The translations under genes were made by a program, and so were the position numbers. DNA of 62,735 bases from Nitrospira sp. GTDB lineage: Bacteria; Nitrospirota; Nitrospiria; Nitrospirales; Nitrospiraceae. Below, one piece after another: positions 1 to 62,735 of this stretch; position 1 is the first letter of the stretch; each line of letters starts with the position of its first letter. The stretch lies in contig SWDG01000006.1 in assembly GCA_005116965.1 (NCBI GenBank), positions 706,642-769,376 on the forward strand, in the 5' to 3' direction. The notes beneath the pieces were generated by a model. It ran no database searches and was not told the DNA's origin. It worked only from the letters and a program-made list of their open reading frames with translations.

Positions 1-42
1 GTAGACATCGCCTCGACGGGGCAGCTTTCTTACTCCGGCCAC
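1..42 (-). CDS. MazF/PemK-like toxin, N-terminal 14 codons only
   Basis: Reading the minus strand from a GTG at 42 gives MAGVRKLPRRGDVY and then runs off the window. The 'RRGDVY' start is the typical opening of MazF/PemK-family endoribonuclease toxins, which cleave mRNA. The GTG lies inside the last codons of the upstream antitoxin gene, so the two frames overlap by 13 nt, as expected for a translationally coupled toxin-antitoxin pair. Only the N-terminus is visible, so the family call is an inference from a short motif plus gene order. Confidence 0.6.
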   Translation of the reverse strand, partial: MAGVRKLPRRGDVY

Positions 43-257
43 CCTTCGACCTCCGTGCTCTTCCAGCCGTCCTCCAGTTGGTTCCGCCAACGCTCTTTCC
101 GGGCGGCACGATAGGCTGCATCAAGAGACTTTGTGTCGGGGTGAAGTTTTGCTCGAACGGCGGAGGAGATGAACGCGCTGAGTCTCTTAGGAGGCACTTC
201 CTTCTTGAGCTTTGCGTAAATCTCGTCGTCCATCGTGATGTTTAAGCGGATAGCCAT
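30..257 (-). CDS. Small antitoxin-like protein (CopG/ribbon-helix-helix type)
   Basis: A 75-residue protein beginning MAIRLNITMDDEIYAKLKKE, the short beta-strand plus amphipathic helix layout of ribbon-helix-helix DNA-binding antitoxins ('ITMDDEIYAKLKKEVPPKRLSAFI'). The C-terminal half is rich in Arg, Lys and Trp and probably folds on the toxin. The gene precedes and overlaps a MazF-like start. Antitoxins of this class normally repress their own promoter, and a palindrome lies about 25 bp upstream of the start codon. The exact antitoxin family was not verified. Confidence 0.7.
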   Translation of the reverse strand: MAIRLNITMDDEIYAKLKKEVPPKRLSAFISSAVRAKLHPDTKSLDAAYRAARKERWRNQLEDGWKSTEVEGWPE

Positions 258-281
258 TGGTTTTCCTGTGCAATGTAGATG

Positions 282-296
282 CTGTATTGTATACAG
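282..296. promoter_or_regulatory. Palindrome upstream of the toxin-antitoxin operon
   Basis: CTGTAT-TGT-ATACAG is a perfect 6-bp inverted repeat with a 3-nt spacer, placed 25 bp upstream of the antitoxin ATG (minus strand). It is a plausible operator for autorepression by the ribbon-helix-helix antitoxin. This is inferred from position and symmetry only. Confidence 0.35.
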
Positions 297-627
297 GATT
301 TATTGTTCTGACAAGACGGGACAACATTGGTTCCATCGAAGAAAGATCGCTGCAACAGGCAGGTAGGCCCTGGTTCCGTAACTGCGCCCACTTATGGTAT
401 CTGTACGGATACAGATTGTATCTGGTTTGATACCTCGCTATGGCGACACTCCTTCATCGCCGTTCCCTTCACCCCGCCAAGCCGAGCTCTTTTCACTGTC
501 TATTCATGAGCTTTGACGACCTGCACGAAAGCTTTGCGGAAATGTCGTGCCGGGCATCGTCATTGCTTTCGCATACAAGAAAAGTGGGGAGGGGTGTGTT
601 TGAGTCTGTTCACAGGGTGGCAAAAGC
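297..627. other. Intergenic stretch, no convincing gene
   Basis: About 330 bp with no frame that has a ribosome binding site and coding character. It contains short self-complementary runs (for example around 398-432, GTATCTGTACGGATAC followed by further GTATC/GATAC copies). The frames at 327-509 and 440-631 look random. Probably a decayed accessory region. Confidence 0.4.
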
Positions 628-726
628 ATGAGCAAGATCTTCATCTCTTACCGCCGAGATGATAGTGCCGATATCACAGTAAAGTGGACCCCAAATTCGA
701 GACACCGGTTTAAGCTGTTGTCCTAG
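628..726 (+). pseudogene. TIR-domain protein, truncated after ~17 codons
   Basis: The ATG at 628 opens MSKIFISYRRDDSADIT, the hallmark first strand and loop of bacterial TIR domains ('xIFISYRRxDS'). After residue 17 the sequence changes into AAAGTGGACCCC...GACACC, which resembles an insertion-sequence end of the IS3/IS481 kind (about 679-703), and the frame stops at 726. The rest of the TIR protein is absent. I read this as a TIR gene destroyed by transposition, with later deletion of both parties. Confidence 0.6.
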
Positions 727-737
727 GAGGATAAACA

Positions 738-932
738 TTCCACAAACGGCTGGATACACAAGAGGCTATTGTCCACGCAGGGCATACGCTTGAGTACCTG
801 CCGCCCTATAGCCCAGACCTCAATCCGATCGAGCATAAATGGGCGCAAGCCAAATCCATCCGCAGAAAATCAGGGGCTTCTGTCGAGGAAATCTTCACCC
901 GATCACACCTTGAATCATTTTTAAGTGGTTAG
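738..932 (+). pseudogene. IS630-family transposase, C-terminal fragment
   Basis: The open frame encodes FHKRLDTQEAI...EYLPPYSPDLNPIEHKWAQAK, the conserved C-terminal end of IS630/Tc1-like DDE transposases: the 'LPPYSPDLNPIE' block carries the last catalytic acidic residue. The frame continues to the natural stop at 932, but the N-terminal two thirds, including the first catalytic Asp residues, are missing, so the element is dead. No terminal repeat could be recognised at either side. Confidence 0.75.
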
Positions 933-1241
933 GCTATATTAGTGAATTGGGGTGACGATGTCGTGACAAATAGTTACGCGACGGGTCTCGCGAATGATGG
1001 CATGATAGAACCAGCCAGGGGAGCTATACGAAGCGTGTGAGTCAAGCGTTCAGCCTGAGGTCGTGCTCTTATCTGCACTTTCAGGATTCTACTTCCGTGA
1101 ATACCATCGATAGCCTCTGGTGTCGGTGAATTGGGCTTTTGACGAGCCACCTGGGTCGTTGGCACAAGAATAGGATCGAGGGTGCCCCACAGTAAGGAGT
1201 CTTGTACACTTCCAACAATGTTTCGATAGGAAACGCAGATT
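933..1241. other. Degenerate accessory spacer
   Basis: About 310 bp between the IS630 scar and the IS1595-disrupted gene. It holds the decayed methyltransferase 3' fragment listed separately and otherwise nothing that I can interpret. The minus-strand open frame 974-1393 runs across the IS1595 boundary and is not a gene. Confidence 0.4.
1089..1200 (-). pseudogene. Decayed duplicate of the 3' end of the methyltransferase gene at 2492-4036
   Basis: On the minus strand, about 1089-1155 encodes ...PGGSSKAQFTDTRGYRWYSRK-stop, matching the C-terminus ...PGGTPKAQFTESNGYRWYSQK of the complete methyltransferase 1.4 kb away. Upstream of this the similarity fades and appears frameshifted, so the remnant's far boundary is approximate. 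It is a partial duplication or the relic of a second paralogue. The IS1595 insertion and a small gene now lie between the two copies. Confidence 0.6.
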
Positions 1242-1252
1242 ATGCCAACACA

Positions 1253-1260
1253 TTCCGGTC
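1253..1260. repeat. Target-site duplication, left copy
   Basis: TTCCGGTC, identical to 2102-2109 on the other side of the IS1595 element. Confidence 0.9.
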
Positions 1261-2101
1261 GGTAATTAGGGTGTTTCGTAACCATGAGGTAAGCTGGAGG
1301 CCTTATGGTGACAGGGCACAACCGAGTATTCGGGTGCGCGGCCAACTTATTGCGAGGCAAGAAGTGCGTGTTTTGCGGTTCATTGAAGGTCAACCGGACG
1401 AGACGTGGCTATGTGAAGTGTCGGAGATGTGGCAAGCAAAAGAGCCTTGCCAAACTGCGGCGTGAAATCACGATCCTGCAAGGGTTCTATCAGCAAGTAT
1501 CGGCCTACCGATTGGCGCATGACCTGGCTGTCGATGCAAAAGTCATCAGCCGGGTGTACCAGAAACTGCGCGCTGCCATCTTCCATGTCGCCGAACTGGA
1601 GGCGATGGCCAGCAAACTCTCCGGCGAGATTGAGTTGGATGAGGCCTATTTCGGTGGACGGCGCAAAGGCCCGCGCGGTCGGGGCGCAGCCGGGAAAAGC
1701 GTGGTGTTCGGCCTCTTAGAGCGTGATGGGCGCGTGTATACCAAGGTCGTAGAGAACGTGTCGGCCGACACCCTGATGACCCACATCCGCGCCAAGACCC
1801 GCAAGGGATCCGTCTACTACACTGACGCCTTCAAGGGCTATCAGTCGCTCAAACGGTACGGCAAGCATCACACCGTCAACCATAGTAAGCACCTCGTTGA
1901 TCGTCGCACGAAGAACCCTATCAACGGGATCGAAGGCTTCTGGTCATTCGGCAAGCATATCCTCTATACCTACCGAGGTGTGTCCCAATATCACTTCCCG
2001 ATGTATCTGAAGGAAATCGAGTTCCGTTTTAATCATCGCAGGGACAATCTCTTCAAATCGTTCCTGCAGACCTTCTTTGGTTACGTTTCGCCCTAATTAC
2101 C
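1261..2101 (+). mobile_element. Intact IS1595-family insertion sequence, 841 bp, with 8-bp target duplication
   Basis: Terminal inverted repeats of 23 bp are at 1261-1283 and 2079-2101 (GGTAATTAGGG-N5-CGTAACC on both ends when read inward). They are flanked by identical 8-bp direct repeats TTCCGGTC at 1253-1260 and 2102-2109; 8 bp is the usual duplication for this family. A single full-length transposase gene fills the element. Perfect flanks and an open frame indicate recent insertion and probable activity. Confidence 0.93.
1305..2096 (+). CDS. IS1595-family (ISXO2-like) transposase
   Basis: 263 residues. An N-terminal zinc ribbon (CVFCG...YVKCRRCGKQK, about residues 21-44) is followed by a helix-turn-helix region and the ISXO2-like DDE domain: 'GEIELDEAYFGGRRKG' carries the first catalytic Asp, 'YYTDAFKGYQ' the second, and the C-terminal 'NGIEGFWSFGKHILYTYRGVS' block the final position, followed by 'EFRFNHRRDNLF'. 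The enzyme cuts and rejoins the ends of the surrounding element. The stop codon lies inside the right terminal repeat region, typical of these compact elements. Confidence 0.92.
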   Translation: MVTGHNRVFGCAANLLRGKKCVFCGSLKVNRTRRGYVKCRRCGKQKSLAKLRREITILQGFYQQVSAYRLAHDLAVDAKVISRVYQKLRAAIFHVAELEAMASKLSGEIELDEAYFGGRRKGPRGRGAAGKSVVFGLLERDGRVYTKVVENVSADTLMTHIRAKTRKGSVYYTDAFKGYQSLKRYGKHHTVNHSKHLVDRRTKNPINGIEGFWSFGKHILYTYRGVSQYHFPMYLKEIEFRFNHRRDNLFKSFLQTFFGYVSP

Positions 2102-2369
2102 TTCCGGTCAGCCAGACGATATGAAGATTGCCGCCAATTTGCGCCGAGCCATCGAGTTGACCGAACTGGGATTAGCTCTGCGTCGATCAGTGCTGCAACA
2201 GGATAAACCTCAGGATGATGCCATGGTACAAGTCATGCGCGAGATTCGGCGCACCAAAGAGCAGGCATGGCAGCAGAATTCTCCTGAGTTTTAGGCGCTA
2301 TCTACCGTATCATTCCCTGATATTCAGCTCTCGGTGCACCGGACTTTTTCTCTTCTCCTCCCAACTGAG

Positions 2370-2482
2370 GGTAGCCTGGTTAGTTCCCTACTGCGCGCAT
2401 TGACCGAGCACCGCCCTCGATAGAAAAATTCGATAATTCCTGCGTGGGCGGTCGGCGAGCACGGGGAACTAACCAGGCTACC
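2370..2482. repeat. Inverted repeat pair (19 bp, perfect), MITE-like
   Basis: GGTAGCCTGGTTAGTTCCC at 2370-2388 is exactly inverted at 2464-2482. The 75-nt interior has further self-complementarity (ACCGCCC near 2410 against GGGCGGT near 2449, and TCGATAGAAAAATTCGATA). There is no coding capacity. It may be a non-autonomous element or the transcript end of the minus-strand methyltransferase gene, whose stop lies 10 bp away. Confidence 0.6.
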
Positions 2483-2491
2483 TTCAAGCGC

Positions 2492-4036
2492 TCACTTCTG
2501 TGAATACCACCGATAGCCGTTGCTCTCGGTGAATTGAGCTTTCGGCGTCCCACCTGGTTTTTCTAGCAACAGTACTTTGAAGTCCTGGAGACCGAACCAC
2601 GCGGGATCGGCCAGGTCGTGATAGTGAAGGCCCTGCAGCTTGGGAAGCATGTCACCTAAGGTCTGTTGCAGTTCCTTCTCTGTATAGGCGCGCACGGCGA
2701 AGGGTCGGTTGATGGCCTGACAGAATCGCTGGATGGTGTAGGTGGCGCCGGTGCAGAGGACTTTCGTGTCCGGTTTGAGTCCTAGAAATTGCGGAAGAGA
2801 CAGATACCGCTCCTGAAAGCCGAGCCAGCGGACCGCTTGCCGCAGGTGGCTGTATTGGACCTCATATTCTGTATGGCCCGGGAGCTTCACGGGGGCGGGC
2901 CATCCAGTTTCAATGCCAAACTCGGTAAGAAAGGCCCGACCACCAGGCTTGAGCACTCGCCACAAGTCAGCGACGAAGCGAATCGGTCCTAAGTTAAAGA
3001 TCACTGATTCAGGCAGGTCTGTTTCGATCGGAAGGCGAAGCCGTCTGATCCAATCTAGGGCTTCTTGATGTTGCGCCGTCTCACCGACCCCACACGTCAG
3101 CTCGTTTCTGCTCAGTTGCACGGGTGTCATGTCTGCCATGTTCTCGTTATCGATCACGAGATCGATGGAGTGATCGGCAAACGGAAGCGATTCGGCATTG
3201 GCCCTGGCGCCGGAGACCTGCCATCCGCCGGCTTTGGCTCGAGCGACTTGGAGTGTGAGGAACGGTTGCGTGATGTCGAGCGACAAGTATGTGATACCTT
3301 GTTTTTCAAAGGGCAACAGATCCTTGCCAAGTTCTTGTGCAAGGTAGCCCAGTCCCCCTCCGATTTCCAGGAGGACCTTCGGTTTGGGGTTGAACCAGCC
3401 GAGTCGACGCAGCTGCCGCATGAGGAGCCGCCCGTAGGTCAAGCCGCTCAGTGCTTCACTCGGTTCACGGAAGAGATGGGAGACGGTGGTTTCGATCAGG
3501 TCAAAATGACTGTCATCTTCCTCGCTGTGGGCAAGCTCATGATGATGGAAATCTTCCAGGTGCTCCTCGCCCTCGAAGCCTTCTTGTCCCGACCAACCTT
3601 CGCGGATTTGTTGGAGCAGGATATCCCACTTAGCGTTGTGTCGATGGCCTCCTGGTGGGTCCGTTCCGAAATAGCAGAGGGAATAGTTGGGCGTGGCCCA
3701 TCGTTCAAGGTGCCAGGACCCTGGTTGCCCGTCCGGCCCACAGATTTTCGTGCCGTACTGTTCAACGAGCATACCGACCGTCGTATGGCCGTTCATGGCC
3801 TTGAGCATATCCATGCCGGTGCGGTTCAGCCGGATGAGTGGCAGGTTGTCATCGAGCGGAGCAAACCACCATTCGTCCGAGTGATGGTGATAGGCGACGA
3901 GGTCGGGCATGTGCCAGGCCAGGAGGCTCAGGGCCTCTCCAGCCAGGTTTTGAGGAGGATGGACAGCGGCAGCGGGTTTCATGACGAGCAGTGTTTTCGT
4001 GCTGAGCACCGGCAGCCTACAGGAGCGATCAGCCAT
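2492..4036 (-). CDS. SAM-dependent methyltransferase with PqqD-like N-terminal region
   Basis: 514 residues as written; an internal Met at residue 19 (MKPAAAVHPP) is an equally plausible start. Residues about 55-95 ('PLIRLNRTGMDMLKAMNGHTTVGMLVEQYG') resemble a PqqD-type peptide-binding fold. The middle carries a class I methyltransferase domain with motif I 'VLLEIGGGLGYLAQELG' (about 220-236), an acidic loop 'YLSLDIT' and the post-motif 'LWRVLKPGGRAFLTEFG'. A His/Glu-rich linker (HLEDFHHHELAHSEEDD, about 160-176) separates the two. The substrate is unknown; the PqqD-like part hints at peptide or protein methylation, as in RiPP-type pathways, but no precursor or radical-SAM gene is adjacent. 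Its 3' end is partially duplicated at 1089-1200. Confidence 0.75.
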   Translation of the reverse strand: MADRSCRLPVLSTKTLLVMKPAAAVHPPQNLAGEALSLLAWHMPDLVAYHHHSDEWWFAPLDDNLPLIRLNRTGMDMLKAMNGHTTVGMLVEQYGTKICGPDGQPGSWHLERWATPNYSLCYFGTDPPGGHRHNAKWDILLQQIREGWSGQEGFEGEEHLEDFHHHELAHSEEDDSHFDLIETTVSHLFREPSEALSGLTYGRLLMRQLRRLGWFNPKPKVLLEIGGGLGYLAQELGKDLLPFEKQGITYLSLDITQPFLTLQVARAKAGGWQVSGARANAESLPFADHSIDLVIDNENMADMTPVQLSRNELTCGVGETAQHQEALDWIRRLRLPIETDLPESVIFNLGPIRFVADLWRVLKPGGRAFLTEFGIETGWPAPVKLPGHTEYEVQYSHLRQAVRWLGFQERYLSLPQFLGLKPDTKVLCTGATYTIQRFCQAINRPFAVRAYTEKELQQTLGDMLPKLQGLHYHDLADPAWFGLQDFKVLLLEKPGGTPKAQFTESNGYRWYSQK

Positions 4037-4056
4037 CCTGCAAGATGATCGATGTT

Positions 4057-4473
4057 TTATAGCTGCGACGGTGTTGAGGAATCGTCAGTCACGACCAGCT
4101 GGCCTCGCATGATGGGATGGATACCGCAGTGATAGGGGTACCGTCCGGCCGGCAAGCCAGGCACCGTGAAGTGTCCTCCCGGTGCGACCGTTCCCGAATC
4201 GAACAGGCAGGGACGGTCTTCTTTCATACAGTCGCTGTGGGTGACAGTATGGTGGGTTGGCGTCGGATTATCCCAGCGAATGGGTGTGCCGCTCGCCATG
4301 GTGGCGGTGGCAGGAATGTAATAGGGCGATCCGTTCTCCATCAGAATCTGGGTGGCCGAGGAGAGGCTCATGGCTAGTCCACCTGTGGCGGTTCCGATCC
4401 CTAGGGCAATCGTCATGATGCGTAAGCGGTTCACGTCGGCGGTACTCCATGCTAAATAAGACGGTTTCTTCAT
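4057..4473 (-). CDS. Exported plastocyanin-like blue copper protein (cupredoxin)
   Basis: 138 residues with an N-terminal hydrophobic segment (about 18-38) acting as signal or anchor. The cupredoxin domain supplies the type 1 copper ligands: His in 'PTHHTVTH' (about residue 75) and the C-terminal loop 'YHCGIHPIM' giving Cys116, His119 and Met122 in the CxxHxxM pattern. 'DSGTVAPGGHFTVPGLPAGRYPYHC' is a typical plastocyanin/amicyanin strand order. It likely shuttles electrons in the periplasm. It follows the methyltransferase gene's promoter side on the same strand, 20 bp away. Confidence 0.85.
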   Translation of the reverse strand: MKKPSYLAWSTADVNRLRIMTIALGIGTATGGLAMSLSSATQILMENGSPYYIPATATMASGTPIRWDNPTPTHHTVTHSDCMKEDRPCLFDSGTVAPGGHFTVPGLPAGRYPYHCGIHPIMRGQLVVTDDSSTPSQL

Positions 4474-4627
4474 TAAGAGCCGGAAATAAAAGAGAGGATT
4501 CAGGCTCGTTCTCGAGGCGCCTCGTCATATATAGCATGGGATTGAGCCGGATCGCTTGGGGGGTGCCCTGCCATCTACCCACCTTACCTCACCTCGTAGA
4601 ACGCCAGAATCGTTCTCTAATGAAGCT

Positions 4628-5154
4628 CCCCGCAGCAAGCTGCGGGGTATCACAGAACTAAAACATGTGGAGCTGCCGGAGATCATCGCGGGATTGTCCT
4701 TGCCGCTGTACATACCGCTCGACTGTCTGCCAGTTCGCTCGCTCTCCTACCGTGGCCACATAGTACCCATCGGTCCAAAATTCTCCACCCCACAGCACTC
4801 GTTTGACGGCAGGCTTTCGGCGAAAGATTTCCCGGGCCGTGAGGCTCTTAAATATCTGTACAATCCGCCCCGGCGCCATTTTCGGATGGGCACTGCAGAG
4901 GAGATGGATGTGATTCTTGTCCGTCCCAATCGCTTCCATCTCGATCGGAAATCGTTCTGCAATCTCTGCCGCCGTATCCTCAATAATCGCGGTCACTTCC
5001 TCATCCAGCAGCGCCTTGCGGTATTTCACCGGAAACACAATATGGTAGTGGATTTGCCATGCACAGTGCGCCCCCTTGCGAACCTCATTGTCCCTCTGAT
5101 CCGCCATGCGCCAGAGGGTACCAGAGAAACGGATCCCCGTAGCAAGCTACGGGG
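4628..5154 (-). mobile_element. IS200/IS605-type element bounded by hairpins
   Basis: A Y1 transposase gene is flanked by two near-identical perfect hairpins, CCCCGCAGC-AA-GCTGCGGGG (4628-4647) and CCCCGTAGC-AA-GCTACGGGG (5135-5154). Both are followed by similar ATCACA tracts. IS200 elements lack inverted repeats and instead carry subterminal palindromes recognised by TnpA as single-stranded DNA. Exact ends lie a few to tens of bases outside the hairpins and cannot be fixed from this copy. Confidence 0.75.
4658..5107 (-). CDS. tnpA: IS200-like transposase TnpA (HUH, Y1)
   Basis: 149 residues. The HUH metal-binding motif is 'KNHIHLLCSAHP' (about 64-75), and the catalytic tyrosine lies in 'NWQTVERYVQRQG' near the C-terminus. 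'IHYHIVFPVKYRKALL' is the family's N-terminal strand. It cuts single-stranded DNA at the element ends and forms a 5'-phosphotyrosine link. No tnpB partner is present. The frame is intact. Confidence 0.9.
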   Translation of the reverse strand: MADQRDNEVRKGAHCAWQIHYHIVFPVKYRKALLDEEVTAIIEDTAAEIAERFPIEMEAIGTDKNHIHLLCSAHPKMAPGRIVQIFKSLTAREIFRRKPAVKRVLWGGEFWTDGYYVATVGERANWQTVERYVQRQGQSRDDLRQLHMF

Positions 5155-5290
5155 AATCACAAGTTGAATCCTAAGAACGGGCGAACGAGCCAATCGATGG
5201 AAGCCAAGAAGCGGGGTGGTTGCAAGAGGTTGTTCGTTCATGCTAGATGGAGGCCGTTGCGCCTGGCTGAAACGAAGAGGAGGGATCGGA

Positions 5291-5767
5291 ATGGCGAACA
5301 AGAAGAAAAAAGCCGTCACGAAAAAATCTTCGCGGACGAAAAAAACGACACCGTTGCCGAAGAAGAAGATAGTCAAGAAGGCAGTGAAGAAGACAGTGAA
5401 GAAGCGGGCGGCCGTCAAGGCATCCAAGCCGGCCTTGAAGAAAAAGACCGTCAAGAAAGCGGTTGGCAAACCTGCGAAGAAGGCTGCCCCCAAGGTCAGC
5501 CCACCGAGCGCACCCGCGAAGAAATTCGTGGCAGAAGAGGATGCGGCTCCACGCAAGTCCGTGGCGACGAAACCAGCTATGCCCATGGAGCCGGACGAGG
5601 CTGATCTTGACGATGAAGATGAAATGGACAGCGATGAGCTGGGGATGGAGGACGAGGTCGAAGAAGATGACGCCCAAGAAGAGCTGGATCTCGATGCTGA
5701 TGATGACAGGGACGGGTTAATCAATAAATCCGAAGACTTATTGGACGACGACTATCGAAATAACTGA
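5291..5767 (+). CDS. Lys/Ala-rich histone-like protein with acidic tail
   Basis: 158 residues from the ATG at 5291, chosen because GAGGAGGGA lies just upstream; a longer frame opens at 5216 without such a site. Residues 1-75 are dominated by Lys, Ala, Pro and Thr ('KKTVKKRAAVKASKPALKKKTVKKA'), like the C-terminal tails of histone H1 and bacterial H1-like proteins. Residues about 100-158 are strongly acidic ('DEADLDDEDEMDSDELGMEDEVEEDD'), ending in an EF-hand-like 'DADDDRDGLINKSEDLL'. A charge-split protein of this kind could bind DNA and be self-masked. Function is inferred from composition only. Confidence 0.65.
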   Translation: MANKKKKAVTKKSSRTKKTTPLPKKKIVKKAVKKTVKKRAAVKASKPALKKKTVKKAVGKPAKKAAPKVSPPSAPAKKFVAEEDAAPRKSVATKPAMPMEPDEADLDDEDEMDSDELGMEDEVEEDDAQEELDLDADDDRDGLINKSEDLLDDDYRNN

Positions 5768-5878
5768 TATCTCATGGCCTCTGGGGCTTCTGACTAGGTC
5801 CCTCGTATCTTCTGTTCGATGTAAACACTTGTGCAAGAGCGAGGGCTCTCAGGTTGGAGTCGCTTAGGGTGTTTACTG

Positions 5879-5912
5879 ACCGCCGCTGGAACTGATCGGT
5901 TCCAGCGGCGGT
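5879..5912 (+). terminator. Strong hairpin after the histone-like gene
   Basis: ACCGCCGCTGGAAC at 5879-5892 pairs perfectly with 5899-5912 around a 6-nt loop. No long T run follows. An outer pair GTAAACAC (5821-5828) / GTGTTTAC (5870-5877) lies just before. It probably ends or stabilises the upstream transcript. Confidence 0.55.
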
Positions 5913-6005
5913 GTCTCATTATCTTCCGAATGTTTCGTCTCTCTCCTCCATAGAAATGTGGACAGCACCTTGTTCCATCGCCGCTCCGATCGTTCACCCA
6001 CTGCC

Positions 6006-7094
6006 ATGCTGAAAACGAGATGGTCTCGTTGGTGCCTGGCGCTGGTGCTTGTCTGTGCCATGGTGACTTGTCCACCAGAGGCCGATGCTGGTTGCGTTGC
6101 CGAGACAGCTGCACCTGGAATTGATGCGGGGCTCGTGATCCATCTCTCGCCCAGCTGTACGCAGGCAGAGAGGGACAGCTATGCTGTGCGTGGCGACGTG
6201 ATTATGGATGCGATCGCCAAGGGGCGTTCTGTGGATCTCCTTGGTGTATTGGTGCGCGGGGATCTGATCTTCGATCGCCTAGCCGTACAGACGACGGCAG
6301 GCTCACCAGGGCATACCTCGGAGAGAGCGAACCGCGAGGATCATGTTGGCGGCAACGGGCAGCGAGTTGTTCGTGAGGCACTGAGCCTGCGAGATTCCGT
6401 GGTATTGGGCGTAGTGCGCCATCGGGCAACCGATAGCACGCTTCGGTTTGAAGGGCCTGTTGACGTTTCCGGGTCCCATTTCAAGGAAGGGGTGGATCTC
6501 TCCCGGTCGGTGTTCCACAAGCCGGTTGAGCTCTCACGAGCCACATTCGAAAAAGAAGCCTATTTTGTCCAGGGACAGTTCACCATGCCGGTGGGGTGTC
6601 GGGAGACCAAGTTTGGCCCCAGCACCAGATTTCACCAATCTACATTTCGAGGTTCGGTGGACTGTACCAGCGCGCTCTTCGACGGCATGGCGGAATTCCT
6701 TGAAGTGACGTTTGAGCAGCCGGCGGTATTTGAGCGGTCGAGGTTCGGCCTGGGGACAGGATTTTCAGGGAGTCGCTTCAAGGGGCGGGTCAGCTTCAGT
6801 GAGGCGATTTTCAGCCGCGAAACGTTCTTTGGCTTTGCGGTCTTTGAGAGCGACGCGGTCTTTGCGGGGGCCCAGTTTTTAGGATCAGCTGATTTCTCCC
6901 ATGCTGAGTTCCGGCAGCAAGACGATCTGGCAAAAGCACGGTTCGATCACCCGCCTCTGTTAGACGAAACAAAACGACTTGAATCAGCTCAGCCTGGCGG
7001 TCTTCTTCAAACCAGCAATGGACAGTATGCGCTCACTGCGATTTTTCTCATCGTGGCCGCTTTGCTCGTGGCGTATGCCGCAAAGCTCAAATGA
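6006..7094 (+). CDS. Secreted pentapeptide-repeat-like protein with C-terminal membrane anchor
   Basis: 362 residues from the Met at 6006, which starts a signal peptide (WCLALVLVCAMVTCPPEADA); a frame also opens at 5958. From about residue 155 the sequence is a run of 'F-x-x-x-V/A-x-F/L' units ('FEGPVDVSGSHFKEGVDLSRSVFHKPVELSRATFEKEAYF...'), the A(D/N)LXX-like right-handed beta-helix periodicity of pentapeptide repeat proteins. The C-terminus has one hydrophobic span (YALTAIFLIVAALLVAYAAKLK). It is likely a periplasmic protein held at the membrane. No enzymatic motif is seen. Confidence 0.7.
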   Translation: MLKTRWSRWCLALVLVCAMVTCPPEADAGCVAETAAPGIDAGLVIHLSPSCTQAERDSYAVRGDVIMDAIAKGRSVDLLGVLVRGDLIFDRLAVQTTAGSPGHTSERANREDHVGGNGQRVVREALSLRDSVVLGVVRHRATDSTLRFEGPVDVSGSHFKEGVDLSRSVFHKPVELSRATFEKEAYFVQGQFTMPVGCRETKFGPSTRFHQSTFRGSVDCTSALFDGMAEFLEVTFEQPAVFERSRFGLGTGFSGSRFKGRVSFSEAIFSRETFFGFAVFESDAVFAGAQFLGSADFSHAEFRQQDDLAKARFDHPPLLDETKRLESAQPGGLLQTSNGQYALTAIFLIVAALLVAYAAKLK

Positions 7095-7165
7095 AGAGCA
7101 CTCGATCATCCCCAACATATAGAATCAGGCTTGCCCGTCACCCCATAAGTTGATATAACGACGCC

Positions 7166-7975
7166 GTGGACTCTCAGGCCGAAGATTTTGAGCAAACAGA
7201 GCTTCCGTACCAGGTCCGTATCGAAAATTTCGAGGGGCCACTGGATCTGTTGCTGCACCTCATCAAGAAGAATGAGATCAACATCTACGATATCCCCGTC
7301 GCGATGATCGCCCGGCAATACCTCGAGTATCTGGAAGCGATGGAAGAACTCAATCTCAATGTGGCGGGCGATTTTTTGGTCATGGCGGCGACGCTCTTGC
7401 AGATCAAGTCCAAAATGCTGCTGCCGGTGGATGAGACGGCCGACGATGACGAGGAAGGGCCGGACCCCCGGGAAGAGCTCGTTCGACGGCTGTTGGAATA
7501 TAAGGGTTTCAAAGAAGCGGCCCGTCAGCTCGACGACCAGGAAAAAGTGTGGCGCGAGATCTTTTGGCGTGAGCACGCGCTCTCAGTAGAAACAGCGGTT
7601 GAGGAGGATCTTTCGCTGGAGAATGTCTCGCTGTTTGATCTGGTCGATGCGCTCAAGGGAGTGCTTGAGCGGAATCCTGGCAGCAGACTCATTGAGATTG
7701 CGCCCGACAATCTCACGGTACGCGAGCGAATGAATCTTATTTTGGAAATACTCGAAGGCAAAGACTCGGTCTCATTTGCTGCGTTGTTCGAGGGAGCGAG
7801 TCATCGGCTGGTGGTCGTCGTGACGTTCTTGGCGTTGCTTGAATTAATGAGACTGCGGGTGGCTCGTGTATTCCAAGCGGAAACATTCGGACCCATTTTA
7901 GTCTCACGGATGTTTTCCTTGGTGCCTGATCCGGAAGAACTTGACGATGTCGATATGGAATGGAGGGGGACATGA
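7166..7975 (+). CDS. scpA: Segregation and condensation protein A
   Basis: 269 residues, GTG start. The kleisin N-terminus 'YQVRIENFEGPLDLLLHLIKKNEINIYDIPVAMIARQYLEYLE' is diagnostic for ScpA. The C-terminal winged helix ('VVTFLALLELMRLRVARVFQAETFGPI') contacts the SMC head. ScpA bridges SMC dimers with ScpB for chromosome condensation. It overlaps scpB by ATGA, so translation is coupled. Confidence 0.95.
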   Translation: MDSQAEDFEQTELPYQVRIENFEGPLDLLLHLIKKNEINIYDIPVAMIARQYLEYLEAMEELNLNVAGDFLVMAATLLQIKSKMLLPVDETADDDEEGPDPREELVRRLLEYKGFKEAARQLDDQEKVWREIFWREHALSVETAVEEDLSLENVSLFDLVDALKGVLERNPGSRLIEIAPDNLTVRERMNLILEILEGKDSVSFAALFEGASHRLVVVVTFLALLELMRLRVARVFQAETFGPILVSRMFSLVPDPEELDDVDMEWRGT

Positions 7976-8772
7976 CGCCACTGACGGCGGATCTGGTGCA
8001 TGATATGCCGGAGACGAGTACGGTGAATATGGAAGAGACGAATGGATCGCCGCCTGAGCAGAGCGTCGATCATCCTCGGGTGCAAGGGATAGGGGAGCTC
8101 CAAGCAATTCTCGAAGCACTACTCTTTGTTTCTTCCGAGCCGTTGTCTGTGGCGCGCCTTGTGACCGTGATGGGGAATGTGCCGAAGATGGATGTGGAAG
8201 AGGCGCTACGACAGCTTGGCCAAGCGCTCGATCAAGATGGGCGCGGGGTGCGACTGGCTGCCGTCGCGGGCGGATACCGTCTCGTGACGAAGTCGGACTA
8301 TGCGCTATGGATCAAACGGCTGGACAAGGCCAAGACATCGGCGAAGCTGTCCCGGTCCGCGCTGGAGTCATTGGCGATCATTGCCTACAAACAGCCGTTG
8401 GTGCGGTCAGAGGTCGAAGAAATCCGCGGGGTAGAGACGTCCGGCGTCTTGCGCACGCTGTTGGAGCGAAAACTGGTGCGAATCGTCGGGCGCAAAGAAG
8501 TCCCAGGTCGTCCGATCATGTATGGGACGACCAAGTTCTTTCTTGAACATTTCGGTTTGAGCGACCTCTCGCAGCTGCCACCTCTTCGTGAATTCAAGGA
8601 GCTTGGTGAGGCGGAGCAAGCATTCCTTCCGATGGACGGTGGAGAGGTGTTGTCTGAGGAGGGGGGATCGATTGAGACGATCGAGACAAGTGTGGAGCCC
8701 TCAGTGAGCGATGATCTTCAAACGTCTACCTCTCTCAATGAAACGTTGGATCCCGTTCCTGCCGCTCAATAA
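7972..8772 (+). CDS. scpB: Segregation and condensation protein B
   Basis: 266 residues from the ATG overlapping the scpA stop (GGAGGGG lies just upstream); a Met 12 nt earlier is possible. Two winged-helix domains are visible: 'LQAILEALLFVSSEPLSVARLVTVMG' and 'ALESLAIIAYKQPLVRSEVEEIRGVETSGVLRTLLERKLVRIVGRKEVPGRPIMYGTT', the latter being the ScpB signature. An acidic, low-complexity tail of about 60 residues follows. It acts as a dimer on ScpA in the SMC complex. Confidence 0.95.
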   Translation: MTPLTADLVHDMPETSTVNMEETNGSPPEQSVDHPRVQGIGELQAILEALLFVSSEPLSVARLVTVMGNVPKMDVEEALRQLGQALDQDGRGVRLAAVAGGYRLVTKSDYALWIKRLDKAKTSAKLSRSALESLAIIAYKQPLVRSEVEEIRGVETSGVLRTLLERKLVRIVGRKEVPGRPIMYGTTKFFLEHFGLSDLSQLPPLREFKELGEAEQAFLPMDGGEVLSEEGGSIETIETSVEPSVSDDLQTSTSLNETLDPVPAAQ

Positions 8773-8878
8773 GTCAATGAACAGATCGTCGGGAGCTCAG
8801 GCGCAGGGCGGTGTGTGGGGATGAGTCTTCGAGCCGTCACTAGACCCTTGGGCTTCACCAGCTTCCGTAATAAGAACG

Positions 8879-9796
8879 TTACTTTTTCCTAGGCGGTGGG
8901 TTTTTGAGTCGCTGGAGTTCTGCGCTCTGTTCGTCCACCTTTTTCTGGAGCGCTTTCAGCTCTTCCTTGAACGCCTGCAGGTCAGCCTCATTCTTGCCAC
9001 CTGGTTCGGCTTGAACAGAAATCGATGGGGGCTGTTGCAGAACGGGCGCTGCGACTGCGGGGACCGGCTGTGCAACGGGGGCTGAAGGTGGAGGTGTCGT
9101 AAGGACTCTCGCCAGTAGTTGATAGTCAATGGAGAGTGATCGATCTTCAGATTTTCCAATCCAGCTCGATCGGTCATAGACATCCGGTCGGAGGGCGGCC
9201 TCCGGGAGGAAGGTCACTTCGCGGTCGCGTAGGCCATCCGTATCAGGGAGTGGACGTGGCTCTTTGTGGCTGGCGGTGGGTTTTTTCCCTGGATAGTATC
9301 GGTAGTGAGTCAACGTGAAATGCAGCGAGAGACCGTCAGCGAAGAGATGCCCCGAGGTCGTCTCTCTATTTTCATTGACCTTTGGAGCCTGTGATAGCTG
9401 CGGTGTGGAATAGATATGAAAACCTACTCGTTGATGGGGCGTCGCTTGCGCAAGGGCGGTGACAATATGAGGGGTGAGGAATGCGATGTCATCCTCGGAG
9501 AATGTCCGAATATCGTTCAGGTTCGTTGACTTCAAGGCTTTGCCGAGCAGCAGTAAGAGTCCGCTTTTTTCTTTCGTGTGTACCCCGCGCAAGATGTCTG
9601 CGATGGTCGTCTCAGACAATTTGATTGGATGTGCCGCCTGGAAGGAGTTGTCTGAGACATTCTCAAGAAATACTGCGCCGAGAGGGGCCTCGTGAATGGG
9701 CGTGGTAGGGCGATGGCCGGCGCAACCAATTGCCAAACAACTTAGTAGGAGAAGGCTGAGACGCACTATCGAAGAGAAGCGTTGCGTGAAATTCAT
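8879..9796 (-). CDS. Putative lipoprotein, paralogue of the protein at 11.2-12.1 kb
   Basis: 305 residues from the ATG at 9794-9796, which opens a lipoprotein signal (VRLSLLLLSCLAIGC); an upstream TTG frame is less likely. The central domain has 'FSEDDIAFLTPHIVTALAQATPHQRVGFHIY' and 'LHFTLTHYRYYPGK', shared with the other paralogue. A Pro-rich linker and a C-terminal coiled coil ('LQAFKEELKALQKKVDEQSAELQRL') follow. No known family is recognised. It is probably anchored to a membrane with the coiled coil reaching into the periplasm. Confidence 0.7.
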   Translation of the reverse strand: MNFTQRFSSIVRLSLLLLSCLAIGCAGHRPTTPIHEAPLGAVFLENVSDNSFQAAHPIKLSETTIADILRGVHTKEKSGLLLLLGKALKSTNLNDIRTFSEDDIAFLTPHIVTALAQATPHQRVGFHIYSTPQLSQAPKVNENRETTSGHLFADGLSLHFTLTHYRYYPGKKPTASHKEPRPLPDTDGLRDREVTFLPEAALRPDVYDRSSWIGKSEDRSLSIDYQLLARVLTTPPPSAPVAQPVPAVAAPVLQQPPSISVQAEPGGKNEADLQAFKEELKALQKKVDEQSAELQRLKNPPPRKK

Positions 9797-10120
9797 GATA
9801 TTGTGTTGCTGGGTTGAGCTCAAGCGGCGCGTAGTGTAACAGGAATATCCGGCAAAAACAAAAACACCGGATCCGGTTTGTATCGGGTCGTTAAGATTCT
9901 GAAGGATATAAGCCTGCAAGGCCGATATTCATGGTGACTCTCATGCTGGGTGAGTAAGTGAGTCCGGCAGTCAGATAGAGTGTTCTCCACGATGCAGAAG
10001 GGAATGGAACGTTTGGCGGGGGATGGCTTCTCTCTTGGTTTGCAGGTAAATCACGTGCATTGGTGAGCGGACATCGTCATTGACGGAAGGAGAAGATTTT
10101 GTATACAATCTCGTCGCCCC
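9797..10120. other. Intergenic region between divergent genes
   Basis: 324 bp between the minus-strand lipoprotein and the barrel gene. It contains a perfect palindrome TTGTATACAA at 10099-10108. No clear ribosome binding site is seen before the ATG at 10121, so the barrel gene may have lost its 5' end here. Confidence 0.35.
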
Positions 10121-11203
10121 ATGGAGGCGAACGGGTTTGAATGCTCATTAGGCGCAAGCGAAACAGTCGATCACGTAATAACGCCCATTCCATACTGGAC
10201 CGATGTTCAAGATATGAAGCACGTGCCTGTCTCCGCGCGAATCATCGTAGAGGCCGAATACAACAAAGAGGATAATAGCCGCCCAACGTCCAAGCTGAGC
10301 GTCGCCACGATTGAGCTTATGGCCGGAGCTCCATTGGGGAAGACTGGCATATTTTCGCCCTATGTCGATATCGGGTATGCGAATAGGACGATTGCGGTCA
10401 ATCAGGCCTATGGCCAAATCAACGATCTGCTTGGCCCAACCGGACATGGCTTACTGAACGTCCGATTCGGTCAGTTTGATATCGCGCTCCCATTTCTGTC
10501 GCATTCGCAACGGGTGATCAGACAACGATACTTTGCCCAGAGCGCACTCGGTGTAGTCGGGGCTCGAGCACAGACTATTACGCCGCCGGGTGTCCCTGTT
10601 GCAGACGAAGCATTGGAATTCTACAACACGGCTGTTGAGCTGAACGGGCAACTGCTCGGTGAGATTATCTCACATCGATACATGATCGGAATGTTTCAGC
10701 CTCAACAACTCACTGAGGTAAGCAGATTGGAGAATCCGGGCTTCTATGCAACGTATGCTGCTACGTTCTTTGATAATTACCAGATCGGAGCGATTTACAA
10801 GCGTGATACCGTGAACAATCCGTTTCCGGGTCACCCAAACAGCAACAGGGCGTTGGACAAGTGGGGTGTCGCAGGGGAAGCAAAGATGGGGCCGTTTGTA
10901 GTCACGGCGGGGTATTTTAGAGCCGCATCCCTTGATCAGCGAGATCTTCAGAATGTGATGGTGGAGGGTTTCTATATCCCCAACAAGACGTGGGTCTTGG
11001 GCGCTCGGTGGGATCACTTGAAGCAAGAGTCGGCCCCGTCAGGCTCGCGAACGACCGCCATGATACGGTATCACATCTCTTCCAGCGTCTACATCCAAGG
11101 AGAATGGCGTGTGACGGATTCATTTAATGCGGGGCAACCCAATCCAGTGCAATTCGAACAGGATTCGCTGCAGGGAAGGGTGTTTGTGAATGCCGGCTTT
11201 TAG
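10121..11203 (+). CDS. Putative outer-membrane beta-barrel protein, possibly 5'-truncated
   Basis: 360 residues rich in alternating aromatic/polar strands ('FYATYAATFFDNYQIGAIYKRDT', 'WVLGARWDHLKQES', 'AMIRYHISSSVYIQGEWRV') and ending in Phe ('RVFVNAGF'), the usual terminal signal for barrel insertion. No signal peptide is present at the first Met, unusual for such a protein. Either the true start lies upstream or the gene is a 5'-deleted relic. It sits between two paralogous lipoproteins, suggesting a shared envelope role. Confidence 0.6.
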   Translation: MEANGFECSLGASETVDHVITPIPYWTDVQDMKHVPVSARIIVEAEYNKEDNSRPTSKLSVATIELMAGAPLGKTGIFSPYVDIGYANRTIAVNQAYGQINDLLGPTGHGLLNVRFGQFDIALPFLSHSQRVIRQRYFAQSALGVVGARAQTITPPGVPVADEALEFYNTAVELNGQLLGEIISHRYMIGMFQPQQLTEVSRLENPGFYATYAATFFDNYQIGAIYKRDTVNNPFPGHPNSNRALDKWGVAGEAKMGPFVVTAGYFRAASLDQRDLQNVMVEGFYIPNKTWVLGARWDHLKQESAPSGSRTTAMIRYHISSSVYIQGEWRVTDSFNAGQPNPVQFEQDSLQGRVFVNAGF

Positions 11204-11246
11204 CCCGATCTTGTTCACATCAATGCGCTACACTGGTGCTCGGCTC

Positions 11247-12080
11247 ATGGCTCCTTTGTTCTGCATTTCCCACAGAAGATTCCAGCTCAGCACTTTGATC
11301 TTGGCCAGTGTGATGTGGCTGGTCACTAGTGCATGTTCCCTCATCCAGTCCAAGATTGTGGATGAGGTGCTGGTCGATGGCCCACAGGGGGCGGTATTGC
11401 TTCAGAAAGCCGAGGACGGATGGTTCGGAACGGCCCATCCACTTTCTCTGAGCCCTACGGTGGTTTCTTCTGTGTTTCAAGGCGTGCAAGCTCAGACTTC
11501 GCTGATAGATAAGGCTCCCGGGGAGCGTGTTTTTTCCGATGAAGATATTGAGTTTCTTACCCCGTTGGTTCGTACCGCCTTGTCTAAGGCCACGAAGAGC
11601 CAGGTGGTGGGATTTCGAGTGCTGCACGATACCGAGTCTAGGCAGGAGATGACTGGGGGAATTCTGTACATCCAGGGGCGGTTACTCCATCTGACTCTCA
11701 CGCACTATCGTGCACGGCAAGAAGGGACGGGTCAGGATGGTGCGCTACGTCGTCTCGCTCCTAATCCAACTGGGTTGGAGAAGCACCAAATCACGTTCAG
11801 TCCTGAGGCGGCCAGGCTGTCGAGCCGGAATGAACAACCGGATGTTACCGCTGCGACTCCATTGGCTTCACTGGTTCTTGACTATGAAACGCTGACCGTT
11901 GGGTCACCACGTCCGTCAACACTGAACGCAGTACCTGTTGACGAGAATCGTGAGAGTCAGGTGCCGGTCATGAAGAAGGAGACGGAGACGGAATTAGAGT
12001 CACTCAAGGAAGAGATGCGCCAACTTCAGCGGCGTTTTGATGACCTCGATCGTGGCAGGTCGCGCCCGACAACGCCGTAA
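11247..12080 (+). CDS. Putative lipoprotein, paralogue of the protein at 8.9-9.8 kb
   Basis: About 277 residues from the Met at 11247; earlier in-frame Met codons at 11190 and 11223 would overlap or abut the barrel gene. A hydrophobic segment 'LSTLILASVMWLVTSAC' ends in a lipobox-like Cys. It shares with its paralogue 'GAVLLQKAEDGWFGTAHPLSLS', 'FSDEDIEFLTPLVRTALSKATKSQVVGFRVL', 'LLHLTLTHYRA', and the C-terminal coiled coil 'ELESLKEEMRQLQRRFDDL'. It is the third gene of a lipoprotein/barrel/lipoprotein trio. Function unknown. Confidence 0.7.
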   Translation: MAPLFCISHRRFQLSTLILASVMWLVTSACSLIQSKIVDEVLVDGPQGAVLLQKAEDGWFGTAHPLSLSPTVVSSVFQGVQAQTSLIDKAPGERVFSDEDIEFLTPLVRTALSKATKSQVVGFRVLHDTESRQEMTGGILYIQGRLLHLTLTHYRARQEGTGQDGALRRLAPNPTGLEKHQITFSPEAARLSSRNEQPDVTAATPLASLVLDYETLTVGSPRPSTLNAVPVDENRESQVPVMKKETETELESLKEEMRQLQRRFDDLDRGRSRPTTP

Positions 12081-12123
12081 GCATACCGAGCGGCTGTCGC
12101 CGAAGAAAAAAGTATTCAACGGT

Positions 12124-15100
12124 TTAGACTTCGGCCCTTGCCAGCAGCAGCGGCGATTCTTCTCGTGCTTCGCTCGGTTCCAGCGGTGAATGTTCTGCGG
12201 CGATCAGTGAGTAAAACACGGGTACGACGAAGAGGGTGAAGATCGTGCCGACGGTCATGCCGGTGACCAATACCATGCCGATACTGTTACGGGCCGCTGC
12301 ACCGGGACCCGTCGCCAAGACTAGGGGGAGGTGACCGAAGACGGTGGCGGCTGAGGTCATCAGCACCGGCCGCAGTCTCGTCAGCGAGGCCTCGCGCACC
12401 GCCGTCAGCCGAGAATGTCCGCGAGCCTGCAGTTGATTGGCGAACTCCACGATGAGGATGCCGTTTTTTGCGATCAATCCCACCAGCGTGATCAGCCCGA
12501 CCTGGGAGTAAATATTGATCGTGGTGAGGTCGAGAAAACTCACCACCAGGGCGCCCGACATTGCAAGTGGGACTGAGCCAAGCAAGACGATCAAGGGATC
12601 GCGGAAGCTTTTGAACTGAGCAGCCAGTACCAAATAGATCAGGACCACCGCGAAGCCAAGCGTGACGGTGAGCGCCGCTCCCTCCTGGCGGAGTTGCCGT
12701 GACTCGCCGGCATAGTCCATGACCACGCGCGGGCCGCTTGAGGCCGCCGCGGTTTCAAGCACACGGAGCCCCTCTTCCTTGGTGAAGCCGGGTTTCAGGC
12801 CTCCGAAGATGCGGACGGCGTTGCGTTGCTGGAAGCGATTCAATGCGCGCGGCGCAGTGCTTGTTTCGATATGGGTGAATGTCGACACCGGGACCAATTG
12901 GCCGCTCGGTGTCTTGATTTTGAGATCGAGCAGTGGATCGACCGTTGCGCGATCCTTGTCGCCGAGTTGAGGAATGACCTTGTAGCTGCGGTCGAAGTAG
13001 TTGAACCGGTTGACGTACCCGCCGCCGAGCATGGTGCCCAGCTCACGACCGACTCCGGCCAGGTCGAATCCCAAATCCGCGAGCCGCTCACGATCTAACA
13101 CGACACGGGCTTGGGGGAGGTCGATTTTGAGGTCGGTGTCCACATACAAGAACTTGCCGCTCTGCCAGCCTGCGCCCAGGACGGACCCGACTGCTTCAAG
13201 CATCTGTTCGGCCGGTGCATCGCTCTGCACGATCAACTCCACGTCGTACTGACCAGGGGTGGGGAGCGGCGGGTCTAGTCTGGGGAATACACGGAGTCCC
13301 GGTATTTGCGACACGGCGCCGAACACGTCGTCGTACATCTCCTCGGTCGAGCGAGCGCGATCGTGCCAATCCTTTGCGACCACGCCGCCGAAGCCTCCCC
13401 ATGCCGTGGTGAGCGACCAGGTGTAGTCCGCCCCAGGGATGGCCGTGAGGGCATTGACGATCCGGAAGTGTTGCCGGTTGGTGGCCTGGACTGTGGAGTC
13501 CGGCGACGCTTCGAAGAAGAGGCTGATGTGGTTCTGATCTTCTACGGGAGCCAACTCCTGACGGGAGAAGTGATAGAGCGGCCAGGCTGCGAGCACGATC
13601 AGGAGCGCGGCCACCACCACTCCCCACCGCATAGTGAGCGTTCCGTCGAGGAGCCTGGCGTAGATCCCGCGCGCTTCTTCGAACCGTCGGTTGACGAACG
13701 CGGTCAAGCGACCTTCCTTGCCTCGCGGATGGACGAATCGCGAGCTCATCACCGGCGACAGCGTGATCGCGACGACACCAGAGAGCACGACAGCCACGGC
13801 CAGTGTGATCGCAAACTCCAGGAATAAGGAACCAGTCAGCCCGCCTTGGAAGCCGATGGGGGCATAGACGGTCGCGAGCGTGATCGTCATCGCAACGATC
13901 GGGCCCAGCAGCTCCCGTGCGGCGGCTTGCGCGGCCTCGATTCGAGATTGGCCCAGACGCACATGCCGTTCCACGTTCTCAACGACCACGATGGCATCGT
14001 CTACCACCAGACCGACGGACAGCACGATGGCGAGCAGGGTGAGGAGATTCAGGCTGAATCCGAACGCGGCCATGAAGAGGGCGGTTCCGATCAACGATAT
14101 CGGGATGGCCACGAGCGGCACAATGGCTGTACGGACCGATCCCATAAACAGGAATACCACGAGGGCGACGATCAGGATCGTTTCGGATAAGGTCTTGGTG
14201 ATTTCCGTCAGGGCGTTCCGGATGAACATCGTGCCGTCCCAGACGAGTTTCATGTCGATATCGCTCGGGAGGGTCGGTCGGATCCGCTCGATCTCGTCAC
14301 GTAGCCGGTGCCCGACGTCGATTTCGTTTGTGCCGGGTACTGACCAGATGCCGAGATATACGCCTTCCGTCGCATCGTACTTCGCAATGATCGTGGCTTC
14401 TTCGGCTCCCCGTTCGATTCGCGCGACGTCCTTGAGCCGCACGATGGCCCCGTTCCGATCGGCGACGATCAGCTCCTCAAATTCAGCCGTGGAACGAAGA
14501 TCGGTGTTGGCAAGCAAGTTGACCTGGACCTGATTACCTTTTGTGCGACCGACCGCCGCCAAATAGTTGTTTCGACGAAGCGCACCCTGGACGTCGCCGG
14601 GCGAGAGGTTGAGGGCCGCGAGTCGGTCAGGGTCGATCCAAATACGCATGGCGACCTGTCGCTCACCTTCGAACGTGACTCGTTGGACGCCGGGTAACGT
14701 TGCGAGCTGTGGTTGTAACGTGCGTAGCAGCCAATCGGTGACGGCCGGGACCGGACGCTCCGTCGAACTGAAACTCAAGTAGAACGATGCGTAGGGTCGA
14801 TCGGCTCGCTGGATCTCGATCGCCGACGGTTCGGCCTCCGGTGGAAGTTCCGACTTCACTTGTTGCAGTCGTGCCGTGACTTCGGCTAGCGCCGCCGTAC
14901 TGCTGTGGTTTAATTTTAGATGGACGGTCACGGTGCTGACTCCAGCGCGGCTGGTTGATTCGACATAGTCAACGCCGCTGATCGCGGAGACGACCCGTTC
15001 GATCGGCGTACTGATGAACCCACGAATAGTTTCGGCGCCGGCGCCGTAGTAGAGGGTGGTGATGACGACCAACGAGTTTTCGATCTTGGGATACTGTTGG

Positions 15101-15222
15101 ACCGGGAGTGATGTCATTGCGCGCCAGCCGGCGAGGAGGATGACCAGGTTGACGACGATGGCCAACACAGGATGTTTGATGAAGACGTCGGTGAACGATG
15201 TTGGGGGCGTGTCTTGCGGCAT
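12124..15222 (-). CDS. RND-family efflux pump inner-membrane transporter (HAE1 type)
   Basis: About 1,032 residues from the Met at 15222, 10 nt after the stop of the fusion-protein gene; the frame runs further upstream to 15309. Twelve membrane spans with the duplicated RND layout are apparent. The proton relay is intact: 'GLVVDDAIVVVENVERH' (paired Asp in TM4) and 'LVGLIAKNGILIVEFANQ' (Lys in TM10). The N-terminal 'VFIKHPVLAIVVNLVILLAGW' and 'QYPKIENSLVVITTLYYGAGAETI' are typical of hydrophobe/amphiphile pumps. It exports compounds by proton antiport with the adjacent fusion protein. Confidence 0.93.
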   Translation of the reverse strand: MPQDTPPTSFTDVFIKHPVLAIVVNLVILLAGWRAMTSLPVQQYPKIENSLVVITTLYYGAGAETIRGFISTPIERVVSAISGVDYVESTSRAGVSTVTVHLKLNHSSTAALAEVTARLQQVKSELPPEAEPSAIEIQRADRPYASFYLSFSSTERPVPAVTDWLLRTLQPQLATLPGVQRVTFEGERQVAMRIWIDPDRLAALNLSPGDVQGALRRNNYLAAVGRTKGNQVQVNLLANTDLRSTAEFEELIVADRNGAIVRLKDVARIERGAEEATIIAKYDATEGVYLGIWSVPGTNEIDVGHRLRDEIERIRPTLPSDIDMKLVWDGTMFIRNALTEITKTLSETILIVALVVFLFMGSVRTAIVPLVAIPISLIGTALFMAAFGFSLNLLTLLAIVLSVGLVVDDAIVVVENVERHVRLGQSRIEAAQAAARELLGPIVAMTITLATVYAPIGFQGGLTGSLFLEFAITLAVAVVLSGVVAITLSPVMSSRFVHPRGKEGRLTAFVNRRFEEARGIYARLLDGTLTMRWGVVVAALLIVLAAWPLYHFSRQELAPVEDQNHISLFFEASPDSTVQATNRQHFRIVNALTAIPGADYTWSLTTAWGGFGGVVAKDWHDRARSTEEMYDDVFGAVSQIPGLRVFPRLDPPLPTPGQYDVELIVQSDAPAEQMLEAVGSVLGAGWQSGKFLYVDTDLKIDLPQARVVLDRERLADLGFDLAGVGRELGTMLGGGYVNRFNYFDRSYKVIPQLGDKDRATVDPLLDLKIKTPSGQLVPVSTFTHIETSTAPRALNRFQQRNAVRIFGGLKPGFTKEEGLRVLETAAASSGPRVVMDYAGESRQLRQEGAALTVTLGFAVVLIYLVLAAQFKSFRDPLIVLLGSVPLAMSGALVVSFLDLTTINIYSQVGLITLVGLIAKNGILIVEFANQLQARGHSRLTAVREASLTRLRPVLMTSAATVFGHLPLVLATGPGAAARNSIGMVLVTGMTVGTIFTLFVVPVFYSLIAAEHSPLEPSEAREESPLLLARAEV

Positions 15223-15232
15223 GATGATCGGT

Positions 15233-16360
15233 TTAGGGGTTCCCGGCCTCGCGAGTCTCTTTCGAGTTATTCCCGACAGATTCAGTGATTGCAACGAGGA
15301 TCCCGTCACGAAGCTTAAAGGAGCCCACCGCGGCGATGTGCTCGCCTGCCGTCAGCCCGGCATGGATGATGATTTCATCGCCGAACATGGGGCCGCTTTC
15401 AACCTGCCGGGTATGGGCTCGGTTGTGGCCGTTCTTGTCCAGCGCGATGACAAACACTTGGTCGCCTCCTGGCCCCTTGCGCAACGCACTGACCGGGATG
15501 GCGACGACTGTTCGCTGGGGACCGACTGGAACCCGGACGCGTACCGATGCTCCTGGTGATGGGACATTGCGAGTGCCTTCGATTCTGGCACGGATCATGG
15601 CGTTCCGAGTCGTCGGGTCGACGCGTGCGTCGAGCGCGACAATCTTGGCCACGATAGCGGGAGACTCACTGGCTGCAAGTATCTCGACAGATTCGCCGAC
15701 CCGTAATCCCATTGCCACTTGTTGTGCCACGGTGAAATCAACATGCACAGCCTCGCTCACGCCCTGAAGCGTTGTCAGCAGTGTTCCTTCATCCAAGTAC
15801 TGACCGGGATGGACATCCGCAATGCCCACTTTTACACGGAAGGGAGCGCGGATCGTTTTCTTGGCAATGATGGCCTTCGTCCGGGCGATCTGAGCCTGCG
15901 CCATATCGAGGTCTGCGCGCGCTCGATCGACTTCTTCTTGAGTGGTCGCGAATTCCTGGCTGAGGTTTTGTCGGCGATTGAGGACGGTCTTGGCGAGCGC
16001 GACCTGGGCCTCTTGTGCCCGAAGTTCAGCCTCTTCGACCGAGACGTCGAGTGCGACCAACAGTGTCCCTGCTTCGACAATCTGTCCGGGTGTGAGCCGG
16101 ACGTCGCGAACCGTCCCTGCCAGTTCGTTCTTTAAGGTGATCGAACGCAGCGCCAGGACCGTTCCGATCGAAGTCGTGGTCTGGCGGTGGTCGATCGCTC
16201 GTGCAACGGCGATGGTGACCGATTCTATCGGCTCTGGCTGATTCGCCGAAGCGGCGTGCTCGCTCTGAATGGATTCGTATTTCCACGCGCCCAGACCGAT
16301 ACCGATCAGCAGCACAAGCGAAACAAGTAAGACCGACCCGAGCCAATTCTGACGATTCAT
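15233..16360 (-). CDS. RND efflux periplasmic adaptor (membrane fusion protein)
   Basis: 375 residues. One N-terminal membrane anchor (VLLVSLVLLIGIGLGAW) is followed by a lipoyl half-motif ('LKNELAGTVRDVRLTPGQIVEAGTLLVALD'), an alpha-helical hairpin ('AELRAQEAQVALAKTVLNRRQNLSQ...LDMAQAQIARTKAIIAKKTIRAPF'), and beta-barrel and membrane-proximal domains. It links the RND pump to an outer-membrane channel, but no channel gene is adjacent, so a TolC-like partner must lie elsewhere. First gene of the operon. Confidence 0.92.
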   Translation of the reverse strand: MNRQNWLGSVLLVSLVLLIGIGLGAWKYESIQSEHAASANQPEPIESVTIAVARAIDHRQTTTSIGTVLALRSITLKNELAGTVRDVRLTPGQIVEAGTLLVALDVSVEEAELRAQEAQVALAKTVLNRRQNLSQEFATTQEEVDRARADLDMAQAQIARTKAIIAKKTIRAPFRVKVGIADVHPGQYLDEGTLLTTLQGVSEAVHVDFTVAQQVAMGLRVGESVEILAASESPAIVAKIVALDARVDPTTRNAMIRARIEGTRNVPSPGASVRVRVPVGPQRTVVAIPVSALRKGPGGDQVFVIALDKNGHNRAHTRQVESGPMFGDEIIIHAGLTAGEHIAAVGSFKLRDGILVAITESVGNNSKETREAGNP

Positions 16361-16497
16361 GAGAAATATGATGAAACAGGTGTCGATAAGGGCGTTGCTT
16401 GTGACAAAATTGATCGCATCTGATACTCCGGTTCCCCTCTACTCCTACACTATCCATCCCCAGAAAGAAAACGGATGATCCACGTATTACGGCGGGC

Positions 16498-16821
16498 TTA
16501 TGGGAACATGGTACCAAATTCTTGAGCTCCATAGCGCGAGTCTCTATTCCTCAGCGCTGTGCGGTGCTGTGCGAGATCGAATAAGTGAGGAGTTGTAGGA
16601 AAGAATAGCCACCGGTATGATCGGTGAGGGTTGCTGATTGTTCCGACCCGTGCCCATTGTTCCGTCGCCGCGACGAAGGCTCCGTACAACGCTTCTTCGG
16701 CTGCGTCGAAATCACCAAGCAGACGGATCAACGTGGCCAGCACGTGGCGTGAGTCCGAGCTGTAGATGGCATGCACCATCCCGCGTAATTGTGTAGACGT
16801 ATCTTTGCTCACTGCCGACAA
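16498..16821 (-). pseudogene. ECF sigma factor, N-terminal fragment
   Basis: The segment 'AIYSSDSRHVLATLIRLLGDFDAAEEALYGAFVAATEQWARVG' matches the sigma-70 region 2 N-terminus of the large ECF sigma factors that carry an extra C-terminal domain (DUF6596 type). After 'NP' the sequence loses all similarity ('HRSYRWLFFPTTPHLF...') and the frame ends at 107 codons, whereas intact members have about 400. I call it a truncated relic. Confidence 0.6.
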
Positions 16822-17217
16822 GCCGCCAGGGTGATAGGGCTTGATACACTAACGGAACAAACGCCTCGCGCTCGAAAGAACGAAAGACGGTCCAGGACCT
16901 AGTTTGCCGTTCCTGTACAGATCTCAAGAAGATGTATCTCTTACGTCTGGCCATAGTACCGGATAGGATACATGTGTATTGGATAGGATACGTATTACTT
17001 CTAGAACCTCCATCATTCTTTGCCGCGGTTGCATAGTTTTTGCTCAATTGCGTCTTCCTATTTCTGGCAGGTTACTTGCTCAAGAAGTAATTTAGTCACG
17101 CCTGCCGGAATCATATCATTGAGTGAATGAGTCCGACCAATCGGTAAGCAACGAATTGCTCATCTAGGCTGTGACACAACTTGGATATGTACGTCATTCT
17201 CACACATGGAGGACCAT
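16822..17217. other. Intergenic region with a short direct repeat
   Basis: About 395 bp without a credible gene. GGATAGGATAC occurs twice, 20 bp apart, at 16961-16971 and 16981-16991, a spacing of two helical turns that would suit cooperative protein binding. A dyad TACTTGCTCAAGAAGTAA lies near 17073-17090. Confidence 0.35.
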
Positions 17218-17973
17218 ATGATACTCGCTAAACGCGTCGGAATATTCATCTTCGCGATTGGAATGTTGGGCTTCGCCGAGATAGTGGCTCACGCGCAACA
17301 ATGGAACGGCGCAGCGAATCCGAGGGGAACCATTTGGAGACCAGGCAATGTAGTGGTCGGGGAGGAGCCTCGCCGAGGAGACGATCCGAGGCCCCTCATA
17401 GAGGTGACTAGACCTCTCGCTATGTCAAAGGAACAAGACGACCGTTTATTCAGCGCGAACGCGGTCTTCAGGGACGACACAATTCCGAAATTCGAGGTGG
17501 ATACGAGGCACGCCTACGCCGGTGGGGCGAGAAGCAAGGCAAGCATTTTGGATCCCACCTTGGACTTTGCAGTTCATCGAAGTGCTGTCATCGGGTTGGT
17601 CAACATCAAGGAGATGCCAAGGCCGAATGATTACATGCTAATAGTAGGCGGAAAAATCCTCGCCGAAGAAGTTCGCATCAAGCTGATCAAGGACTGGGCC
17701 GACTATGTCTTTGCCAAAGACTACCCGCTGAAAAATCTGACCGAAGTTGAAAAATTTATTCACGCCAATCACCACTTGCCTGAAATCCCGAGCGCAACCG
17801 AAGTGGAGAAAACCGGTGTCAGCCTCGGGGACATGCAATCAAAACTGCTGCTGAAGGTGGAAGAGCTCACGCTCTATCTGATCCAGCAGAATAAGATCAT
17901 TGAAACATTGCAGGCGAAGCTTGCGCGCATGGAACAGGAAGCCAGACTCAGAAAGTCAACCAAGCATCGCTGA
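17218..17973 (+). CDS. Exported protein with adhesin-stalk/tail-fibre-like C-terminus
   Basis: 251 residues from the ATG at 17218, preceded by GGAGGA at 17208-17213. A signal peptide (VGIFIFAIGMLGFAEIVAHA) is cleaved before 'QQWNG'. The C-terminal half ('YMLIVGGKILAEEVRIKL...WADYVFAKDYPLKNLTEVEKFIHANHHLPEIPSATEVEKTGVSLGDMQSKLLLKVEELTLYLIQQNKII') is the stalk-base motif common in tail-fibre-domain proteins, especially of Bacteroidota, ending in a coiled coil. It is likely a trimeric surface or periplasmic protein. The Bacteroidota flavour suggests transfer, an inference. Confidence 0.65.
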   Translation: MILAKRVGIFIFAIGMLGFAEIVAHAQQWNGAANPRGTIWRPGNVVVGEEPRRGDDPRPLIEVTRPLAMSKEQDDRLFSANAVFRDDTIPKFEVDTRHAYAGGARSKASILDPTLDFAVHRSAVIGLVNIKEMPRPNDYMLIVGGKILAEEVRIKLIKDWADYVFAKDYPLKNLTEVEKFIHANHHLPEIPSATEVEKTGVSLGDMQSKLLLKVEELTLYLIQQNKIIETLQAKLARMEQEARLRKSTKHR

Positions 17974-18010
17974 TGTGGCCGCCGAAAACAAGGCAGAAGG
18001 GAGCGTGACC

Positions 18011-18940
18011 ATGAAGGGAATAACATCATGCGCGATCATAGCGGCACTATTCGCCATGACGCCCCATGCATATGGAGAATCCGAATTGTCGCTTAACCAG
18101 ACTCTTGAGCCGTTTGTGCTCAAGACGTATGGCCACCAATACAGCGTTGTGCTGGCCGCCGGCTTTTGGGCCAAAGCGGGGAGCGATGTCACGGTAACAG
18201 TCGGGAACGGACTACTTCAGACGCTCAGTGGCGTTGTCAAAGTCGAACCAGCTCGTCTACCCGAGGAGCTAGTCCCTTATTCCGGGGGGGCCGCAACCGA
18301 TAACGTGTTGGTCGAAGTGGGCACCAACGTCGAGTTACCCAATCCGACGAGCTACTATGCGGTCGATGGTATCGGCATCCGGGAGCAAGATGATCAACCC
18401 TGCTATCTCTCGCTTTGGGGACGAATGGTTGATCCCCGTTACAGGGGTAATTTGGCGGGGCGAAAGGTGGGCGAATTCCAACTTGCCAAATGCAACGTAA
18501 AACCGGAAAAAAAGTTTTTGAAAGGGAAGGACGTATCGGTAGGCGAGTTAGACCTAACGGGAGGATTCATCCGCTCTGTCCGAGTCTGTCAGTACGGGGG
18601 ACCGATAGGAGGTGGGATCGACGCCGGCGAACTCAAGGGAATCAGGATTCTCCCCGCCATCGTGTCCAGAAGCGGCGACATCATCCCGAAGGACCTCAAA
18701 CCAGAGGAACAGCCGACACTCGTTCAGCCGCATTGCGCCAAAGACGTCATTCTGGCAAACGATCAAACGGGCAGCGCGAGCGGATGGGACCACTGGGTGA
18801 GCTGCCCTGCGGATCAGGTTGTCACGGGGCTGCAAGTGTACCATCGCGAAAAACAGATTACCGCGCTGGATGTGCGCTGCAAGCGCGTGGGCTGGCTCAC
18901 CGCTCCGAAAGAGCCCGTTCGGGATTTGCTAGGCTATTGA
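18011..18940 (+). CDS. Exported protein of unknown function
   Basis: 309 residues from the ATG at 18011 with signal peptide 'CAIIAALFAMTPHAYG'; the frame opens earlier but without such a signal. The middle is all-beta in character. The C-terminal 'GWDHWVSCPADQVVTGLQVYHREKQITALDVRCKRV' resembles repeat units that recur in secreted beta-prism-type proteins ('CPxGxxVTGLxVxxxxxxITALxLxC'). Four or more Cys may form disulfides. It begins 37 bp after the stalk-like gene and probably shares its transcript. Confidence 0.6.
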   Translation: MKGITSCAIIAALFAMTPHAYGESELSLNQTLEPFVLKTYGHQYSVVLAAGFWAKAGSDVTVTVGNGLLQTLSGVVKVEPARLPEELVPYSGGAATDNVLVEVGTNVELPNPTSYYAVDGIGIREQDDQPCYLSLWGRMVDPRYRGNLAGRKVGEFQLAKCNVKPEKKFLKGKDVSVGELDLTGGFIRSVRVCQYGGPIGGGIDAGELKGIRILPAIVSRSGDIIPKDLKPEEQPTLVQPHCAKDVILANDQTGSASGWDHWVSCPADQVVTGLQVYHREKQITALDVRCKRVGWLTAPKEPVRDLLGY

Positions 18941-19175
18941 TCGGTGCGACGATCCCAGGAGTATGCATTCTAGAGACCAGGTAACAGGTGCTGGAACGCA
19001 TGAGCCGGAAAGTGGTGTTCCTCGTGGTGGAGGTCTGATGGTTGTTGGAATAACACAGAACCGACAACGCAGCCTGTGCAAGCACATTTGGTCTCGACGG
19101 CAAGTGTAATACCTACGGTAACTTGTTTTGGACGAGAGATAGATGGAGAACGGAGAGCGTTTAGACTGGTGTGAA

Positions 19176-19212
19176 GAGGCGCACGGCTGGGAAAACGGCC
19201 GTGTGCCTCTTT
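19176..19212. terminator. Bidirectional terminator between convergent genes
   Basis: GAGGCGCACGGC (19176-19187) pairs with GCCGTGTGCCTC (19198-19209) with one G-T pair, followed by TTTATTGTCTT. It separates the plus-strand gene ending at 18940 from the minus-strand gene ending at 19219. The remaining 230 bp of this gap shows nothing else. Confidence 0.7.
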
Positions 19213-19218
19213 ATTGTC

Positions 19219-19611
19219 TTAGAAAGCTTTCACATCCGCTTCCCACGAGATGCTGGCCGGGCACCATTGCCAGATTCCGAGGGTGATGATGCGAGTCAAT
19301 CCGGCCGGGATACAGGCCGTGCGGGTGACCTCGACCTTTCGGTTGATCAATTTGGTGGGATCACCGCAGCGTTTCAGGTAGTCGTCGGCCTTGATGTCAT
19401 GGAGATTGGCGTGAGGCACGACAAAGGCGACGACAGGAACGGGCAGCACGGCGATCGAGGAATCGTCCGCACTCTGCGAGTCTGAACAATGGGCGCCGGT
19501 GTGTGGATACGTGACGTCATCATGGACAAGAGCCGTGGTGCAGCCTCCCAAGACGAGGGACGCACTTGCGAAGAGTGCCAAACATCTGCGGAAATACTGC
19601 TGCTGGATCAT
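19219..19611 (-). CDS. Small putative lipoprotein
   Basis: 130 residues from the ATG at 19611 (GGGAGG upstream); the frame extends further to 19695. The signal 'CLALFASASLVLGGC' has a clean lipobox (LGGC). The mature part contains 'YPHTGAHCSDSQ', 'DYLKRCGDPTKLINRKVEVTRTACIPAG' and 'LGIWQWCPASISWEADV'; several Cys suggest disulfides in the periplasm. No family is recognised. Transcribed divergently from the DMT exporter. Confidence 0.65.
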   Translation of the reverse strand: MIQQQYFRRCLALFASASLVLGGCTTALVHDDVTYPHTGAHCSDSQSADDSSIAVLPVPVVAFVVPHANLHDIKADDYLKRCGDPTKLINRKVEVTRTACIPAGLTRIITLGIWQWCPASISWEADVKAF

Positions 19612-19741
19612 GAAATTCCTCCCTGTTGATCGGCCTTGTCTCTTAGACGGAGGCGACTCACAAACGTAAACGCCGTTAAGAAATGGGCCCATCAAGGAAT
19701 TGGGCTTGACGGCGAGGCAGAACGACGGTATCCCAGTGGCT

Positions 19742-20644
19742 ATGAATCAACCGTCCTCTACTGTGGCCTATGGATCGGTCGTACTCGCGGCAGTGCTGTG
19801 GGGCGGGTCGATCGTGGCGCAGAAGATGGCGCTCGGTTCGTTCTCCGCTGTCGAAGCCTCGGTCCTTCGCGATGTCGGAGGATTGGCGATTCTCCTGGCA
19901 ACGTGGTGGTCGAAGGAAGGGGGCGCGGTCAAGTTAGGTCTAGCCGACATGCGGCTGCTGGGGCTCCTTGGTCTTGGCGTATTGGGGAACCATCTCTTCA
20001 TTATGATGGGCCTGAACTACGTCAGCGGTGCGGTGGGCGGCGTGATTATCGGAGCGAGCCCGGTTGTGACAGCGTTACTCTCCGCGCTGTTAATTCGCGA
20101 TGTGCCGTTGCGTGCCGTGTGGGCTGGCGCACTGCTGTCGTTCTCAGGTGTCGGACTGGTCTCCGTCTCAGGCTTTCAAGCGGCTGGCGAGCATCCGCTA
20201 CTGGGGAGCACGTTGGTTTTTCTCGGGGTCGTGAGTTGGGCGCTCTATAGTATCGGCAGCCGCGCGATCATGGAGCGGGTGTCGGCCCTCACGGTCAACT
20301 GGACGACGCTGCTCGTGGCAACTGTTCTTCAAATTCCACTGCTCTGGACAGATCGCAAGGTCATGAATGCCGGGATCGGATCGGTGACGACATCCGATTG
20401 GCTGGCGCTCGGCTACCTTATCGTTTTCGCGACGGCAGTCGCGCAACAGGCTTGGCTGTTTGGCGTCAAGGGCGTCGGCCCTTCACGGGCGTCGGTCCTG
20501 GGCAATCTGACGCCGGTTGCCGCTATCGGGCTATCAGCCTTGATTCTAGGGGAATCCATCGGACTGATTGAAATGATCGGTATCGCTCTCATCCTGGCCG
20601 GCGTATGGGTGGTGAACCGGCAAACGGCTGAGAGAAATAACTAG
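19742..20644 (+). CDS. EamA/DMT-superfamily transporter
   Basis: 300 residues from the ATG at 19742, with ten predicted hydrophobic spans in two EamA repeats: 'YGSVVLAAVLWGGSIVAQKMAL' opens the first and 'LLGSTLVFLGVVSWALYSIGSRAIM' the second. 'SGAVGGVIIGASPVVTALLSALLIRDVPLRAVWAGALLSFSGVGLV' is the repeat signature. Members export amino acids or other metabolites; the substrate cannot be read from sequence. Confidence 0.88.
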   Translation: MNQPSSTVAYGSVVLAAVLWGGSIVAQKMALGSFSAVEASVLRDVGGLAILLATWWSKEGGAVKLGLADMRLLGLLGLGVLGNHLFIMMGLNYVSGAVGGVIIGASPVVTALLSALLIRDVPLRAVWAGALLSFSGVGLVSVSGFQAAGEHPLLGSTLVFLGVVSWALYSIGSRAIMERVSALTVNWTTLLVATVLQIPLLWTDRKVMNAGIGSVTTSDWLALGYLIVFATAVAQQAWLFGVKGVGPSRASVLGNLTPVAAIGLSALILGESIGLIEMIGIALILAGVWVVNRQTAERNN

Positions 20645-20788
20645 GATTGTGGTTCCACCAATCCATTCTCGATCCCGATCCTTATTTCAGGGTATCATGC
20701 ACGATTTGGCGGCAGAGGTCGTTGTTGCTTCGTCGTCTAGCTATTGTCGAACGACAGGTGGTCTTGTCGTTTCAGATCGCGAACTGTC

Positions 20789-22246
20789 ATGAACAGTAAC
20801 TATGCCCGAGCACTGATTCCGTTGATCCTGGCTGGGACGTTCCTTCTCGATGTGTTCATGCCGTGGGGGTATGCGGTCTGGGTCGTTGGGGATGTCTTCG
20901 GCGCCTTCTTGACCCTCTGGATTGAGTGGCCGCTGGCGCCGTATCTTGTTGCGACCATCGGGACGGTTCTCGCGTACCTGGGGCACACACTGTCTCCTCC
21001 TTTTATTCCGGTAGACATTGCCGGCTTCAATCGCGTTGTGGGCATCGCCCTACTGTGGATTACGGCGTGGCTCGTGGCGCGAGCGAGACGGGCCAAACTC
21101 GACGATGCCACCAGGCGACTGGGTGCGATCGTGGAGAGCAGCAGCGACGCCATTCTGAGCGTGACCCCAGACGGATTCGTGACCACGTGGAACTTCGGTG
21201 CGGAGCGTCTCTTCGGGTATACCGCCACCGAGATCATCGGCCGTTCGATCCTCACGATTATTCCAGCCCATCTTTCTCGGGACAGAGCCTGGGAGCTGGC
21301 CACGCTGCGGGGAACGCATGATATTCAAAGTTATGATGCGGTGCGGTTGACCAAGGACGGCCGATATATCGATGTGTCGGTCACATTGTCACCGCTCAAA
21401 GACGCGGTGGGTCAGTTTGTCGGGGTCTCGAAAGTCATCCGTGACATCAGTGAGCGGAAAAGAGGGGAGATACTCTTACAGCAGGCACATGAAGCGCTTG
21501 AAATAAAGGTCCTAGAGCGTACTGCAGAATTGAGCGCCGCCAACCATTCCCTGCGAATACTTTCCAGCCAACTGATGCAAGTGCAGGAAGAGGAGCGAAG
21601 CCGGCTTGCACGCGATCTGCATGACGAAATCGGACAGTTGCTGACGGCGCTGAAGATTGACTTGCAAGACATCCAGCATGGCGAGGTCAGGGATGCCCGT
21701 TTCAGCCCTCTCACGGATAGCCTTGAGCTGGTGGATCAGTTGCTGACTCAAGTGCGTACGTTGGCGCTTGATCTGCGACCGTCGCTCCTTGACGATCTGG
21801 GCTTGATTCCGGCGCTTCGATGGTATGCGAACCGGCAGGCGGCGCGGAATGGATGGATCCTTTCGCTCTCTGTCGAGGGAATGGACGGGCGAATCCCGGC
21901 CCCTATCGAGGTCACCTGCTTTCGGGTCGCGCAGGAGGCGCTGACCAACATCGCGAAGTACTCGCAGGCCAAGATGATCGATCTTGTGTTGCGTCGGCAA
22001 GGTGAGGAAGTCACCCTCGTCATCCAGGATGATGGTGTCGGATTCGATGTGATGCTGGCACGACGACGGGCACAGAGCGGGGAAAGCATCGGGCTGCTGG
22101 GGATGGAAGAGCGTGTGCGGCTGGCCGGCGGCAGCTTGGTGATCTCATCCACGCCGGGTGAAGGAACCAAGCTTGAATTGAGTTTCTTGCTTGCCGAACA
22201 AGAAGTGATAAAGCCGCACGTACCAACTGAGGTCATATTGCCATGA
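20789..22246 (+). CDS. Sensor histidine kinase, NarX/DegS type with PAS domain
   Basis: 485 residues from the ATG at 20789. Three or four N-terminal spans (about residues 5-95) are followed by a PAS domain ('RLGAIVESSSDAILSVTPDGFVTTWNFGAERLFGYTATEIIGRSI') with its PAC end 'FVGVSKVIRDISERKRG', a coiled coil, and a HisKA_3 dimerisation helix whose phospho-accepting His lies in 'EERSRLARDLHDEIGQLLTALKIDL'. The ATPase domain has 'VAQEALTNIAKYSQA' (N box) and 'IQDDGVGFD' (G1). ATGA overlap with the response-regulator gene shows they are a pair. The signal sensed is unknown; neighbours point to nitrogen nutrition. Confidence 0.92.
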   Translation: MNSNYARALIPLILAGTFLLDVFMPWGYAVWVVGDVFGAFLTLWIEWPLAPYLVATIGTVLAYLGHTLSPPFIPVDIAGFNRVVGIALLWITAWLVARARRAKLDDATRRLGAIVESSSDAILSVTPDGFVTTWNFGAERLFGYTATEIIGRSILTIIPAHLSRDRAWELATLRGTHDIQSYDAVRLTKDGRYIDVSVTLSPLKDAVGQFVGVSKVIRDISERKRGEILLQQAHEALEIKVLERTAELSAANHSLRILSSQLMQVQEEERSRLARDLHDEIGQLLTALKIDLQDIQHGEVRDARFSPLTDSLELVDQLLTQVRTLALDLRPSLLDDLGLIPALRWYANRQAARNGWILSLSVEGMDGRIPAPIEVTCFRVAQEALTNIAKYSQAKMIDLVLRRQGEEVTLVIQDDGVGFDVMLARRRAQSGESIGLLGMEERVRLAGGSLVISSTPGEGTKLELSFLLAEQEVIKPHVPTEVILP

Positions 22247-22896
22247 GCCATATCCGGCTTCTTATTGTGGAAGATCATGCCTTAGTGAGAGCTGGCATGA
22301 AGGCCCTCTTGCAAAAAATCGAGGGCATTCAGGTTGTCGCGGACATGGGGGATGGGTTGGAAGCCGTCAAGTTTGTGCAACTGGAGGCTCCGGATCTCGT
22401 CCTGATGGATATTGCCATGCCGGGCTTGAACGGACTCGATGCAACGTCTCGGATTGTCAAGGAATCGCCGGCCACGCGCGTGATCCTGTTGTCGATGTAT
22501 GCCAACGAAGAATACCTCAGCCAAGCGTTGCAGGTCGGTGCATCGGGGTACTTGTTGAAAGGGGCTGAGCTGGCAGAATTGGAATTGGCGATCAGAACGG
22601 TGAGTCGTGGCGAAACCTACTTGACCCCCGCCGTTGCGAAGTACGCCGTGGAGGCCTACCGAAATAAGTCTGGAGCGCCGTCCAGTCCGTTGGCTAGACT
22701 GAGCGGGCGTCAGCGCGAGATTTTACAATTGATTGCGGAAGGCCAAACCACGAAAGACATCGCTCAACGGTTAAGCTTGAGCGTCAAGACCGTCGAAACA
22801 CACCGAAGCCAATTGATGGAACGGCTCGACATTCACGATGTGCCTGGGCTCGTCCGCTTCGCGATGCGTGTCGGACTGATTCAGCCCGATTCCTAG
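22243..22896 (+). CDS. NarL/FixJ-type response regulator
   Basis: 217 residues. The receiver domain carries the acidic pair in 'LLIVEDHALVRAG', the phospho-acceptor Asp56 in 'LVLMDIAMPGLNG', and the Lys in 'GYLLKGAE'. The C-terminal LuxR-type helix-turn-helix is 'LSGRQREILQLIAEGQTTKDIAQRLSLSVKTVETHRSQLMERL'. It is the partner of the upstream kinase. A damaged second copy of its 3' half, with the helix-turn-helix deleted, lies before urtA (25261-25374). Confidence 0.94.
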   Translation: MSHIRLLIVEDHALVRAGMKALLQKIEGIQVVADMGDGLEAVKFVQLEAPDLVLMDIAMPGLNGLDATSRIVKESPATRVILLSMYANEEYLSQALQVGASGYLLKGAELAELELAIRTVSRGETYLTPAVAKYAVEAYRNKSGAPSSPLARLSGRQREILQLIAEGQTTKDIAQRLSLSVKTVETHRSQLMERLDIHDVPGLVRFAMRVGLIQPDS

Positions 22897-23055
22897 TGCT
22901 TCGCCGATTCATCTGCATTCCCACGTACGTTCAGTACACTTGACGGCCCCCCTCAGGGATCTCTCATCATTCCTTCAGGATTTTCCCGATAGGGCTACAC
23001 CATCTATTGTGAGATACCTGACATCACACAGGGGGCAGAATGATTCGCGCAGCAT
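22895..23055 (+). repeat. Duplicated upstream segment, copy A (before the NCS1 transporter)
   Basis: Collinear with 25375-25537. The block 22931-22963 matches 25413-25445 at 32 of 33 bases (TCAGTACACT-Y-GACGGCCCCCC...), 22988-23017 matches 25470-25499 (GATAGGxCTAC...TTGTGAGATAC), and 23033-23055 matches 25515-25537 (GGGCAGAATGATT...GCAGCAT). The copy follows the response-regulator stop directly and ends about 280 bp before the transporter start. The rest of this 440-bp gap (23056-23338) has no convincing gene; a 103-codon frame from 23040 and a short minus-strand hydrophobic frame (23145-23312) were considered doubtful. Confidence 0.8.
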
Positions 23056-23338
23056 CCAAGACAGAACAGGTCAAAGGGAGCTATCACGACGGCTACCAAC
23101 TCATTAAGAGCATGGACAAGAGCATCAATCGGGCAGTTGGCAGCTCACGACAGACGAATAAAGTGCCATCCCGCCAAGGTCGAGGAGTCGATGCTTGGGA
23201 GCCAGCCATATTTCGCCGGGTGCCTGATCTCCATCACCGCGTAAATCGCCACGGCGAGTATCATCGACGCCGCGATCAGCGATTTAGCCCTTGGTGGGAA
23301 TGCGGTTGTCATATAACAGCAACAAGGAGGTTTTCGCT

Positions 23339-25009
23339 TTGCAACCCGTAACACCGAAAGTCACCAGAGAACCAGGAATGGACGAGGCAGACGTCGACAC
23401 CATGACGGCCAGCAAGGAAACCATGGAGGACTACACGCTGCGATTCGCACCGCGTAGCTACCGCAAGTGGTCAACGGGGGTCGTCGGTATTTCGGCACTC
23501 GGCGGTATCGCCTACCTCGCCGACTTCGCCATCGGCGCCAACGTTGGTATCTCGTACGGCACGACGAACGCGCTGTGGGGAATTCTCATCTTCGCGATCG
23601 TCATCCTTGCTACCGGCTTTCCTGTCGCCTACTACTCGGCGCGGTACAACATCGACCTTGACCTCGTCACGCGCGGCAGCGGGTTCGGCTATTACGGCTC
23701 GGTCGTCACCAACGTTATCTTCGCGACCTTTACCTTTATCTTCTTCGCGCTCGAGGGCTCCATCATGGCCCAGGGACTCCAACTGGGGCTCGGCATCCCG
23801 CTCTGGATGGGGTATGCAGTGTCGACGCTCATCATCTTCCCACTGGTGATCTACGGCATGAAAGTGCTGTCGACGTTGCAGGTCTGGACGACTCCCCTGT
23901 GGCTCATTCTGATGGTCGCGCCGTTTGGCTATCTGGTCGTCAGTCACCCGGAGTCGGTCGGCCAATTCTTTGCCTACGCCGGTGAGAGCGGCAAGGCCGG
24001 TTTCGACCTCGGCTCGACATTGTTGGCCGCAGGCGTCTGCTTGTCGCTCATTGCGCAGATTGCCGAACAGAATGACTACCTGCGCTTCATGCCGCCGATG
24101 ACCCCGGACAACAAGCGTAATTGGTGGACCTGGTTAATCCTCGCCGGGCCTGGCTGGGTGTTCTTCGGCGCCATCAAACAGGTCGTCGGGCTGTTCCTGG
24201 CCGTGTATCTGATCACCAATGTCGCGGGTAGCGCCGGCATCGCCAACCAGCCGGTTCACCAGTTCCTGGAAATCTACCAAAACTTCCTACCGGGCTGGCT
24301 GGCGATGACGCTGGCGGTCGTGCTCGTAGTGATCAGCCAGATCAAGATCAACGTGACCAATGCGTACTCAGGTTCGCTGGCATGGACCAACGCGTTCACC
24401 CGCGTGACCAAGCACTATCCGGGCCGCCTGGTGTTCCTCGGTGTGAACCTACTGATCGCGCTGATTCTGATGGAAGCGAACATGTTCGACTTCCTGAACA
24501 CCATCCTTGGGTTCTACGCCAACTGCGGTATGGCCTGGGTCGTCGTAGTGGCCTCGGACATCGTCTTCAACAAATACCTGCTGAAGCTTTCACCGAAGAC
24601 GCCGGAGTTCCGTCGCGGGATGCTGTACGACTTCAATCCTGTGGGCTTCGGGTCGATGCTGATCGCTGCCGGTCTGTCGGTCATCGCCTTCTTCGGCGGA
24701 CTCGGCGAAACGTTGCGGCCATACTCACCGCTAGTGGCAATCGTCCTTGGGTTGGTGCTCCCGCCGATCATTGCCATCGCCACCTCTGGTAAGTACTACT
24801 TGCGGCGCACCGACGACGGCATCGCTCTGCCGATGTTCGATCAGTACGGCAACCCGTCTGGAGAGCACCTGAAATGTCATGTCTGCCACCATGATTACGA
24901 GAGACCGGACATGATCAAGGCCGCCGTTCACACGGGCTACATCTGTTCGCTCTGCCTGTCCACGGACAAGACCGGAGAGCATGTTCTGCCCGCGCAGACT
25001 TTGCGGTGA
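23339..25009 (+). CDS. NCS1-family nucleobase/allantoin-type permease with C-terminal zinc-ribbon-like tail
   Basis: About 556 residues from a TTG at 23339 that sits 8 nt after AAGGAGG (23324-23330). Twelve membrane spans and the 'Permease for cytosine/purines, uracil, thiamine, allantoin' pattern are visible ('YRKWSTGVVGISALGGIAYLADFAIGANVG', 'GFPVAYYSARYNIDLDLVTRGSGFGYYGSV'). The cytoplasmic end carries CxxC pairs 'CHVCHHDYERPDM' and 'GYICSLCLSTD', able to bind a metal and absent from classic NCS1 carriers. Located between a two-component system and the urea transporter; likely imports an N-rich compound by ion symport. The substrate is inferred. Confidence 0.85.
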   Translation: MQPVTPKVTREPGMDEADVDTMTASKETMEDYTLRFAPRSYRKWSTGVVGISALGGIAYLADFAIGANVGISYGTTNALWGILIFAIVILATGFPVAYYSARYNIDLDLVTRGSGFGYYGSVVTNVIFATFTFIFFALEGSIMAQGLQLGLGIPLWMGYAVSTLIIFPLVIYGMKVLSTLQVWTTPLWLILMVAPFGYLVVSHPESVGQFFAYAGESGKAGFDLGSTLLAAGVCLSLIAQIAEQNDYLRFMPPMTPDNKRNWWTWLILAGPGWVFFGAIKQVVGLFLAVYLITNVAGSAGIANQPVHQFLEIYQNFLPGWLAMTLAVVLVVISQIKINVTNAYSGSLAWTNAFTRVTKHYPGRLVFLGVNLLIALILMEANMFDFLNTILGFYANCGMAWVVVVASDIVFNKYLLKLSPKTPEFRRGMLYDFNPVGFGSMLIAAGLSVIAFFGGLGETLRPYSPLVAIVLGLVLPPIIAIATSGKYYLRRTDDGIALPMFDQYGNPSGEHLKCHVCHHDYERPDMIKAAVHTGYICSLCLSTDKTGEHVLPAQTLR

Positions 25010-25148
25010 CGGCGAGGACTATCGGCTCGCAAGGCACTTAAGTTGCGGTGGCTGGGAAGGATAGTTCAGTCACGTAGCACAAGGAGAATACGCTATGGTG
25101 GCCTTAATCTAGGGAAGGGCCAATAGCCGATTCATATATCAGCGATAG

Positions 25149-25183
25149 CGACGCCGCAAGCGATTGTGCTTGCGGCGTCGTTT
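25149..25183 (+). terminator. Rho-independent terminator after the NCS1 transporter
   Basis: CGACGCCGCAAGC (25149-25161) pairs perfectly with 25168-25180 around a 6-nt loop and is followed by TTTCCTCATTTT. It closes the transporter transcript. Between the gene and this hairpin is AAGGAGA (25081-25087) followed by ATG GTG GCC TTA ATC TAG at 25095-25112, a five-codon reading frame of unknown meaning. Confidence 0.85.
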
Positions 25184-25260
25184 CCTCATTTTAACCCTGG
25201 ATCTATATCCAGAGACTGGGTACCAAGTCTTTGCTCTGCTTGAGTTCTAATTCGAAGTGC

Positions 25261-25374
25261 AACACTATGACCCCTGCGGTTGTGAAATATGCACCGAAGC
25301 CTACCGCGAGAAATCTGAAGGGCTGGCTGGTCCATTGGCCAAACTGAGCATGCGCCAGCGCGAAATTTTATAGC
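25261..25374 (+). pseudogene. Remnant of a second NarL-type response regulator gene
   Basis: Frames here read TMTPAVVKYA and, after a frameshift, TEAYREKSEGLAGPLAKLSMRQREIL-stop, matching 'YLTPAVAKYAVEAYRNKSGAPSSPLARLSGRQREIL' of the intact regulator. The helix-turn-helix codons that should follow are missing, and the sequence jumps directly to the region after the regulator's stop. An internal deletion of about 165 bp explains this. Confidence 0.75.
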
Positions 25375-25537
25375 GTAGTGCTTCCCCCATTCATCCGCAT
25401 TCCCACGTTCTTTCAGTACACTCGACGGCCCCCCTCAGGGATCTCCTGCCAGTTTTTCAGGATTTCCCCGATAGGTCTACGCTGTCTTTTGTGAGATACA
25501 AGACGCCACAACATGGGCAGAATGATTTGCGCAGCAT
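25375..25537 (+). repeat. Duplicated upstream segment, copy B (before urtA)
   Basis: The second copy of the 160-bp block described at 22895-23055, with the same order of conserved sub-blocks. It ends about 105 bp before the urtA ATG. Because the same non-coding segment precedes both an NCS1 permease gene and the urea transporter operon, it may contain a shared promoter or operator; it may equally be only the relic of a tandem duplication. Confidence 0.8.
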
Positions 25538-25643
25538 TCAATAAGGAACCAGCCCAAGCGAGTCGTTCCCGAATAGTTTCTCGTTAACAACGCATCAATC
25601 GTGAAGTCTGCACCTCACCGCACACCATAAGGAGAGAAGCACG

Positions 25644-27014
25644 ATGGACACGAACACCCGACAGGATGGAGCAAGCGGCACGGACGCGGCGACCCCGACG
25701 GAACATACGGGATCCTCGCGGCGGGAATTTCTGGGCCAGAGCGGGCGGGTCGCGGCCGGGGTCGGCGTAGCGGCGCTCTTGGGGAATCTGGGGCAGTATG
25801 CCCTGTCGTATGGGGCGGGCGGCCCGCCGATCAAGATCGGGATCTTGCATTCGTTGAGCGGCACGATGGCGATCAGCGAAGTGTCCTTGCGCGATGTGGT
25901 GTTGATGGCCGTGGAGGAAATCAATAAGGCAGGCGGCGTGATGGGGCGGCAGATCGAGGCGAAGATCGTCGATCCGGCGTCGAACTGGGACCTGTTTGCC
26001 GAGAAGGCCAAGCAGCTGCTCCTCGAAGACAAAGTGTCGGTGGTATTCGGCTGCTGGACGTCGGTGAGCCGGAAATCCGTGCTGCCGGTCTTTGAAAAGA
26101 ACAATGGCTTACTGTTCTATCCCGTCCAGTACGAAGGCGAAGAGTGCTCGCGCAACGTGTTCTATACCGGGGCGGCGGTCAATCAACAAGCGGCGCCGGC
26201 GGTGGAATACTTGATGAGCCCGGAAGGGGGGAACTACAAGAAGTTCTATCTCCTCGGGACCGACTACGTGTATCCGCGCACGACGAACAAGATTTTGCGG
26301 GCGATGCTGTTGGCGAAGAAAGTCCCGGCCGCGAACATCGAAGAAGAGTACACCCCCTTCCATCACCAGGACTATCAAACCATCTGCGGGAAGATTAAGA
26401 AATTTGCCGCCGGCGGCGGGGCAGCGGTGATCAGTACCATCAACGGAGACAGCAACGTGCCGTTCTATAAAGAGTTCGGCAACCAAGGGTTGCGCGCCGA
26501 AGATGCGCCGATCATGGCCTTCAGCGTGGCCGAAGACGAACTGCGCGGGATGGATACGAGCGCGCTGGTTGGGCACTTGGCGGCGTGGAACTATTATCAG
26601 AGCGTGGATACGCCGCAAAACAAGAAGTTCGTGGCGAACTTCAAAGCCTATTGCAAGCGCAACAATCTGCCGGATGGAGAAAACCGGGTCACCGACGACC
26701 CCATCGAGGCCGCGTATTTCGGCGTCTATGTGTGGAAGCAGGCCGTGGAAAAGGCCGGGTCCATCGAAGTGGACGCCGTGCGCAAGGCGGTCTACGGGCA
26801 GAAGTTCCTGGCGCCGGGCGGCCAGATCATGATGGATGAGGCCAACCAGCATACGCATAAGCCGGTGCTGATCGGCGAAATTCTGAAAAATGGGCAGCTC
26901 AAGGTCGTGCATCGCTCCAAAGGCCTGGTGAAGCCTGAGCCCTGGAGTGAGTACACCAACCCCGAGAAGGGGTGTGACTGGATTAATCATCAAGGGACCT
27001 ATCAAAAGAAATAG
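25644..27014 (+). CDS. urtA: Urea ABC transporter, substrate-binding protein
   Basis: 456 residues; AAGGAGAGA precedes the ATG. A twin-arginine signal is visible (SSRREFLGQSG, Arg26-Arg27, then a hydrophobic stretch to about residue 55). The mature protein is a type I periplasmic binding protein: 'IKIGILHSLSGTMAISEVSLRDVVLMAVEEINKAGGVMGRQIE', 'VVFGCWTSVSRKSVLPVFEKNNGLLFYPVQYEGEE' are UrtA hallmarks. It captures urea outside the inner membrane and hands it to UrtBC. First gene of urtABCDE; a hairpin after it may help make it the most abundant product. Confidence 0.95.
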   Translation: MDTNTRQDGASGTDAATPTEHTGSSRREFLGQSGRVAAGVGVAALLGNLGQYALSYGAGGPPIKIGILHSLSGTMAISEVSLRDVVLMAVEEINKAGGVMGRQIEAKIVDPASNWDLFAEKAKQLLLEDKVSVVFGCWTSVSRKSVLPVFEKNNGLLFYPVQYEGEECSRNVFYTGAAVNQQAAPAVEYLMSPEGGNYKKFYLLGTDYVYPRTTNKILRAMLLAKKVPAANIEEEYTPFHHQDYQTICGKIKKFAAGGGAAVISTINGDSNVPFYKEFGNQGLRAEDAPIMAFSVAEDELRGMDTSALVGHLAAWNYYQSVDTPQNKKFVANFKAYCKRNNLPDGENRVTDDPIEAAYFGVYVWKQAVEKAGSIEVDAVRKAVYGQKFLAPGGQIMMDEANQHTHKPVLIGEILKNGQLKVVHRSKGLVKPEPWSEYTNPEKGCDWINHQGTYQKK

Positions 27015-27086
27015 GAGCGGGATGGAACGCGGCGGTCAGGGGCACTGGCCGTTCTGACAGCGGGTTCCAGGTTTTCTTGGGAAGGC

Positions 27087-27117
27087 GCTGGAATCTCTCG
27101 TGCTGAGGGATTCCAGC
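27087..27117 (+). promoter_or_regulatory. Stem-loop between urtA and urtB
   Basis: GCTGGAATC (27087-27095) pairs with GATTCCAGC (27109-27117); no T run follows. Such hairpins after a binding-protein gene commonly protect its 3' end and lower expression of the downstream permease genes. A looser pairing (GGAACGC... with ...GGGTTCC) lies just upstream. Confidence 0.55.
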
Positions 27118-27176
27118 CTCCCTGCCAGTACAGTCGCATACTGATTGGCTCAACGGAATTGTAGGGAGGTTGTGCG

Positions 27177-28757
27177 GTGATACGTTTGGCCCACGTCCCG
27201 ACATACGTGCGTGCGCTCGCCCTGGTCACGTGTCTGCCGATCGGACTCACCCTCCCGTCCGCCCTGGCCGCCGACGACGTGGCTCCTGGTCCAGCACCGG
27301 TCGTTGCACCCGCCACGCCGATCGAGCACGCACTCCGCGATATCACGAGTGAGGACGCGGCGGTCCGGAGCGCAGCGGCGGCGCTCCTCATTGAAAAAGG
27401 AGATGCCAGTCTCCTGCCGAAACTCGATGAGATTCGGGCCGAGGCCGATCGGGCGACCCGGCAAGCCCTCAAGCCCGTGATCGATCTCCTGAAGAACCAT
27501 GCCAATCTCACCAGTGCCCAGTCGGATACCAGGCGGTCGGCTGCCGCCGATCTGGTGGGCACGGGCCGGCCGGAAGCCATTGCCTGGCTGGAGCAGGCGG
27601 CGGCGAAGGAGTCCGTCTGGTGGGTCAAGTACACGATGGAAGAATCCGCGCAGCTACTCCAGCTTCGTGCGGACGCGCACACGGTCCGCATGGGCGCCGT
27701 CACGAAGCTCGGGGAGCTCAGAAGCCAGAACGGACTGTCGGCGCTCAAGGAATTGGCTGACGCCGGCGCCCAGAGTGGCGCCACGGACGAGCAGCGCGCG
27801 TTGGCGGACGCGGCGCAGGCGTCGATCACGCAGATTGACGCCTGGAGTTGGTGGGCGGGCGCCCTCGAAACCCTGTTCCGCGGCATCAGCCTGAGCTCGA
27901 TTCTGTTGATGATGTCGCTGGGTCTGGCGATCGTCTTCGGCTTGATGGGCGTCATCAACATGGCGCACGGCGAGTTGATGATGGTGGGCGCCTATGCCAC
28001 GTTCGTCACGCAACAGGCGTTCGTCGGCTGGGTGTCTCCCGAGCTGTTTGACTGGTACTTTCCCGTGGCGCTCCCCGTGGCCTTTCTTGCGGCCGCCGCC
28101 TTTGGCTGGGTCCTGGAGGCGACCGTGATTCGCTTTCTCTACGGGCGACTGCTGGAGACCCTGCTGGCGACGTGGGGCGTGAGCTTAATCCTCATGCAGG
28201 CGGCGCGGGTGTACTTCGGCGACCTGACGGCGGTCATCGCGCCGCAAGCCTTGCGCGGCGGGGCGCAAGTCATGGTCGGCGTCTATCTACCCTATAACCG
28301 GATCTTCATTATTCTCCTCTCGATCGTCTGTGTCCTGGGGATCTACTTTTTGCTCTTCCGCTCCAACCTCGGCATTCGAGTCCGGTCCGTCACGCAAAAC
28401 CGCAATATGAGTGCCTGCCTCGGGATCCCGACCCGCAAGGTCGACTCCTATACCTTTGCCTTCGCCTCCGGGCTGGCGGGGGTCGCGGGCTGGGCGCTGA
28501 CCATGGTGGGCAACGTCGATCCTGGACTGGGGCAGAACTATATCGTCGACGCCTTTATGGTGGTGGTGACGGGCGGCGTGGGCAAACTCGCCGGGACGAT
28601 CTGGGCCTCGCTCGGCATTGGCGGGCTGAACAAGCTGATCGAGCCGGTCAGTGGCGCGGTCTACGGGAAGGTCTTTATCCTGGTCGGGGTGATTCTCTTC
28701 CTGCAGTGGCGGCCGCAGGGCCTATTCGCGGCGAAAGGACGTAACGCCGATGCCTGA
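27177..28757 (+). CDS. urtB: Urea ABC transporter, permease UrtB with N-terminal periplasmic domain
   Basis: 526 residues, GTG start after GGAGG. A signal-like helix (ALALVTCLPIGLTLPSALAAD) and about 190 residues of HEAT-like helices ('EHALRDITSEDAAVRSAAAALLIEKGDASLLPKLDEI') precede the LivH-type permease from 'LETLFRGISLSSILLMMSLGLAIVFGLMGVINMAHGELMMVGAY'. The long N-terminus is normal for UrtB. It forms the membrane channel with UrtC and overlaps urtC by 8 bp. Confidence 0.95.
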   Translation: MIRLAHVPTYVRALALVTCLPIGLTLPSALAADDVAPGPAPVVAPATPIEHALRDITSEDAAVRSAAAALLIEKGDASLLPKLDEIRAEADRATRQALKPVIDLLKNHANLTSAQSDTRRSAAADLVGTGRPEAIAWLEQAAAKESVWWVKYTMEESAQLLQLRADAHTVRMGAVTKLGELRSQNGLSALKELADAGAQSGATDEQRALADAAQASITQIDAWSWWAGALETLFRGISLSSILLMMSLGLAIVFGLMGVINMAHGELMMVGAYATFVTQQAFVGWVSPELFDWYFPVALPVAFLAAAAFGWVLEATVIRFLYGRLLETLLATWGVSLILMQAARVYFGDLTAVIAPQALRGGAQVMVGVYLPYNRIFIILLSIVCVLGIYFLLFRSNLGIRVRSVTQNRNMSACLGIPTRKVDSYTFAFASGLAGVAGWALTMVGNVDPGLGQNYIVDAFMVVVTGGVGKLAGTIWASLGIGGLNKLIEPVSGAVYGKVFILVGVILFLQWRPQGLFAAKGRNADA

Positions 28758-29883
28758 GCAACCGGTCGCGCGTCCCGATAGCCGTGAGACCGTCTCATTG
28801 TACCTGGTCGGCGTGGTGTTACTCGTGGTCCTCCCGCTACTGAATGTGCTGACTCCAGAGGACTCCTGGCTCCACCTCTCGGACTTTCGGTTGAATCAAT
28901 TCGGCAAGTTCTTATGTTTTGCCATTCTCGCGCTGGGACTCGACCTCATCTGGGGCTATTGTGGCGTGCTCAGCATGGGCCAGGGGGTCTTTTTCGGATT
29001 CGGCGCCTATTGCATGGGGATGTATCTGGCGCTGCAGATCGGGACGGAAAGTGTGTATGGCAGCGAGCTGCCGGACTTTATGGTGTGGACGCAGGTCAAA
29101 GAGCTGCCGCTGTTCTGGTACCCGTTCAAGAGTATTGTGGGTGGGGTCCTCGGCGCCATTCTCGTGCCGGTCCTCTTCGCGACGCTCTTCGGGTTTCTGG
29201 CGTTTCGCAGCCGCATCAAGGGCGTCTATTTTGCCATCATCACCCAGGCGTTGGCCTTTGCGGCCTGGCTGGTGTTCAATCGGAACGAGACGCGGCTGGG
29301 TGGCACCAATGGGTTGACGGACTTTAAACAAGCCCTCGGCTTTCGGCTCTCGGATCCCTCGACGCAACGGGGACTGTATATCATCACGGTTCTCGCGCTC
29401 GGCGCCTCGTATCTCTTCTGTCGGTGGATTGTGGCCTCCCGCGCGGGCAAGGTCCTCATTGCGATTCGCGACAGTGAATCCCGCGTCACGTTTTCGGGCT
29501 ACACGCCCTGGATGTACAAGCTCTTTGTCTTCGTGGTGTCTGCGGGCCTGGCGGGCTTGGCGGGCATGCTGTATGTGCCGCAGGTGGGCATTATTACCCC
29601 CGCCCAGATCGGGGTGTTGCCGTCGCTGGAGGTGGTCATCTGGGTGGCGGTCGGCGGGCGGGGCACGTTGATCGGCGCCGTCTTGGGCGCGGTGGCCGTG
29701 AACTATGGCCGCAGCGTGTTGACCAACTACTTCCCGGAGGCCTGGCCGTTTATCCTTGGCGGACTCTTTGTGGTCGTGGTGACGATGTTTCCGGACGGAC
29801 TGTTGGGGATGATTCGGAAGGTGACGGCGCGCAAGGACACCCCGGCGCCGGTGAGCAACGCGGACGGGAGGACGGCGGCGTGA
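28750..29883 (+). CDS. urtC: Urea ABC transporter, permease UrtC
   Basis: 377 residues with LivM-type permease features: 'FGKFLCFAILALGLDLIWGYCGVLSMGQGVFFGFGAYCMGMYLAL' and 'RIKGVYFAIITQALAFAAWLVFNRNETRLGGTNGLTDFK'. The C-terminal 'SLEVVIWVAVGGRGTLIGAVLGAVAVNYGRSVLTNYFPEAWPFILGGLFV' is typical of UrtC. It pairs with UrtB; overlaps at both ends show tight translational coupling. Confidence 0.95.
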   Translation: MPEQPVARPDSRETVSLYLVGVVLLVVLPLLNVLTPEDSWLHLSDFRLNQFGKFLCFAILALGLDLIWGYCGVLSMGQGVFFGFGAYCMGMYLALQIGTESVYGSELPDFMVWTQVKELPLFWYPFKSIVGGVLGAILVPVLFATLFGFLAFRSRIKGVYFAIITQALAFAAWLVFNRNETRLGGTNGLTDFKQALGFRLSDPSTQRGLYIITVLALGASYLFCRWIVASRAGKVLIAIRDSESRVTFSGYTPWMYKLFVFVVSAGLAGLAGMLYVPQVGIITPAQIGVLPSLEVVIWVAVGGRGTLIGAVLGAVAVNYGRSVLTNYFPEAWPFILGGLFVVVVTMFPDGLLGMIRKVTARKDTPAPVSNADGRTAA

Positions 29884-30644
29884 CCGACGGCGATCTGATT
29901 CTCAACTGCGAAAACGTCGTCATGGACTATGACGGCTTCAAGGCGCTCAACAACTGCAACTTTCGGGTGCAGTATAACGAGTTGCGGGTCGTCATCGGGC
30001 CGAACGGAGCCGGGAAGACGACGCTCTTAGACGTGATTTGTGGCAAGACCACCCCCACGTCCGGGAAGATCCTCTTCGGCAAGGGGATCAATCTGGTCGG
30101 CAAGAACGCGGAAGACATCACGAAGCTGGGCGTGGGCCGGAAGTTTCAGGCGCCGTCGGTCTATGGCAACTTGTCGGTCTGGCAGAACCTGGATCTGTCG
30201 GTCAAGCGCCCGAGTAAGGGCGTCTTTCCAACCTTGATGGGCCGGTCGTCGCCGGCGGAGCGCGTGCGCATCGAGGAGACGTTGGAGACCATCGGCTTAT
30301 CGACTCATGCCCATGATCGGGCCGGGGCCTTGTCCCACGGCCAAAAGCAATGGTTGGAGATCGGCATGGTGATTTTGCAAGAGCCCTCGTTGCTCTTGGT
30401 CGATGAGCCGGTCGCCGGGATGAGTGATAAGGAAACGGAGCAGACCGGGCGCTTGCTGACCTCCTTGTCGGAGAAGCAGGCGATCGTCGTGATCGAGCAT
30501 GATATGGACTTTGTCCGACAGATTGCGAAGATCGTGACGGTGCTCGCGGAGGGGACCGTCATCTGCGAAGGCACGGTCGATGCCGTGCAAGCGGATGACC
30601 ATGTGCGAGAAATCTACCTGGGCCGGGCCAAGGTGGCCCATTAG
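29880..30644 (+). CDS. urtD: Urea ABC transporter, ATPase UrtD
   Basis: 254 residues, GTG start overlapping the urtC stop. Walker A 'VIGPNGAGKTTLLDVICG', ABC signature 'LSHGQKQWLEIGMV', Walker B 'PSLLLVDEPVAGM' and the switch His in 'VVIEHDMDFV' are all intact. LivG-like. It hydrolyses ATP with UrtE to drive urea import. Confidence 0.95.
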   Translation: MTDGDLILNCENVVMDYDGFKALNNCNFRVQYNELRVVIGPNGAGKTTLLDVICGKTTPTSGKILFGKGINLVGKNAEDITKLGVGRKFQAPSVYGNLSVWQNLDLSVKRPSKGVFPTLMGRSSPAERVRIEETLETIGLSTHAHDRAGALSHGQKQWLEIGMVILQEPSLLLVDEPVAGMSDKETEQTGRLLTSLSEKQAIVVIEHDMDFVRQIAKIVTVLAEGTVICEGTVDAVQADDHVREIYLGRAKVAH

Positions 30645-30668
30645 GAACGAGACGGAGCGACATCGCGT

Positions 30669-31403
30669 ATGGCCCACGAACGACCACGGATGACCCTGGC
30701 GCTGGAGAACATCAACGCGTACTACGGCGAGAGCCATATTCTGCGGAATGTCTCGTTCACCATTGAGCCGGGGGAAGTGGTGTGTCTGATGGGCCGCAAC
30801 GGGATGGGGAAGACGACCACGTTGAAGACGCTGACGGGCTTGCTGCCGGCCCGATCCGGCACCATTACGTTTGAGGGACGCGACATCACGCAGGATCGCA
30901 CGGATCTTCGGGCCAAACGCGGGCTGGCGTATGTGCCGCAAGGGCGCGAGATTATCCCGCACCTGACGGTGCACCAAAATCTCTTGCTCGGGTACTGGAA
31001 CCGCCCGTCCCTCACGGGCGATGTGTCAGAACACGACGCTTTCGAGGAGGTCTATCATCTCTTTCCTAAGTTGACCCAGATTCTCCATCGTCCGGGTGGG
31101 GTGTTGAGCGGGGGGGAACAACAGCAGTTGGCCATCGGCCGCGCCATCCTCTCCAGTCCCAAGCTCCTCTTGCTGGATGAACCGACCGAAGGGATTCAAC
31201 CCTCGATCGTCGATCAGATCGAGGACGTCATTATCGGCTTTAAGCAGTCGCGCCGGTTTGCGATTCTGCTCGTCGAGCAAGGGCTCCATTTTGCCGCCCG
31301 GCTGGCGGAGAAGTACGTGGTTATGGCCAAAGGGGCCGTGATGGCTCAGGGCAAGAGTACGGAGTTGAATGCCGATATGGTCCGGCAACATCTGACGGTG
31401 TAA
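30669..31403 (+). CDS. urtE: Urea ABC transporter, ATPase UrtE
   Basis: 244 residues; the ATG at 30669 is used, though the Met seven codons later (MTLALENINAYYGES) would also fit. Walker A 'LMGRNGMGKTTTLKTL', signature 'LSGGEQQQLAIGRAIL', Walker B 'PKLLLLDEPTEGIQPS' and 'ILLVEQGLHFA' mark a LivF-type ATPase. It ends the transporter operon; 200 bp with no gene separate it from ureA. Confidence 0.95.
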   Translation: MAHERPRMTLALENINAYYGESHILRNVSFTIEPGEVVCLMGRNGMGKTTTLKTLTGLLPARSGTITFEGRDITQDRTDLRAKRGLAYVPQGREIIPHLTVHQNLLLGYWNRPSLTGDVSEHDAFEEVYHLFPKLTQILHRPGGVLSGGEQQQLAIGRAILSSPKLLLLDEPTEGIQPSIVDQIEDVIIGFKQSRRFAILLVEQGLHFAARLAEKYVVMAKGAVMAQGKSTELNADMVRQHLTV

Positions 31404-31604
31404 TGGGTGCGATAGGAAGGTATCTCCTGCCTCTTGTTTGTTTGGACTTGCCTTGATGGACTCTTGGGATTGCCAATCGTCTAGACAGGGATTGCAACTC
31501 TACGGTAGAAATCCTTTGTGTACAGTAAGAGAGAGGATGCTCTTGCCTACATCGAGTATTCTTGCCAAGAACTGGGAGAGTCATTGCGCTAGGGAGGGAA
31601 ACTT

Positions 31605-31916
31605 ATGCATCTGACCCCGAGAGAACAGGAAAAGTTACTTATTTATGTTGCGGGACAACTGGCCACGGATCGAAAGAAGCGAGGCCTCAAGCTCAATCAT
31701 CCGGAAGCCGTTGCGTATCTTACCGCCGCTGTTCTGGAAGTTCTGGAAGGTATTCGTGACGGAAAAACCGTCGCCGAGTTGATGACGTACGGCACCACGC
31801 TTCTCACGCGGAAGGATGTGATGCCTGGTGTGCCGGAGATGATTCATGAGTTTCAAGTCGAGGGAACCTTTCCTGATGGGACCAAGCTGGTGACCGTCCA
31901 CAATCCAATTCGATAA
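31605..31916 (+). CDS. ureA: Urease gamma subunit
   Basis: 103 residues, close to the usual ~100. '[37 protein letters not shown]' and '[27 protein letters not shown]' are the canonical UreA ends. AGGGAGGG lies upstream. It packs on UreB and UreC in the cytoplasmic urease trimer that splits urea into ammonia and carbamate. Confidence 0.97.
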
Positions 31917-31964
31917 GCGCAACCTGTGCCCAACCACCTATCTGTATCCCTGTAGGAGGGAGCC

Positions 31965-32447
31965 ATGCCGAAGAAGACGAAGCGAAGTTCGGCGAAGCGT
32001 CAGAAGTCGCCGCAGAAAACTATGAGATCGCTTGCCGCCGTGATCAAAGCTGAGCTAGGGAAGCCGGTTGTTCCAGGGGAGATTCTGGCCGCCGCCGGCG
32101 AGGTAGAGGCGTTCAACGGGCGTGAAACAAGGGAGCTGACCGTCAAGAATGTCGCGGATCGACCTATCCAAGTTGGTTCCCACTGCCACTTCTTTGAATC
32201 CAATCATGCGCTCACGTTCGACCGTGCACAAGCGTTTGGATTTCGGCTCTGTATCCCAGCCGGCACGGCGGTTCGGTTCGAACCGGGAGAGGACAAGCGA
32301 GTGACGGTTGTGGCCTTAGCCGGGAAGCGGGTTGCTTATGGCATCAATGGATTGACGGAAGGATCCCTCGATGATGCGCAGGTCAAGGCTCGCGCGCTAT
32401 CGCTCGCGGGTACCCGCGGATTTTCTGGAAAAGGAGGCGTCCGGTGA
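31965..32447 (+). CDS. ureB: Urease beta subunit with basic N-terminal extension
   Basis: 160 residues; most free-standing UreB proteins are nearer 100-125. The core begins at about residue 37 ('[53 protein letters not shown]') and is normal. The first ~25 residues ([17 protein letters not shown]) are an additional Lys/Arg/Ser tail of unknown role. GTGA overlap with ureC couples translation. TAGGAGGGAG is a good ribosome site. Confidence 0.95.
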
Positions 32448-34168
32448 AAATTCCAAGAAGGCAATATGCCTCACTCTACGGCCCCACCACTGGTGATCGT
32501 ATCCGGCTAGCGGATACGGAACTGCTTATCGAAGTCGAGCAAGACTTTACGACGTACGGAGAAGAAGCGGTATTCGGGGGCGGGAAAGTGATTCGAGACG
32601 GGATGGGCCAGTCGCCGCGGGTGACGAATGCGAACGGTGCGCTCGACACGGTTATCACCAATGCTCTCATCCTCGACTACACCGGGATTGTGAAGGCGGA
32701 TATCGGGATCAAAGACGGGCGGATCGTTGGTATCGGGAAAGCAGGCAATTCCGATCTGATGCCGAACGTGACCAAGGGAATGGAGATCGGTGCCGGAACG
32801 GAAGTTATCGCGGGAGAAGGACATATCGTGACGGCCGGCGGCATCGATACCCACATTCACTTCATCTGCCCGCAACAGTATTGGGATGCATTATCGGCCG
32901 GCATTACGACCATGATTGGCGGCGGCACTGGTCCTGCGACGGGCACTAACGCGACCACTTGTACGCCAGGACCCTGGAATATCCATCGCATGCTGGAGGC
33001 ATCCGAGGGGATTCCTATCAATCTTGGATTTCTGGGTAAAGGCAACTCGTCCCATCCCGATGGATTGAACGAGCAGGTTGAGGCCGGCGCCATCGGTCTC
33101 AAGCTGCACGAAGATTGGGGAACAACCCCGGCGGCAATCGATACCTGTCTGAGCGTGGCGGAGCGTTACGATGTGCAGGTTGCGATTCATACCGATACGT
33201 TGAATGAGGCAGGGTTTGTCGAAGACACGATCAAGACGTTCAAGGGCCGAACGATCCATACGTTCCATACAGAAGGCGCCGGGGGCGGTCATGCCCCGGA
33301 TATCATCAAAGTGTGCGGTGAGCCGAATGTGCTTCCTTCGTCGACGAACCCCACGATGCCGTTTACGACCAACACAATGGACGAACATCTGGATATGTTG
33401 ATGGTGTGCCATCACCTCAACCCAAGAATTCCGGAAGACGTGGCCTTTGCCGAGTCCAGAATCCGGCGAGAAACCATTGCGGCGGAAGACATCCTCCATG
33501 ATTTAGGCGCGATCAGTATCATGTCGTCTGACTCGCAAGCCATGGGTCGCATCGGAGAAGTCATCATTCGGACCTGGCAAAACGCGCACAAGATGAAGGT
33601 CCAGCGTGGCCATCTGTCGCCGAATGAGGGGAAGGACTCGTCACAGAACGACAATTTCCGCGCCAAGCGGTATGTGGCCAAGTACACGATCAATCCCGCC
33701 ATCGCGCATGGGATTGCCCATGAGGTTGGGTCCGTGGAGGTCGGGAAGTTCGCCGACCTGGTGATCTGGAAGCCGGCGTTCTTCGGCGTCAAGCCGGAAA
33801 TGGTGCTGAAAGGGGGGTTTATCGCTCAGGCACAGATGGGCGATCCGAACGCGTCAATCCCCACGCCGGAGCCGATTATCAGCAGGCCCATGTTCGGTGC
33901 CTTTGGGAGGGCGCTGTCCAGCACCAGTCTGACCTTCTTGTCGCAGGCAGGACTGGATCGAGGGGTCCCAAAGAAGCTTGGATTACAGAAGCGCGTGGCT
34001 GTGGTCAAGAATTGCCGGAATATCAAAAAACAGGACCTCAAGTTGAACGACTATCTTCCCAAGATCGAGGTTGATTCGGAGACCTATGTGGTAACGGCCG
34101 ACGGGGTGCGGCTTACCTGTGAGCCGGCTGCCGTGCTCCCGATGGCGCAGCGGTATTTCTTATTCTGA
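32444..34168 (+). CDS. ureC: Urease alpha (catalytic) subunit
   Basis: 574 residues, GTG start. All nickel-site residues are visible: '[12 protein letters not shown]' (two His), the carbamylated Lys in 'GLKLHEDWG', His in 'HTDTLNEAG', His in '[13 protein letters not shown]', the flap 'MVCHHLN', and Asp in '[10 protein letters not shown]'. It hydrolyses urea after nickel insertion by UreDFG. A T-rich hairpin follows before ureF. Confidence 0.97.
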
Positions 34169-34177
34169 CGAAAAGAA

Positions 34178-34238
34178 CGGTCGGCTCGGCTACCAGTAGT
34201 GGATGTAGCATGAAGGTAGCTGACCGGCTGTTTTTTTT
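34178..34238 (+). terminator. Terminator-like hairpin between ureC and ureF
   Basis: CGGCTACC (34187-34194) pairs with GGTAGCTG (34215-34222) with one G-T pair; flanking CGGT (34178-34181) and ACCG (34223-34226) can extend the stem past a bulge. Eight T residues follow at 34231-34238. The ureF ATG is 12 nt later with no evident Shine-Dalgarno sequence. This would act as a partial terminator separating structural from accessory genes. Confidence 0.6.
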
Positions 34239-34249
34239 CTGCATACCCT

Positions 34250-34936
34250 ATGAATACGTCTGCCTTACTTGAAGGGCTGCGGTTTGTTGATACATTTTTC
34301 CCGTCTGGCGGGTACGCGTTTTCGTCGGGCTTGGAAGCTGCCGTTCAAGGTGGTGCTGTAAAAACTTCCGATCAGCTTGCCGGGTACATCGAAGATTTGC
34401 TGCGAGGTGGCATGAGCCGCCGAGAAGCTCTGGCCACGAAACGAGCCAATCGAGCAGGGGCTACTGGACAAATTTCGGCGGCGCTCGCTATCGATCGAAC
34501 GCTCGAGGCGACGAAGCTCAGTCGAGCATCGCGGCTGGCCAGCCGTCAAATGGGGCGGCAAGTCATCCGGGTTGCGGCGGATCAAATCCGAGGAAACTCG
34601 ATTCTTGCAGCATATCGTGACGAGGTCGAGTCCGGGCGAGCTCCTGGTCATTTGGCGATTACGTTCGGACTCACTCTCGGTGCAGCAGGTTGGAGCCCAG
34701 AGGACACGGCGGCTGCCTTCCTGTATCAAACTGCGGTCGGGTTTGTCTCCGCCGCCATGCGACTCAGCCCTCTTGGACAACATGAAGGGCAGCGCATCTT
34801 GGGCGAATGGCTGCCATTGATTGAACGGATCAGTCGAGATGTGGACTCAGATACCGCCATGAGCTCGTGGTCGCCGATCCAAGACATTTATGCAATGCGG
34901 CATGGCGCTCTGGAATGGAGACTCTTTCGGTCTTAA
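34250..34936 (+). CDS. ureF: Urease accessory protein UreF
   Basis: 228 residues. 'LLEGLRFVDTFFPSGGYAFSSGLEAAVQGG' is the UreF N-terminal signature and 'LAITFGLTLGAAGWSPEDTAAAFLYQTAVGFVSAAMRLSPLGQHEGQRIL' its later conserved helix block. UreF gates GTPase activity of UreG in the UreDFG nickel-loading complex. No ribosome binding site is evident upstream. Confidence 0.93.
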   Translation: MNTSALLEGLRFVDTFFPSGGYAFSSGLEAAVQGGAVKTSDQLAGYIEDLLRGGMSRREALATKRANRAGATGQISAALAIDRTLEATKLSRASRLASRQMGRQVIRVAADQIRGNSILAAYRDEVESGRAPGHLAITFGLTLGAAGWSPEDTAAAFLYQTAVGFVSAAMRLSPLGQHEGQRILGEWLPLIERISRDVDSDTAMSSWSPIQDIYAMRHGALEWRLFRS

Positions 34937-34982
34937 TAGTGAGTCAGCGAGCATGCGTGACGCATAGAAAGGAACAGAACGG

Positions 34983-35008
34983 CCGTTGAGGGCTTTCGGT
35001 CTCAACGG
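34983..35008 (+). promoter_or_regulatory. Stem-loop between ureF and ureG
   Basis: CCGTTGAG (34983-34990) pairs with CTCAACGG (35001-35008) around a 10-nt loop. There is no T run, so it is more likely an mRNA stability or spacing element than a terminator. Confidence 0.45.
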
Positions 35009-35020
35009 TCCACTCGTGGG

Positions 35021-35698
35021 ATGACCATGCATGATCTAAATCGTGAGCACAGTCACAATTGGACTCCGACTCAAGCGCGAAAACAAGGCATTCCGGTCAT
35101 TGGTATTGGAGGTCCGGTTGGGTCAGGGAAGACAGCGCTTGTCGAAGCGCTGTGCCAGGGGTTGCGCGATCGATTCAGCCTTGCCGCCGTGACAAACGAT
35201 ATTTTCACGAAAATCGACGCAGAAATCCTGACCAAGCGCGGTGCCTTGCCGGTCGACCGGATTCTTGGTGTTGAAACGGGGGGGTGTCCACATACGGCGA
35301 TTCGGGAAGATGCTTCGCATAACCAGGAAGCCATTGACGATCTGCTTCGTCGCCATCCGGACGTTGAATTGATCTTTCTGGAAAGTGGTGGCGACAACTT
35401 GGCTGCGACCTTTAGCCCTGAGCTCGTCGATTACGTCATCTATGTGATTGATGTGGCGGGTGGCGACAAGATCCCACGAAAAGGTGGACCAGGGATCACT
35501 CGATCAGATTTTCTCGTCATCAACAAGATGGATTTGGCGCCGCATGTGCGCGCGGATCTGTCCGTCATGGATCGGGATACCCGCAAAATGCGCGGGGATC
35601 TGCCGTTCGCGTTCACGAATATTCTTTCCGGCGAGGGCATGGATACCGTAATGGCCTGGGTGGAGCAGCGCATCCCGCAACGAGCCAGGCGCTCTTAA
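35021..35698 (+). CDS. ureG: Urease accessory GTPase UreG
   Basis: 225 residues; the start could be this ATG or the next one two codons later. The P-loop is '[18 protein letters not shown]', and the metal-binding '[25 protein letters not shown]' contains the CPH motif for nickel. '[15 protein letters not shown]' is the G4 region. The His-poor N-terminus (only 'EHSHNW') means it has no nickel-storage tail. It delivers nickel to urease with GTP hydrolysis. Confidence 0.96.
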
Positions 35699-35701
35699 CC
35701 A

Positions 35702-36661
35702 ATGCCGACTCGGGAGGGACAGCCCAAGAGGACATCTCGGGAAACCGGTACATCCTCAAAAAGAATACCTTCTGGGAAAAGAAAGCCTTTCTTGAAAAAG
35801 AAGGGCCCAGGACGGTTTGAGACGGAATTGGTCGGGCGGGTCGGCGAGCTTAAGCTCACCTACACGAAGTGTGATCACCAGACTATTATCTCGCACTCAT
35901 ATTTCACCACACCTTGGAAACTGCTCCCCCCCATCTATCTTGATGACACGGGAGCCGCCTACACACTCCTGGTCAACCCCTCCGGCGGTCTTGTTGGCGG
36001 TGATCATCTGTCCATCGACATGAAGGTGGAGCAGGATGCGCATGTCCTGATTTCTGCCCCTTCTGCCAACCGTGTCTATCGGACGGAGGGAAAGGTGTCC
36101 GAACAGCACGTCAATATCACGGTCGGCTCTGGCGCGGTGCTCGAGTGGTTCCCTGAACATACCATCCCTTTTGCCGGTTCTCGATTTCGGCAGACTCTCC
36201 AGGCCACTCTGGCGCCTGGTGCAACACTCTTGCTATGGGATGCTGTCGCATCTGGCCGTATCGCCAGTGGGGAGCGATGGGCATTTACGGACCTGGAGAA
36301 CGACATTCGAATTACGATGGCGTCCGGCAGTACGTTGCTTGAGCGATATGTTCTTGATCCATCTACGGACTTAGGACGTGTTGGTTTGGCAGAAGAATGG
36401 AACTATGTAGCTTCGCTTTATGTGGTGAACGACAGTACGCCATCAGGGGTGTGGGACGGATTGGAGTCAAAAATCGCCACGATCTTGGATACTCGTCCAG
36501 GGGAAGTCTTGGGAGGTGTGTCTGCTGGACCTGTCCCGGGGCTTGCCGTGAAGATACTAACTCGAACGGCCCCTGACCTCACCGCTATGCTCGATGCGTT
36601 ATGGGCGACCGTGCGTGAAGGGTTATTGAATCTCCCGCCGGTATCTCTACGAAAATACTAA
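35702..36661 (+). CDS. ureD: Urease accessory protein UreD
   Basis: 319 residues beginning 3 bp after ureG. A basic, low-complexity extension (residues 1-38, 'KRTSRETGTSSKRIPSGKRKPFLKKKGPG') precedes the UreD core: 'LKLTYTKCDHQTIISHSYFTTPWKLLPPIYLDDTGAAYTLLVNPSGGLVGGDHLSIDMKVEQDAHVLISAPSANRVYRTEG' is diagnostic. UreD (also called UreH) is the scaffold for nickel transfer onto UreC. It ends the operon; ureE is absent. Confidence 0.94.
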   Translation: MPTREGQPKRTSRETGTSSKRIPSGKRKPFLKKKGPGRFETELVGRVGELKLTYTKCDHQTIISHSYFTTPWKLLPPIYLDDTGAAYTLLVNPSGGLVGGDHLSIDMKVEQDAHVLISAPSANRVYRTEGKVSEQHVNITVGSGAVLEWFPEHTIPFAGSRFRQTLQATLAPGATLLLWDAVASGRIASGERWAFTDLENDIRITMASGSTLLERYVLDPSTDLGRVGLAEEWNYVASLYVVNDSTPSGVWDGLESKIATILDTRPGEVLGGVSAGPVPGLAVKILTRTAPDLTAMLDALWATVREGLLNLPPVSLRKY

Positions 36662-36714
36662 GGCCACCGCTCGTTTGCCTGCTTCGAATTGTGGTGCAGA
36701 GGGTCGGGTAACGG

Positions 36715-37593
36715 TTAGGAGTGTAAAGCTTTGCCCTCAGCGGCGGAAGCGGTGCGGAGCGACCAGGCTAATCCGAGCAACGACAGCGTGAAAATCAGCC
36801 ATTTCGATGGGTCGAAATTATACCAGCGGGGACCGTTTCGGTAGTCGCTTTGGTAGGTGTGGTGGTAGTTGTGATAGCCCTCGCCGAACGTCAGGAGCGA
36901 GACCAACCAGCTGTCCCGGCTTGAATCGGCTTGGCCATGGGGTTGGCTCCCCCACAAATGGCACACTGAATTGATGCAAAAGGTCGAATTCAGCACGGCA
37001 AATGTCCGACCGACGCCGGCGAGCATAAAACAGCCGAAGCCGCCGACCCAACCGCCGTAGAGAAAGCCCACCACGAACGGGAGTGCCAATCCTGAGAGAA
37101 AGATGAGCCCATAGTACCGGTGTTGCCACATGATAACCGGATCTTGCCTGAGCCGTGAGGCATATTTTTCATCCGAGTATCGCCCGTCGGAGAAGAGCCA
37201 TCCGCAATGGCTATGCCAGAATCCGCGTTGAGCGTTGTAAGGATCGGCATCTTGGTCGCACGCGGCATGGTGGCGGATGTGATCAGCTCCCCACTTCAGG
37301 GCAGAGTTTTGCAGTGCCCATCCGCCGGCGATCAGTAATCCGGCCTTGACCCAATCGGGACATAGGAAACTCCTGTGCGAAATCAGCCGATGGTAGCCAA
37401 CCGTAATGCCGAGCCCGGTAATCATGTACAGGAGCCCAAACATGGTCCAGTCCACCCAGGTATACCCGTAAACAAAGGCGAAAGCGGGCACTCCGATGAC
37501 TGCGCTCCCCACAACAAGGGTGAACAGTACTACTGTCACGTAGATGGGATAGGTACGCCTGAGCGTGGAGGTGGATTGTACGGGTGTTACCAT
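36715..37593 (-). CDS. Acyl-CoA/acyl-lipid desaturase (delta-9 type)
   Basis: 292 residues with four membrane spans and the three His boxes of membrane di-iron desaturases: 'HRLISHRSF', 'HIRHHAACDQDADPY' and 'EGYHNYHHTYQSDYRNG'. 'GSQPHGQADSSRDSWLVSLLTFGEGYHNYHH' is the usual C-terminal block. It introduces a double bond into saturated acyl chains using O2 and an electron donor, adjusting membrane fluidity. Transcribed convergently with ureD. Confidence 0.93.
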   Translation of the reverse strand: MVTPVQSTSTLRRTYPIYVTVVLFTLVVGSAVIGVPAFAFVYGYTWVDWTMFGLLYMITGLGITVGYHRLISHRSFLCPDWVKAGLLIAGGWALQNSALKWGADHIRHHAACDQDADPYNAQRGFWHSHCGWLFSDGRYSDEKYASRLRQDPVIMWQHRYYGLIFLSGLALPFVVGFLYGGWVGGFGCFMLAGVGRTFAVLNSTFCINSVCHLWGSQPHGQADSSRDSWLVSLLTFGEGYHNYHHTYQSDYRNGPRWYNFDPSKWLIFTLSLLGLAWSLRTASAAEGKALHS

Positions 37594-37656
37594 AGACTCA
37601 CTACCGAGGAAAGGAGCATGTCTTCATAAGGAGCAGAGGCTCTTGCAGATAGTAAG

Positions 37657-37672
37657 GCCTGATGAATCAGGC
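37657..37672 (+). promoter_or_regulatory. Small hairpin in the gap upstream of the desaturase
   Basis: GCCTGAT-GA-ATCAGGC, a perfect 7-bp stem, followed by AAGTATTTTTC. It lies in the 337-bp spacer (37594-37930) between divergent genes. The spacer holds the promoters of both but no recognisable gene. Confidence 0.35.
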
Positions 37673-37930
37673 AAGTATTTTTCAACTCTACCAGGACTAA
37701 AGGCAAAAAATCTACTGTGGAAAGGCCGATAGTAGCCTCTTGTTTCACGTTGACAGCATGCTGTAAGATTTCATATACATACTCGGTCCGAGTCAAGCTC
37801 GCCAGCGATAGTGTGAATGTGTCCACTGTAACGGTCATTGGTTCGAATTTTTATTCGCGACCGATGTGAAATAGGGTGGAGAGAGAAAGTTAGGAACAGG
37901 CTGGTTGGTCTATCACAAGGAGGCAGTCCA

Positions 37931-38725
37931 ATGAAGAGTGCGTTATCAATGATGTTTGGTGTGGCAGCCGTCGCGATGGTCGCGGCGCCTCTCACCTCGT
38001 ATGCGGGTGGAACGATCAGTGGGAAGGTCACGTTTGCCGGGAAGGCGGAACAGAAGGAATTTCTCTTTTCAAAGTTCCCCAATCCAAAATTCTGTCCCAA
38101 GATTGCTGACAAGAGCAAGGTGGATGGCGACAAGCGGTTCTTGAAGCAGATCGAAGTCGCGAAGGATGGTGGTCTCAAGGGTGCAGTCGTTGCAGTTGCG
38201 GATGTTGAGGATAAGGCGTGGATGGATGGCTATGCCGGGACGGAAGTCGTGGCCGCGTTCTGTGACTTCCAGCCATTCAGTGGCATCGTGGTGAACACCC
38301 GCCCGTTCAAGGTTGAAAACACGGATGCAGACGCTGATGATCCCAAGTCGGTGGCTGGCGTGCTCCACAACCCACACAGTTTCACGGTGAAGGGTGTATC
38401 CTCGGCAACCGGTTTCAATATTGGTCTCGCGAAGAAGGGCGACAAGTTGGATAAACCGGTGACCTTCCGTGGCGGTGCAGAAAAGGAAGGCTACTACCGG
38501 TTACAATGCGACCAGCATGAGTTTATGCAAGGGTTCTTCCTGCCGGTCTCGAACCCGCATTTCGCGGTCGTGAAGGACGATGGTTCTTTCGAGATCAAGG
38601 ATGTGCCGGCTGGGAAGCATAAGGTCATTGCCTGGCATCCGTTTGCCGGCAAGGCCAAGAAGATTGAGTTCGAGGTGGATGTGGCCGATGGTGGCACCGC
38701 CAACCTCAAGGCTGAAATCAAGTAA
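37931..38725 (+). CDS. Exported cupredoxin/carboxypeptidase-regulatory-like periplasmic protein
   Basis: 264 residues from the ATG at 37931 (AAGGAGG nine bases before). The signal peptide is 'LSMMFGVAAVAMVAAPLTSYA'. The mature part is beta-rich: 'GGTISGKVTFAGKAEQKEF...FPNPKFCPK', a central 'VAGVLHNPHSFTVKG', then 'YYRLQCDQHEFMQGFFLPVSNPHFAVVKDDGSFEIKDVPAGKHKVIAWHPFAGK'. Cys and His in 'QCDQHEFMQG' could bind metal. The ideal ribosome site and a strong terminator suggest high expression. The biochemical role is unknown. Confidence 0.75.
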   Translation: MKSALSMMFGVAAVAMVAAPLTSYAGGTISGKVTFAGKAEQKEFLFSKFPNPKFCPKIADKSKVDGDKRFLKQIEVAKDGGLKGAVVAVADVEDKAWMDGYAGTEVVAAFCDFQPFSGIVVNTRPFKVENTDADADDPKSVAGVLHNPHSFTVKGVSSATGFNIGLAKKGDKLDKPVTFRGGAEKEGYYRLQCDQHEFMQGFFLPVSNPHFAVVKDDGSFEIKDVPAGKHKVIAWHPFAGKAKKIEFEVDVADGGTANLKAEIK

Positions 38726-38749
38726 GCCTCGTTTTGTCGATGTGTTGTT

Positions 38750-38786
38750 GAAGGGCAGCGGATCACCCGCTGCCCTTCCTGTTTTT
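38750..38786 (+). terminator. Rho-independent terminator
   Basis: GAAGGGCAGCGG (38750-38761) pairs perfectly with CCGCTGCCCTTC (38767-38778) around a 5-nt loop, then CTGTTTTTA. It terminates the gene ending at 38725. Confidence 0.92.
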
Positions 38787-38814
38787 ATCCTGTTTTGATA
38801 CCAAGTTCGTCGCC

Positions 38815-39567
38815 GTGTCTTTATATTTCCGCTGCAAGAAATCAAAGATCATTTCCCTGCTCTTGCTCCCCATCCTGCTTACGCTTGCGTCCTGTTCGGT
38901 GATCGAGATCCCAATCAATGCAATCAAGACCACCTTCTCGGTCATCAAGACTGGCTATCGTGTCGCCAAAAAGACGGTCAGAGGCACGATCTGGGTTGTG
39001 CGCGGGACCTATGAATTGACGAAGGGGGCCACCAAACTGGTCTATCACATTGGGAAGTTTACCTTTGAGGTGGTCCAGGCTCCGTTGGAGTATCCATTGA
39101 TCCGTGACGATATTCAGACTATCGATGGGCTTCCGGTTAAGGAGGCGATCAGGCTTGGGCGCGTCAAAGCCGCTCCGTACACGGTCAAGGGTCAGCGTTA
39201 TGTGCCGATGAGCCTCGCCAGTGCACAGACCTACGAAGAGACAGGCTTGGCCTCGTGGTATGGGGAGGAGACCAGGCGTCTGCCGGGAGGGCACATGACG
39301 GCCAACGGTGAGCTGTTCAATCCCAGCACGTTGACGGCGGCACACAAGTATCTGCCACTGCCGATCCACGTCCAGGTGACAAACCTCGAAAATGGAAAGT
39401 CGATCATTGTCCGAGTGAATGACCGCGGCCCCTTTCCCAGTGATTACAACCCTGATTCTGGGAAGCGGATCATCGACCTTAGCCGGGGAGCCGCCGAACA
39501 ACTCGGATTTGTCGAACAGGGAACCGCCCAGGTCCATGTGGAAACCATCCAGCTAGACGAAGCCTGA
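38815..39567 (+). CDS. rlpA: RlpA-like lipoprotein (double-psi beta-barrel)
   Basis: 250 residues, GTG start. The lipoprotein signal is 'IISLLLLPILLTLASC'. Residues about 25-90 are an amphipathic Thr/Lys/Val-rich helix region ('IKTTFSVIKTGYRVAKKTVRG') not usual in RlpA. The C-terminal domain 'TGLASWYGEETRRLPGGHMTANGELFNPSTLTAAHKYLPL...VRVNDRGPFPSDYNPDSGKRIIDLSRGAAEQLGF' is the RlpA double-psi barrel with the catalytic Asp in 'VNDRGPF'. It likely acts as a lytic transglycosylase on peptidoglycan at the outer membrane. Confidence 0.88.
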   Translation: MSLYFRCKKSKIISLLLLPILLTLASCSVIEIPINAIKTTFSVIKTGYRVAKKTVRGTIWVVRGTYELTKGATKLVYHIGKFTFEVVQAPLEYPLIRDDIQTIDGLPVKEAIRLGRVKAAPYTVKGQRYVPMSLASAQTYEETGLASWYGEETRRLPGGHMTANGELFNPSTLTAAHKYLPLPIHVQVTNLENGKSIIVRVNDRGPFPSDYNPDSGKRIIDLSRGAAEQLGFVEQGTAQVHVETIQLDEA

Positions 39568-39808
39568 TGGGAAATCTTCTCTCGTCGCCTCATTCCACTC
39601 CCACTGTATGCTGGTTGGGTTCAGCCTGAGGCAGTCATGAGAACCAGGGCAGGCACCGGCTCGATCGGAGTTAGTCCTCTGACCAGTCTCCAAGACGTCT
39701 TTGATGTGGATCTTTCAACCCCAAAGCGGGGCATTCGCCGCCTTGTCTTTTACTTTCTGATCTAGGTAAGATCTTACGTTTGAAAGCTATTAGCTTAAAG
39801 GGATCGGT

Positions 39809-40798
39809 GTGTCACGAGAGCTCTCACTCGCAGAAGTTTTCCAGCTTGGCTACTATTGGGAGACCAAAGTCCTCCTAACGGCCGTGAAGCTGGACGTCTT
39901 TTCTACCATCGATGAACGGCCAAAATCAGCCCAGGATATCGCTGGTCGACTGCAGGCCGATCCTCACACCCTCAGTCTTCTTTTGAATGCGCTCGTGGCG
40001 ATGAAACTCCTCACGAAAGAGGCGGAGCAGTACGGGAACTCGTCGATCGCAGTGAAGTATCTGGTTCGGTCGTCGCCGCAGTACGCGGGGCATCTGCTTC
40101 TCTTGCATGATGCCGAGTGGAACAACTGGGGCAAACTGGAAGAGACGATTCGCACGGGGAAGCGAATGGTCGACCGCCATGTCTTTGAGACCGATCCCGA
40201 ATTGGGGAGCAACGTGCTAGCGGTGCTCAATCGGATTGGCCAACAAAGCGGTCCTGATTTAGCCAAGCGACTGAAGCTGGGTGGTCGCGAGCGGTTGCTC
40301 GATCTTGGTGGTGGCGCTGGGACCAACGCCATTGCCTTTTGCCAGGTGTATCCAGAACTGCACGCGACGGTCTTTGATCTCCCGGCGACGTTGAAGTTGG
40401 CGGAAAAAACGGTCAAAGACGCCGGGTTGGAATCACGAGTCGCCCTGCATCCCGGTGATTTCAATAGAGGCCAACTTGGGGGACCATACGATGTGGTCTT
40501 GATGTCCGATATCTTGCACTATCAAACGTTTCAGATGAATCAGGATCTGGTCAAAAAGGGCTTCGAATCGCTGGCGCCGGGCGGGCGGTTGGTAATTAAG
40601 GATCGATTTCTCGATGAAGCTGGCACTGGTCCAGCGTGGACGACCGCGTTCGCGGTCCATATCCTTGTCAACACTCAGCAGGGCAGCTGCTATCGGGCCG
40701 GCGAGGCCATGCAATGGCTCCAGGCCGCCGGGTTTGTCTCTGTTGTGGAGCTGGAGAAGACGGCAGTGGTGCAAGGCCTAAAACCTCGTGAAGCGTGA
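39809..40798 (+). CDS. O-methyltransferase (acetylserotonin/hydroxyindole-type)
   Basis: 329 residues, GTG start. The N-terminal dimerisation winged helix ('LSLAEVFQLGYYWETKVLLTAVKLDVFSTIDERPKSAQDIAGRLQADPHTLSLLLNALVAM') is followed by the methyltransferase fold with motif I 'RLLDLGGGAGTNAIAF', 'ATVFDLPATLKLAEKT' and 'DVVLMSDILHYQTFQMNQDLVKKGFESLAPGGRLVIKD'. The substrate is unknown; relatives methylate small hydroxylated or isoprenoid compounds. Its last codons (KPREA, stop) come from the start of an intergenic repeat. Confidence 0.88.
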   Translation: MSRELSLAEVFQLGYYWETKVLLTAVKLDVFSTIDERPKSAQDIAGRLQADPHTLSLLLNALVAMKLLTKEAEQYGNSSIAVKYLVRSSPQYAGHLLLLHDAEWNNWGKLEETIRTGKRMVDRHVFETDPELGSNVLAVLNRIGQQSGPDLAKRLKLGGRERLLDLGGGAGTNAIAFCQVYPELHATVFDLPATLKLAEKTVKDAGLESRVALHPGDFNRGQLGGPYDVVLMSDILHYQTFQMNQDLVKKGFESLAPGGRLVIKDRFLDEAGTGPAWTTAFAVHILVNTQQGSCYRAGEAMQWLQAAGFVSVVELEKTAVVQGLKPREA

Positions 40799-40858
40799 AG
40801 CGTTGTTCGTGAAGCGCGGATGGAAATTCGAGATACGGTTCACGAGCGACGAACGACG
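40787..40858. repeat. Intergenic repeat, copy 1 (GTGAAGCG / inverted TTCACGA arms)
   Basis: CGTGAAGCGTGAAGCG-TTGTTCGTGAAGCG at 40787-40816 followed by TTCACGAGCGACGAACGACG at 40839-40858, its imperfect inverted arm. The same architecture recurs at 42079-42178. Together they look like a dispersed intergenic repeat family. Confidence 0.7.
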
Positions 40859-40872
40859 AAAGTTCTGACTGC

Positions 40873-41586
40873 ATGGATTGGTTACGGGAACCAGGCTTCT
40901 TTGGAACGTATGCGACGACGGGTGCGGACCTCAGTCAGCTGATGGCGACGCTCTTCACCGGGCTGTTCATCATGGGATGGTTCCAAGCTCGTCGGCGAAA
41001 GGCCGATGCACACCATTGGTTGATGTTGGGCGGCATGATTGCCATGCTCAGCTTCTTTATCGCGTATTATCTGTTCCGGCAGCTGGGGGTCCTGGCGTTT
41101 GAAGGTAAGGAAGGGTTTGGTGGCTCGCAGTCGCTCTATGATTATGTCTTCATCCCCGTCCTGACGCTCCATATCATTCTCGTCATGATTGGACTGATCA
41201 TGGCGGTGTATATGATCGTGTTGGGGTTTCGCTCTCAGCAGTTCCTCGACGGAGTCCGATCCTTACGGGAATCACGGCTGCTCACGACGTGGAAGAAGAT
41301 CGGCCTCATCTTTGGCGGAATTGCGGTGGTCGTGCTGGGGCTGTTTTTTTCGCGTGTCGCCACCGCGGGGTTTTCGATGCGGAAGCTGGAAGTGTATGTG
41401 GTCTTTCTCGCCATCGTGGCTTTTGTGTTTGCGATCGAGATGACGATTCAACGGATTTGGCCCGATGGCGCGCGGCGGCATCGCGCGCTCGGCCGATTTA
41501 CGATGGTCATTTACTGTGTTCTGTTCGTCACGGGAAGCTTTACGTACACGATGCTCTATATCCTCTACCCGGGGAAGATTGGGTAG
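40873..41586 (+). CDS. DUF420 membrane protein
   Basis: 237 residues, six or seven membrane spans. 'LFTGLFIMGWFQARRRKADAHHWLML', 'AYYLFRQLGVLAFEGKEGFGG' and 'YDYVFIPVLTLHIILVMIGLIMAVYMIVLG' give the DUF420 His pattern (HH early, LTLH later). DUF420 proteins accompany heme-copper oxidases and may serve in oxidase assembly or as a subunit. Here it opens the respiratory island. Confidence 0.85.
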   Translation: MDWLREPGFFGTYATTGADLSQLMATLFTGLFIMGWFQARRRKADAHHWLMLGGMIAMLSFFIAYYLFRQLGVLAFEGKEGFGGSQSLYDYVFIPVLTLHIILVMIGLIMAVYMIVLGFRSQQFLDGVRSLRESRLLTTWKKIGLIFGGIAVVVLGLFFSRVATAGFSMRKLEVYVVFLAIVAFVFAIEMTIQRIWPDGARRHRALGRFTMVIYCVLFVTGSFTYTMLYILYPGKIG

Positions 41587-41595
41587 GGTGTTGAG

Positions 41596-42096
41596 ATGTT
41601 GACCTGTGGCTGTGGCCGATGGATGCATACGGAAGGGATTGAAGAACGTACCGGCGAACATGGTGCCCTTCAGTGGTTTATCCGTTCGGAATGCAGAGGC
41701 TGTGGACTGAAAGTGGGGGTCGATGTGCCCGGGGAACAGGCCCACGGCCTCGTTGATCGGTTACTCTGGACTGATGAAGCCTTGCATCGATTGGATCGCA
41801 TGCCACCGTATGTGGCTGGGCTGGTTCGAGAAGAAGTGGAGCAGGATATTCGTCGGCAGGGCGAGCGGGTGGTCACATATGAGACGCTGCTCCGTCCCCG
41901 AACTGAGAAGCGCATTGAATGGGACCCGGAGGCGAAACAGCGGTTAGATCGAGTGCCGGCGGCGGTTCGCGCCATGGCACGGATTGAACTTGAGCGTACC
42001 GCGGCCGATCGCGGACTGTCTCGCATCACCGTGTCGCTGATGGAAGAGATCAAAACGAAGTATTTTGGAATGAGCAGCGTGAAACGTGAAACGTGA
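41596..42096 (+). CDS. Protein with two PCP_red-type domains
   Basis: 166 residues. An N-terminal part with CGCG and 'CRGCGLKV' Cys pairs (metal site possible) is followed by two similar helical units, 'WTDEALHRLDRMPPYVAGLVREEVEQDIRRQGERVVTYETL' and 'WDPEAKQRLDRVPAAVRAMARIELERTAADRGLSRITVSLMEEIK'. Each resembles the PCP_red domain of the light-independent protochlorophyllide reductase B subunit (PF08369). The organism shows no photosynthesis genes here, so the domain has another role, perhaps in iron-sulfur handling. The final SVKRET codons lie inside an intergenic repeat. Confidence 0.75.
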   Translation: MLTCGCGRWMHTEGIEERTGEHGALQWFIRSECRGCGLKVGVDVPGEQAHGLVDRLLWTDEALHRLDRMPPYVAGLVREEVEQDIRRQGERVVTYETLLRPRTEKRIEWDPEAKQRLDRVPAAVRAMARIELERTAADRGLSRITVSLMEEIKTKYFGMSSVKRET

Positions 42097-42178
42097 AACG
42101 CCCAAGACGAAGCAAATGAATCATGGGGCGCGAGGCTGTTCTGTGACGCGCTTCACGAACGACGCTTCACGAACGACG
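42079..42178. repeat. Intergenic repeat, copy 2
   Basis: GTGAAACGTGAAACGTGAAACG at 42079-42100 and CGCTTCACGAACGACGCTTCACGAACGACG at 42149-42178, arranged as inverted arms like copy 1. It supplies the last codons and stop of the PCP_red-domain gene and ends just before the next gene. Confidence 0.7.
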
Positions 42179-42186
42179 AGTTAAGA

Positions 42187-43254
42187 ATGCTGCATCGAAT
42201 GGCATTGCGCGTGATTCCTAGCTTGAGCCTGGCGGTGACGGAGGATGCCGTCCGTCGGAAAAAGCGGGTTGTCATGTTTGTGCCCGGACTGATCGCCTTC
42301 GGGGTGTATCGGTTGGCGAAACATCTTGTGCCGATCACCGAGCCCTTGGTCTTGCTGGCGGTCAGCAGCCTCGTCGGAATGGTCACGGCACTCTTGGCCT
42401 ATCGAGTGGGACGTGCAGCATCCTGGTCTGCCATTGTTCGACAGGATGGTCTGAAGATTCTGAGCTGGCTGGGCGGCTGGATCGGAGCCGTGTATGGCGT
42501 TCAACTATCCCTATTGGTGCTCACCCTGTTATGGATTATGCACTACAGCTATCTCCAGCATCCCGATGGGCCGGCTATGATGGCGATCATCATCTCCTGC
42601 ACGTCTGTCGCGCGGGATGCGTTTGAAATTGGTCATGTACGCAAGTTATCAGTGCTGGGGCGTCCATTTTTGACATTCCCGGATGGGGAGCAGCTGCGTG
42701 TGCTGGTGCAACGCCGGGCATGGCAAGTAGGACCGTGGGCTCTCGTAGGACTGAGTCTTGGTGCGCTGACATCGTTGTCAGGGCTGGCTGTTGCGAGTGA
42801 GCAAGGCGCTGCCTTGGCACAACTGGTGACCGTGACGCTTCTCGGGGGAGGCCTTGCACTCTGTGCGTATTTTGGAGGACTCTATCCGGCCAGTTCGTGG
42901 CTGCACTCGCTCCGGCAGACTGCGCCGGGTGAACTGCTGAAGTATTGGTGGTGGCCTGGGATGGCCTTTGCGTCGACCTATTATTTGGTGGCGATGGGTG
43001 TGTTGTTGTTTGTCGTCCGTCAGCCGATGATGACGGTGGGTGCCACGGCAGTGATGGGTGCGCTGGTTACGGCGATGATGGCGGTGTATGGGTACTATCT
43101 CGGTGATCGGCGTCATGTCGAGGATGAGCAGGCGCCACAATTGTCGCCTGGCATGTTACGGTGCCCGTTTATGATGGGAATTCTTGGGAAGTCGATTGGT
43201 GCTGACGGTGCGGCTGGGGGCTTCGCGCTCGGCAAGACTGGAACGAAGGGGTAG
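42187..43254 (+). CDS. Polytopic membrane protein of the respiratory island
   Basis: 355 residues, about eight membrane spans ('VMFVPGLIAFGVYRLA', 'WLGGWIGAVYGVQLSLLVLTLLWIM', 'MAIIISCTSVARDAFEIGHVRKLSVLG', 'WWPGMAFASTYYLVAMGVLLFVV'). The intramembrane 'ARDAFEIGH' has conserved-looking acidic and His residues. I do not recognise a family. It ends 4 bp before the start of bd-like oxidase copy B, so it is almost certainly co-transcribed and may help assemble or complete that complex. Confidence 0.7.
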   Translation: MLHRMALRVIPSLSLAVTEDAVRRKKRVVMFVPGLIAFGVYRLAKHLVPITEPLVLLAVSSLVGMVTALLAYRVGRAASWSAIVRQDGLKILSWLGGWIGAVYGVQLSLLVLTLLWIMHYSYLQHPDGPAMMAIIISCTSVARDAFEIGHVRKLSVLGRPFLTFPDGEQLRVLVQRRAWQVGPWALVGLSLGALTSLSGLAVASEQGAALAQLVTVTLLGGGLALCAYFGGLYPASSWLHSLRQTAPGELLKYWWWPGMAFASTYYLVAMGVLLFVVRQPMMTVGATAVMGALVTAMMAVYGYYLGDRRHVEDEQAPQLSPGMLRCPFMMGILGKSIGADGAAGGFALGKTGTKG

Positions 43255-43258
43255 AGAT

Positions 43259-45136
43259 ATGGGCCGAGGATTCATGATGATGGCACGTTCCTCGATTGCC
43301 GTTGCGATGGGCATCGCGATGGTTGCGATCGTCATGGGGGTTGCGTGGAATGGACCCGATCTGTCATTCGCGGAATCATCGACGGATGTGTACTTCGGCA
43401 CGGAGGGGACTCCGCAGGGACCGGCGGCTCCTGCTCCTGATGAAACGGTCTATCCCAGAATCGGTTCGTTAGACAGTCGGCTGCTGGTGTGGTTTGTGAC
43501 ACAGCAGCATACCTATTTCGGAGGATTTGTGCTCGCCCTGCCGTTGTTTTGCGCGTTGCTCGAGTTCCTTGGGCTACTCACCAAGAAGCCGGCACTGGCC
43601 CTTCGCTATGATGGTTTGGCAAGGGATCTCGCAAAGGTGGCGGTCTTGGCCCTGTCGGTGACCGCGCTCATCGGCAGCCTGATGTTGACGATGTTCATCA
43701 CGCTGTATCCCAGTTTTATGAAGTATATGGGCGGAACCTTCAAAGGGTTCATGCCTGCCTACGCGGCTGTATTTGTGGGAGAATCGCTGCTCCTGATCGT
43801 CTATTACTACGGGTGGAATCGGATGACGGGTCGGGGCATGAAGTGGATCCACGCCGCGATCGGGATTCTGACCAACATTGTGGGAACCGCGTTATTGATG
43901 ATGGCCAATGCCTGGTCGGCCTTCATGATGTCACCCGCTGGGGTGGATGCGCAGGGGCGGTTTCTGGGAAATGCCTGGCATCTGCTGCACTCCGCGCTCT
44001 GGAACCCGCTGAACGTCCATCGCTTCCTTGCGGACATTATGTCCGGTGGGGCGGTGGTGTTGGCCTATGCCTGTTATCGGTTTTTTACCAGCAAGACCGA
44101 CGAAGAGCGAGCCTATTTCGATTGGGTCGGCTATGTCTTCCTGTTTGTCACCGTCTGCGCGCTTATTCCCATGCCCTTCGCCGGCTATTGGCTGATGAAA
44201 TCGGTGTTCGTGTTTCGACAGACCATGGGTGTCACGATGATGGGTGGCTTGCTCACCTGGCTGTTTGTGGTTCAGGCACTCTTGATCGGCGTTCTGTTTT
44301 TGGGGATTAATTACTATCTATGGCAGAGCATGGCGCGGATCAAAGGTGGTGAGCGCTATCAGCCCTATTATCAATTCTTATTGGGGGTGTTGATGCTGGC
44401 GCTCTTCGTCTGGCTGACGCCGCACACGCTGCTCACGTCTGCCAGTGAAGTCAAGGCGATGGGAGGTGCTCAACATCCCGTGATCGGCAACTATGGAGTG
44501 ATGTCGGCCAAGAACGGAGCGGTCAATATCCTGATCCTCGTTACGGCCTTGAGCTTTTTGTACTATCGTCGGGCGAATCGCACGATGACCATTTCCTGGG
44601 TCAAGACCGGGAATACGCTCCTCACGGTGTTGTACGTGGTCGGGGCGCTCAATATCATCTGGTTGTCGATCTACGGGTTTTACTTGCCGGCGAAGGTACG
44701 TGTCGGCCTGTCCGCACCCCAGGCCTTCACGACGTTCACGGTAATCCTAATCGGTGTGGTGATGAACCGCCTCATGCTTCGAGGAGCGGTGGTGCACGGC
44801 CCGATTCAGTGGGGAAAAATTCCGCTGCGCGGCATGGTTGGATTGTTTGGGTTGGCGGCGTCTTTTAGTTGGGTGATGGGCTTGATGGGATACATTCGTT
44901 CATCAGGACGGTTGTCATGGCATATCAGTGAGTTGATGGCTGATGTCTCGCCCTGGGCCTTCACCCCAGACCTTCAATACGCCACGAAAATGGTGACGCT
45001 GAACATGGTGGTCTTTTGGGCAGCCGTCTTCGCGTTGTTCTGGATGTGTGAGCGAGGGCAGCAGCCGGTGATGGGGGAGGAATTCCAGGAGGAACAGGTG
45101 CCGTTGCTGTCGCCGGTTCCATCGCGAGAAACATAG
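43259..45136 (+). CDS. Cytochrome bd-like oxidase, copy B
   Basis: 625 residues from the ATG at 43259; the frame opens earlier inside the preceding gene. A signal/anchor segment is followed by about 14 membrane spans. It is homologous along its length to copy A at 48.7-50.6 kb. His residues shared by both copies: 'FVTQQHTYFGG', 'KWIHAAIGIL', 'WHLLHSALWNPLNVHR', 'TPHTLL', 'GAQHPVIGNYGVMSAKNG', 'LSWHISEL'. The first half is CydA-like; Nitrospira genomes are known to encode such oxidase-like proteins. It is presumed to bind hemes b/d-like and reduce O2, not shown here. Confidence 0.85.
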   Translation: MGRGFMMMARSSIAVAMGIAMVAIVMGVAWNGPDLSFAESSTDVYFGTEGTPQGPAAPAPDETVYPRIGSLDSRLLVWFVTQQHTYFGGFVLALPLFCALLEFLGLLTKKPALALRYDGLARDLAKVAVLALSVTALIGSLMLTMFITLYPSFMKYMGGTFKGFMPAYAAVFVGESLLLIVYYYGWNRMTGRGMKWIHAAIGILTNIVGTALLMMANAWSAFMMSPAGVDAQGRFLGNAWHLLHSALWNPLNVHRFLADIMSGGAVVLAYACYRFFTSKTDEERAYFDWVGYVFLFVTVCALIPMPFAGYWLMKSVFVFRQTMGVTMMGGLLTWLFVVQALLIGVLFLGINYYLWQSMARIKGGERYQPYYQFLLGVLMLALFVWLTPHTLLTSASEVKAMGGAQHPVIGNYGVMSAKNGAVNILILVTALSFLYYRRANRTMTISWVKTGNTLLTVLYVVGALNIIWLSIYGFYLPAKVRVGLSAPQAFTTFTVILIGVVMNRLMLRGAVVHGPIQWGKIPLRGMVGLFGLAASFSWVMGLMGYIRSSGRLSWHISELMADVSPWAFTPDLQYATKMVTLNMVVFWAAVFALFWMCERGQQPVMGEEFQEEQVPLLSPVPSRET

Positions 45137-45143
45137 AAAGGGA

Positions 45144-45806
45144 ATGATGCCTATGGAGTGCCGTTCGCCGAAGTATATGACAGCAGTTTTCAGTCTCTTG
45201 ATCGGTGTTGGCCTGTGGCTAGCTCCACTGACAGTCCAAGGGCAGGCACTTGTGTTGGAAGATTTTCAAGCGAAGGAAGCGGACGGGTTTCCTTCCCTGT
45301 GGGATCACGAAAATCAGCGGAGCCAATCGAAAGGTCGAGACGCTTATAAGGTGCAATCGGAGAACGGCGCGAACTTTCTGTCGGCCAAAGATGCAGGGCA
45401 GCGAATCAAGAAAAAGAAAATAGATTGGGATCCCAAGGCCTATCCGATTTTGACCTGGCGGTGGCGTCTGAATAAGGCCACAACTGGTACCGAGCCGCTG
45501 GCTGCCGTCTATGCATCACTGGATACGGATCTTCTCTTTATCCCGGTGTTCACGAAATATGTATGGAGCGAGTCGAAGCCGGATGGCACCGTGACAGAGG
45601 GTGGCATGTTTAGTGGCTCCGAGATTGTCGTCCAGACCGGAACGAAGGAGATCGGGCAATGGTTTGAGGAGCGGGTGAATGTCTACGAAGATTTTAAACG
45701 GATTCATAAGCATGAGCCGGCGGAGAAGGCATGGGGGATTTCCATCATCGCGGCGCCTGGAGTTGAGATCGACTTTGGCCCGCTGATTGCCGCTCCGGCT
45801 AAGTAG
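45144..45806 (+). CDS. Exported DUF3047 protein
   Basis: 220 residues. A signal peptide (AVFSLLIGVGLWLAPLTVQGQA) precedes a single DUF3047 domain: 'LVLEDFQAKEADGFPSLWDHEN', 'IDWDPKAYPILTWRWRLNKATTG', 'LAAVYASLDTDLLFIPVFTKYVWSESKPDG', 'ERVNVYEDFKRIHKHEPAEKAWGISII'. The family is periplasmic, beta-sandwich in character and of unknown function. It starts 7 bp after copy B and belongs to its operon. Confidence 0.85.
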   Translation: MMPMECRSPKYMTAVFSLLIGVGLWLAPLTVQGQALVLEDFQAKEADGFPSLWDHENQRSQSKGRDAYKVQSENGANFLSAKDAGQRIKKKKIDWDPKAYPILTWRWRLNKATTGTEPLAAVYASLDTDLLFIPVFTKYVWSESKPDGTVTEGGMFSGSEIVVQTGTKEIGQWFEERVNVYEDFKRIHKHEPAEKAWGISIIAAPGVEIDFGPLIAAPAK

Positions 45807-45840
45807 CGGTCTGCCTTTTGGTCTATGAAGGACCAGTGGG

Positions 45841-46203
45841 ATGGCAAAAAGTAAGGTGTTTGATATTGCGCTTGGGATAGTCGTGATGGGTACCGTCGGG
45901 ACGCTGATCGGTATGACCATGGGTGGTGGGCTGATGCTCGTCGCCATCGCTATCGGGATTGTTCTTGGTGCGGTGATCGGCTTTCTGGGTGGGCGTAGAT
46001 TTCTCATCAGTATCCTTGTCGGGACTGTGTTGGGCGGTGTTTTAGCTTGGGTGATGGCTGGTGTCGAGCGGATCTGGGTTGGTGCCGGAGCAGGAGCTGC
46101 CATGGGTGGGTTTCTCGGTGTCCAGATTTCAATGTTGCTCGACGTGCGTGCTGCGAAGAAGGCGGCGTCTGAACAAGCGGAGACGTCCCCATCCTATCGG
46201 TAG
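45841..46203 (+). CDS. Small Gly-rich membrane protein
   Basis: 120 residues with four hydrophobic Gly-rich spans ('[43 protein letters not shown]', '[21 protein letters not shown]', '[18 protein letters not shown]') and a short charged tail. The GxxxG-type composition suggests helix packing within a larger assembly. No family is recognised. Part of the same transcription unit as copy B. Confidence 0.65.
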
Positions 46204-46226
46204 GTACTTTCGTTAAAGAGGTGCTC

Positions 46227-47138
46227 GTGGAAAACAAAGGGGTCTTAGTCGGGTCCATCGTCTTTGTGTTTACATCGTTCTTTCTCATGATTGGTCTGCT
46301 GGCCTATGAGTCCTATAAGGCAAAGCAGATGAAACAGCTCGCGGCCTCAGTGAAGTCAGAAGCTCGACCGACGGCGAGTGGTCTGCCAGCTCAGGATTTC
46401 TCGATGTATAAGACGAAAATGGGTGATGAAGGCCGGGAGATGGTTCAGATCCCGGAAGGTCCGTTTACGATGGGGAGTCATGATGGTGATCCAGACGAGG
46501 CTCCGGAGCATCAGGTCTACCTGAAGGGATTCTACCTCGACCGAAAAGAAGTCACACAAGAAGAGTATACGCGGTTCGCGAAGATGACCAAACGAGCGAT
46601 GCCGAGAATCGAGGTGTTCGACGATGATCAGTCAAAGATCTTGAAGCCGGAGTTTGCGGCGATGAGCGTCTCGTGGGACGAAGCGGGTGCCTACTGCAAG
46701 TGGGCCGGTAAGCGACTATCCACAGAAGCTGAGTGGGAGAAGGCCGGGCGTGGCGAGAGCAAGCGAAAATATCCGTGGGGGGAGAAGTTTGTCACGACCG
46801 CTGCCAATGTCGACGGCAGCGAGGACGGATATAAATACATCGCTCCACCTGGGTCGTTCGACGGGGGACGAAGCCCCTACGGCCTCTATGACATGACGGG
46901 CAATGTCGCTGAATGGGTCGAGGATTCCTATGACGAACACTACTACAAGAAGTCACCATTTAGAGACCCCAAGGGACCGGAGAATGCTGATCTCAAAGTC
47001 GTGCGCGGCGGCTCATGGCGGGAAACGGAACATAATGCAAGATTGTCAAAGCGTTTTACCGCGAAACATTGGCGGACGGATGTAACGATTGGTATTCGCT
47101 GTGCGAGCGATCTTGATCAAGCAGGAGGGGGCTCCTGA
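46227..47138 (+). CDS. Membrane-anchored formylglycine-enzyme-like protein, first copy
   Basis: 303 residues from the GTG at 46227 (AAAGAGG 5 nt before; another GTG lies at 46221). One N-terminal membrane span is followed by an FGE-sulfatase (SUMF1) domain: 'MVQIPEGPFTMGSHDGDPDEAPEHQVYLKGFYLDRKEVTQEEYTRF', 'WAGKRLSTEAEWEKAGRG', 'YPWGEKF', 'PYGLYDMTGNVAEWVEDSY', 'VVRGGSWRETEHNARLSKR', 'GIRCA'. After 'GGSW' the copper-binding Cys pair of true formylglycine-generating enzymes is missing, so sulfatase activation is unlikely; a structural or ligand-binding role is more probable. Confidence 0.8.
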   Translation: MENKGVLVGSIVFVFTSFFLMIGLLAYESYKAKQMKQLAASVKSEARPTASGLPAQDFSMYKTKMGDEGREMVQIPEGPFTMGSHDGDPDEAPEHQVYLKGFYLDRKEVTQEEYTRFAKMTKRAMPRIEVFDDDQSKILKPEFAAMSVSWDEAGAYCKWAGKRLSTEAEWEKAGRGESKRKYPWGEKFVTTAANVDGSEDGYKYIAPPGSFDGGRSPYGLYDMTGNVAEWVEDSYDEHYYKKSPFRDPKGPENADLKVVRGGSWRETEHNARLSKRFTAKHWRTDVTIGIRCASDLDQAGGGS

Positions 47139-47151
47139 GTCTTAGCCCGGC

Positions 47152-48099
47152 ATGCTCGAATCAAAATTTAAATTCGTCTTTCTGCTTGTGGTGCTAGCGT
47201 GTGCGGCTATGCCAATCGTCGCCATAATGCGAGGTACTATTTCGACTCCGTATGAAGCGTCGATGCCTGGAGCCAGTGCTGACATTGAGTCGGCACCCGA
47301 GAGCATTCCCGGGGAGGAGCCTATTGCGGATGAGATGGTGACGATTCCGGCGGGGCCGTTCGTTCGTGGCACCGAGAGCGGGGGGTTTGATGAGGGGCCG
47401 CAGCGAACCATCCACTTGGATGCGTTTTCTATTGATCGGTACGAAGTGACGAATCATCACTATCAGCAGTTCATCTCGGCGACCGGCCATCGGAAGCCAG
47501 GGTTGCCTGCGCGTTACGCCAAGAGCGGTGGAAGGGTGAAGGGAACCAATCAGCCGGTCGTCTACGTCTCGTGGGATGATGCCACGGAGTATTGCCGCTG
47601 GAAAGGGAAGCGACTCCCGACGGAAGCGGAATGGGAAAAGGCGATGCGAGGCGGAGACGGAAGGCTCTGGCCGTGGGGGACTAAAGAGCAGGCCAGTGGT
47701 GCCAATTGGGCCAGGGTGCAGGATGGGTACGAGGTATCTGCGCCTGTGGGGAGCTTTCAGTCTGATACGAGTCCCTATGGCGTAATGGATGGAGCGGGGA
47801 ACGCCATCGAGTGGGTGGACGATTGGTATGATGAAACATACTACAAGCGCTCGCCGGAACAGAACCCACCGAGCCCCGAGTATGGCACCTATCGGGTGCT
47901 TCGCGGCGGAGGGTATACGACGACCGGAGGTGATGTTCGAATTACCAGTCGAAGCAAGATGATGCCTGACTTTCGAGATGAAACAATTGGATTTCGCTGC
48001 GCGATTTCGAAGGCGGGAATGAGAGAAGAAGAAAAGAAAAATCAGGATGTAGTTACAGAAAATCAAAGTGGTAGAGGATCAAAAACACGGCCAAAATGA
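47152..48099 (+). CDS. Membrane-anchored formylglycine-enzyme-like protein, second copy
   Basis: 315 residues, starting 13 bp after the first copy and clearly paralogous. A hydrophobic N-terminus (FVFLLVVLACAAMPIVAIM) is followed by 'MVTIPAGPFVRGTESGGFDEGPQRTIHLDAFSIDRYEVTNHHYQQF', 'WKGKRLPTEAEWEKAMRG', 'LWPWGTKE', 'PYGVMDGAGNAIEWVDDWYDETYY', 'VLRGGGYTTTGGDVRITSR', 'GFRCA'. It too lacks the catalytic Cys residues. The final ~30 residues are charged and disordered. Antisense to its 3' end lies a 34-codon membrane micro-gene. Confidence 0.8.
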   Translation: MLESKFKFVFLLVVLACAAMPIVAIMRGTISTPYEASMPGASADIESAPESIPGEEPIADEMVTIPAGPFVRGTESGGFDEGPQRTIHLDAFSIDRYEVTNHHYQQFISATGHRKPGLPARYAKSGGRVKGTNQPVVYVSWDDATEYCRWKGKRLPTEAEWEKAMRGGDGRLWPWGTKEQASGANWARVQDGYEVSAPVGSFQSDTSPYGVMDGAGNAIEWVDDWYDETYYKRSPEQNPPSPEYGTYRVLRGGGYTTTGGDVRITSRSKMMPDFRDETIGFRCAISKAGMREEEKKNQDVVTENQSGRGSKTRPK

Positions 48100-48157
48100 T
48101 ATTGACAACCATTCCGACCAAAACTATAATGTCAAACACTTTTGAGTTTTTCGTCAC
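48053..48157 (-). CDS. 34-residue single-span membrane protein (antisense micro-gene)
   Basis: Minus-strand GTG at 48157, preceded at ideal distance by AGGAG (CAGGAGAAACC-GTG), encodes MTKNSKVFDIIVLVGMVVNI...LILYHFDFL: a short charged head, one hydrophobic helix and a His/Asp tail. Its 3' end overlaps the 3' end of the second FGE-like gene by 47 bp. The ribosome site and clean hydrophobic profile support a real gene; no family is known to me. Confidence 0.5.
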   Translation of the reverse strand: MTKNSKVFDIIVLVGMVVNIILAVFLILYHFDFL

Positions 48158-48190
48158 GGTTTCTCCTGTTTTTTTGTGTGTGCGCGACAA

Positions 48191-48264
48191 AATTTTGATA
48201 ACACAGGGTCTTGTACCTGTCAAGTAATGCGGAATGCGTCAGTTCTGATTTTTTATCAAAAATT
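48191..48264. promoter_or_regulatory. AT-rich dyad upstream of the copy A oxidase operon
   Basis: AATTTTGATAA (48191-48201) and TTATCAAAAATT (48253-48264) are inverted with one slipped base. Between them is TTGTAC-N17-type spacing toward ATGCGT that could be a promoter. It lies between the divergent micro-genes and directly before the operon of copy A. Inference from position and symmetry. Confidence 0.3.
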
Positions 48265-48288
48265 ATCTTAATCGGGAGTACGGCAACA

Positions 48289-48411
48289 ATGGCAACGGTG
48301 GCCCCTGACAGCGAAATTAAAGTAAAAATCGGGAAGATGATTTTCTACATCACCTGTGCTGTTGGATTATGGTTTTTCTACTGGTTTGCCGGTATCCAGT
48401 GCCCCTGTTGA
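48289..48411 (+). CDS. 40-residue single-span membrane protein
   Basis: From the ATG at 48289 (CGGGAG 11 nt upstream): MATVAPDSEIKVKIGKMIFY...WFFYWFAGIQCPC. It has a hydrophilic head, one aromatic-rich membrane helix and a C-terminal CxC. Size and topology resemble accessory micro-subunits of terminal oxidases such as CydX or CcoQ, without sequence identity to them that I can show. First gene in the copy A oxidase operon. Confidence 0.6.
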   Translation: MATVAPDSEIKVKIGKMIFYITCAVGLWFFYWFAGIQCPC

Positions 48412-48492
48412 GTTGAAGGTCTTGTGTAGTTGCCAGAAGGGGCGGTACGGTTTAATCAACGGCTGGACTTGGTGGCAGAGGAGAAGAAAGAA

Positions 48493-48624
48493 ATGAGTGC
48501 GCTGAATAATCCTGTTGTTGCAGTGATTGTCTCTCTTATTATCTCGGTTGGTTATTTTGTTTTTGTCGATCACTATCTTATGGATATGCAGGGGTTGGAT
48601 TTCTGGTATCTCTTCCGGAACTAA
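48493..48624 (+). CDS. 43-residue single-span membrane protein
   Basis: From the ATG at 48493, preceded by GAGGAGA (48478-48484): MSALNNPVVAVIVSLIISVG...MDMQGLDFWYLFRN. One membrane helix (VVAVIVSLIISVGYFVFV) then a short amphipathic tail with DHYLMDMQGLDFW. It lies 72 bp before the oxidase start and 81 bp after the 40-residue micro-gene. A likely small subunit or assembly peptide of the oxidase complex; inferred from location. Confidence 0.6.
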   Translation: MSALNNPVVAVIVSLIISVGYFVFVDHYLMDMQGLDFWYLFRN

Positions 48625-48696
48625 ACCTCTGAGGGTGTGGTCGGACATTGCTAGTAGTTTGTGAATCTTAACGTAAGGGTATCAAGGAGGTATTCC

Positions 48697-50613
48697 ATGG
48701 GCCTTTTAGCCGGCAAGCGCGTCTTTTCAATTATGGCGCTCTGCATGATGGTTGGCCTCCTTCTGCTTCCGATCGTCGTAGCGTTGCCTTCACTGGCAAT
48801 CGGTGAAGAGGCTCCTGCTGGCGATGCGGCTAAGAAGGATGGGGACAAGGTTGAAAAGGGTCGAGATGTCTATTACAAAACCGAAGGCATTGTCGTCGGT
48901 GCTCCCGCCCCTAAAACGGTGGATGGTCCAAGGGACTACCCGCGATACAACTTTGAAAGCCGTGTATTGCTCTGGTTTGCCAATCAGCAGCATCTTTATT
49001 ATGGCAGCTTCGTATTGGCTGTGCCGATCTTCTGCATGATCATTGAGTTTATGGGTGTCGTGACGAAGGATAAGGCGCTCGCCAAGCGTTATGATCAGTT
49101 GGCGTATGATTTTATAAAGATCAGTCTTACGGCCTACTCTCTCACGGCCATTCTCGGTGGTATTCTGATCTTTACCTTCCTGACTTTGTATCCGGCGTTT
49201 TTCTCTTATCTGTCAGGTATTTTCCGTCCTGTCATGCACATCTATGCATTGATGTTTGTGGCTGAGAGCGGGACTCTCTACATCTACTATTACGGTTGGG
49301 ACAAGATGAAGGAGGGGTTCCTGAAGTGGATTCATCTGAGCATGTCGGTGATCTTGAATATCATCGGCACATTGCTGATGTTCTTGGCGAACTCCTGGAT
49401 TGGTTTTATGATGTCGCCTGCCGGCGTCGATGAGCAGGGTCGGTATCTTGGAAACATCTGGCACGTAATTCATACAGCCTTATGGAACCCTCTCAATCTG
49501 CATCGCATCCTTGGTAATATGGCCTTCGGTGGTGGTGTTGTTGCTGCCTATGCCGCCTACAAATTTTTAGCATCCAAGACCGATGAGGATCGAGCTCATT
49601 ATGATTGGATGGGCTACATCGCCATGGCGCTCGGTGTGGCATTCTTGATTCCTCTGCCATTTGCGGGATATTGGCTCATGCGAGAAGTGTATGCCTATCG
49701 TCAGCAGATGGGGATCACGCTGATGGGTGGACTCCTTGCTTGGTTGTTCATCATCCAGGCTACGATGATTGGGATTCTGTTCCTGAGCACTAACTATTAT
49801 CTCTGGCAAGCCATGGGTCGTATGCGTGGTGCTGAAAAGTACCAACGCTATATTAAGTACCTTGTTTTTATCCTTGCCTGTGGATACATGGTCTTTATTA
49901 CTCCTCACACAATGGTCATGACCCCGGCGGAATTGAAGGCCATGGGAGGCCAGCAGCATCCTGTTCTTGGAAATTATGGAGTCATGTCGGCGAAAAACGG
50001 TGGGATCAATGTCATTATTACAACCACTGTATTGAGTTTCGTCTGGTACATGAGGGGGAATAAAGTTTCCACTGTATCGTGGGCGAAATTCGGTAATATT
50101 TTTATGGGAATATTTTTCGCCTGCGCCTACTTCAATATTATTTTCCTGGCCGTATATGGGTATTACATTCCAGCAAACGTTCGCGTTGGTTTGTCTGTTC
50201 CTCAGGTGGCGACCACCTTATCATGTCTCTTCTTCATGTTTGCCCTCAATAGCGTCATGATGAAGGGAGCCAAGCAATTAGGGCCGATTGAGTGGGGCAA
50301 GATTTCAGCCCGGTCTCAGTACGCGCTTATTATGTTGGCAACGGCCTTTACTTGGATGATGGGATTGATGGGTTATATTCGCTCGTCCGTCAGGCTGTTC
50401 TGGCACGTCAATGAGATCATGAGAGATAACTCACCATGGGCTTATACTCATACGGTGGGGTTTGCGGCCAACATGATTTCATTTAATGTTTTGTTTTTCT
50501 GGATCACGATCCTATTTGTCTTCTGGCTTGGCAGCTTGGGTGCGAAGAAGGTTCCAGTTGAATCTAAAGCTGGAATCCCTGGAAGCATCCCGCAGCCGAT
50601 TGCCAGTCATTAA
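48697..50613 (+). CDS. Cytochrome bd-like oxidase, copy A
   Basis: 638 residues from the ATG at 48697, seven bases after AAGGAGG (48684-48690). A signal/anchor segment (FSIMALCMMVGLLLLPIVVALPSLA) precedes about 14 membrane spans. Candidate heme/copper ligands, all shared with copy B: 'ANQQHLYYG', 'LKWIHLSMSV', 'WHVIHTALWNPLNLHR', 'ITPHTMV', 'GGQQHPVLGNYGVMSAKNG', 'LFWHVNEI'. The 'MMSPAGVDEQGR' loop recalls the CydA W-M-Q/P-x-G region. It is followed immediately by three heme-c proteins, supporting a cytochrome-c-driven oxidase rather than a quinol oxidase. Lower GC and codon use differ mildly from copy B. Confidence 0.88.
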   Translation: MGLLAGKRVFSIMALCMMVGLLLLPIVVALPSLAIGEEAPAGDAAKKDGDKVEKGRDVYYKTEGIVVGAPAPKTVDGPRDYPRYNFESRVLLWFANQQHLYYGSFVLAVPIFCMIIEFMGVVTKDKALAKRYDQLAYDFIKISLTAYSLTAILGGILIFTFLTLYPAFFSYLSGIFRPVMHIYALMFVAESGTLYIYYYGWDKMKEGFLKWIHLSMSVILNIIGTLLMFLANSWIGFMMSPAGVDEQGRYLGNIWHVIHTALWNPLNLHRILGNMAFGGGVVAAYAAYKFLASKTDEDRAHYDWMGYIAMALGVAFLIPLPFAGYWLMREVYAYRQQMGITLMGGLLAWLFIIQATMIGILFLSTNYYLWQAMGRMRGAEKYQRYIKYLVFILACGYMVFITPHTMVMTPAELKAMGGQQHPVLGNYGVMSAKNGGINVIITTTVLSFVWYMRGNKVSTVSWAKFGNIFMGIFFACAYFNIIFLAVYGYYIPANVRVGLSVPQVATTLSCLFFMFALNSVMMKGAKQLGPIEWGKISARSQYALIMLATAFTWMMGLMGYIRSSVRLFWHVNEIMRDNSPWAYTHTVGFAANMISFNVLFFWITILFVFWLGSLGAKKVPVESKAGIPGSIPQPIASH

Positions 50614-50688
50614 TCGACCGTGGTTGTTGCTAGTCAGCTCAATGGTGGGGGTTCAGTCCACGCATTGTAGCTGTAGGAGGTCAAGACC

Positions 50689-51993
50689 TTGGGTAACTTA
50701 ATTGCAGAGGCAGTCTCTATGGGCTGGATGGCTCTAGCCATCCTAGCCGGACTATTGGTTTATTTTCAGATGTCCATCAGTGAGCCTGCGGCAAAGAAGC
50801 GTGCTGTTTTCAAGACATTCATCGGTATTGTTGCGACGCTCTTGCTGTTTATGGCTATCGCCAACTATGCGAATAATTTCTACGGTCAAAATCGGCTCTT
50901 GCCAGTGTCACTGGTGATTATCACTGTAGGCACCTTCGTCATGGCGCTGTATTTCACCAATCTCAGTGCTCTCCTGAAGATCGGTGGGGTGATGTTCTTT
51001 GTCGCTGCGTTTCTATCAGGCTATGGAAACTGGCTTCCTCAAGTCGAGGGTGGTTTCCCGCCGGTAGAGGAAAAGAAGACGTGGGATTCGATGACCCCAC
51101 AACAGCTAGCCGATGAAGGTGAAAAGATTATCTTCGGAGGTGTTGGGAAGAATAAAGAGCAAGGCGCAATCGGGAAGGGCCAATGTCCGCTCTGCCACGC
51201 ATTCCATGCCGGCATGTTGGGCGAACGAGCGCCAAATTTAGCGGGACTCCCTGGGCGAGGGAAAGAGCGATTAGAGGATCCCAAGTATTCCAAGGGTAAT
51301 CCTTCTAAGCGGGAATATGAGGCGAAAGAAGCCTTCCCAGGCTCGGGAACTGCAGAAAATGGCCAAGAGTATATTGCGGAATCGCACGCATGCCCTAGCT
51401 GCTATGTTGTCGCTGGGTATGGGGTAAAGGGGACGAATGATAAGCAAAGTCCAATGCCTTCTATTCATAAGCCGCCTATCTCCCTCAGCCTTCCAGAGCT
51501 TGCGGCTGTGGATACCTGGATGTATTTGCGCGAAGGAATAGACGCTCCGTCGTTTGAAGAGATCGTAAAGTCGTACGAGAAGTTTATTCCAGAAGCAGAT
51601 CGTCCTAAGCAGGCTGATGAAAAGCCTGCGGGAGCCACATCTCTGTTGGCAGATGGATCAGAACCGATTGACCAGATCTTTGCCAAAGGACAATGTATTT
51701 CATGTCATACGATCCCTGGCATCCCAGGAGCGGTGGGAACCATCGGGCCTAAACTGGAGGAAGGGACAACAGCTCCGCAGCGTATTAAGGATCCCACCTA
51801 TAAGGGAACAGCCAAGTCACCTACCGAATACATTATGGAGTCTATCGTAGACCCTAGTGCCTTTGTGGTGAAGCCGTTCCCAGATAACACGATGCCGAAA
51901 ATCTTTGGACAAAAGCTGAGTGCTGGCGCGTTGAAGAAAATTGTCGATTATTTGTCTCAGGTGAAAACCGGAGCGCCTCCACCAAAAATATAG
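50689..51993 (+). CDS. Membrane-bound multiheme c-type cytochrome
   Basis: 434 residues, TTG start eight bases after AGGAGG. Four N-terminal membrane spans (about 10-125) are followed by two cytochrome c domains: 'GKGQCPLCHAFHAG' and 'AKGQCISCHTIPG', each with distal Met ('SPMPSIHKPP' and 'DNTMPKIFG'). A third cysteine pair, 'HACPSCYVVAGYG', has Tyr where the heme-binding His should be. It likely docks to the bd-like oxidase and delivers electrons in the periplasm. It is 75 bp after the oxidase gene. Confidence 0.88.
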   Translation: MGNLIAEAVSMGWMALAILAGLLVYFQMSISEPAAKKRAVFKTFIGIVATLLLFMAIANYANNFYGQNRLLPVSLVIITVGTFVMALYFTNLSALLKIGGVMFFVAAFLSGYGNWLPQVEGGFPPVEEKKTWDSMTPQQLADEGEKIIFGGVGKNKEQGAIGKGQCPLCHAFHAGMLGERAPNLAGLPGRGKERLEDPKYSKGNPSKREYEAKEAFPGSGTAENGQEYIAESHACPSCYVVAGYGVKGTNDKQSPMPSIHKPPISLSLPELAAVDTWMYLREGIDAPSFEEIVKSYEKFIPEADRPKQADEKPAGATSLLADGSEPIDQIFAKGQCISCHTIPGIPGAVGTIGPKLEEGTTAPQRIKDPTYKGTAKSPTEYIMESIVDPSAFVVKPFPDNTMPKIFGQKLSAGALKKIVDYLSQVKTGAPPPKI

Positions 51994-52038
51994 TAGCCTC
52001 CGAGTGTCTGTCATGCGGAGAGTAAAGGGAGTTTGCCG

Positions 52039-53076
52039 ATGAAAGCGTTGATGTCGCTCGGTGCCCTGATCGGAGTGGCTGGTCTTCTCCTTCTGGGCGG
52101 AATGGTTCTGGATGTCGTGCCTTCAACCTACATACGGTTGGTGGAAGGCTACATGCCGATTCAAATGCTGCTCGAAGTGGCATGCTATGTGATCGGCTTT
52201 ACGGGATTGAGCTATACGTTGAATGCCATGGGTATGGCTATTCCACGGTTTTGGCAGGGCATCGGTTTCTGGGTATTTTTTCTGCTCTATCTGAAGTACC
52301 GTATGTACCCGCCTATCCCATTCAGCGTGCGAGCAATGTATGGCACAGTGTCATTGGTGGCCGTCTTCATGTGGGTCTCTGCTAGTGAAGAGGACTGGCA
52401 GAAGTTTAAGCAACCCATCATGAACGTTCTTGATGCTCAGACAGGGGGGAACCGGCTCTTACGGTATCTCTATCTTGTGCTCCTGCCGATTCTCATTGGC
52501 GGATTTTCATTTAATGCCATGATGCCAAAGTCGGAGGAACCAATCGAGTTGCGAACGGTTCATCCAGCACCACCTGCAAGTACTAAGGTCCACGGGAAGA
52601 CCTACACATTACAGACCTCTCAGAACCCCTATCGTGTGAACCCAGAAGGGAAGTACGATCAAGAGTTCAGCAATGCCAATATTGTTGAGCAGGGTATGGG
52701 GCGTTTGATGAAGCCCAATGCCAACCCGTGGGATGATAAAAATCAGGGCTATCTAAAGTATGTGCGCGAGGGTGGTGAAATATTTTATCAGAACTGCCAT
52801 TTTTGCCATGGTGATAATTTGAATGGTCGAGGGCTCCACGCCTTCGCCTTCAATCCAATTCCAGCGAACTTTACCGATCCAGGCACCATCGCACAGCTGC
52901 AAGAAACATTTATCTTTTGGCGTGTTTCGAAGGGTGGAATTGGGTTACCCAACGAAGGGTTCCCTTGGGCATCAGTTATGCCACCCTGGGAGCAACACCT
53001 GACGGTGGATGAAATTTGGAAAGTTGTTTTGTTTGAATATTGGCACACCGGCTACTATCCGCGAACCTGGGATTAG
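52039..53076 (+). CDS. Membrane-bound monoheme c-type cytochrome
   Basis: 345 residues from the ATG at 52039 (AAAGGGAG upstream; TTG at 52033 also possible). Five membrane spans ('LMSLGALIGVAGLLLLGGMVLDVV', 'MLLEVACYVIGFTGLSYTL', 'GIGFWVFFLLYL' ...) precede a cytochrome c domain: 'GGEIFYQNCHFCHGDNLNGRGLHAFAFNPIPANFTD' with the CHFCH heme site and distal Met in 'SVMPPWEQHLT'. The 'CHGDNLNGRGxxA' form resembles the single-heme modules found with molybdoenzyme and oxidase complexes. It lies between two other heme-c genes. Confidence 0.87.
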   Translation: MKALMSLGALIGVAGLLLLGGMVLDVVPSTYIRLVEGYMPIQMLLEVACYVIGFTGLSYTLNAMGMAIPRFWQGIGFWVFFLLYLKYRMYPPIPFSVRAMYGTVSLVAVFMWVSASEEDWQKFKQPIMNVLDAQTGGNRLLRYLYLVLLPILIGGFSFNAMMPKSEEPIELRTVHPAPPASTKVHGKTYTLQTSQNPYRVNPEGKYDQEFSNANIVEQGMGRLMKPNANPWDDKNQGYLKYVREGGEIFYQNCHFCHGDNLNGRGLHAFAFNPIPANFTDPGTIAQLQETFIFWRVSKGGIGLPNEGFPWASVMPPWEQHLTVDEIWKVVLFEYWHTGYYPRTWD

Positions 53077-53091
53077 TCGCCATTATTCCTT

Positions 53092-54906
53092 ATGAATGCC
53101 AAACCAAACATAATGAAGATTATGAGGCCAAACATGATGGACAGTATAACTCAGAAGGCCGGGATCATCGCGGCTGTTGCCTTCGGAGTGGTTCTAGTGT
53201 CGAGTGCAGGGTATTCCTCAGTATCTGCCCAAGGGCTTCCCGAGGGTTTTAAGAAAGGTGATCTTTCGCCTGAACCATCAGCAGACATGATTGAAGCAGG
53301 GAAGCGAGTCTATTTCACCAAGTGCGTGTGGTGTCACGGAGTGGATGGAGCCGGTGATGGACCTGGAGCCGACCGGCTTTGGCCACGCCCGCGGAATTTC
53401 AATCAAGGCACATTCAAAATTCGCCATACTGCAAGCGGCGAACTCCCACTCTTCGATGCTAAGAAGCCTATAGCTGGGCAAAATGATCTGTTTGAAACGG
53501 TCACGCATGGATTGCCGGGTTCTGCTATGCCACCTTGGGAAGGTATTTTGAGCGAGGAACAGCGCTTACAAGTCCTCTCTTTTGTGACGACTCAACTCGT
53601 CAAAGACCGAAAGTTTACCGACAAGCAGTCAGAGACACAGACGATTTTACAACTCGCAGACCTTAAGCCTAAACCCGCCACTGACGAAAGTAAGAAGCGG
53701 GGTAGCGAGTTGATCGTAGAGAAAAAGTGTGTCGAATGTCATGGAATGGAAGGGCGTGGCGATGGAAACGCCTTCAATTTAAAGGATGACTGGGGTTTCT
53801 CGATCCAACCAGCTAATTGGCATAAGTGCTGGAACTTCAGGGGGAGTCGTCAAGATCCGTACAATGTTGCCAACATCTTCCGTACTTTTTCTACAGGTGT
53901 AAATGGCACACCGATGCCATCGTTTGCGGATAACACGACCGTCGATGAACGGTGGGATATCGCCAACTTTGTCAGTTCGCTGTGTGAAAGAGATACACTG
54001 GGTAATCCACTGCCCATTGATCCATTAACCGATAAGCCTAAAATCAACTTTGTCATCCCCTCAGATCTCGTTGAGGGGGAAATCCCGGCTGACATTGAGC
54101 ATGAGGCCTGGCAAAAGGCTCCAAAACGAATTGTGGCGATGGGGGGGCAAATCACCCATAAGCCAAGAAACTTTGTGAATCGAATCGACGATATGTGGGT
54201 TCGGTCGCTCTACAATGACAAATATATTGTCTATCTCCTTGAGTGGGATGATCGAACGAAGAGTGTCGCCGAAGGGAAGCTCCCGTGGGCTCCAACTCAG
54301 GTCAATATCGATGTTAAAGAGCAGGACCCTAAGACTGGCGAGGAGGGGTCAATCGCAGCAAAGCAAAATAATTACACGCTCTACAACGATGCAGTTGCTA
54401 TTGAGACCGCAGTGAAGTGGAAAGAATTACCGGCTCCAATTAAGCCGCGCTATTTGTTTGGGACGAACGACCAATTCCCAATGGATATAGTGAAGTGGGA
54501 GGCGGACGGCTCCCTTCGTGCCTTTAAAGGTACGGGCTGGGATAAGGATTTTGAAGAACGCGATAATTATGAAGAGGCCATGAAGCTCGTAAAGAGCGAA
54601 TGGAAGAATGGGCGCTGGTATGTGATGATTCAGCGGCCTGTAGGAAATAAGAAGGACCAGGATTATGACGAAGACACCTTTTTTGAGGTAGGACAGTATA
54701 TTCCTACCGTCTTCTTTGCCTGGGACGGTCATAATGGAGATGCAGGACGAAAGATGGCTGTCTCCGCATTTTACTACACGTTCATGAATCCGCCTGTTCC
54801 TCAGGAAACGTACATCTATCCGGTTGTCATCGCTGTCGGTGTGGTACTGCTGGAGGGCTGGGTTCTGACTCGTCGCGCAAACAGGAAAAAGGGGAAGACG
54901 CTGTAG
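53092..54906 (+). CDS. Diheme cytochrome c fused to an NxrC/EB_dh-type heme-b domain
   Basis: 604 residues as written; the Met at 53134 (GAGG six bases before) gives a cleaner signal peptide (AGIIAAVAFGVVLVSSAGYSSVSA) and may be the true start. Two heme-c sites: 'VYFTKCVWCHGVDGAGDG' and 'IVEKKCVECHGMEGRGDG', each with MPP/MPS-type distal Met. The C-terminal half ('PADIEHEAWQKAPKRIVAMGGQ...DDMWVRSLYNDKYIVYLLEWDD...YLFGTNDQFPMDIVKWEADG') resembles the ethylbenzene-dehydrogenase/NarC-like heme-b domain of the nitrite oxidoreductase gamma candidate NxrC. A final membrane anchor follows. It may connect NXR with the oxidase. Confidence 0.85.
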   Translation: MNAKPNIMKIMRPNMMDSITQKAGIIAAVAFGVVLVSSAGYSSVSAQGLPEGFKKGDLSPEPSADMIEAGKRVYFTKCVWCHGVDGAGDGPGADRLWPRPRNFNQGTFKIRHTASGELPLFDAKKPIAGQNDLFETVTHGLPGSAMPPWEGILSEEQRLQVLSFVTTQLVKDRKFTDKQSETQTILQLADLKPKPATDESKKRGSELIVEKKCVECHGMEGRGDGNAFNLKDDWGFSIQPANWHKCWNFRGSRQDPYNVANIFRTFSTGVNGTPMPSFADNTTVDERWDIANFVSSLCERDTLGNPLPIDPLTDKPKINFVIPSDLVEGEIPADIEHEAWQKAPKRIVAMGGQITHKPRNFVNRIDDMWVRSLYNDKYIVYLLEWDDRTKSVAEGKLPWAPTQVNIDVKEQDPKTGEEGSIAAKQNNYTLYNDAVAIETAVKWKELPAPIKPRYLFGTNDQFPMDIVKWEADGSLRAFKGTGWDKDFEERDNYEEAMKLVKSEWKNGRWYVMIQRPVGNKKDQDYDEDTFFEVGQYIPTVFFAWDGHNGDAGRKMAVSAFYYTFMNPPVPQETYIYPVVIAVGVVLLEGWVLTRRANRKKGKTL

Positions 54907-54944
54907 CGTTTCATAACGACGCGCTTCAGCGCAGCAAGAAGATG

Positions 54945-54978
54945 GAGGGGGTGGGGAAACCTACCCCCTCTTTTTTTT
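54945..54978 (+). terminator. Rho-independent terminator of the respiratory operon
   Basis: GAGGGGGT (54945-54952) pairs with ACCCCCTC (54963-54970), followed by eight T (54971-54978). It ends the transcript containing the oxidase and cytochromes. Confidence 0.9.
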
Positions 54979-54995
54979 AGACAGGTTATGTTTTT

Positions 54996-55613
54996 ATGAT
55001 CACTGATGTGACAGGTGTTCTGCTGGCTGGCGGAAAAAGTAGGAGGATGGGAGAAGACAAGCGATTCATCCTTGTTGGTCAGGAGACTCTCTTTGATCGG
55101 AGCTTGACGGTTCTCCGTGAATTGTTTGAGGCGGTATGTGTCGTCATCGCTCAAGATAGCCCGCCACTGCAAGCGGACGTGCCGGTGGTCCGTGATCTTA
55201 TGCCGGACTGTGGGAGCCTTGGTGGATTGTACACGGGGCTTCGACTGGCCAAGACCCAACATATCTTCGTCGTGGCCTGCGATATGCCATTTCTCAGCCC
55301 GCATGTCATACGGCATATGGTTCAACTAAAAGATCAGGCTGATATTGTCATCAGTCGGTGGGCGACTCGTCTTCAGCCAACCCATGCGGTCTATGGCAGA
55401 AACTGCCTTCCAGTTATTGAGGAAATGATGACTCTCCATAATAGGAAGATTCACAGTATGGTCAGCCATCCATCTCTTCGCATATGCGTAGTGCCTGAGA
55501 CAGAGATCAGGCACATCGACCATGAAGGGCGTTCCATGTTCAACATCAATACGCCATCTGATTTGGAACAGGCTCGATCAGTGTCTGATCCTGGTATGGG
55601 GATTGGGTCGTAG
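54996..55613 (+). CDS. mobA: Molybdenum cofactor guanylyltransferase
   Basis: 205 residues. 'VTGVLLAGGKSRRMGEDKRFILVGQETLFDRSL' is the nucleotide-binding signature of MobA, and 'LGGLYTGLRLAKTQHIFVVACDMPFLSPHVI' the catalytic Asp region. It attaches GMP to molybdopterin to form the bis-MGD cofactor used by DMSO-reductase-family enzymes such as nitrite oxidoreductase, which fits the expected metabolism. It starts 18 bp after the terminator. Confidence 0.92.
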   Translation: MITDVTGVLLAGGKSRRMGEDKRFILVGQETLFDRSLTVLRELFEAVCVVIAQDSPPLQADVPVVRDLMPDCGSLGGLYTGLRLAKTQHIFVVACDMPFLSPHVIRHMVQLKDQADIVISRWATRLQPTHAVYGRNCLPVIEEMMTLHNRKIHSMVSHPSLRICVVPETEIRHIDHEGRSMFNINTPSDLEQARSVSDPGMGIGS

Positions 55614-55629
55614 CGTGTAGGTCTGACAG

Positions 55630-56676
55630 GTGCAACGTACCCTCCTTATCATTCATCCGGGTGCACTTGGGGATGTCCTGCTGGCTGTTCCAGCAATAAG
55701 GCGTCTAAGCCTGAAGTTTCCCGAGCATGAGATTGTGCTCATAGCTGCTGCCGCCGTGAGCCGACTCCTATTGGAATGTGGAGTGATCAGCGATTGGCTC
55801 CCCTTAGAAGGGCAAGCATGTCTAGGGCTCTTTTCAGGGGCTTCATCTATTTCCAAGGAGTTATATTCCTGCGTGCATCGGTGTGATCGAGCTGTGGTTT
55901 GGATGGAAGATAAAGAAGGCGTGCTTGGTTCCTTCTTCCAGGAATGTGGTGTCCTGAACGTTCAGATTCAGTCACCATTTTCCAAGGGATTGCGTGCAAC
56001 GCATCAGAGCGACCGCTTTCTTGAGACGCTGGGTGAATCGACCAGAGATCGTTTATCGGAGAGAACGGTACAGGTTCCCCCGCATCTCTTGGAGCGGGGG
56101 AAGGACTCTCTTGACGCGCTGAGGATTTCCCAGGAGCCATCGCTGGTCCTTGTGCATCCAGGGAGTGGAAGCGTTCACAAGCGCCTTGAACCTAGAAGAA
56201 TGGCCTCGTTGATTGAACGGTTGTGGCAGGAGGGGATGTATCCCCTCATCTTGGAGGGACCGGCTGATCACGATGCCGTGGGTCAGGCACTGCACTTTGT
56301 GAGTCGGCCACCTCTTGTGCTCAGAGACCTTGATCTATCTCAGCTTGCAGGGGTGTTCGGATGGGTTGCCGTATATATTGGTCATGATTCGGGTGTGACC
56401 CATTTAGCGGCTCTATTGGGTGTGCGGACCATCGCCATATTTGGCCCTACAGATCACCATCGGTGGGGACCATACGGTAGCCATGTGTCGATCGTGCGAG
56501 GGTTGCCGTGTAGTTGTGAGTCGTGGGAAACAATTAAATTGTGTGTGGAGAAACCTTGTCTTCATGTGCCGGTTGAGAACATTTTAGAGGCATCGCGGCT
56601 TACATATAGAGGAACCGATAATACAAACCCTCATAACTCCCTGGAAACCGCCTTGTCTCTGGCTACCCCACAATGA
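55630..56676 (+). CDS. Glycosyltransferase family 9 (ADP-heptosyltransferase-like)
   Basis: 348 residues, GTG start. 'LLIIHPGALGDVLLAVPAIRRLSLKFP' is the N-terminal sugar-acceptor domain start; the donor-binding domain has 'VLVHPGSGSVHKRLEPRRMASLIERL' and 'YIGHDSGVTHLAALLGVRTIAIFGPTDHHRWGPYG'. It probably adds a heptose-like sugar to the lipopolysaccharide core at the inner face of the inner membrane. 16 bp after mobA. Confidence 0.9.
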   Translation: MQRTLLIIHPGALGDVLLAVPAIRRLSLKFPEHEIVLIAAAAVSRLLLECGVISDWLPLEGQACLGLFSGASSISKELYSCVHRCDRAVVWMEDKEGVLGSFFQECGVLNVQIQSPFSKGLRATHQSDRFLETLGESTRDRLSERTVQVPPHLLERGKDSLDALRISQEPSLVLVHPGSGSVHKRLEPRRMASLIERLWQEGMYPLILEGPADHDAVGQALHFVSRPPLVLRDLDLSQLAGVFGWVAVYIGHDSGVTHLAALLGVRTIAIFGPTDHHRWGPYGSHVSIVRGLPCSCESWETIKLCVEKPCLHVPVENILEASRLTYRGTDNTNPHNSLETALSLATPQ

Positions 56677-56727
56677 TACAGTGACGTGTTAATTTCCTTT
56701 CTTTGGTAAGGACTTAGAGGAATAGTT

Positions 56728-58452
56728 GTGTCTCAAGGATTTGTGCAAGAGCGGGTCACAACGGCTCTACTTGATGCCCTCAATGGCGCGAGGCAAAAGG
56801 GGCAATTGAAGACGGCGGCTTGGCCCACGCTGAGTCTTGATGCCCCCAAACGGCCAGAATGGGGCGATCTCGCTTCCACAGTCGCCATGTCATTAGCCTC
56901 ATCTGAGCACAAGGCGCCTCATGATATTGCCCAGATCATCATAGAAAATATTCCTCAGCGAGAGCAGCTGTTTGATCGTGTTGAAATCGTTCGTCCCGGT
57001 TTCTTGAATTTGACGGTTAAACCGGCTCTCTGGCAAGAGGTTCTTCGTGAAATCGAGTCGCAAGGGGCTCGTTATGGCCGGACAACTGTCGGGGCCGGCC
57101 GCCGAGTGTTGGTGGAGTATGTGAGCGCCAATCCGACCGGGCCGTTGCATGTTGGCCATGGCAGGGGGGCGGCGGTCGGGCAGGCGGTCGTTCGATTGCT
57201 GGATGCGATCGGATACGAGGCCGTCAGCGAGTACTATATCAACGACGCAGGCCGCCAGATGAAATTGTTGGGCGCGTCCGTGTATGCCCGTTACCAGGAG
57301 TTGTCAGGGCAGACTATCGCGTTTCCTGAGGATGGCTATCATGGTTCATACATCACATCGCTGGCACAGCAGCTCAAGGAGCAACTCGATCGAGTAGCAG
57401 GTGAACTGACTCCTGCCGACCTTGAAACTCGCTGCCGATCCCTTGCCTATCAGAAACTGCTGGGACTCATCCGTGACGATCTTATGTCCTTTGGTATCGA
57501 GATCCAATCCTGGTTCAGCGAAACGTCGCTTCTAGAGTCCAAAGCGATCGAGTTGGCTCTGGAAGAATTGAAAGCCCGAGACCTCCTGTTCCAACAGGAT
57601 GGTGCATGGTGGTTTCGGGCATCCACGTATGGTGATGAAAAAGACCGTGTCGTCAAGAAGCAGGACGGTGAGTATACGTACTTGGCTTCCGATATCGCCT
57701 ACCATCACGACAAGCTGAGGCGTGGCTACGATCTGCTGATCGATGTCTTTGGTGCTGACCACCATGGGTATATCCCACGCATGCAAGCGGTCATGCAGGC
57801 CTATGGACATCCCAAAGATCGTCTCCACGTCGTACTGGTCCAGTTGGTGAAGCTGCTGCGGGATGGAGTCGAAGTGAAGATGTCCAAGCGGACCGGGGAA
57901 TTCATTACCATGCGGGAAGTCCTCGATGAGGTCGGAGCCGATGCTGCGAAGTTCTATTTCTTGATGCGCGACTCCACTACACATTTGGAATTCGACTTGG
58001 AGTTGGCGAAGCAACGGTCCAGCGACAATCCGGTGTACTATGTTCAATATGCCCACGCGAGAATTTGCAGCCTGTGGCGTGTCGCAGCTGCCCGAGGGGT
58101 TACCCGGCCATCTGCGGAGGCGACGGATCTGACAGTGTTAATGGATCCCGATGAATTAGGGTTGATTAAGAAGCTGGCCTCTTACCCTGACGTCGTCCAG
58201 GCGAGTGCCCTGGCTTTTGAGCCGCACCGTGTGACGTACTACCTTCAACAATTGGCGGCGCTTCTCCATACGTTTTATAACAAACACCGTGTATTGCCTC
58301 CCGAACTCGATCAAGAGAACAAGGAGTCCGCCTCTACTGAAGTGCTCACAGTCAAACGGACGGCGGCGCGACTGGTTTTGATGGGGGCGGTCCAGCAGGT
58401 TCTTCGAAATGGACTCACTGTGCTCGGCATCTCAGCGCCGGAGCACATGTAG
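56728..58452 (+). CDS. argS: Arginyl-tRNA synthetase
   Basis: 574 residues, GTG start. HIGH-equivalent 'VSANPTGPLHVGHGRGAAVG' and KMSKS-equivalent 'VKMSKRTGEFITM' are present. 'VLVEYVSANPTGPLHVGH' and 'DLLIDVFGADHHGYIPRMQAVMQAYG' are ArgRS landmarks, and the C-terminal anticodon-binding DALR domain ends 'VLRNGLTVLGISAPEHM'. It charges tRNA-Arg. Confidence 0.97.
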   Translation: MSQGFVQERVTTALLDALNGARQKGQLKTAAWPTLSLDAPKRPEWGDLASTVAMSLASSEHKAPHDIAQIIIENIPQREQLFDRVEIVRPGFLNLTVKPALWQEVLREIESQGARYGRTTVGAGRRVLVEYVSANPTGPLHVGHGRGAAVGQAVVRLLDAIGYEAVSEYYINDAGRQMKLLGASVYARYQELSGQTIAFPEDGYHGSYITSLAQQLKEQLDRVAGELTPADLETRCRSLAYQKLLGLIRDDLMSFGIEIQSWFSETSLLESKAIELALEELKARDLLFQQDGAWWFRASTYGDEKDRVVKKQDGEYTYLASDIAYHHDKLRRGYDLLIDVFGADHHGYIPRMQAVMQAYGHPKDRLHVVLVQLVKLLRDGVEVKMSKRTGEFITMREVLDEVGADAAKFYFLMRDSTTHLEFDLELAKQRSSDNPVYYVQYAHARICSLWRVAAARGVTRPSAEATDLTVLMDPDELGLIKKLASYPDVVQASALAFEPHRVTYYLQQLAALLHTFYNKHRVLPPELDQENKESASTEVLTVKRTAARLVLMGAVQQVLRNGLTVLGISAPEHM

Positions 58453-58469
58453 CGGGTCAGACCCCGTAG

Positions 58470-59648
<1,179 letters not shown>

Positions 59649-59666
59649 AAGAAGGGGATTGGCTTG

Positions 59667-60035
59667 ATGTTGATGGAATCGATTGCATGGGCTGAGGGGA
59701 CGAGCGGAGGCGGGGCATCTGCGAGTGGAGGGGCGAGCGGGATGTTATCGTTGCTCCCGTTCCTCTTGATCTTTGTCATTTTTTATTTTCTTCTGATCCG
59801 GCCTCAACAGAAGAAGCAAAAGCAGCAGCAGTCCTTGTTGGACGCCTTGAAGAAGGGCGACAAAGTGGTCACAACGTCAGGAATTTGGGGCACCATCACC
59901 AACATCGGGAAAGAGACGGTGACCTTGCAGATTGCCGATAATACCAAAATTAAAATGCAGCGCGATAATGTTTCGCGCGTACGTGGGGAAGAGGAAGATA
60001 AAGATAAAGAAAAAGACAAGGACAAAGACGCGTAG
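59667..60035 (+). CDS. yajC: Preprotein translocase subunit YajC
   Basis: 122 residues from the ATG at 59667. One membrane span ('MLSLLPFLLIFVIFYFLLIRPQQKKQKQ') is followed by 'LLDALKKGDKVVTTSGIWGTITNIGKETVTLQIADNTKIKMQRDNVSRV', the YajC signature, and a lysine/aspartate-rich tail. It associates with SecDF. Co-transcribed with tgt and secD. Confidence 0.95.
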   Translation: MLMESIAWAEGTSGGGASASGGASGMLSLLPFLLIFVIFYFLLIRPQQKKQKQQQSLLDALKKGDKVVTTSGIWGTITNIGKETVTLQIADNTKIKMQRDNVSRVRGEEEDKDKEKDKDKDA

Positions 60036-60064
60036 TTCACACGGGATAAGGGGTCACGGACGAC

Positions 60065-61702
60065 ATGAAAAAGGTAAGTGGGCGGCTCTGGTTATTAACA
60101 CTGGTCATCTTGGTATCGGTGGTGGCCTTTCTCCCGTCCTATCAGCCGGTATATCAAGCCTTGCCGGGCTGGCTGAAGGCAGTGCTCCCGAACAAAGGGA
60201 TTACCTTGGGGCTGGATTTGCAGGGCGGCATCCATATGGTTCTGGAGGTGGACGAGGATCGCGCCGTGGAGATCGCGGTTGACCGTTCCGTCACCGCGCT
60301 GCAGGATCTCATGACCGAAAAGAAACTCGTGGTCGACTCAGTCAAGCGAACCGGGCATGAGCAGATTGTGATTCAGCTGCAGAATGCCGATACGAAAACC
60401 TCCACCCAGAAACTGATCGATGATTTCCCCCTGTTTGTCGAGAAGGAGTCGGCGGGGTCGGCGAATAGCATGGTGTGGGAGCTTCGTGAGCTAGAAACCA
60501 AGCGCATCAAGGATTCCGCTATCAACCAGGCGTTGGAAACCATCCGGAACCGCATCGATCAGTTTGGCGTCGCGGAGCCAATCGTTCAACGCCAAGGGTT
60601 GAAGCAGATCGTCGTGCAGCTGCCTGGTGTCAAGGATCCGAAACGTGCCAAGGGTCTGATTAAGGAGACGGCGCTGCTCGAATTCAAAATGTTGGACGAA
60701 GACCTCCACCTTGATCTCCCGGCGCGTGTTCCGAAAGACAAAGAAGCCGAGGTGCTCCAGCAGTTTGCCGGCAAACTGCCGGAGAGCGATCAGATTTTAT
60801 TCGAGCGAATGGTCGACAAGGACACGGGTGTCGAGTTTCGCATGCCCTATGTCGTCAAGAAGCGGGTCATGTTGACTGGTGACGTGCTGAGCGATGCACG
60901 TGTTGCCATCGGTCAATTCAACGATGCGTATGTGTCCATCACGTTTGACTCCAAGGGGGGGCAGGAATTCGAACGGATTACGAGCGAGAACGTCAAGAAG
61001 CGTATGGCCGTCGTCCTGGATAACACCATTTACTCGGCGCCGGTTATCCAGGAACGTATTTCAGGGGGACGTGCGCAGATTACCGGGACCTTTACCACGC
61101 AGGAGGCCAATGATTTGGCGATTGTTCTCCGGGCCGGTGCGCTCCCGGCACCGTTGAAGATCGTGCAGGATCTTACGGTCGGTCCGTCCCTCGGCCAAGA
61201 TTCTATCGATAAGGGGATCAGGGCTACTCTCATCGCCGGGACGATGGTGGTGATTTTCATGATCATCTACTACCGTCTGTCCGGGCTGATCGCGGACTTT
61301 GCCTTGGTATTGAATTTGGTGTGTCTGATGGGGGCCCTCTCCGCCGTGACTGCCACGTTGACCTTGCCAGGAATCGCCGGTATCGTGCTCACGATTGGAA
61401 TGGGTGTCGATTCGAACGTCTTGATTTTCGAGCGGATTCGTGAAGAGCTACGTGGCGGAAAGGCGGCGCGATCTGCCATCGATGCTGGTTACGACAAGGC
61501 GTTATTGACGATTATCGATTCACACGTGACGACGCTGATCACTGGAGTCGCCCTGTTTCTCTTTGGGACTGGGCCGATCAAGGGATTTGCCGTGACGCTG
61601 TGCCTGGGGATTGCCATCAATCTCTTCACGGCATTGATCGGGACAAAAGTCATTTTTGATCTGTTGTATCATCGACGAAAAGTCGAGGCGTTGAGCATCT
61701 AA
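60065..61702 (+). CDS. secD: Protein translocase subunit SecD
   Basis: 545 residues. 'GITLGLDLQGGIHMVLEVDED' opens the periplasmic domain; 'RIDQFGVAEPIVQRQGLKQIVVQLPGVKDPKRAKGLI' and the membrane block 'GPSLGQDSIDKGIRATLIAGTMVVIFMIIYYRLSGLIADFALVLNL', with 'GMGVDSNVLIFERIREELRGG' carrying the proton-relay Asp. It uses the proton gradient with SecF to pull proteins across the inner membrane. Confidence 0.96.
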   Translation: MKKVSGRLWLLTLVILVSVVAFLPSYQPVYQALPGWLKAVLPNKGITLGLDLQGGIHMVLEVDEDRAVEIAVDRSVTALQDLMTEKKLVVDSVKRTGHEQIVIQLQNADTKTSTQKLIDDFPLFVEKESAGSANSMVWELRELETKRIKDSAINQALETIRNRIDQFGVAEPIVQRQGLKQIVVQLPGVKDPKRAKGLIKETALLEFKMLDEDLHLDLPARVPKDKEAEVLQQFAGKLPESDQILFERMVDKDTGVEFRMPYVVKKRVMLTGDVLSDARVAIGQFNDAYVSITFDSKGGQEFERITSENVKKRMAVVLDNTIYSAPVIQERISGGRAQITGTFTTQEANDLAIVLRAGALPAPLKIVQDLTVGPSLGQDSIDKGIRATLIAGTMVVIFMIIYYRLSGLIADFALVLNLVCLMGALSAVTATLTLPGIAGIVLTIGMGVDSNVLIFERIREELRGGKAARSAIDAGYDKALLTIIDSHVTTLITGVALFLFGTGPIKGFAVTLCLGIAINLFTALIGTKVIFDLLYHRRKVEALSI

Positions 61703-61764
61703 CCATGAAGCCATCAGCGATGACTTTTCACGGAGACGCTCAGGGTTATCAAAAGGGAGTGCGC

Positions 61765-62682
61765 ATGTTAGAGATTCTTGGGAAGACCAACTTTGACTTC
61801 ATGGGCAAACGCACGTTCGCGTTTCTCTTTTCTGGTGTGATGGTCTTGCTCGGGCTCATCGCACTGGCTCAGATTGCGCGAGGTTCTGCCAATCTGGGCA
61901 TCGACTTTTCTGGTGGGACCGCTGTCCAGCTCAAGTTTGAGCAGATGGTCAGGATCGATGAGGCTCGTAAGGCCCTGCAGACCAACGGCCTGAGTGAGAC
62001 GGAGCTGCAGGAGTTCGGACAGGATAACAAGCTCCTCATCCGGGTGAAGGCCTCCACGACGATCGAAGAAAAGATAGCCGAACGTGTGGTGGGAATCTTC
62101 TCCAAGGAGTTCCCGAACAACAAGTTCGTGGTCGATTCCACCACTGAGATCGGACCAACCATCGGGAAGAAGCTTCAGGAAGATGCGCTCGTCGCGATCG
62201 TCATCTCATTTGTGGGCATTATTCTGTACATTGCGGCACGATTCGAACTTCGTTTTGGCGTGGCAGCCGCGCTGGCGACGTTTCATGATGTCTTGGCTGT
62301 GGTCGGGGCGTTCTATCTCCTGGACAAAGAAATTACGCTTCTGATCGTGACGGCACTCTTGACGTTGGCTGGCTATTCATTGACCGACACAGTCGTGGTA
62401 TTCGACCGGATCAGGGAAAACTTAAAATCGCGTCGTCGGGAGAGCGAGGAAGCGACGATCAACACCGCCATCAACCAGGTGTTGAGCCGTACGATCATCA
62501 CCAGTCTGACCGTCGTGCTCGTGCTGATCCCGTTGACCCTAGCAGGAGGAGAAGTGCTGCACGATTTCTCACTTGCGCTGCTCTGGGGTGTGATTTTCGG
62601 CACCTATTCATCAGTCTTCGTGGCTAGCCCACTCTTATTGTTGTGGCCGGGAGCCTCGGGTCGCCTCTTGAAACGCAGCTGA
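61765..62682 (+). CDS. secF: Protein translocase subunit SecF
   Basis: 305 residues from the ATG at 61765, six bases after GGGAG; the frame opens earlier at 61705. 'LEILGKTNFDFMGKRTFAFLFSG', 'NLGIDFSGGTAVQLKFEQ', 'IGPTIGKKLQEDALVAIVISFVGIILYIAARFELRFG' and 'GYSLTDTVVVFDRIRENLKSRRRE' define SecF. It forms the SecDF motor. 53 bp of non-coding sequence follow to the window end. Confidence 0.96.
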   Translation: MLEILGKTNFDFMGKRTFAFLFSGVMVLLGLIALAQIARGSANLGIDFSGGTAVQLKFEQMVRIDEARKALQTNGLSETELQEFGQDNKLLIRVKASTTIEEKIAERVVGIFSKEFPNNKFVVDSTTEIGPTIGKKLQEDALVAIVISFVGIILYIAARFELRFGVAAALATFHDVLAVVGAFYLLDKEITLLIVTALLTLAGYSLTDTVVVFDRIRENLKSRRRESEEATINTAINQVLSRTIITSLTVVLVLIPLTLAGGEVLHDFSLALLWGVIFGTYSSVFVASPLLLLWPGASGRLLKRS

Positions 62683-62735
62683 GCGAATGGTGGAATAGAG
62701 GGGCGCGTGTCGCCCGTCTGTCCCGTCCTATGGGC

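Follow-up and report, generated by a model that had tools for sequence, protein, structure and literature searches.

A Nitrospira operon, found in a 62,735-nucleotide window on contig SWDG01000006.1, encodes what may be a membrane complex, built on a bd-like core, that moves electrons from a high-potential donor to quinone by reverse electron transport. We give this reading a probability of about 0.45. Its observed basis is gene order, a subunit fusion, adjacency to nxrA, micro-protein conservation and protein fold. There is good sequence support for a single complex of these proteins: gene order is kept across classes, two subunits are fused at two loci and the operon is accompanied by the micro-genes. 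Nitrite sits at about +0.4 V, and Nitrospira must lift its electrons to quinone and NADH. For this dominant nitrifier group, both the uphill electron route and the identity of the O2-reducing bd-like protein are at stake.

Operon layout and an antisense gene across the promoter

The operon occupies positions 48289-54906 of the plus strand and comprises six co-directional genes with intergenic gaps of 15-82 bp. The preliminary description had reported seven genes here; the co-directional unit stands, but the count does not, and the list overlooked a seventh small gene, micro3, on the minus strand (48053-48157). The operon begins with micro1 (48289..48411; 40 aa, single membrane helix, WFFYWF motif) and micro2 (48493..48624; 43 aa, single membrane helix, LMxxQGLDYxYLFR motif). 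The bd-like core follows (48697..50613; copy A, CydA superfamily, equivalent to bd-like_3 of N. moscoviensis), then a membrane-anchored diheme cytochrome c (50689..51993), a five-span monoheme cytochrome c (52033..53076) and a diheme cytochrome c fused to an EB_dh/NxrC-like heme-b domain, which carries a C-terminal hydrophobic segment (53092..54906; alt_NxrC_2). For the bd-like gene, ATG at 48697, behind AAGGAGG, is a more likely start than the alternative GTG at 48661. The region 48289-54906 contains no CydB-like ORF, as had been noted.

The operon promoter is a plus-strand, sigma-70-type TTGACA-N17-TATAAT (48102..48130) that matches the consensus at 12/12 positions and lies inside the micro3 coding sequence. 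It is perfect in 96/96 Nitrospirales regions, with boxes invariant in 81/81 distinct sequences. We ruled out the possibility that this perfection is a coding coincidence of micro3: third codon positions of micro3 are 0% variable inside the boxes versus 20% elsewhere, and several other-order loci have a perfect or near-perfect promoter near micro1 while micro3 is located elsewhere. The position of the promoter within an antisense gene provides a clean example of dual constraint. At the other end, the strong terminator described earlier is an intrinsic plus-strand element (54944..54978) with a 12-pair hairpin and T-run; a hairpin and T-run lie 3' of the operon in 69/81 orthologous loci. No Rfam match was found at 47900-55100.

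Further plus-strand genes lie upstream. Copy B (43184..45136), a bd-like paralogue corresponding to bd-like_4, is 51% identical to copy A, and no micro-genes of its own were found. Two membrane-anchored FGE-sulfatase-domain proteins (46221..48099) are present at 79/79 Nitrospirales and 17/17 other-order loci, and are candidate accessory genes of the operon.

Three micro-proteins under selection

Conservation of micro1 and micro2 extends across Nitrospirota; both evolve under strong purifying selection and accompany this operon almost exclusively. In-frame pN/pS is 0.09 and 0.25 for the two ORFs and 1.05-1.76 in the other two frames, which marks both as real genes, as their first reading as micro membrane proteins presumed. 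We found micro2 in 70 of 198 Nitrospirota genomes, in each as a single copy adjoining the operon (Fisher p for co-occurrence about 6e-52, uncorrected for phylogeny). Micro3 (48053..48157, minus strand) encodes a 34-aa protein with a single membrane helix, starting at GTG with AGGAG upstream, and is present at 119/119 Nitrospirales loci, 4/4 loci of a further family and 15/15 other-order loci. Its pN/pS is 0.073 with the promoter boxes left out, and its protein similarity is kept even where promoter and micro3 are separate or micro3 is on the other strand. No Pfam or NCBIfam family matched micro1, micro2 or micro3 over cut-off, and none of the three matches a curated family of CydX or other known small oxidase subunits.

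All three proteins are very short, and overlap with the promoter gives micro3 a second cause of nucleotide conservation. Both points would suit peptides with a role in regulation or assembly, or products that merely come with a conserved leader region, more than subunits. However, we think this quite unlikely given pN/pS values of 0.09, 0.25 and 0.07 for the micro1-3 ORFs and the persistence of micro3 similarity where the promoter lies apart or the strand is switched.

A CydA-type core and its heme-c partners

The bd-like core matches PF01654 (3.3e-20, residues 100-347), and its structure model (pLDDT 88) shows a complete CydA fold (VIA Z 35.5), scoring VIA Z 31-36 against ten CydA chains with 344-358 residues aligned. 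An N-terminal signal-like helix precedes 14 membrane helices, in agreement with the 14 spans first counted. Next in fold similarity come ActF and ActC of alternative complex III (Z 20-23). This likeness may be the helix bundle common to CydA, which would speak against a quinone-linked reading. Among 122 copy-A sequences, H19, E107 and H186 are 100% conserved, which upholds the conserved His sites described earlier, and the H126 and R448 equivalents are also kept; H19, E107 and H186 are equally required of an oxygen reductase, a further point against a link to quinone. E. coli CydA residues E99, M393 and E445 are replaced by Y, L and L, the M393 and E445 columns coming from a distant alignment. 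In place of a periplasmic Q-loop, the two CydA-like halves are separated in the model by membrane helices, and the lack of the loop is also stated in PMC3578206; canonical quinol-binding residues are all absent from the bd-like protein (Lucker et al., PMC3578206). No quinone site was identified in the core.

At one site, copy A has QH (122/122) where the NIDE0901-like paralogue has an invariant HH (38/38). In other classes, relatives with this operon mostly carry H in the first position, and we downgraded this difference from proof against an oxidase to a hint. Within its own genome, the core groups with paralogues resembling OR-N1 and OR-N2 (OR-N family of Murali 2021), and a canonical cydA/cydB pair is present elsewhere in that genome.

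Counts of CxxCH are two for the diheme protein, one for the monoheme protein and two for the NxrC-like subunit. The last two agree with the preliminary description; the supposed four-span multiheme cytochrome c is in fact diheme, as its CPSCY does not count as CxxCH. Its heme domains match Kuenenia Kustd1711, whose structure (7zs0) ranks first among PDB matches, while the monoheme c domain ranks near ActE of alternative complex III and cytochrome c552. The NxrC-like domain proposed for the last subunit is borne out by PF09459 (EB_dh; 37.7 bits, cut-off 33.3, 3e-9). The subunit scores 55.9 bits against TIGR03477, under the curated cut-off of 169.85, and counts as a relative and not as NxrC proper in the NxrC/DMSO reductase type II gamma family. 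At L205 and L206, from another class, it forms a single polypeptide with the monoheme cytochrome c.

Distribution and linkage to NXR

Gene order across Nitrospirota bears out the unit as first described: in class Nitrospiria, and in several further classes, bd-like is followed by diheme c, monoheme c and NxrC-like, and the micro-genes accompany this set. Elsewhere, paralogues of the bd-like core directly precede nxrA (L230, L231 and L233), and L217 and L219 each hold one run of bd-like core, two cytochromes c, NarJ-like chaperone, NxrA homologue, NxrB and NxrC. This adjacency supports a link between operon and NXR, and with it one part of the earlier proposal of a supercomplex. The link is not obligatory, because the operon is present in 20/20 sampled same-class genomes outside Nitrospirales and no NxrA was detected in those 20, which rules out an NXR-specific operon. 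Fusion and nxrA-containing operons tie the complex to NXR-type enzymes, and its occurrence in genomes without NXR shows it to be a more general module. Genomes hosting distant bd-like clusters carry dsrA, and most also have heme-copper-superfamily genes; because of this co-occurrence we dropped these clusters as evidence of anaerobic function, and the anaerobic argument draws on Kuenenia alone, from the literature.

A proposed electron route and its alternatives

We infer complex formation, heme binding, the direction of electron flow and a quinone site. The core would be a 14-helix CydA-superfamily protein that presumably binds b-type heme and has no quinol loop, with two or three single-helix micro-proteins packed around it like CydX in cytochrome bd. 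A periplasmic electron relay would be formed by the two membrane-anchored cytochromes c, with three hemes c between them, and the diheme/heme-b NxrC-like subunit. The high-potential periplasmic donor would be nitrite, by way of NXR, in Nitrospira, and something else in relatives without NXR. Its electrons would enter at the NxrC-like subunit and pass through the c hemes and the core to the quinone pool, paid for by the proton-motive force. The path may run both ways. Pointing to quinone are the replaced E99, M393 and E445, the ActF/ActC and ActE likenesses, the match of the diheme protein to Kustd1711, whose hemes lie near +350 mV (PMC11791136), and a homologous set (kustd1709-1712) in the nxr cluster of the anaerobic anammox organism Kuenenia (PMC6423088, PMC3578206).

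The preliminary description had instead inferred a cytochrome-c-fed bd-type oxidase, which we find no better supported than its rivals. As an OR-N-type oxygen reductase, the complex would pass NXR electrons through c hemes and high-spin b hemes of the core to O2. The CydA fold and the retained H19, E107, H186, H126 and R448 equivalents would allow this, and OR-N CydA proteins are proposed as cytochrome c oxidases (PMC10839748, PMC12342949); in addition, PMC6606698 reports strong transcription of the cluster in N. moscoviensis. Yet E99 and E445 are replaced, the Kuenenia set belongs to an anaerobe, the terminal oxidase role in Nitrospira is assigned to the NIDE0901-like OR-N2 protein with OR-N1 (PMC12342949), and QH differs from the OR-N2 paralogue's HH, tempered by the mostly H relatives in other classes. 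We consider an oxygen reductase possible but somewhat doubtful, and favour a cytochrome c/NXR-quinone electron-transfer complex. Alternatively, the complex could be a membrane anchor and wire that delivers electrons from NXR or other periplasmic oxidoreductases to soluble cytochrome c and the separate OR-N1/OR-N2 oxidase, itself reacting with neither quinone nor O2. An anchor role was suggested in PMC6606698, and it would fit nxrA adjacency, the NxrC-like subunit with its hydrophobic C-terminal segment, the three c hemes outside that subunit, and the paralogous module on contig C27, in which bd-like proteins are again accompanied by cytochromes c and an EB_dh protein. A 14-helix heme-ligating core, however, exceeds the needs of a wire, and its conserved glutamates and histidines suggest chemistry coupled to protons, making this reading unlikely.

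Our preferred quinone-linked complex can be drawn more specifically, and more tentatively, as a respiratory complex of a previously undescribed type. Coupled to NXR and driven by the proton-motive force, it would act as a cytochrome c:quinone reductase whose bd core has been re-purposed and whose three single-helix micro-subunits are all obligatory, one of them antisense and sharing codons with the promoter. In this full form it is rather doubtful. The operon supplies a defined list of parts, three of them small proteins easily overlooked by standard annotation and proteomics. With it, the make-up of a long-debated respiratory complex can be tested directly, and single helices left unexplained in a cryo-EM map, or a complex that has been purified or reconstituted, can be interpreted.

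Comparison with known systems

The four large genes are already known. The bd-like_3/alt_NxrC_2 cluster of N. moscoviensis has the same four in the same order (Mundinger 2019, PMC6606698; Lucker 2010), with 91, 81, 87 and 85% identity (L066) and a second bd-like gene nearby, as here, bd-like_4 corresponding to copy B. Calling the family known and its subunit composition uncharacterised thus understates a cluster described in 2010-2019 (PMC6606698, PMC3578206), for which NXR anchoring and reverse electron transport had also been put forward. New here are micro1-3, the overlap of micro3 and promoter, the monoheme/NxrC-like fusion, bd-like genes beside or co-operonic with nxrA, and the operon outside Nitrospirales; the available text on the N. 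moscoviensis cluster mentions no micro-genes, antisense gene, promoter overlap or subunit fusion.

Among more distant systems, the Kuenenia nxr cluster (kustd1699-1713) also has a CydA-like protein with heme-c partners, but there they are encoded together with NXR and in an anaerobe, kustd1709-1712 encoding diheme, monoheme and diheme c proteins and the CydA-like protein. The NIDE0901-like OR-N2/OR-N1 CydAA' module (contig C27 here) shares a paralogous core (about 42%), cytochromes c and an EB_dh protein, but has cytochrome b genes, separate genes for EB_dh and diheme c, HH instead of QH and no micro-genes. Cytochrome bd quinol oxidase (CydABX) has the same CydA fold, H19/E107/H186 and small single-helix partners, whereas the operon replaces the Q-loop with extra helices, substitutes E99/M393/E445, lacks CydB and adds c-type hemes. 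Alternative complex III has an ActB FeS/MoCo-like subunit and a pentaheme ActA that are missing from the operon, but resembles it in a core fold like ActC/ActF, a monoheme c like ActE and the same proposed quinone-cytochrome c chemistry.

Operon layout and micro-genes

The bd-like gene cluster (48289-54906), on contig C6 of a 3.7-Mb genome, comprises six forward-strand genes separated by gaps of 15-82 bp, not the seven counted in the preliminary description. Micro1 (40 aa) and micro2 (43 aa) precede the bd-like core (copy A; best start ATG 48697, with AAGGAGG ahead). After it come two membrane cytochromes c, first a diheme and then a monoheme one, and last a diheme cytochrome c fused to an EB_dh/NxrC-like domain. 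The fourth gene, previously called multiheme, does encode a heme-c protein, but a diheme one. A 12-pair hairpin with a T-run at 54944 bears out the claimed terminator. The bd-like protein is 100% identical to that of MAG Nitrospira sp. CG24B.

Both micro-genes lie upstream of the core in 107/108 loci at at least 85% identity and 36/36 at 55-70% (counts in which loci of one genome partly appear twice), and in all nine other-class loci of the same operon tested. Nitrospirales-only profiles recover most other-order copies at the correct place and strand (best E there, 2e-8 for micro1 and 7e-14 for micro2). In-frame pN/pS is 0.09 for micro1 and 0.25 for micro2, exceeding 1 in other frames. Whole-genome searches found micro2 in 70/198 Nitrospirota genomes, always single-copy and at the operon, with two matches on broken contig ends; the operon genomes G091 and G179, whose cores are fragmented or at contig edges, gave no match. 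Micro1 was also found in 70/198 genomes, the exceptions being a second copy (G143), a genome lacking a detected core (G035) and a weak match (G059); it fell below threshold in operon genomes G181 and G183. Neither was found beside copy B (43184-45136, forward strand), the paralogues on contig C27 or solitary copy-A paralogues, some next to nxrA; the micro-genes keep almost exclusively to the operon of copy A. Pfam and NCBIfam searches with both returned nothing over cut-off, and we found no description of them, or of the antisense gene micro3 below, within the limited set of papers searched. Judged by sequence, micro1 and micro2 are real genes specific to this operon.

An antisense gene overlapping the promoter

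Upstream, on the reverse strand, lies micro3 (48053-48157; 34 codons, GTG start, AGGAG upstream; product MTKNSKVFDIIVLVGMVVNIILAVFLILYHFDFL). Profile searches identified relatives at 119/119 Nitrospirales, 4/4 further-family and 15/15 other-order loci, nearly always on the opposite strand; in three loci from other classes (L202-L204) they share the operon's strand, directly before micro1. The operon promoter, TTGACA-N17-TATAAT, sits within micro3 and is perfect in 96/96 Nitrospirales upstream regions, against a mean best match of 8.5/12 in shuffles, and in 81/81 distinct sequences. Third codon positions of micro3 never vary inside the promoter boxes and show 20% variation on average outside, where pN/pS is 0.073. 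Promoter and micro3 are separate in several other-order loci (at -462 and -2346, respectively, in L181, whose promoter is perfect); in some, the pattern search gave no promoter.

Ahead of the operon (46221-48099) are two genes for proteins that combine a hydrophobic N-terminal segment with an FGE-sulfatase domain (PF03781). All 79 Nitrospirales loci carry both genes there, and each of 17 other-order loci (among L181-L198) carries one or both. A PCP_red-domain protein (41596-42096) recurs near bd-like clusters of several lineages (L193, L204, L205, L215, L218, L219).

The core and its relatives

The Pfam CydA family matches only residues 100-347 of the core (3e-20), whereas its AlphaFold model (pLDDT 88) spans the entire CydA fold, with Z 31-36 to ten CydA chains; a signal-like N-terminal helix precedes 14 long helices. 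Alternative complex III ActF and ActC come next (Z 20-23). Equivalents of E. coli CydA H19, E107 and H186 are invariant in 122 orthologues, upholding the described 14-span protein with conserved histidines. E99 is replaced by Y and M393 and E445 mostly by leucine; these replacements occur in all three paralogue groups and therefore do not discriminate oxidase from non-oxidase.

Several related gene sets differ in layout. A paralogous module on C27 (50000-69000) forms one run of an OR-N1-like bd gene, cytochrome c and cytochrome b genes and an OR-N2-like bd gene, then two cytochromes c, an EB_dh protein and a diheme cytochrome c. Another locus (L200; G119 C5:38745-57000) has two tandem bd-like genes between diheme-like and monoheme-like genes, the latter product yielding no CxxCH in a motif search. 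Distant sets of bd-like, two c and diheme-EB_dh genes (L212, L214) cluster with the copper-enzyme maturation genes NosD, ABC transporter and NosL. The canonical cydA of the window's genome (C6, about 508444-509732) appears as two frames flanking an N run, followed by cydB; a gap in the assembly or masking of the sequence is a more probable cause than a broken gene.

Proposed electron flow and link to nitrite oxidoreductase

We favour, at a little under even odds, a reading in which the operon products transfer electrons through c-type hemes to quinone, driven by proton-motive force. Assembled as one complex, they would accept electrons from a high-potential periplasmic donor through the NxrC-like domain and c-type hemes, pass them to putative b hemes of the core and thence, pushed by proton-motive force, to quinone at a predicted site. 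Two features speak for a single complex: gene order is conserved across class Nitrospiria and into other classes, which answers the proposed check, and one chain with three CxxCH (749 residues in L205, 765 in L206) combines the monoheme and NxrC-like proteins.

That the complex is instead an oxidase, as its CydA fold might suggest, is possible but rather doubtful. Published work assigns the terminal oxidase to the NIDE0901-like paralogue, in which 38/38 sequences have HH where 122/122 copy A sequences have QH; this difference is only a hint, since H is the usual residue at that position in the relatives of about 50% identity from other classes. Less likely still is an anchor or wire serving NXR.

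The proposed NXR link holds in part: solitary core paralogues immediately precede nxrA in three loci (L230, L231, L233), and distant relatives (L217, L219) join bd-like, two c, NarJ-like chaperone, NxrA-homologue, NxrB and NxrC genes in a single run. Yet 20/20 sampled same-class genomes outside Nitrospirales have the operon core and 0/20 an NxrA match; the module is therefore not nitrite-specific. Two genomes of family f4 within the order (G309, G355) carry both the operon and an OR-N1-like gene; searches of both gave no NXR or NIDE0901-like match, and in G309 no heme-copper match. In two of the three loci with nxrA behind a solitary paralogue, L231 and L233, that paralogue is itself preceded by one FGE-sulfatase-domain gene.

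Comparison with known systems

The subunit composition, thought uncharacterised in the preliminary description, is in part published: two papers already describe the four-large-gene cluster (PMC6606698, PMC3578206). The former covers a highly transcribed cluster of N. moscoviensis in which bd-like_3 is grouped with two cytochrome c genes and alt_NxrC_2, bd-like_4 lying close by, and considers it a candidate complex for anchoring NXR or for reverse electron transport; in our comparison that locus (L066) has the operon at 81-91% identity. The latter, a paper on Nitrospina, reports 14 helices, no quinol site and a role that may resemble that of alternative complex III. Genes kustd1709-1712 within the nxr cluster of Kuenenia are described as diheme, monoheme, diheme and CydA-like (PMC6423088). 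Its Kustd1711, with hemes reported near +350 mV (PMC11791136), is the top PDB match of the window's diheme cytochrome c.
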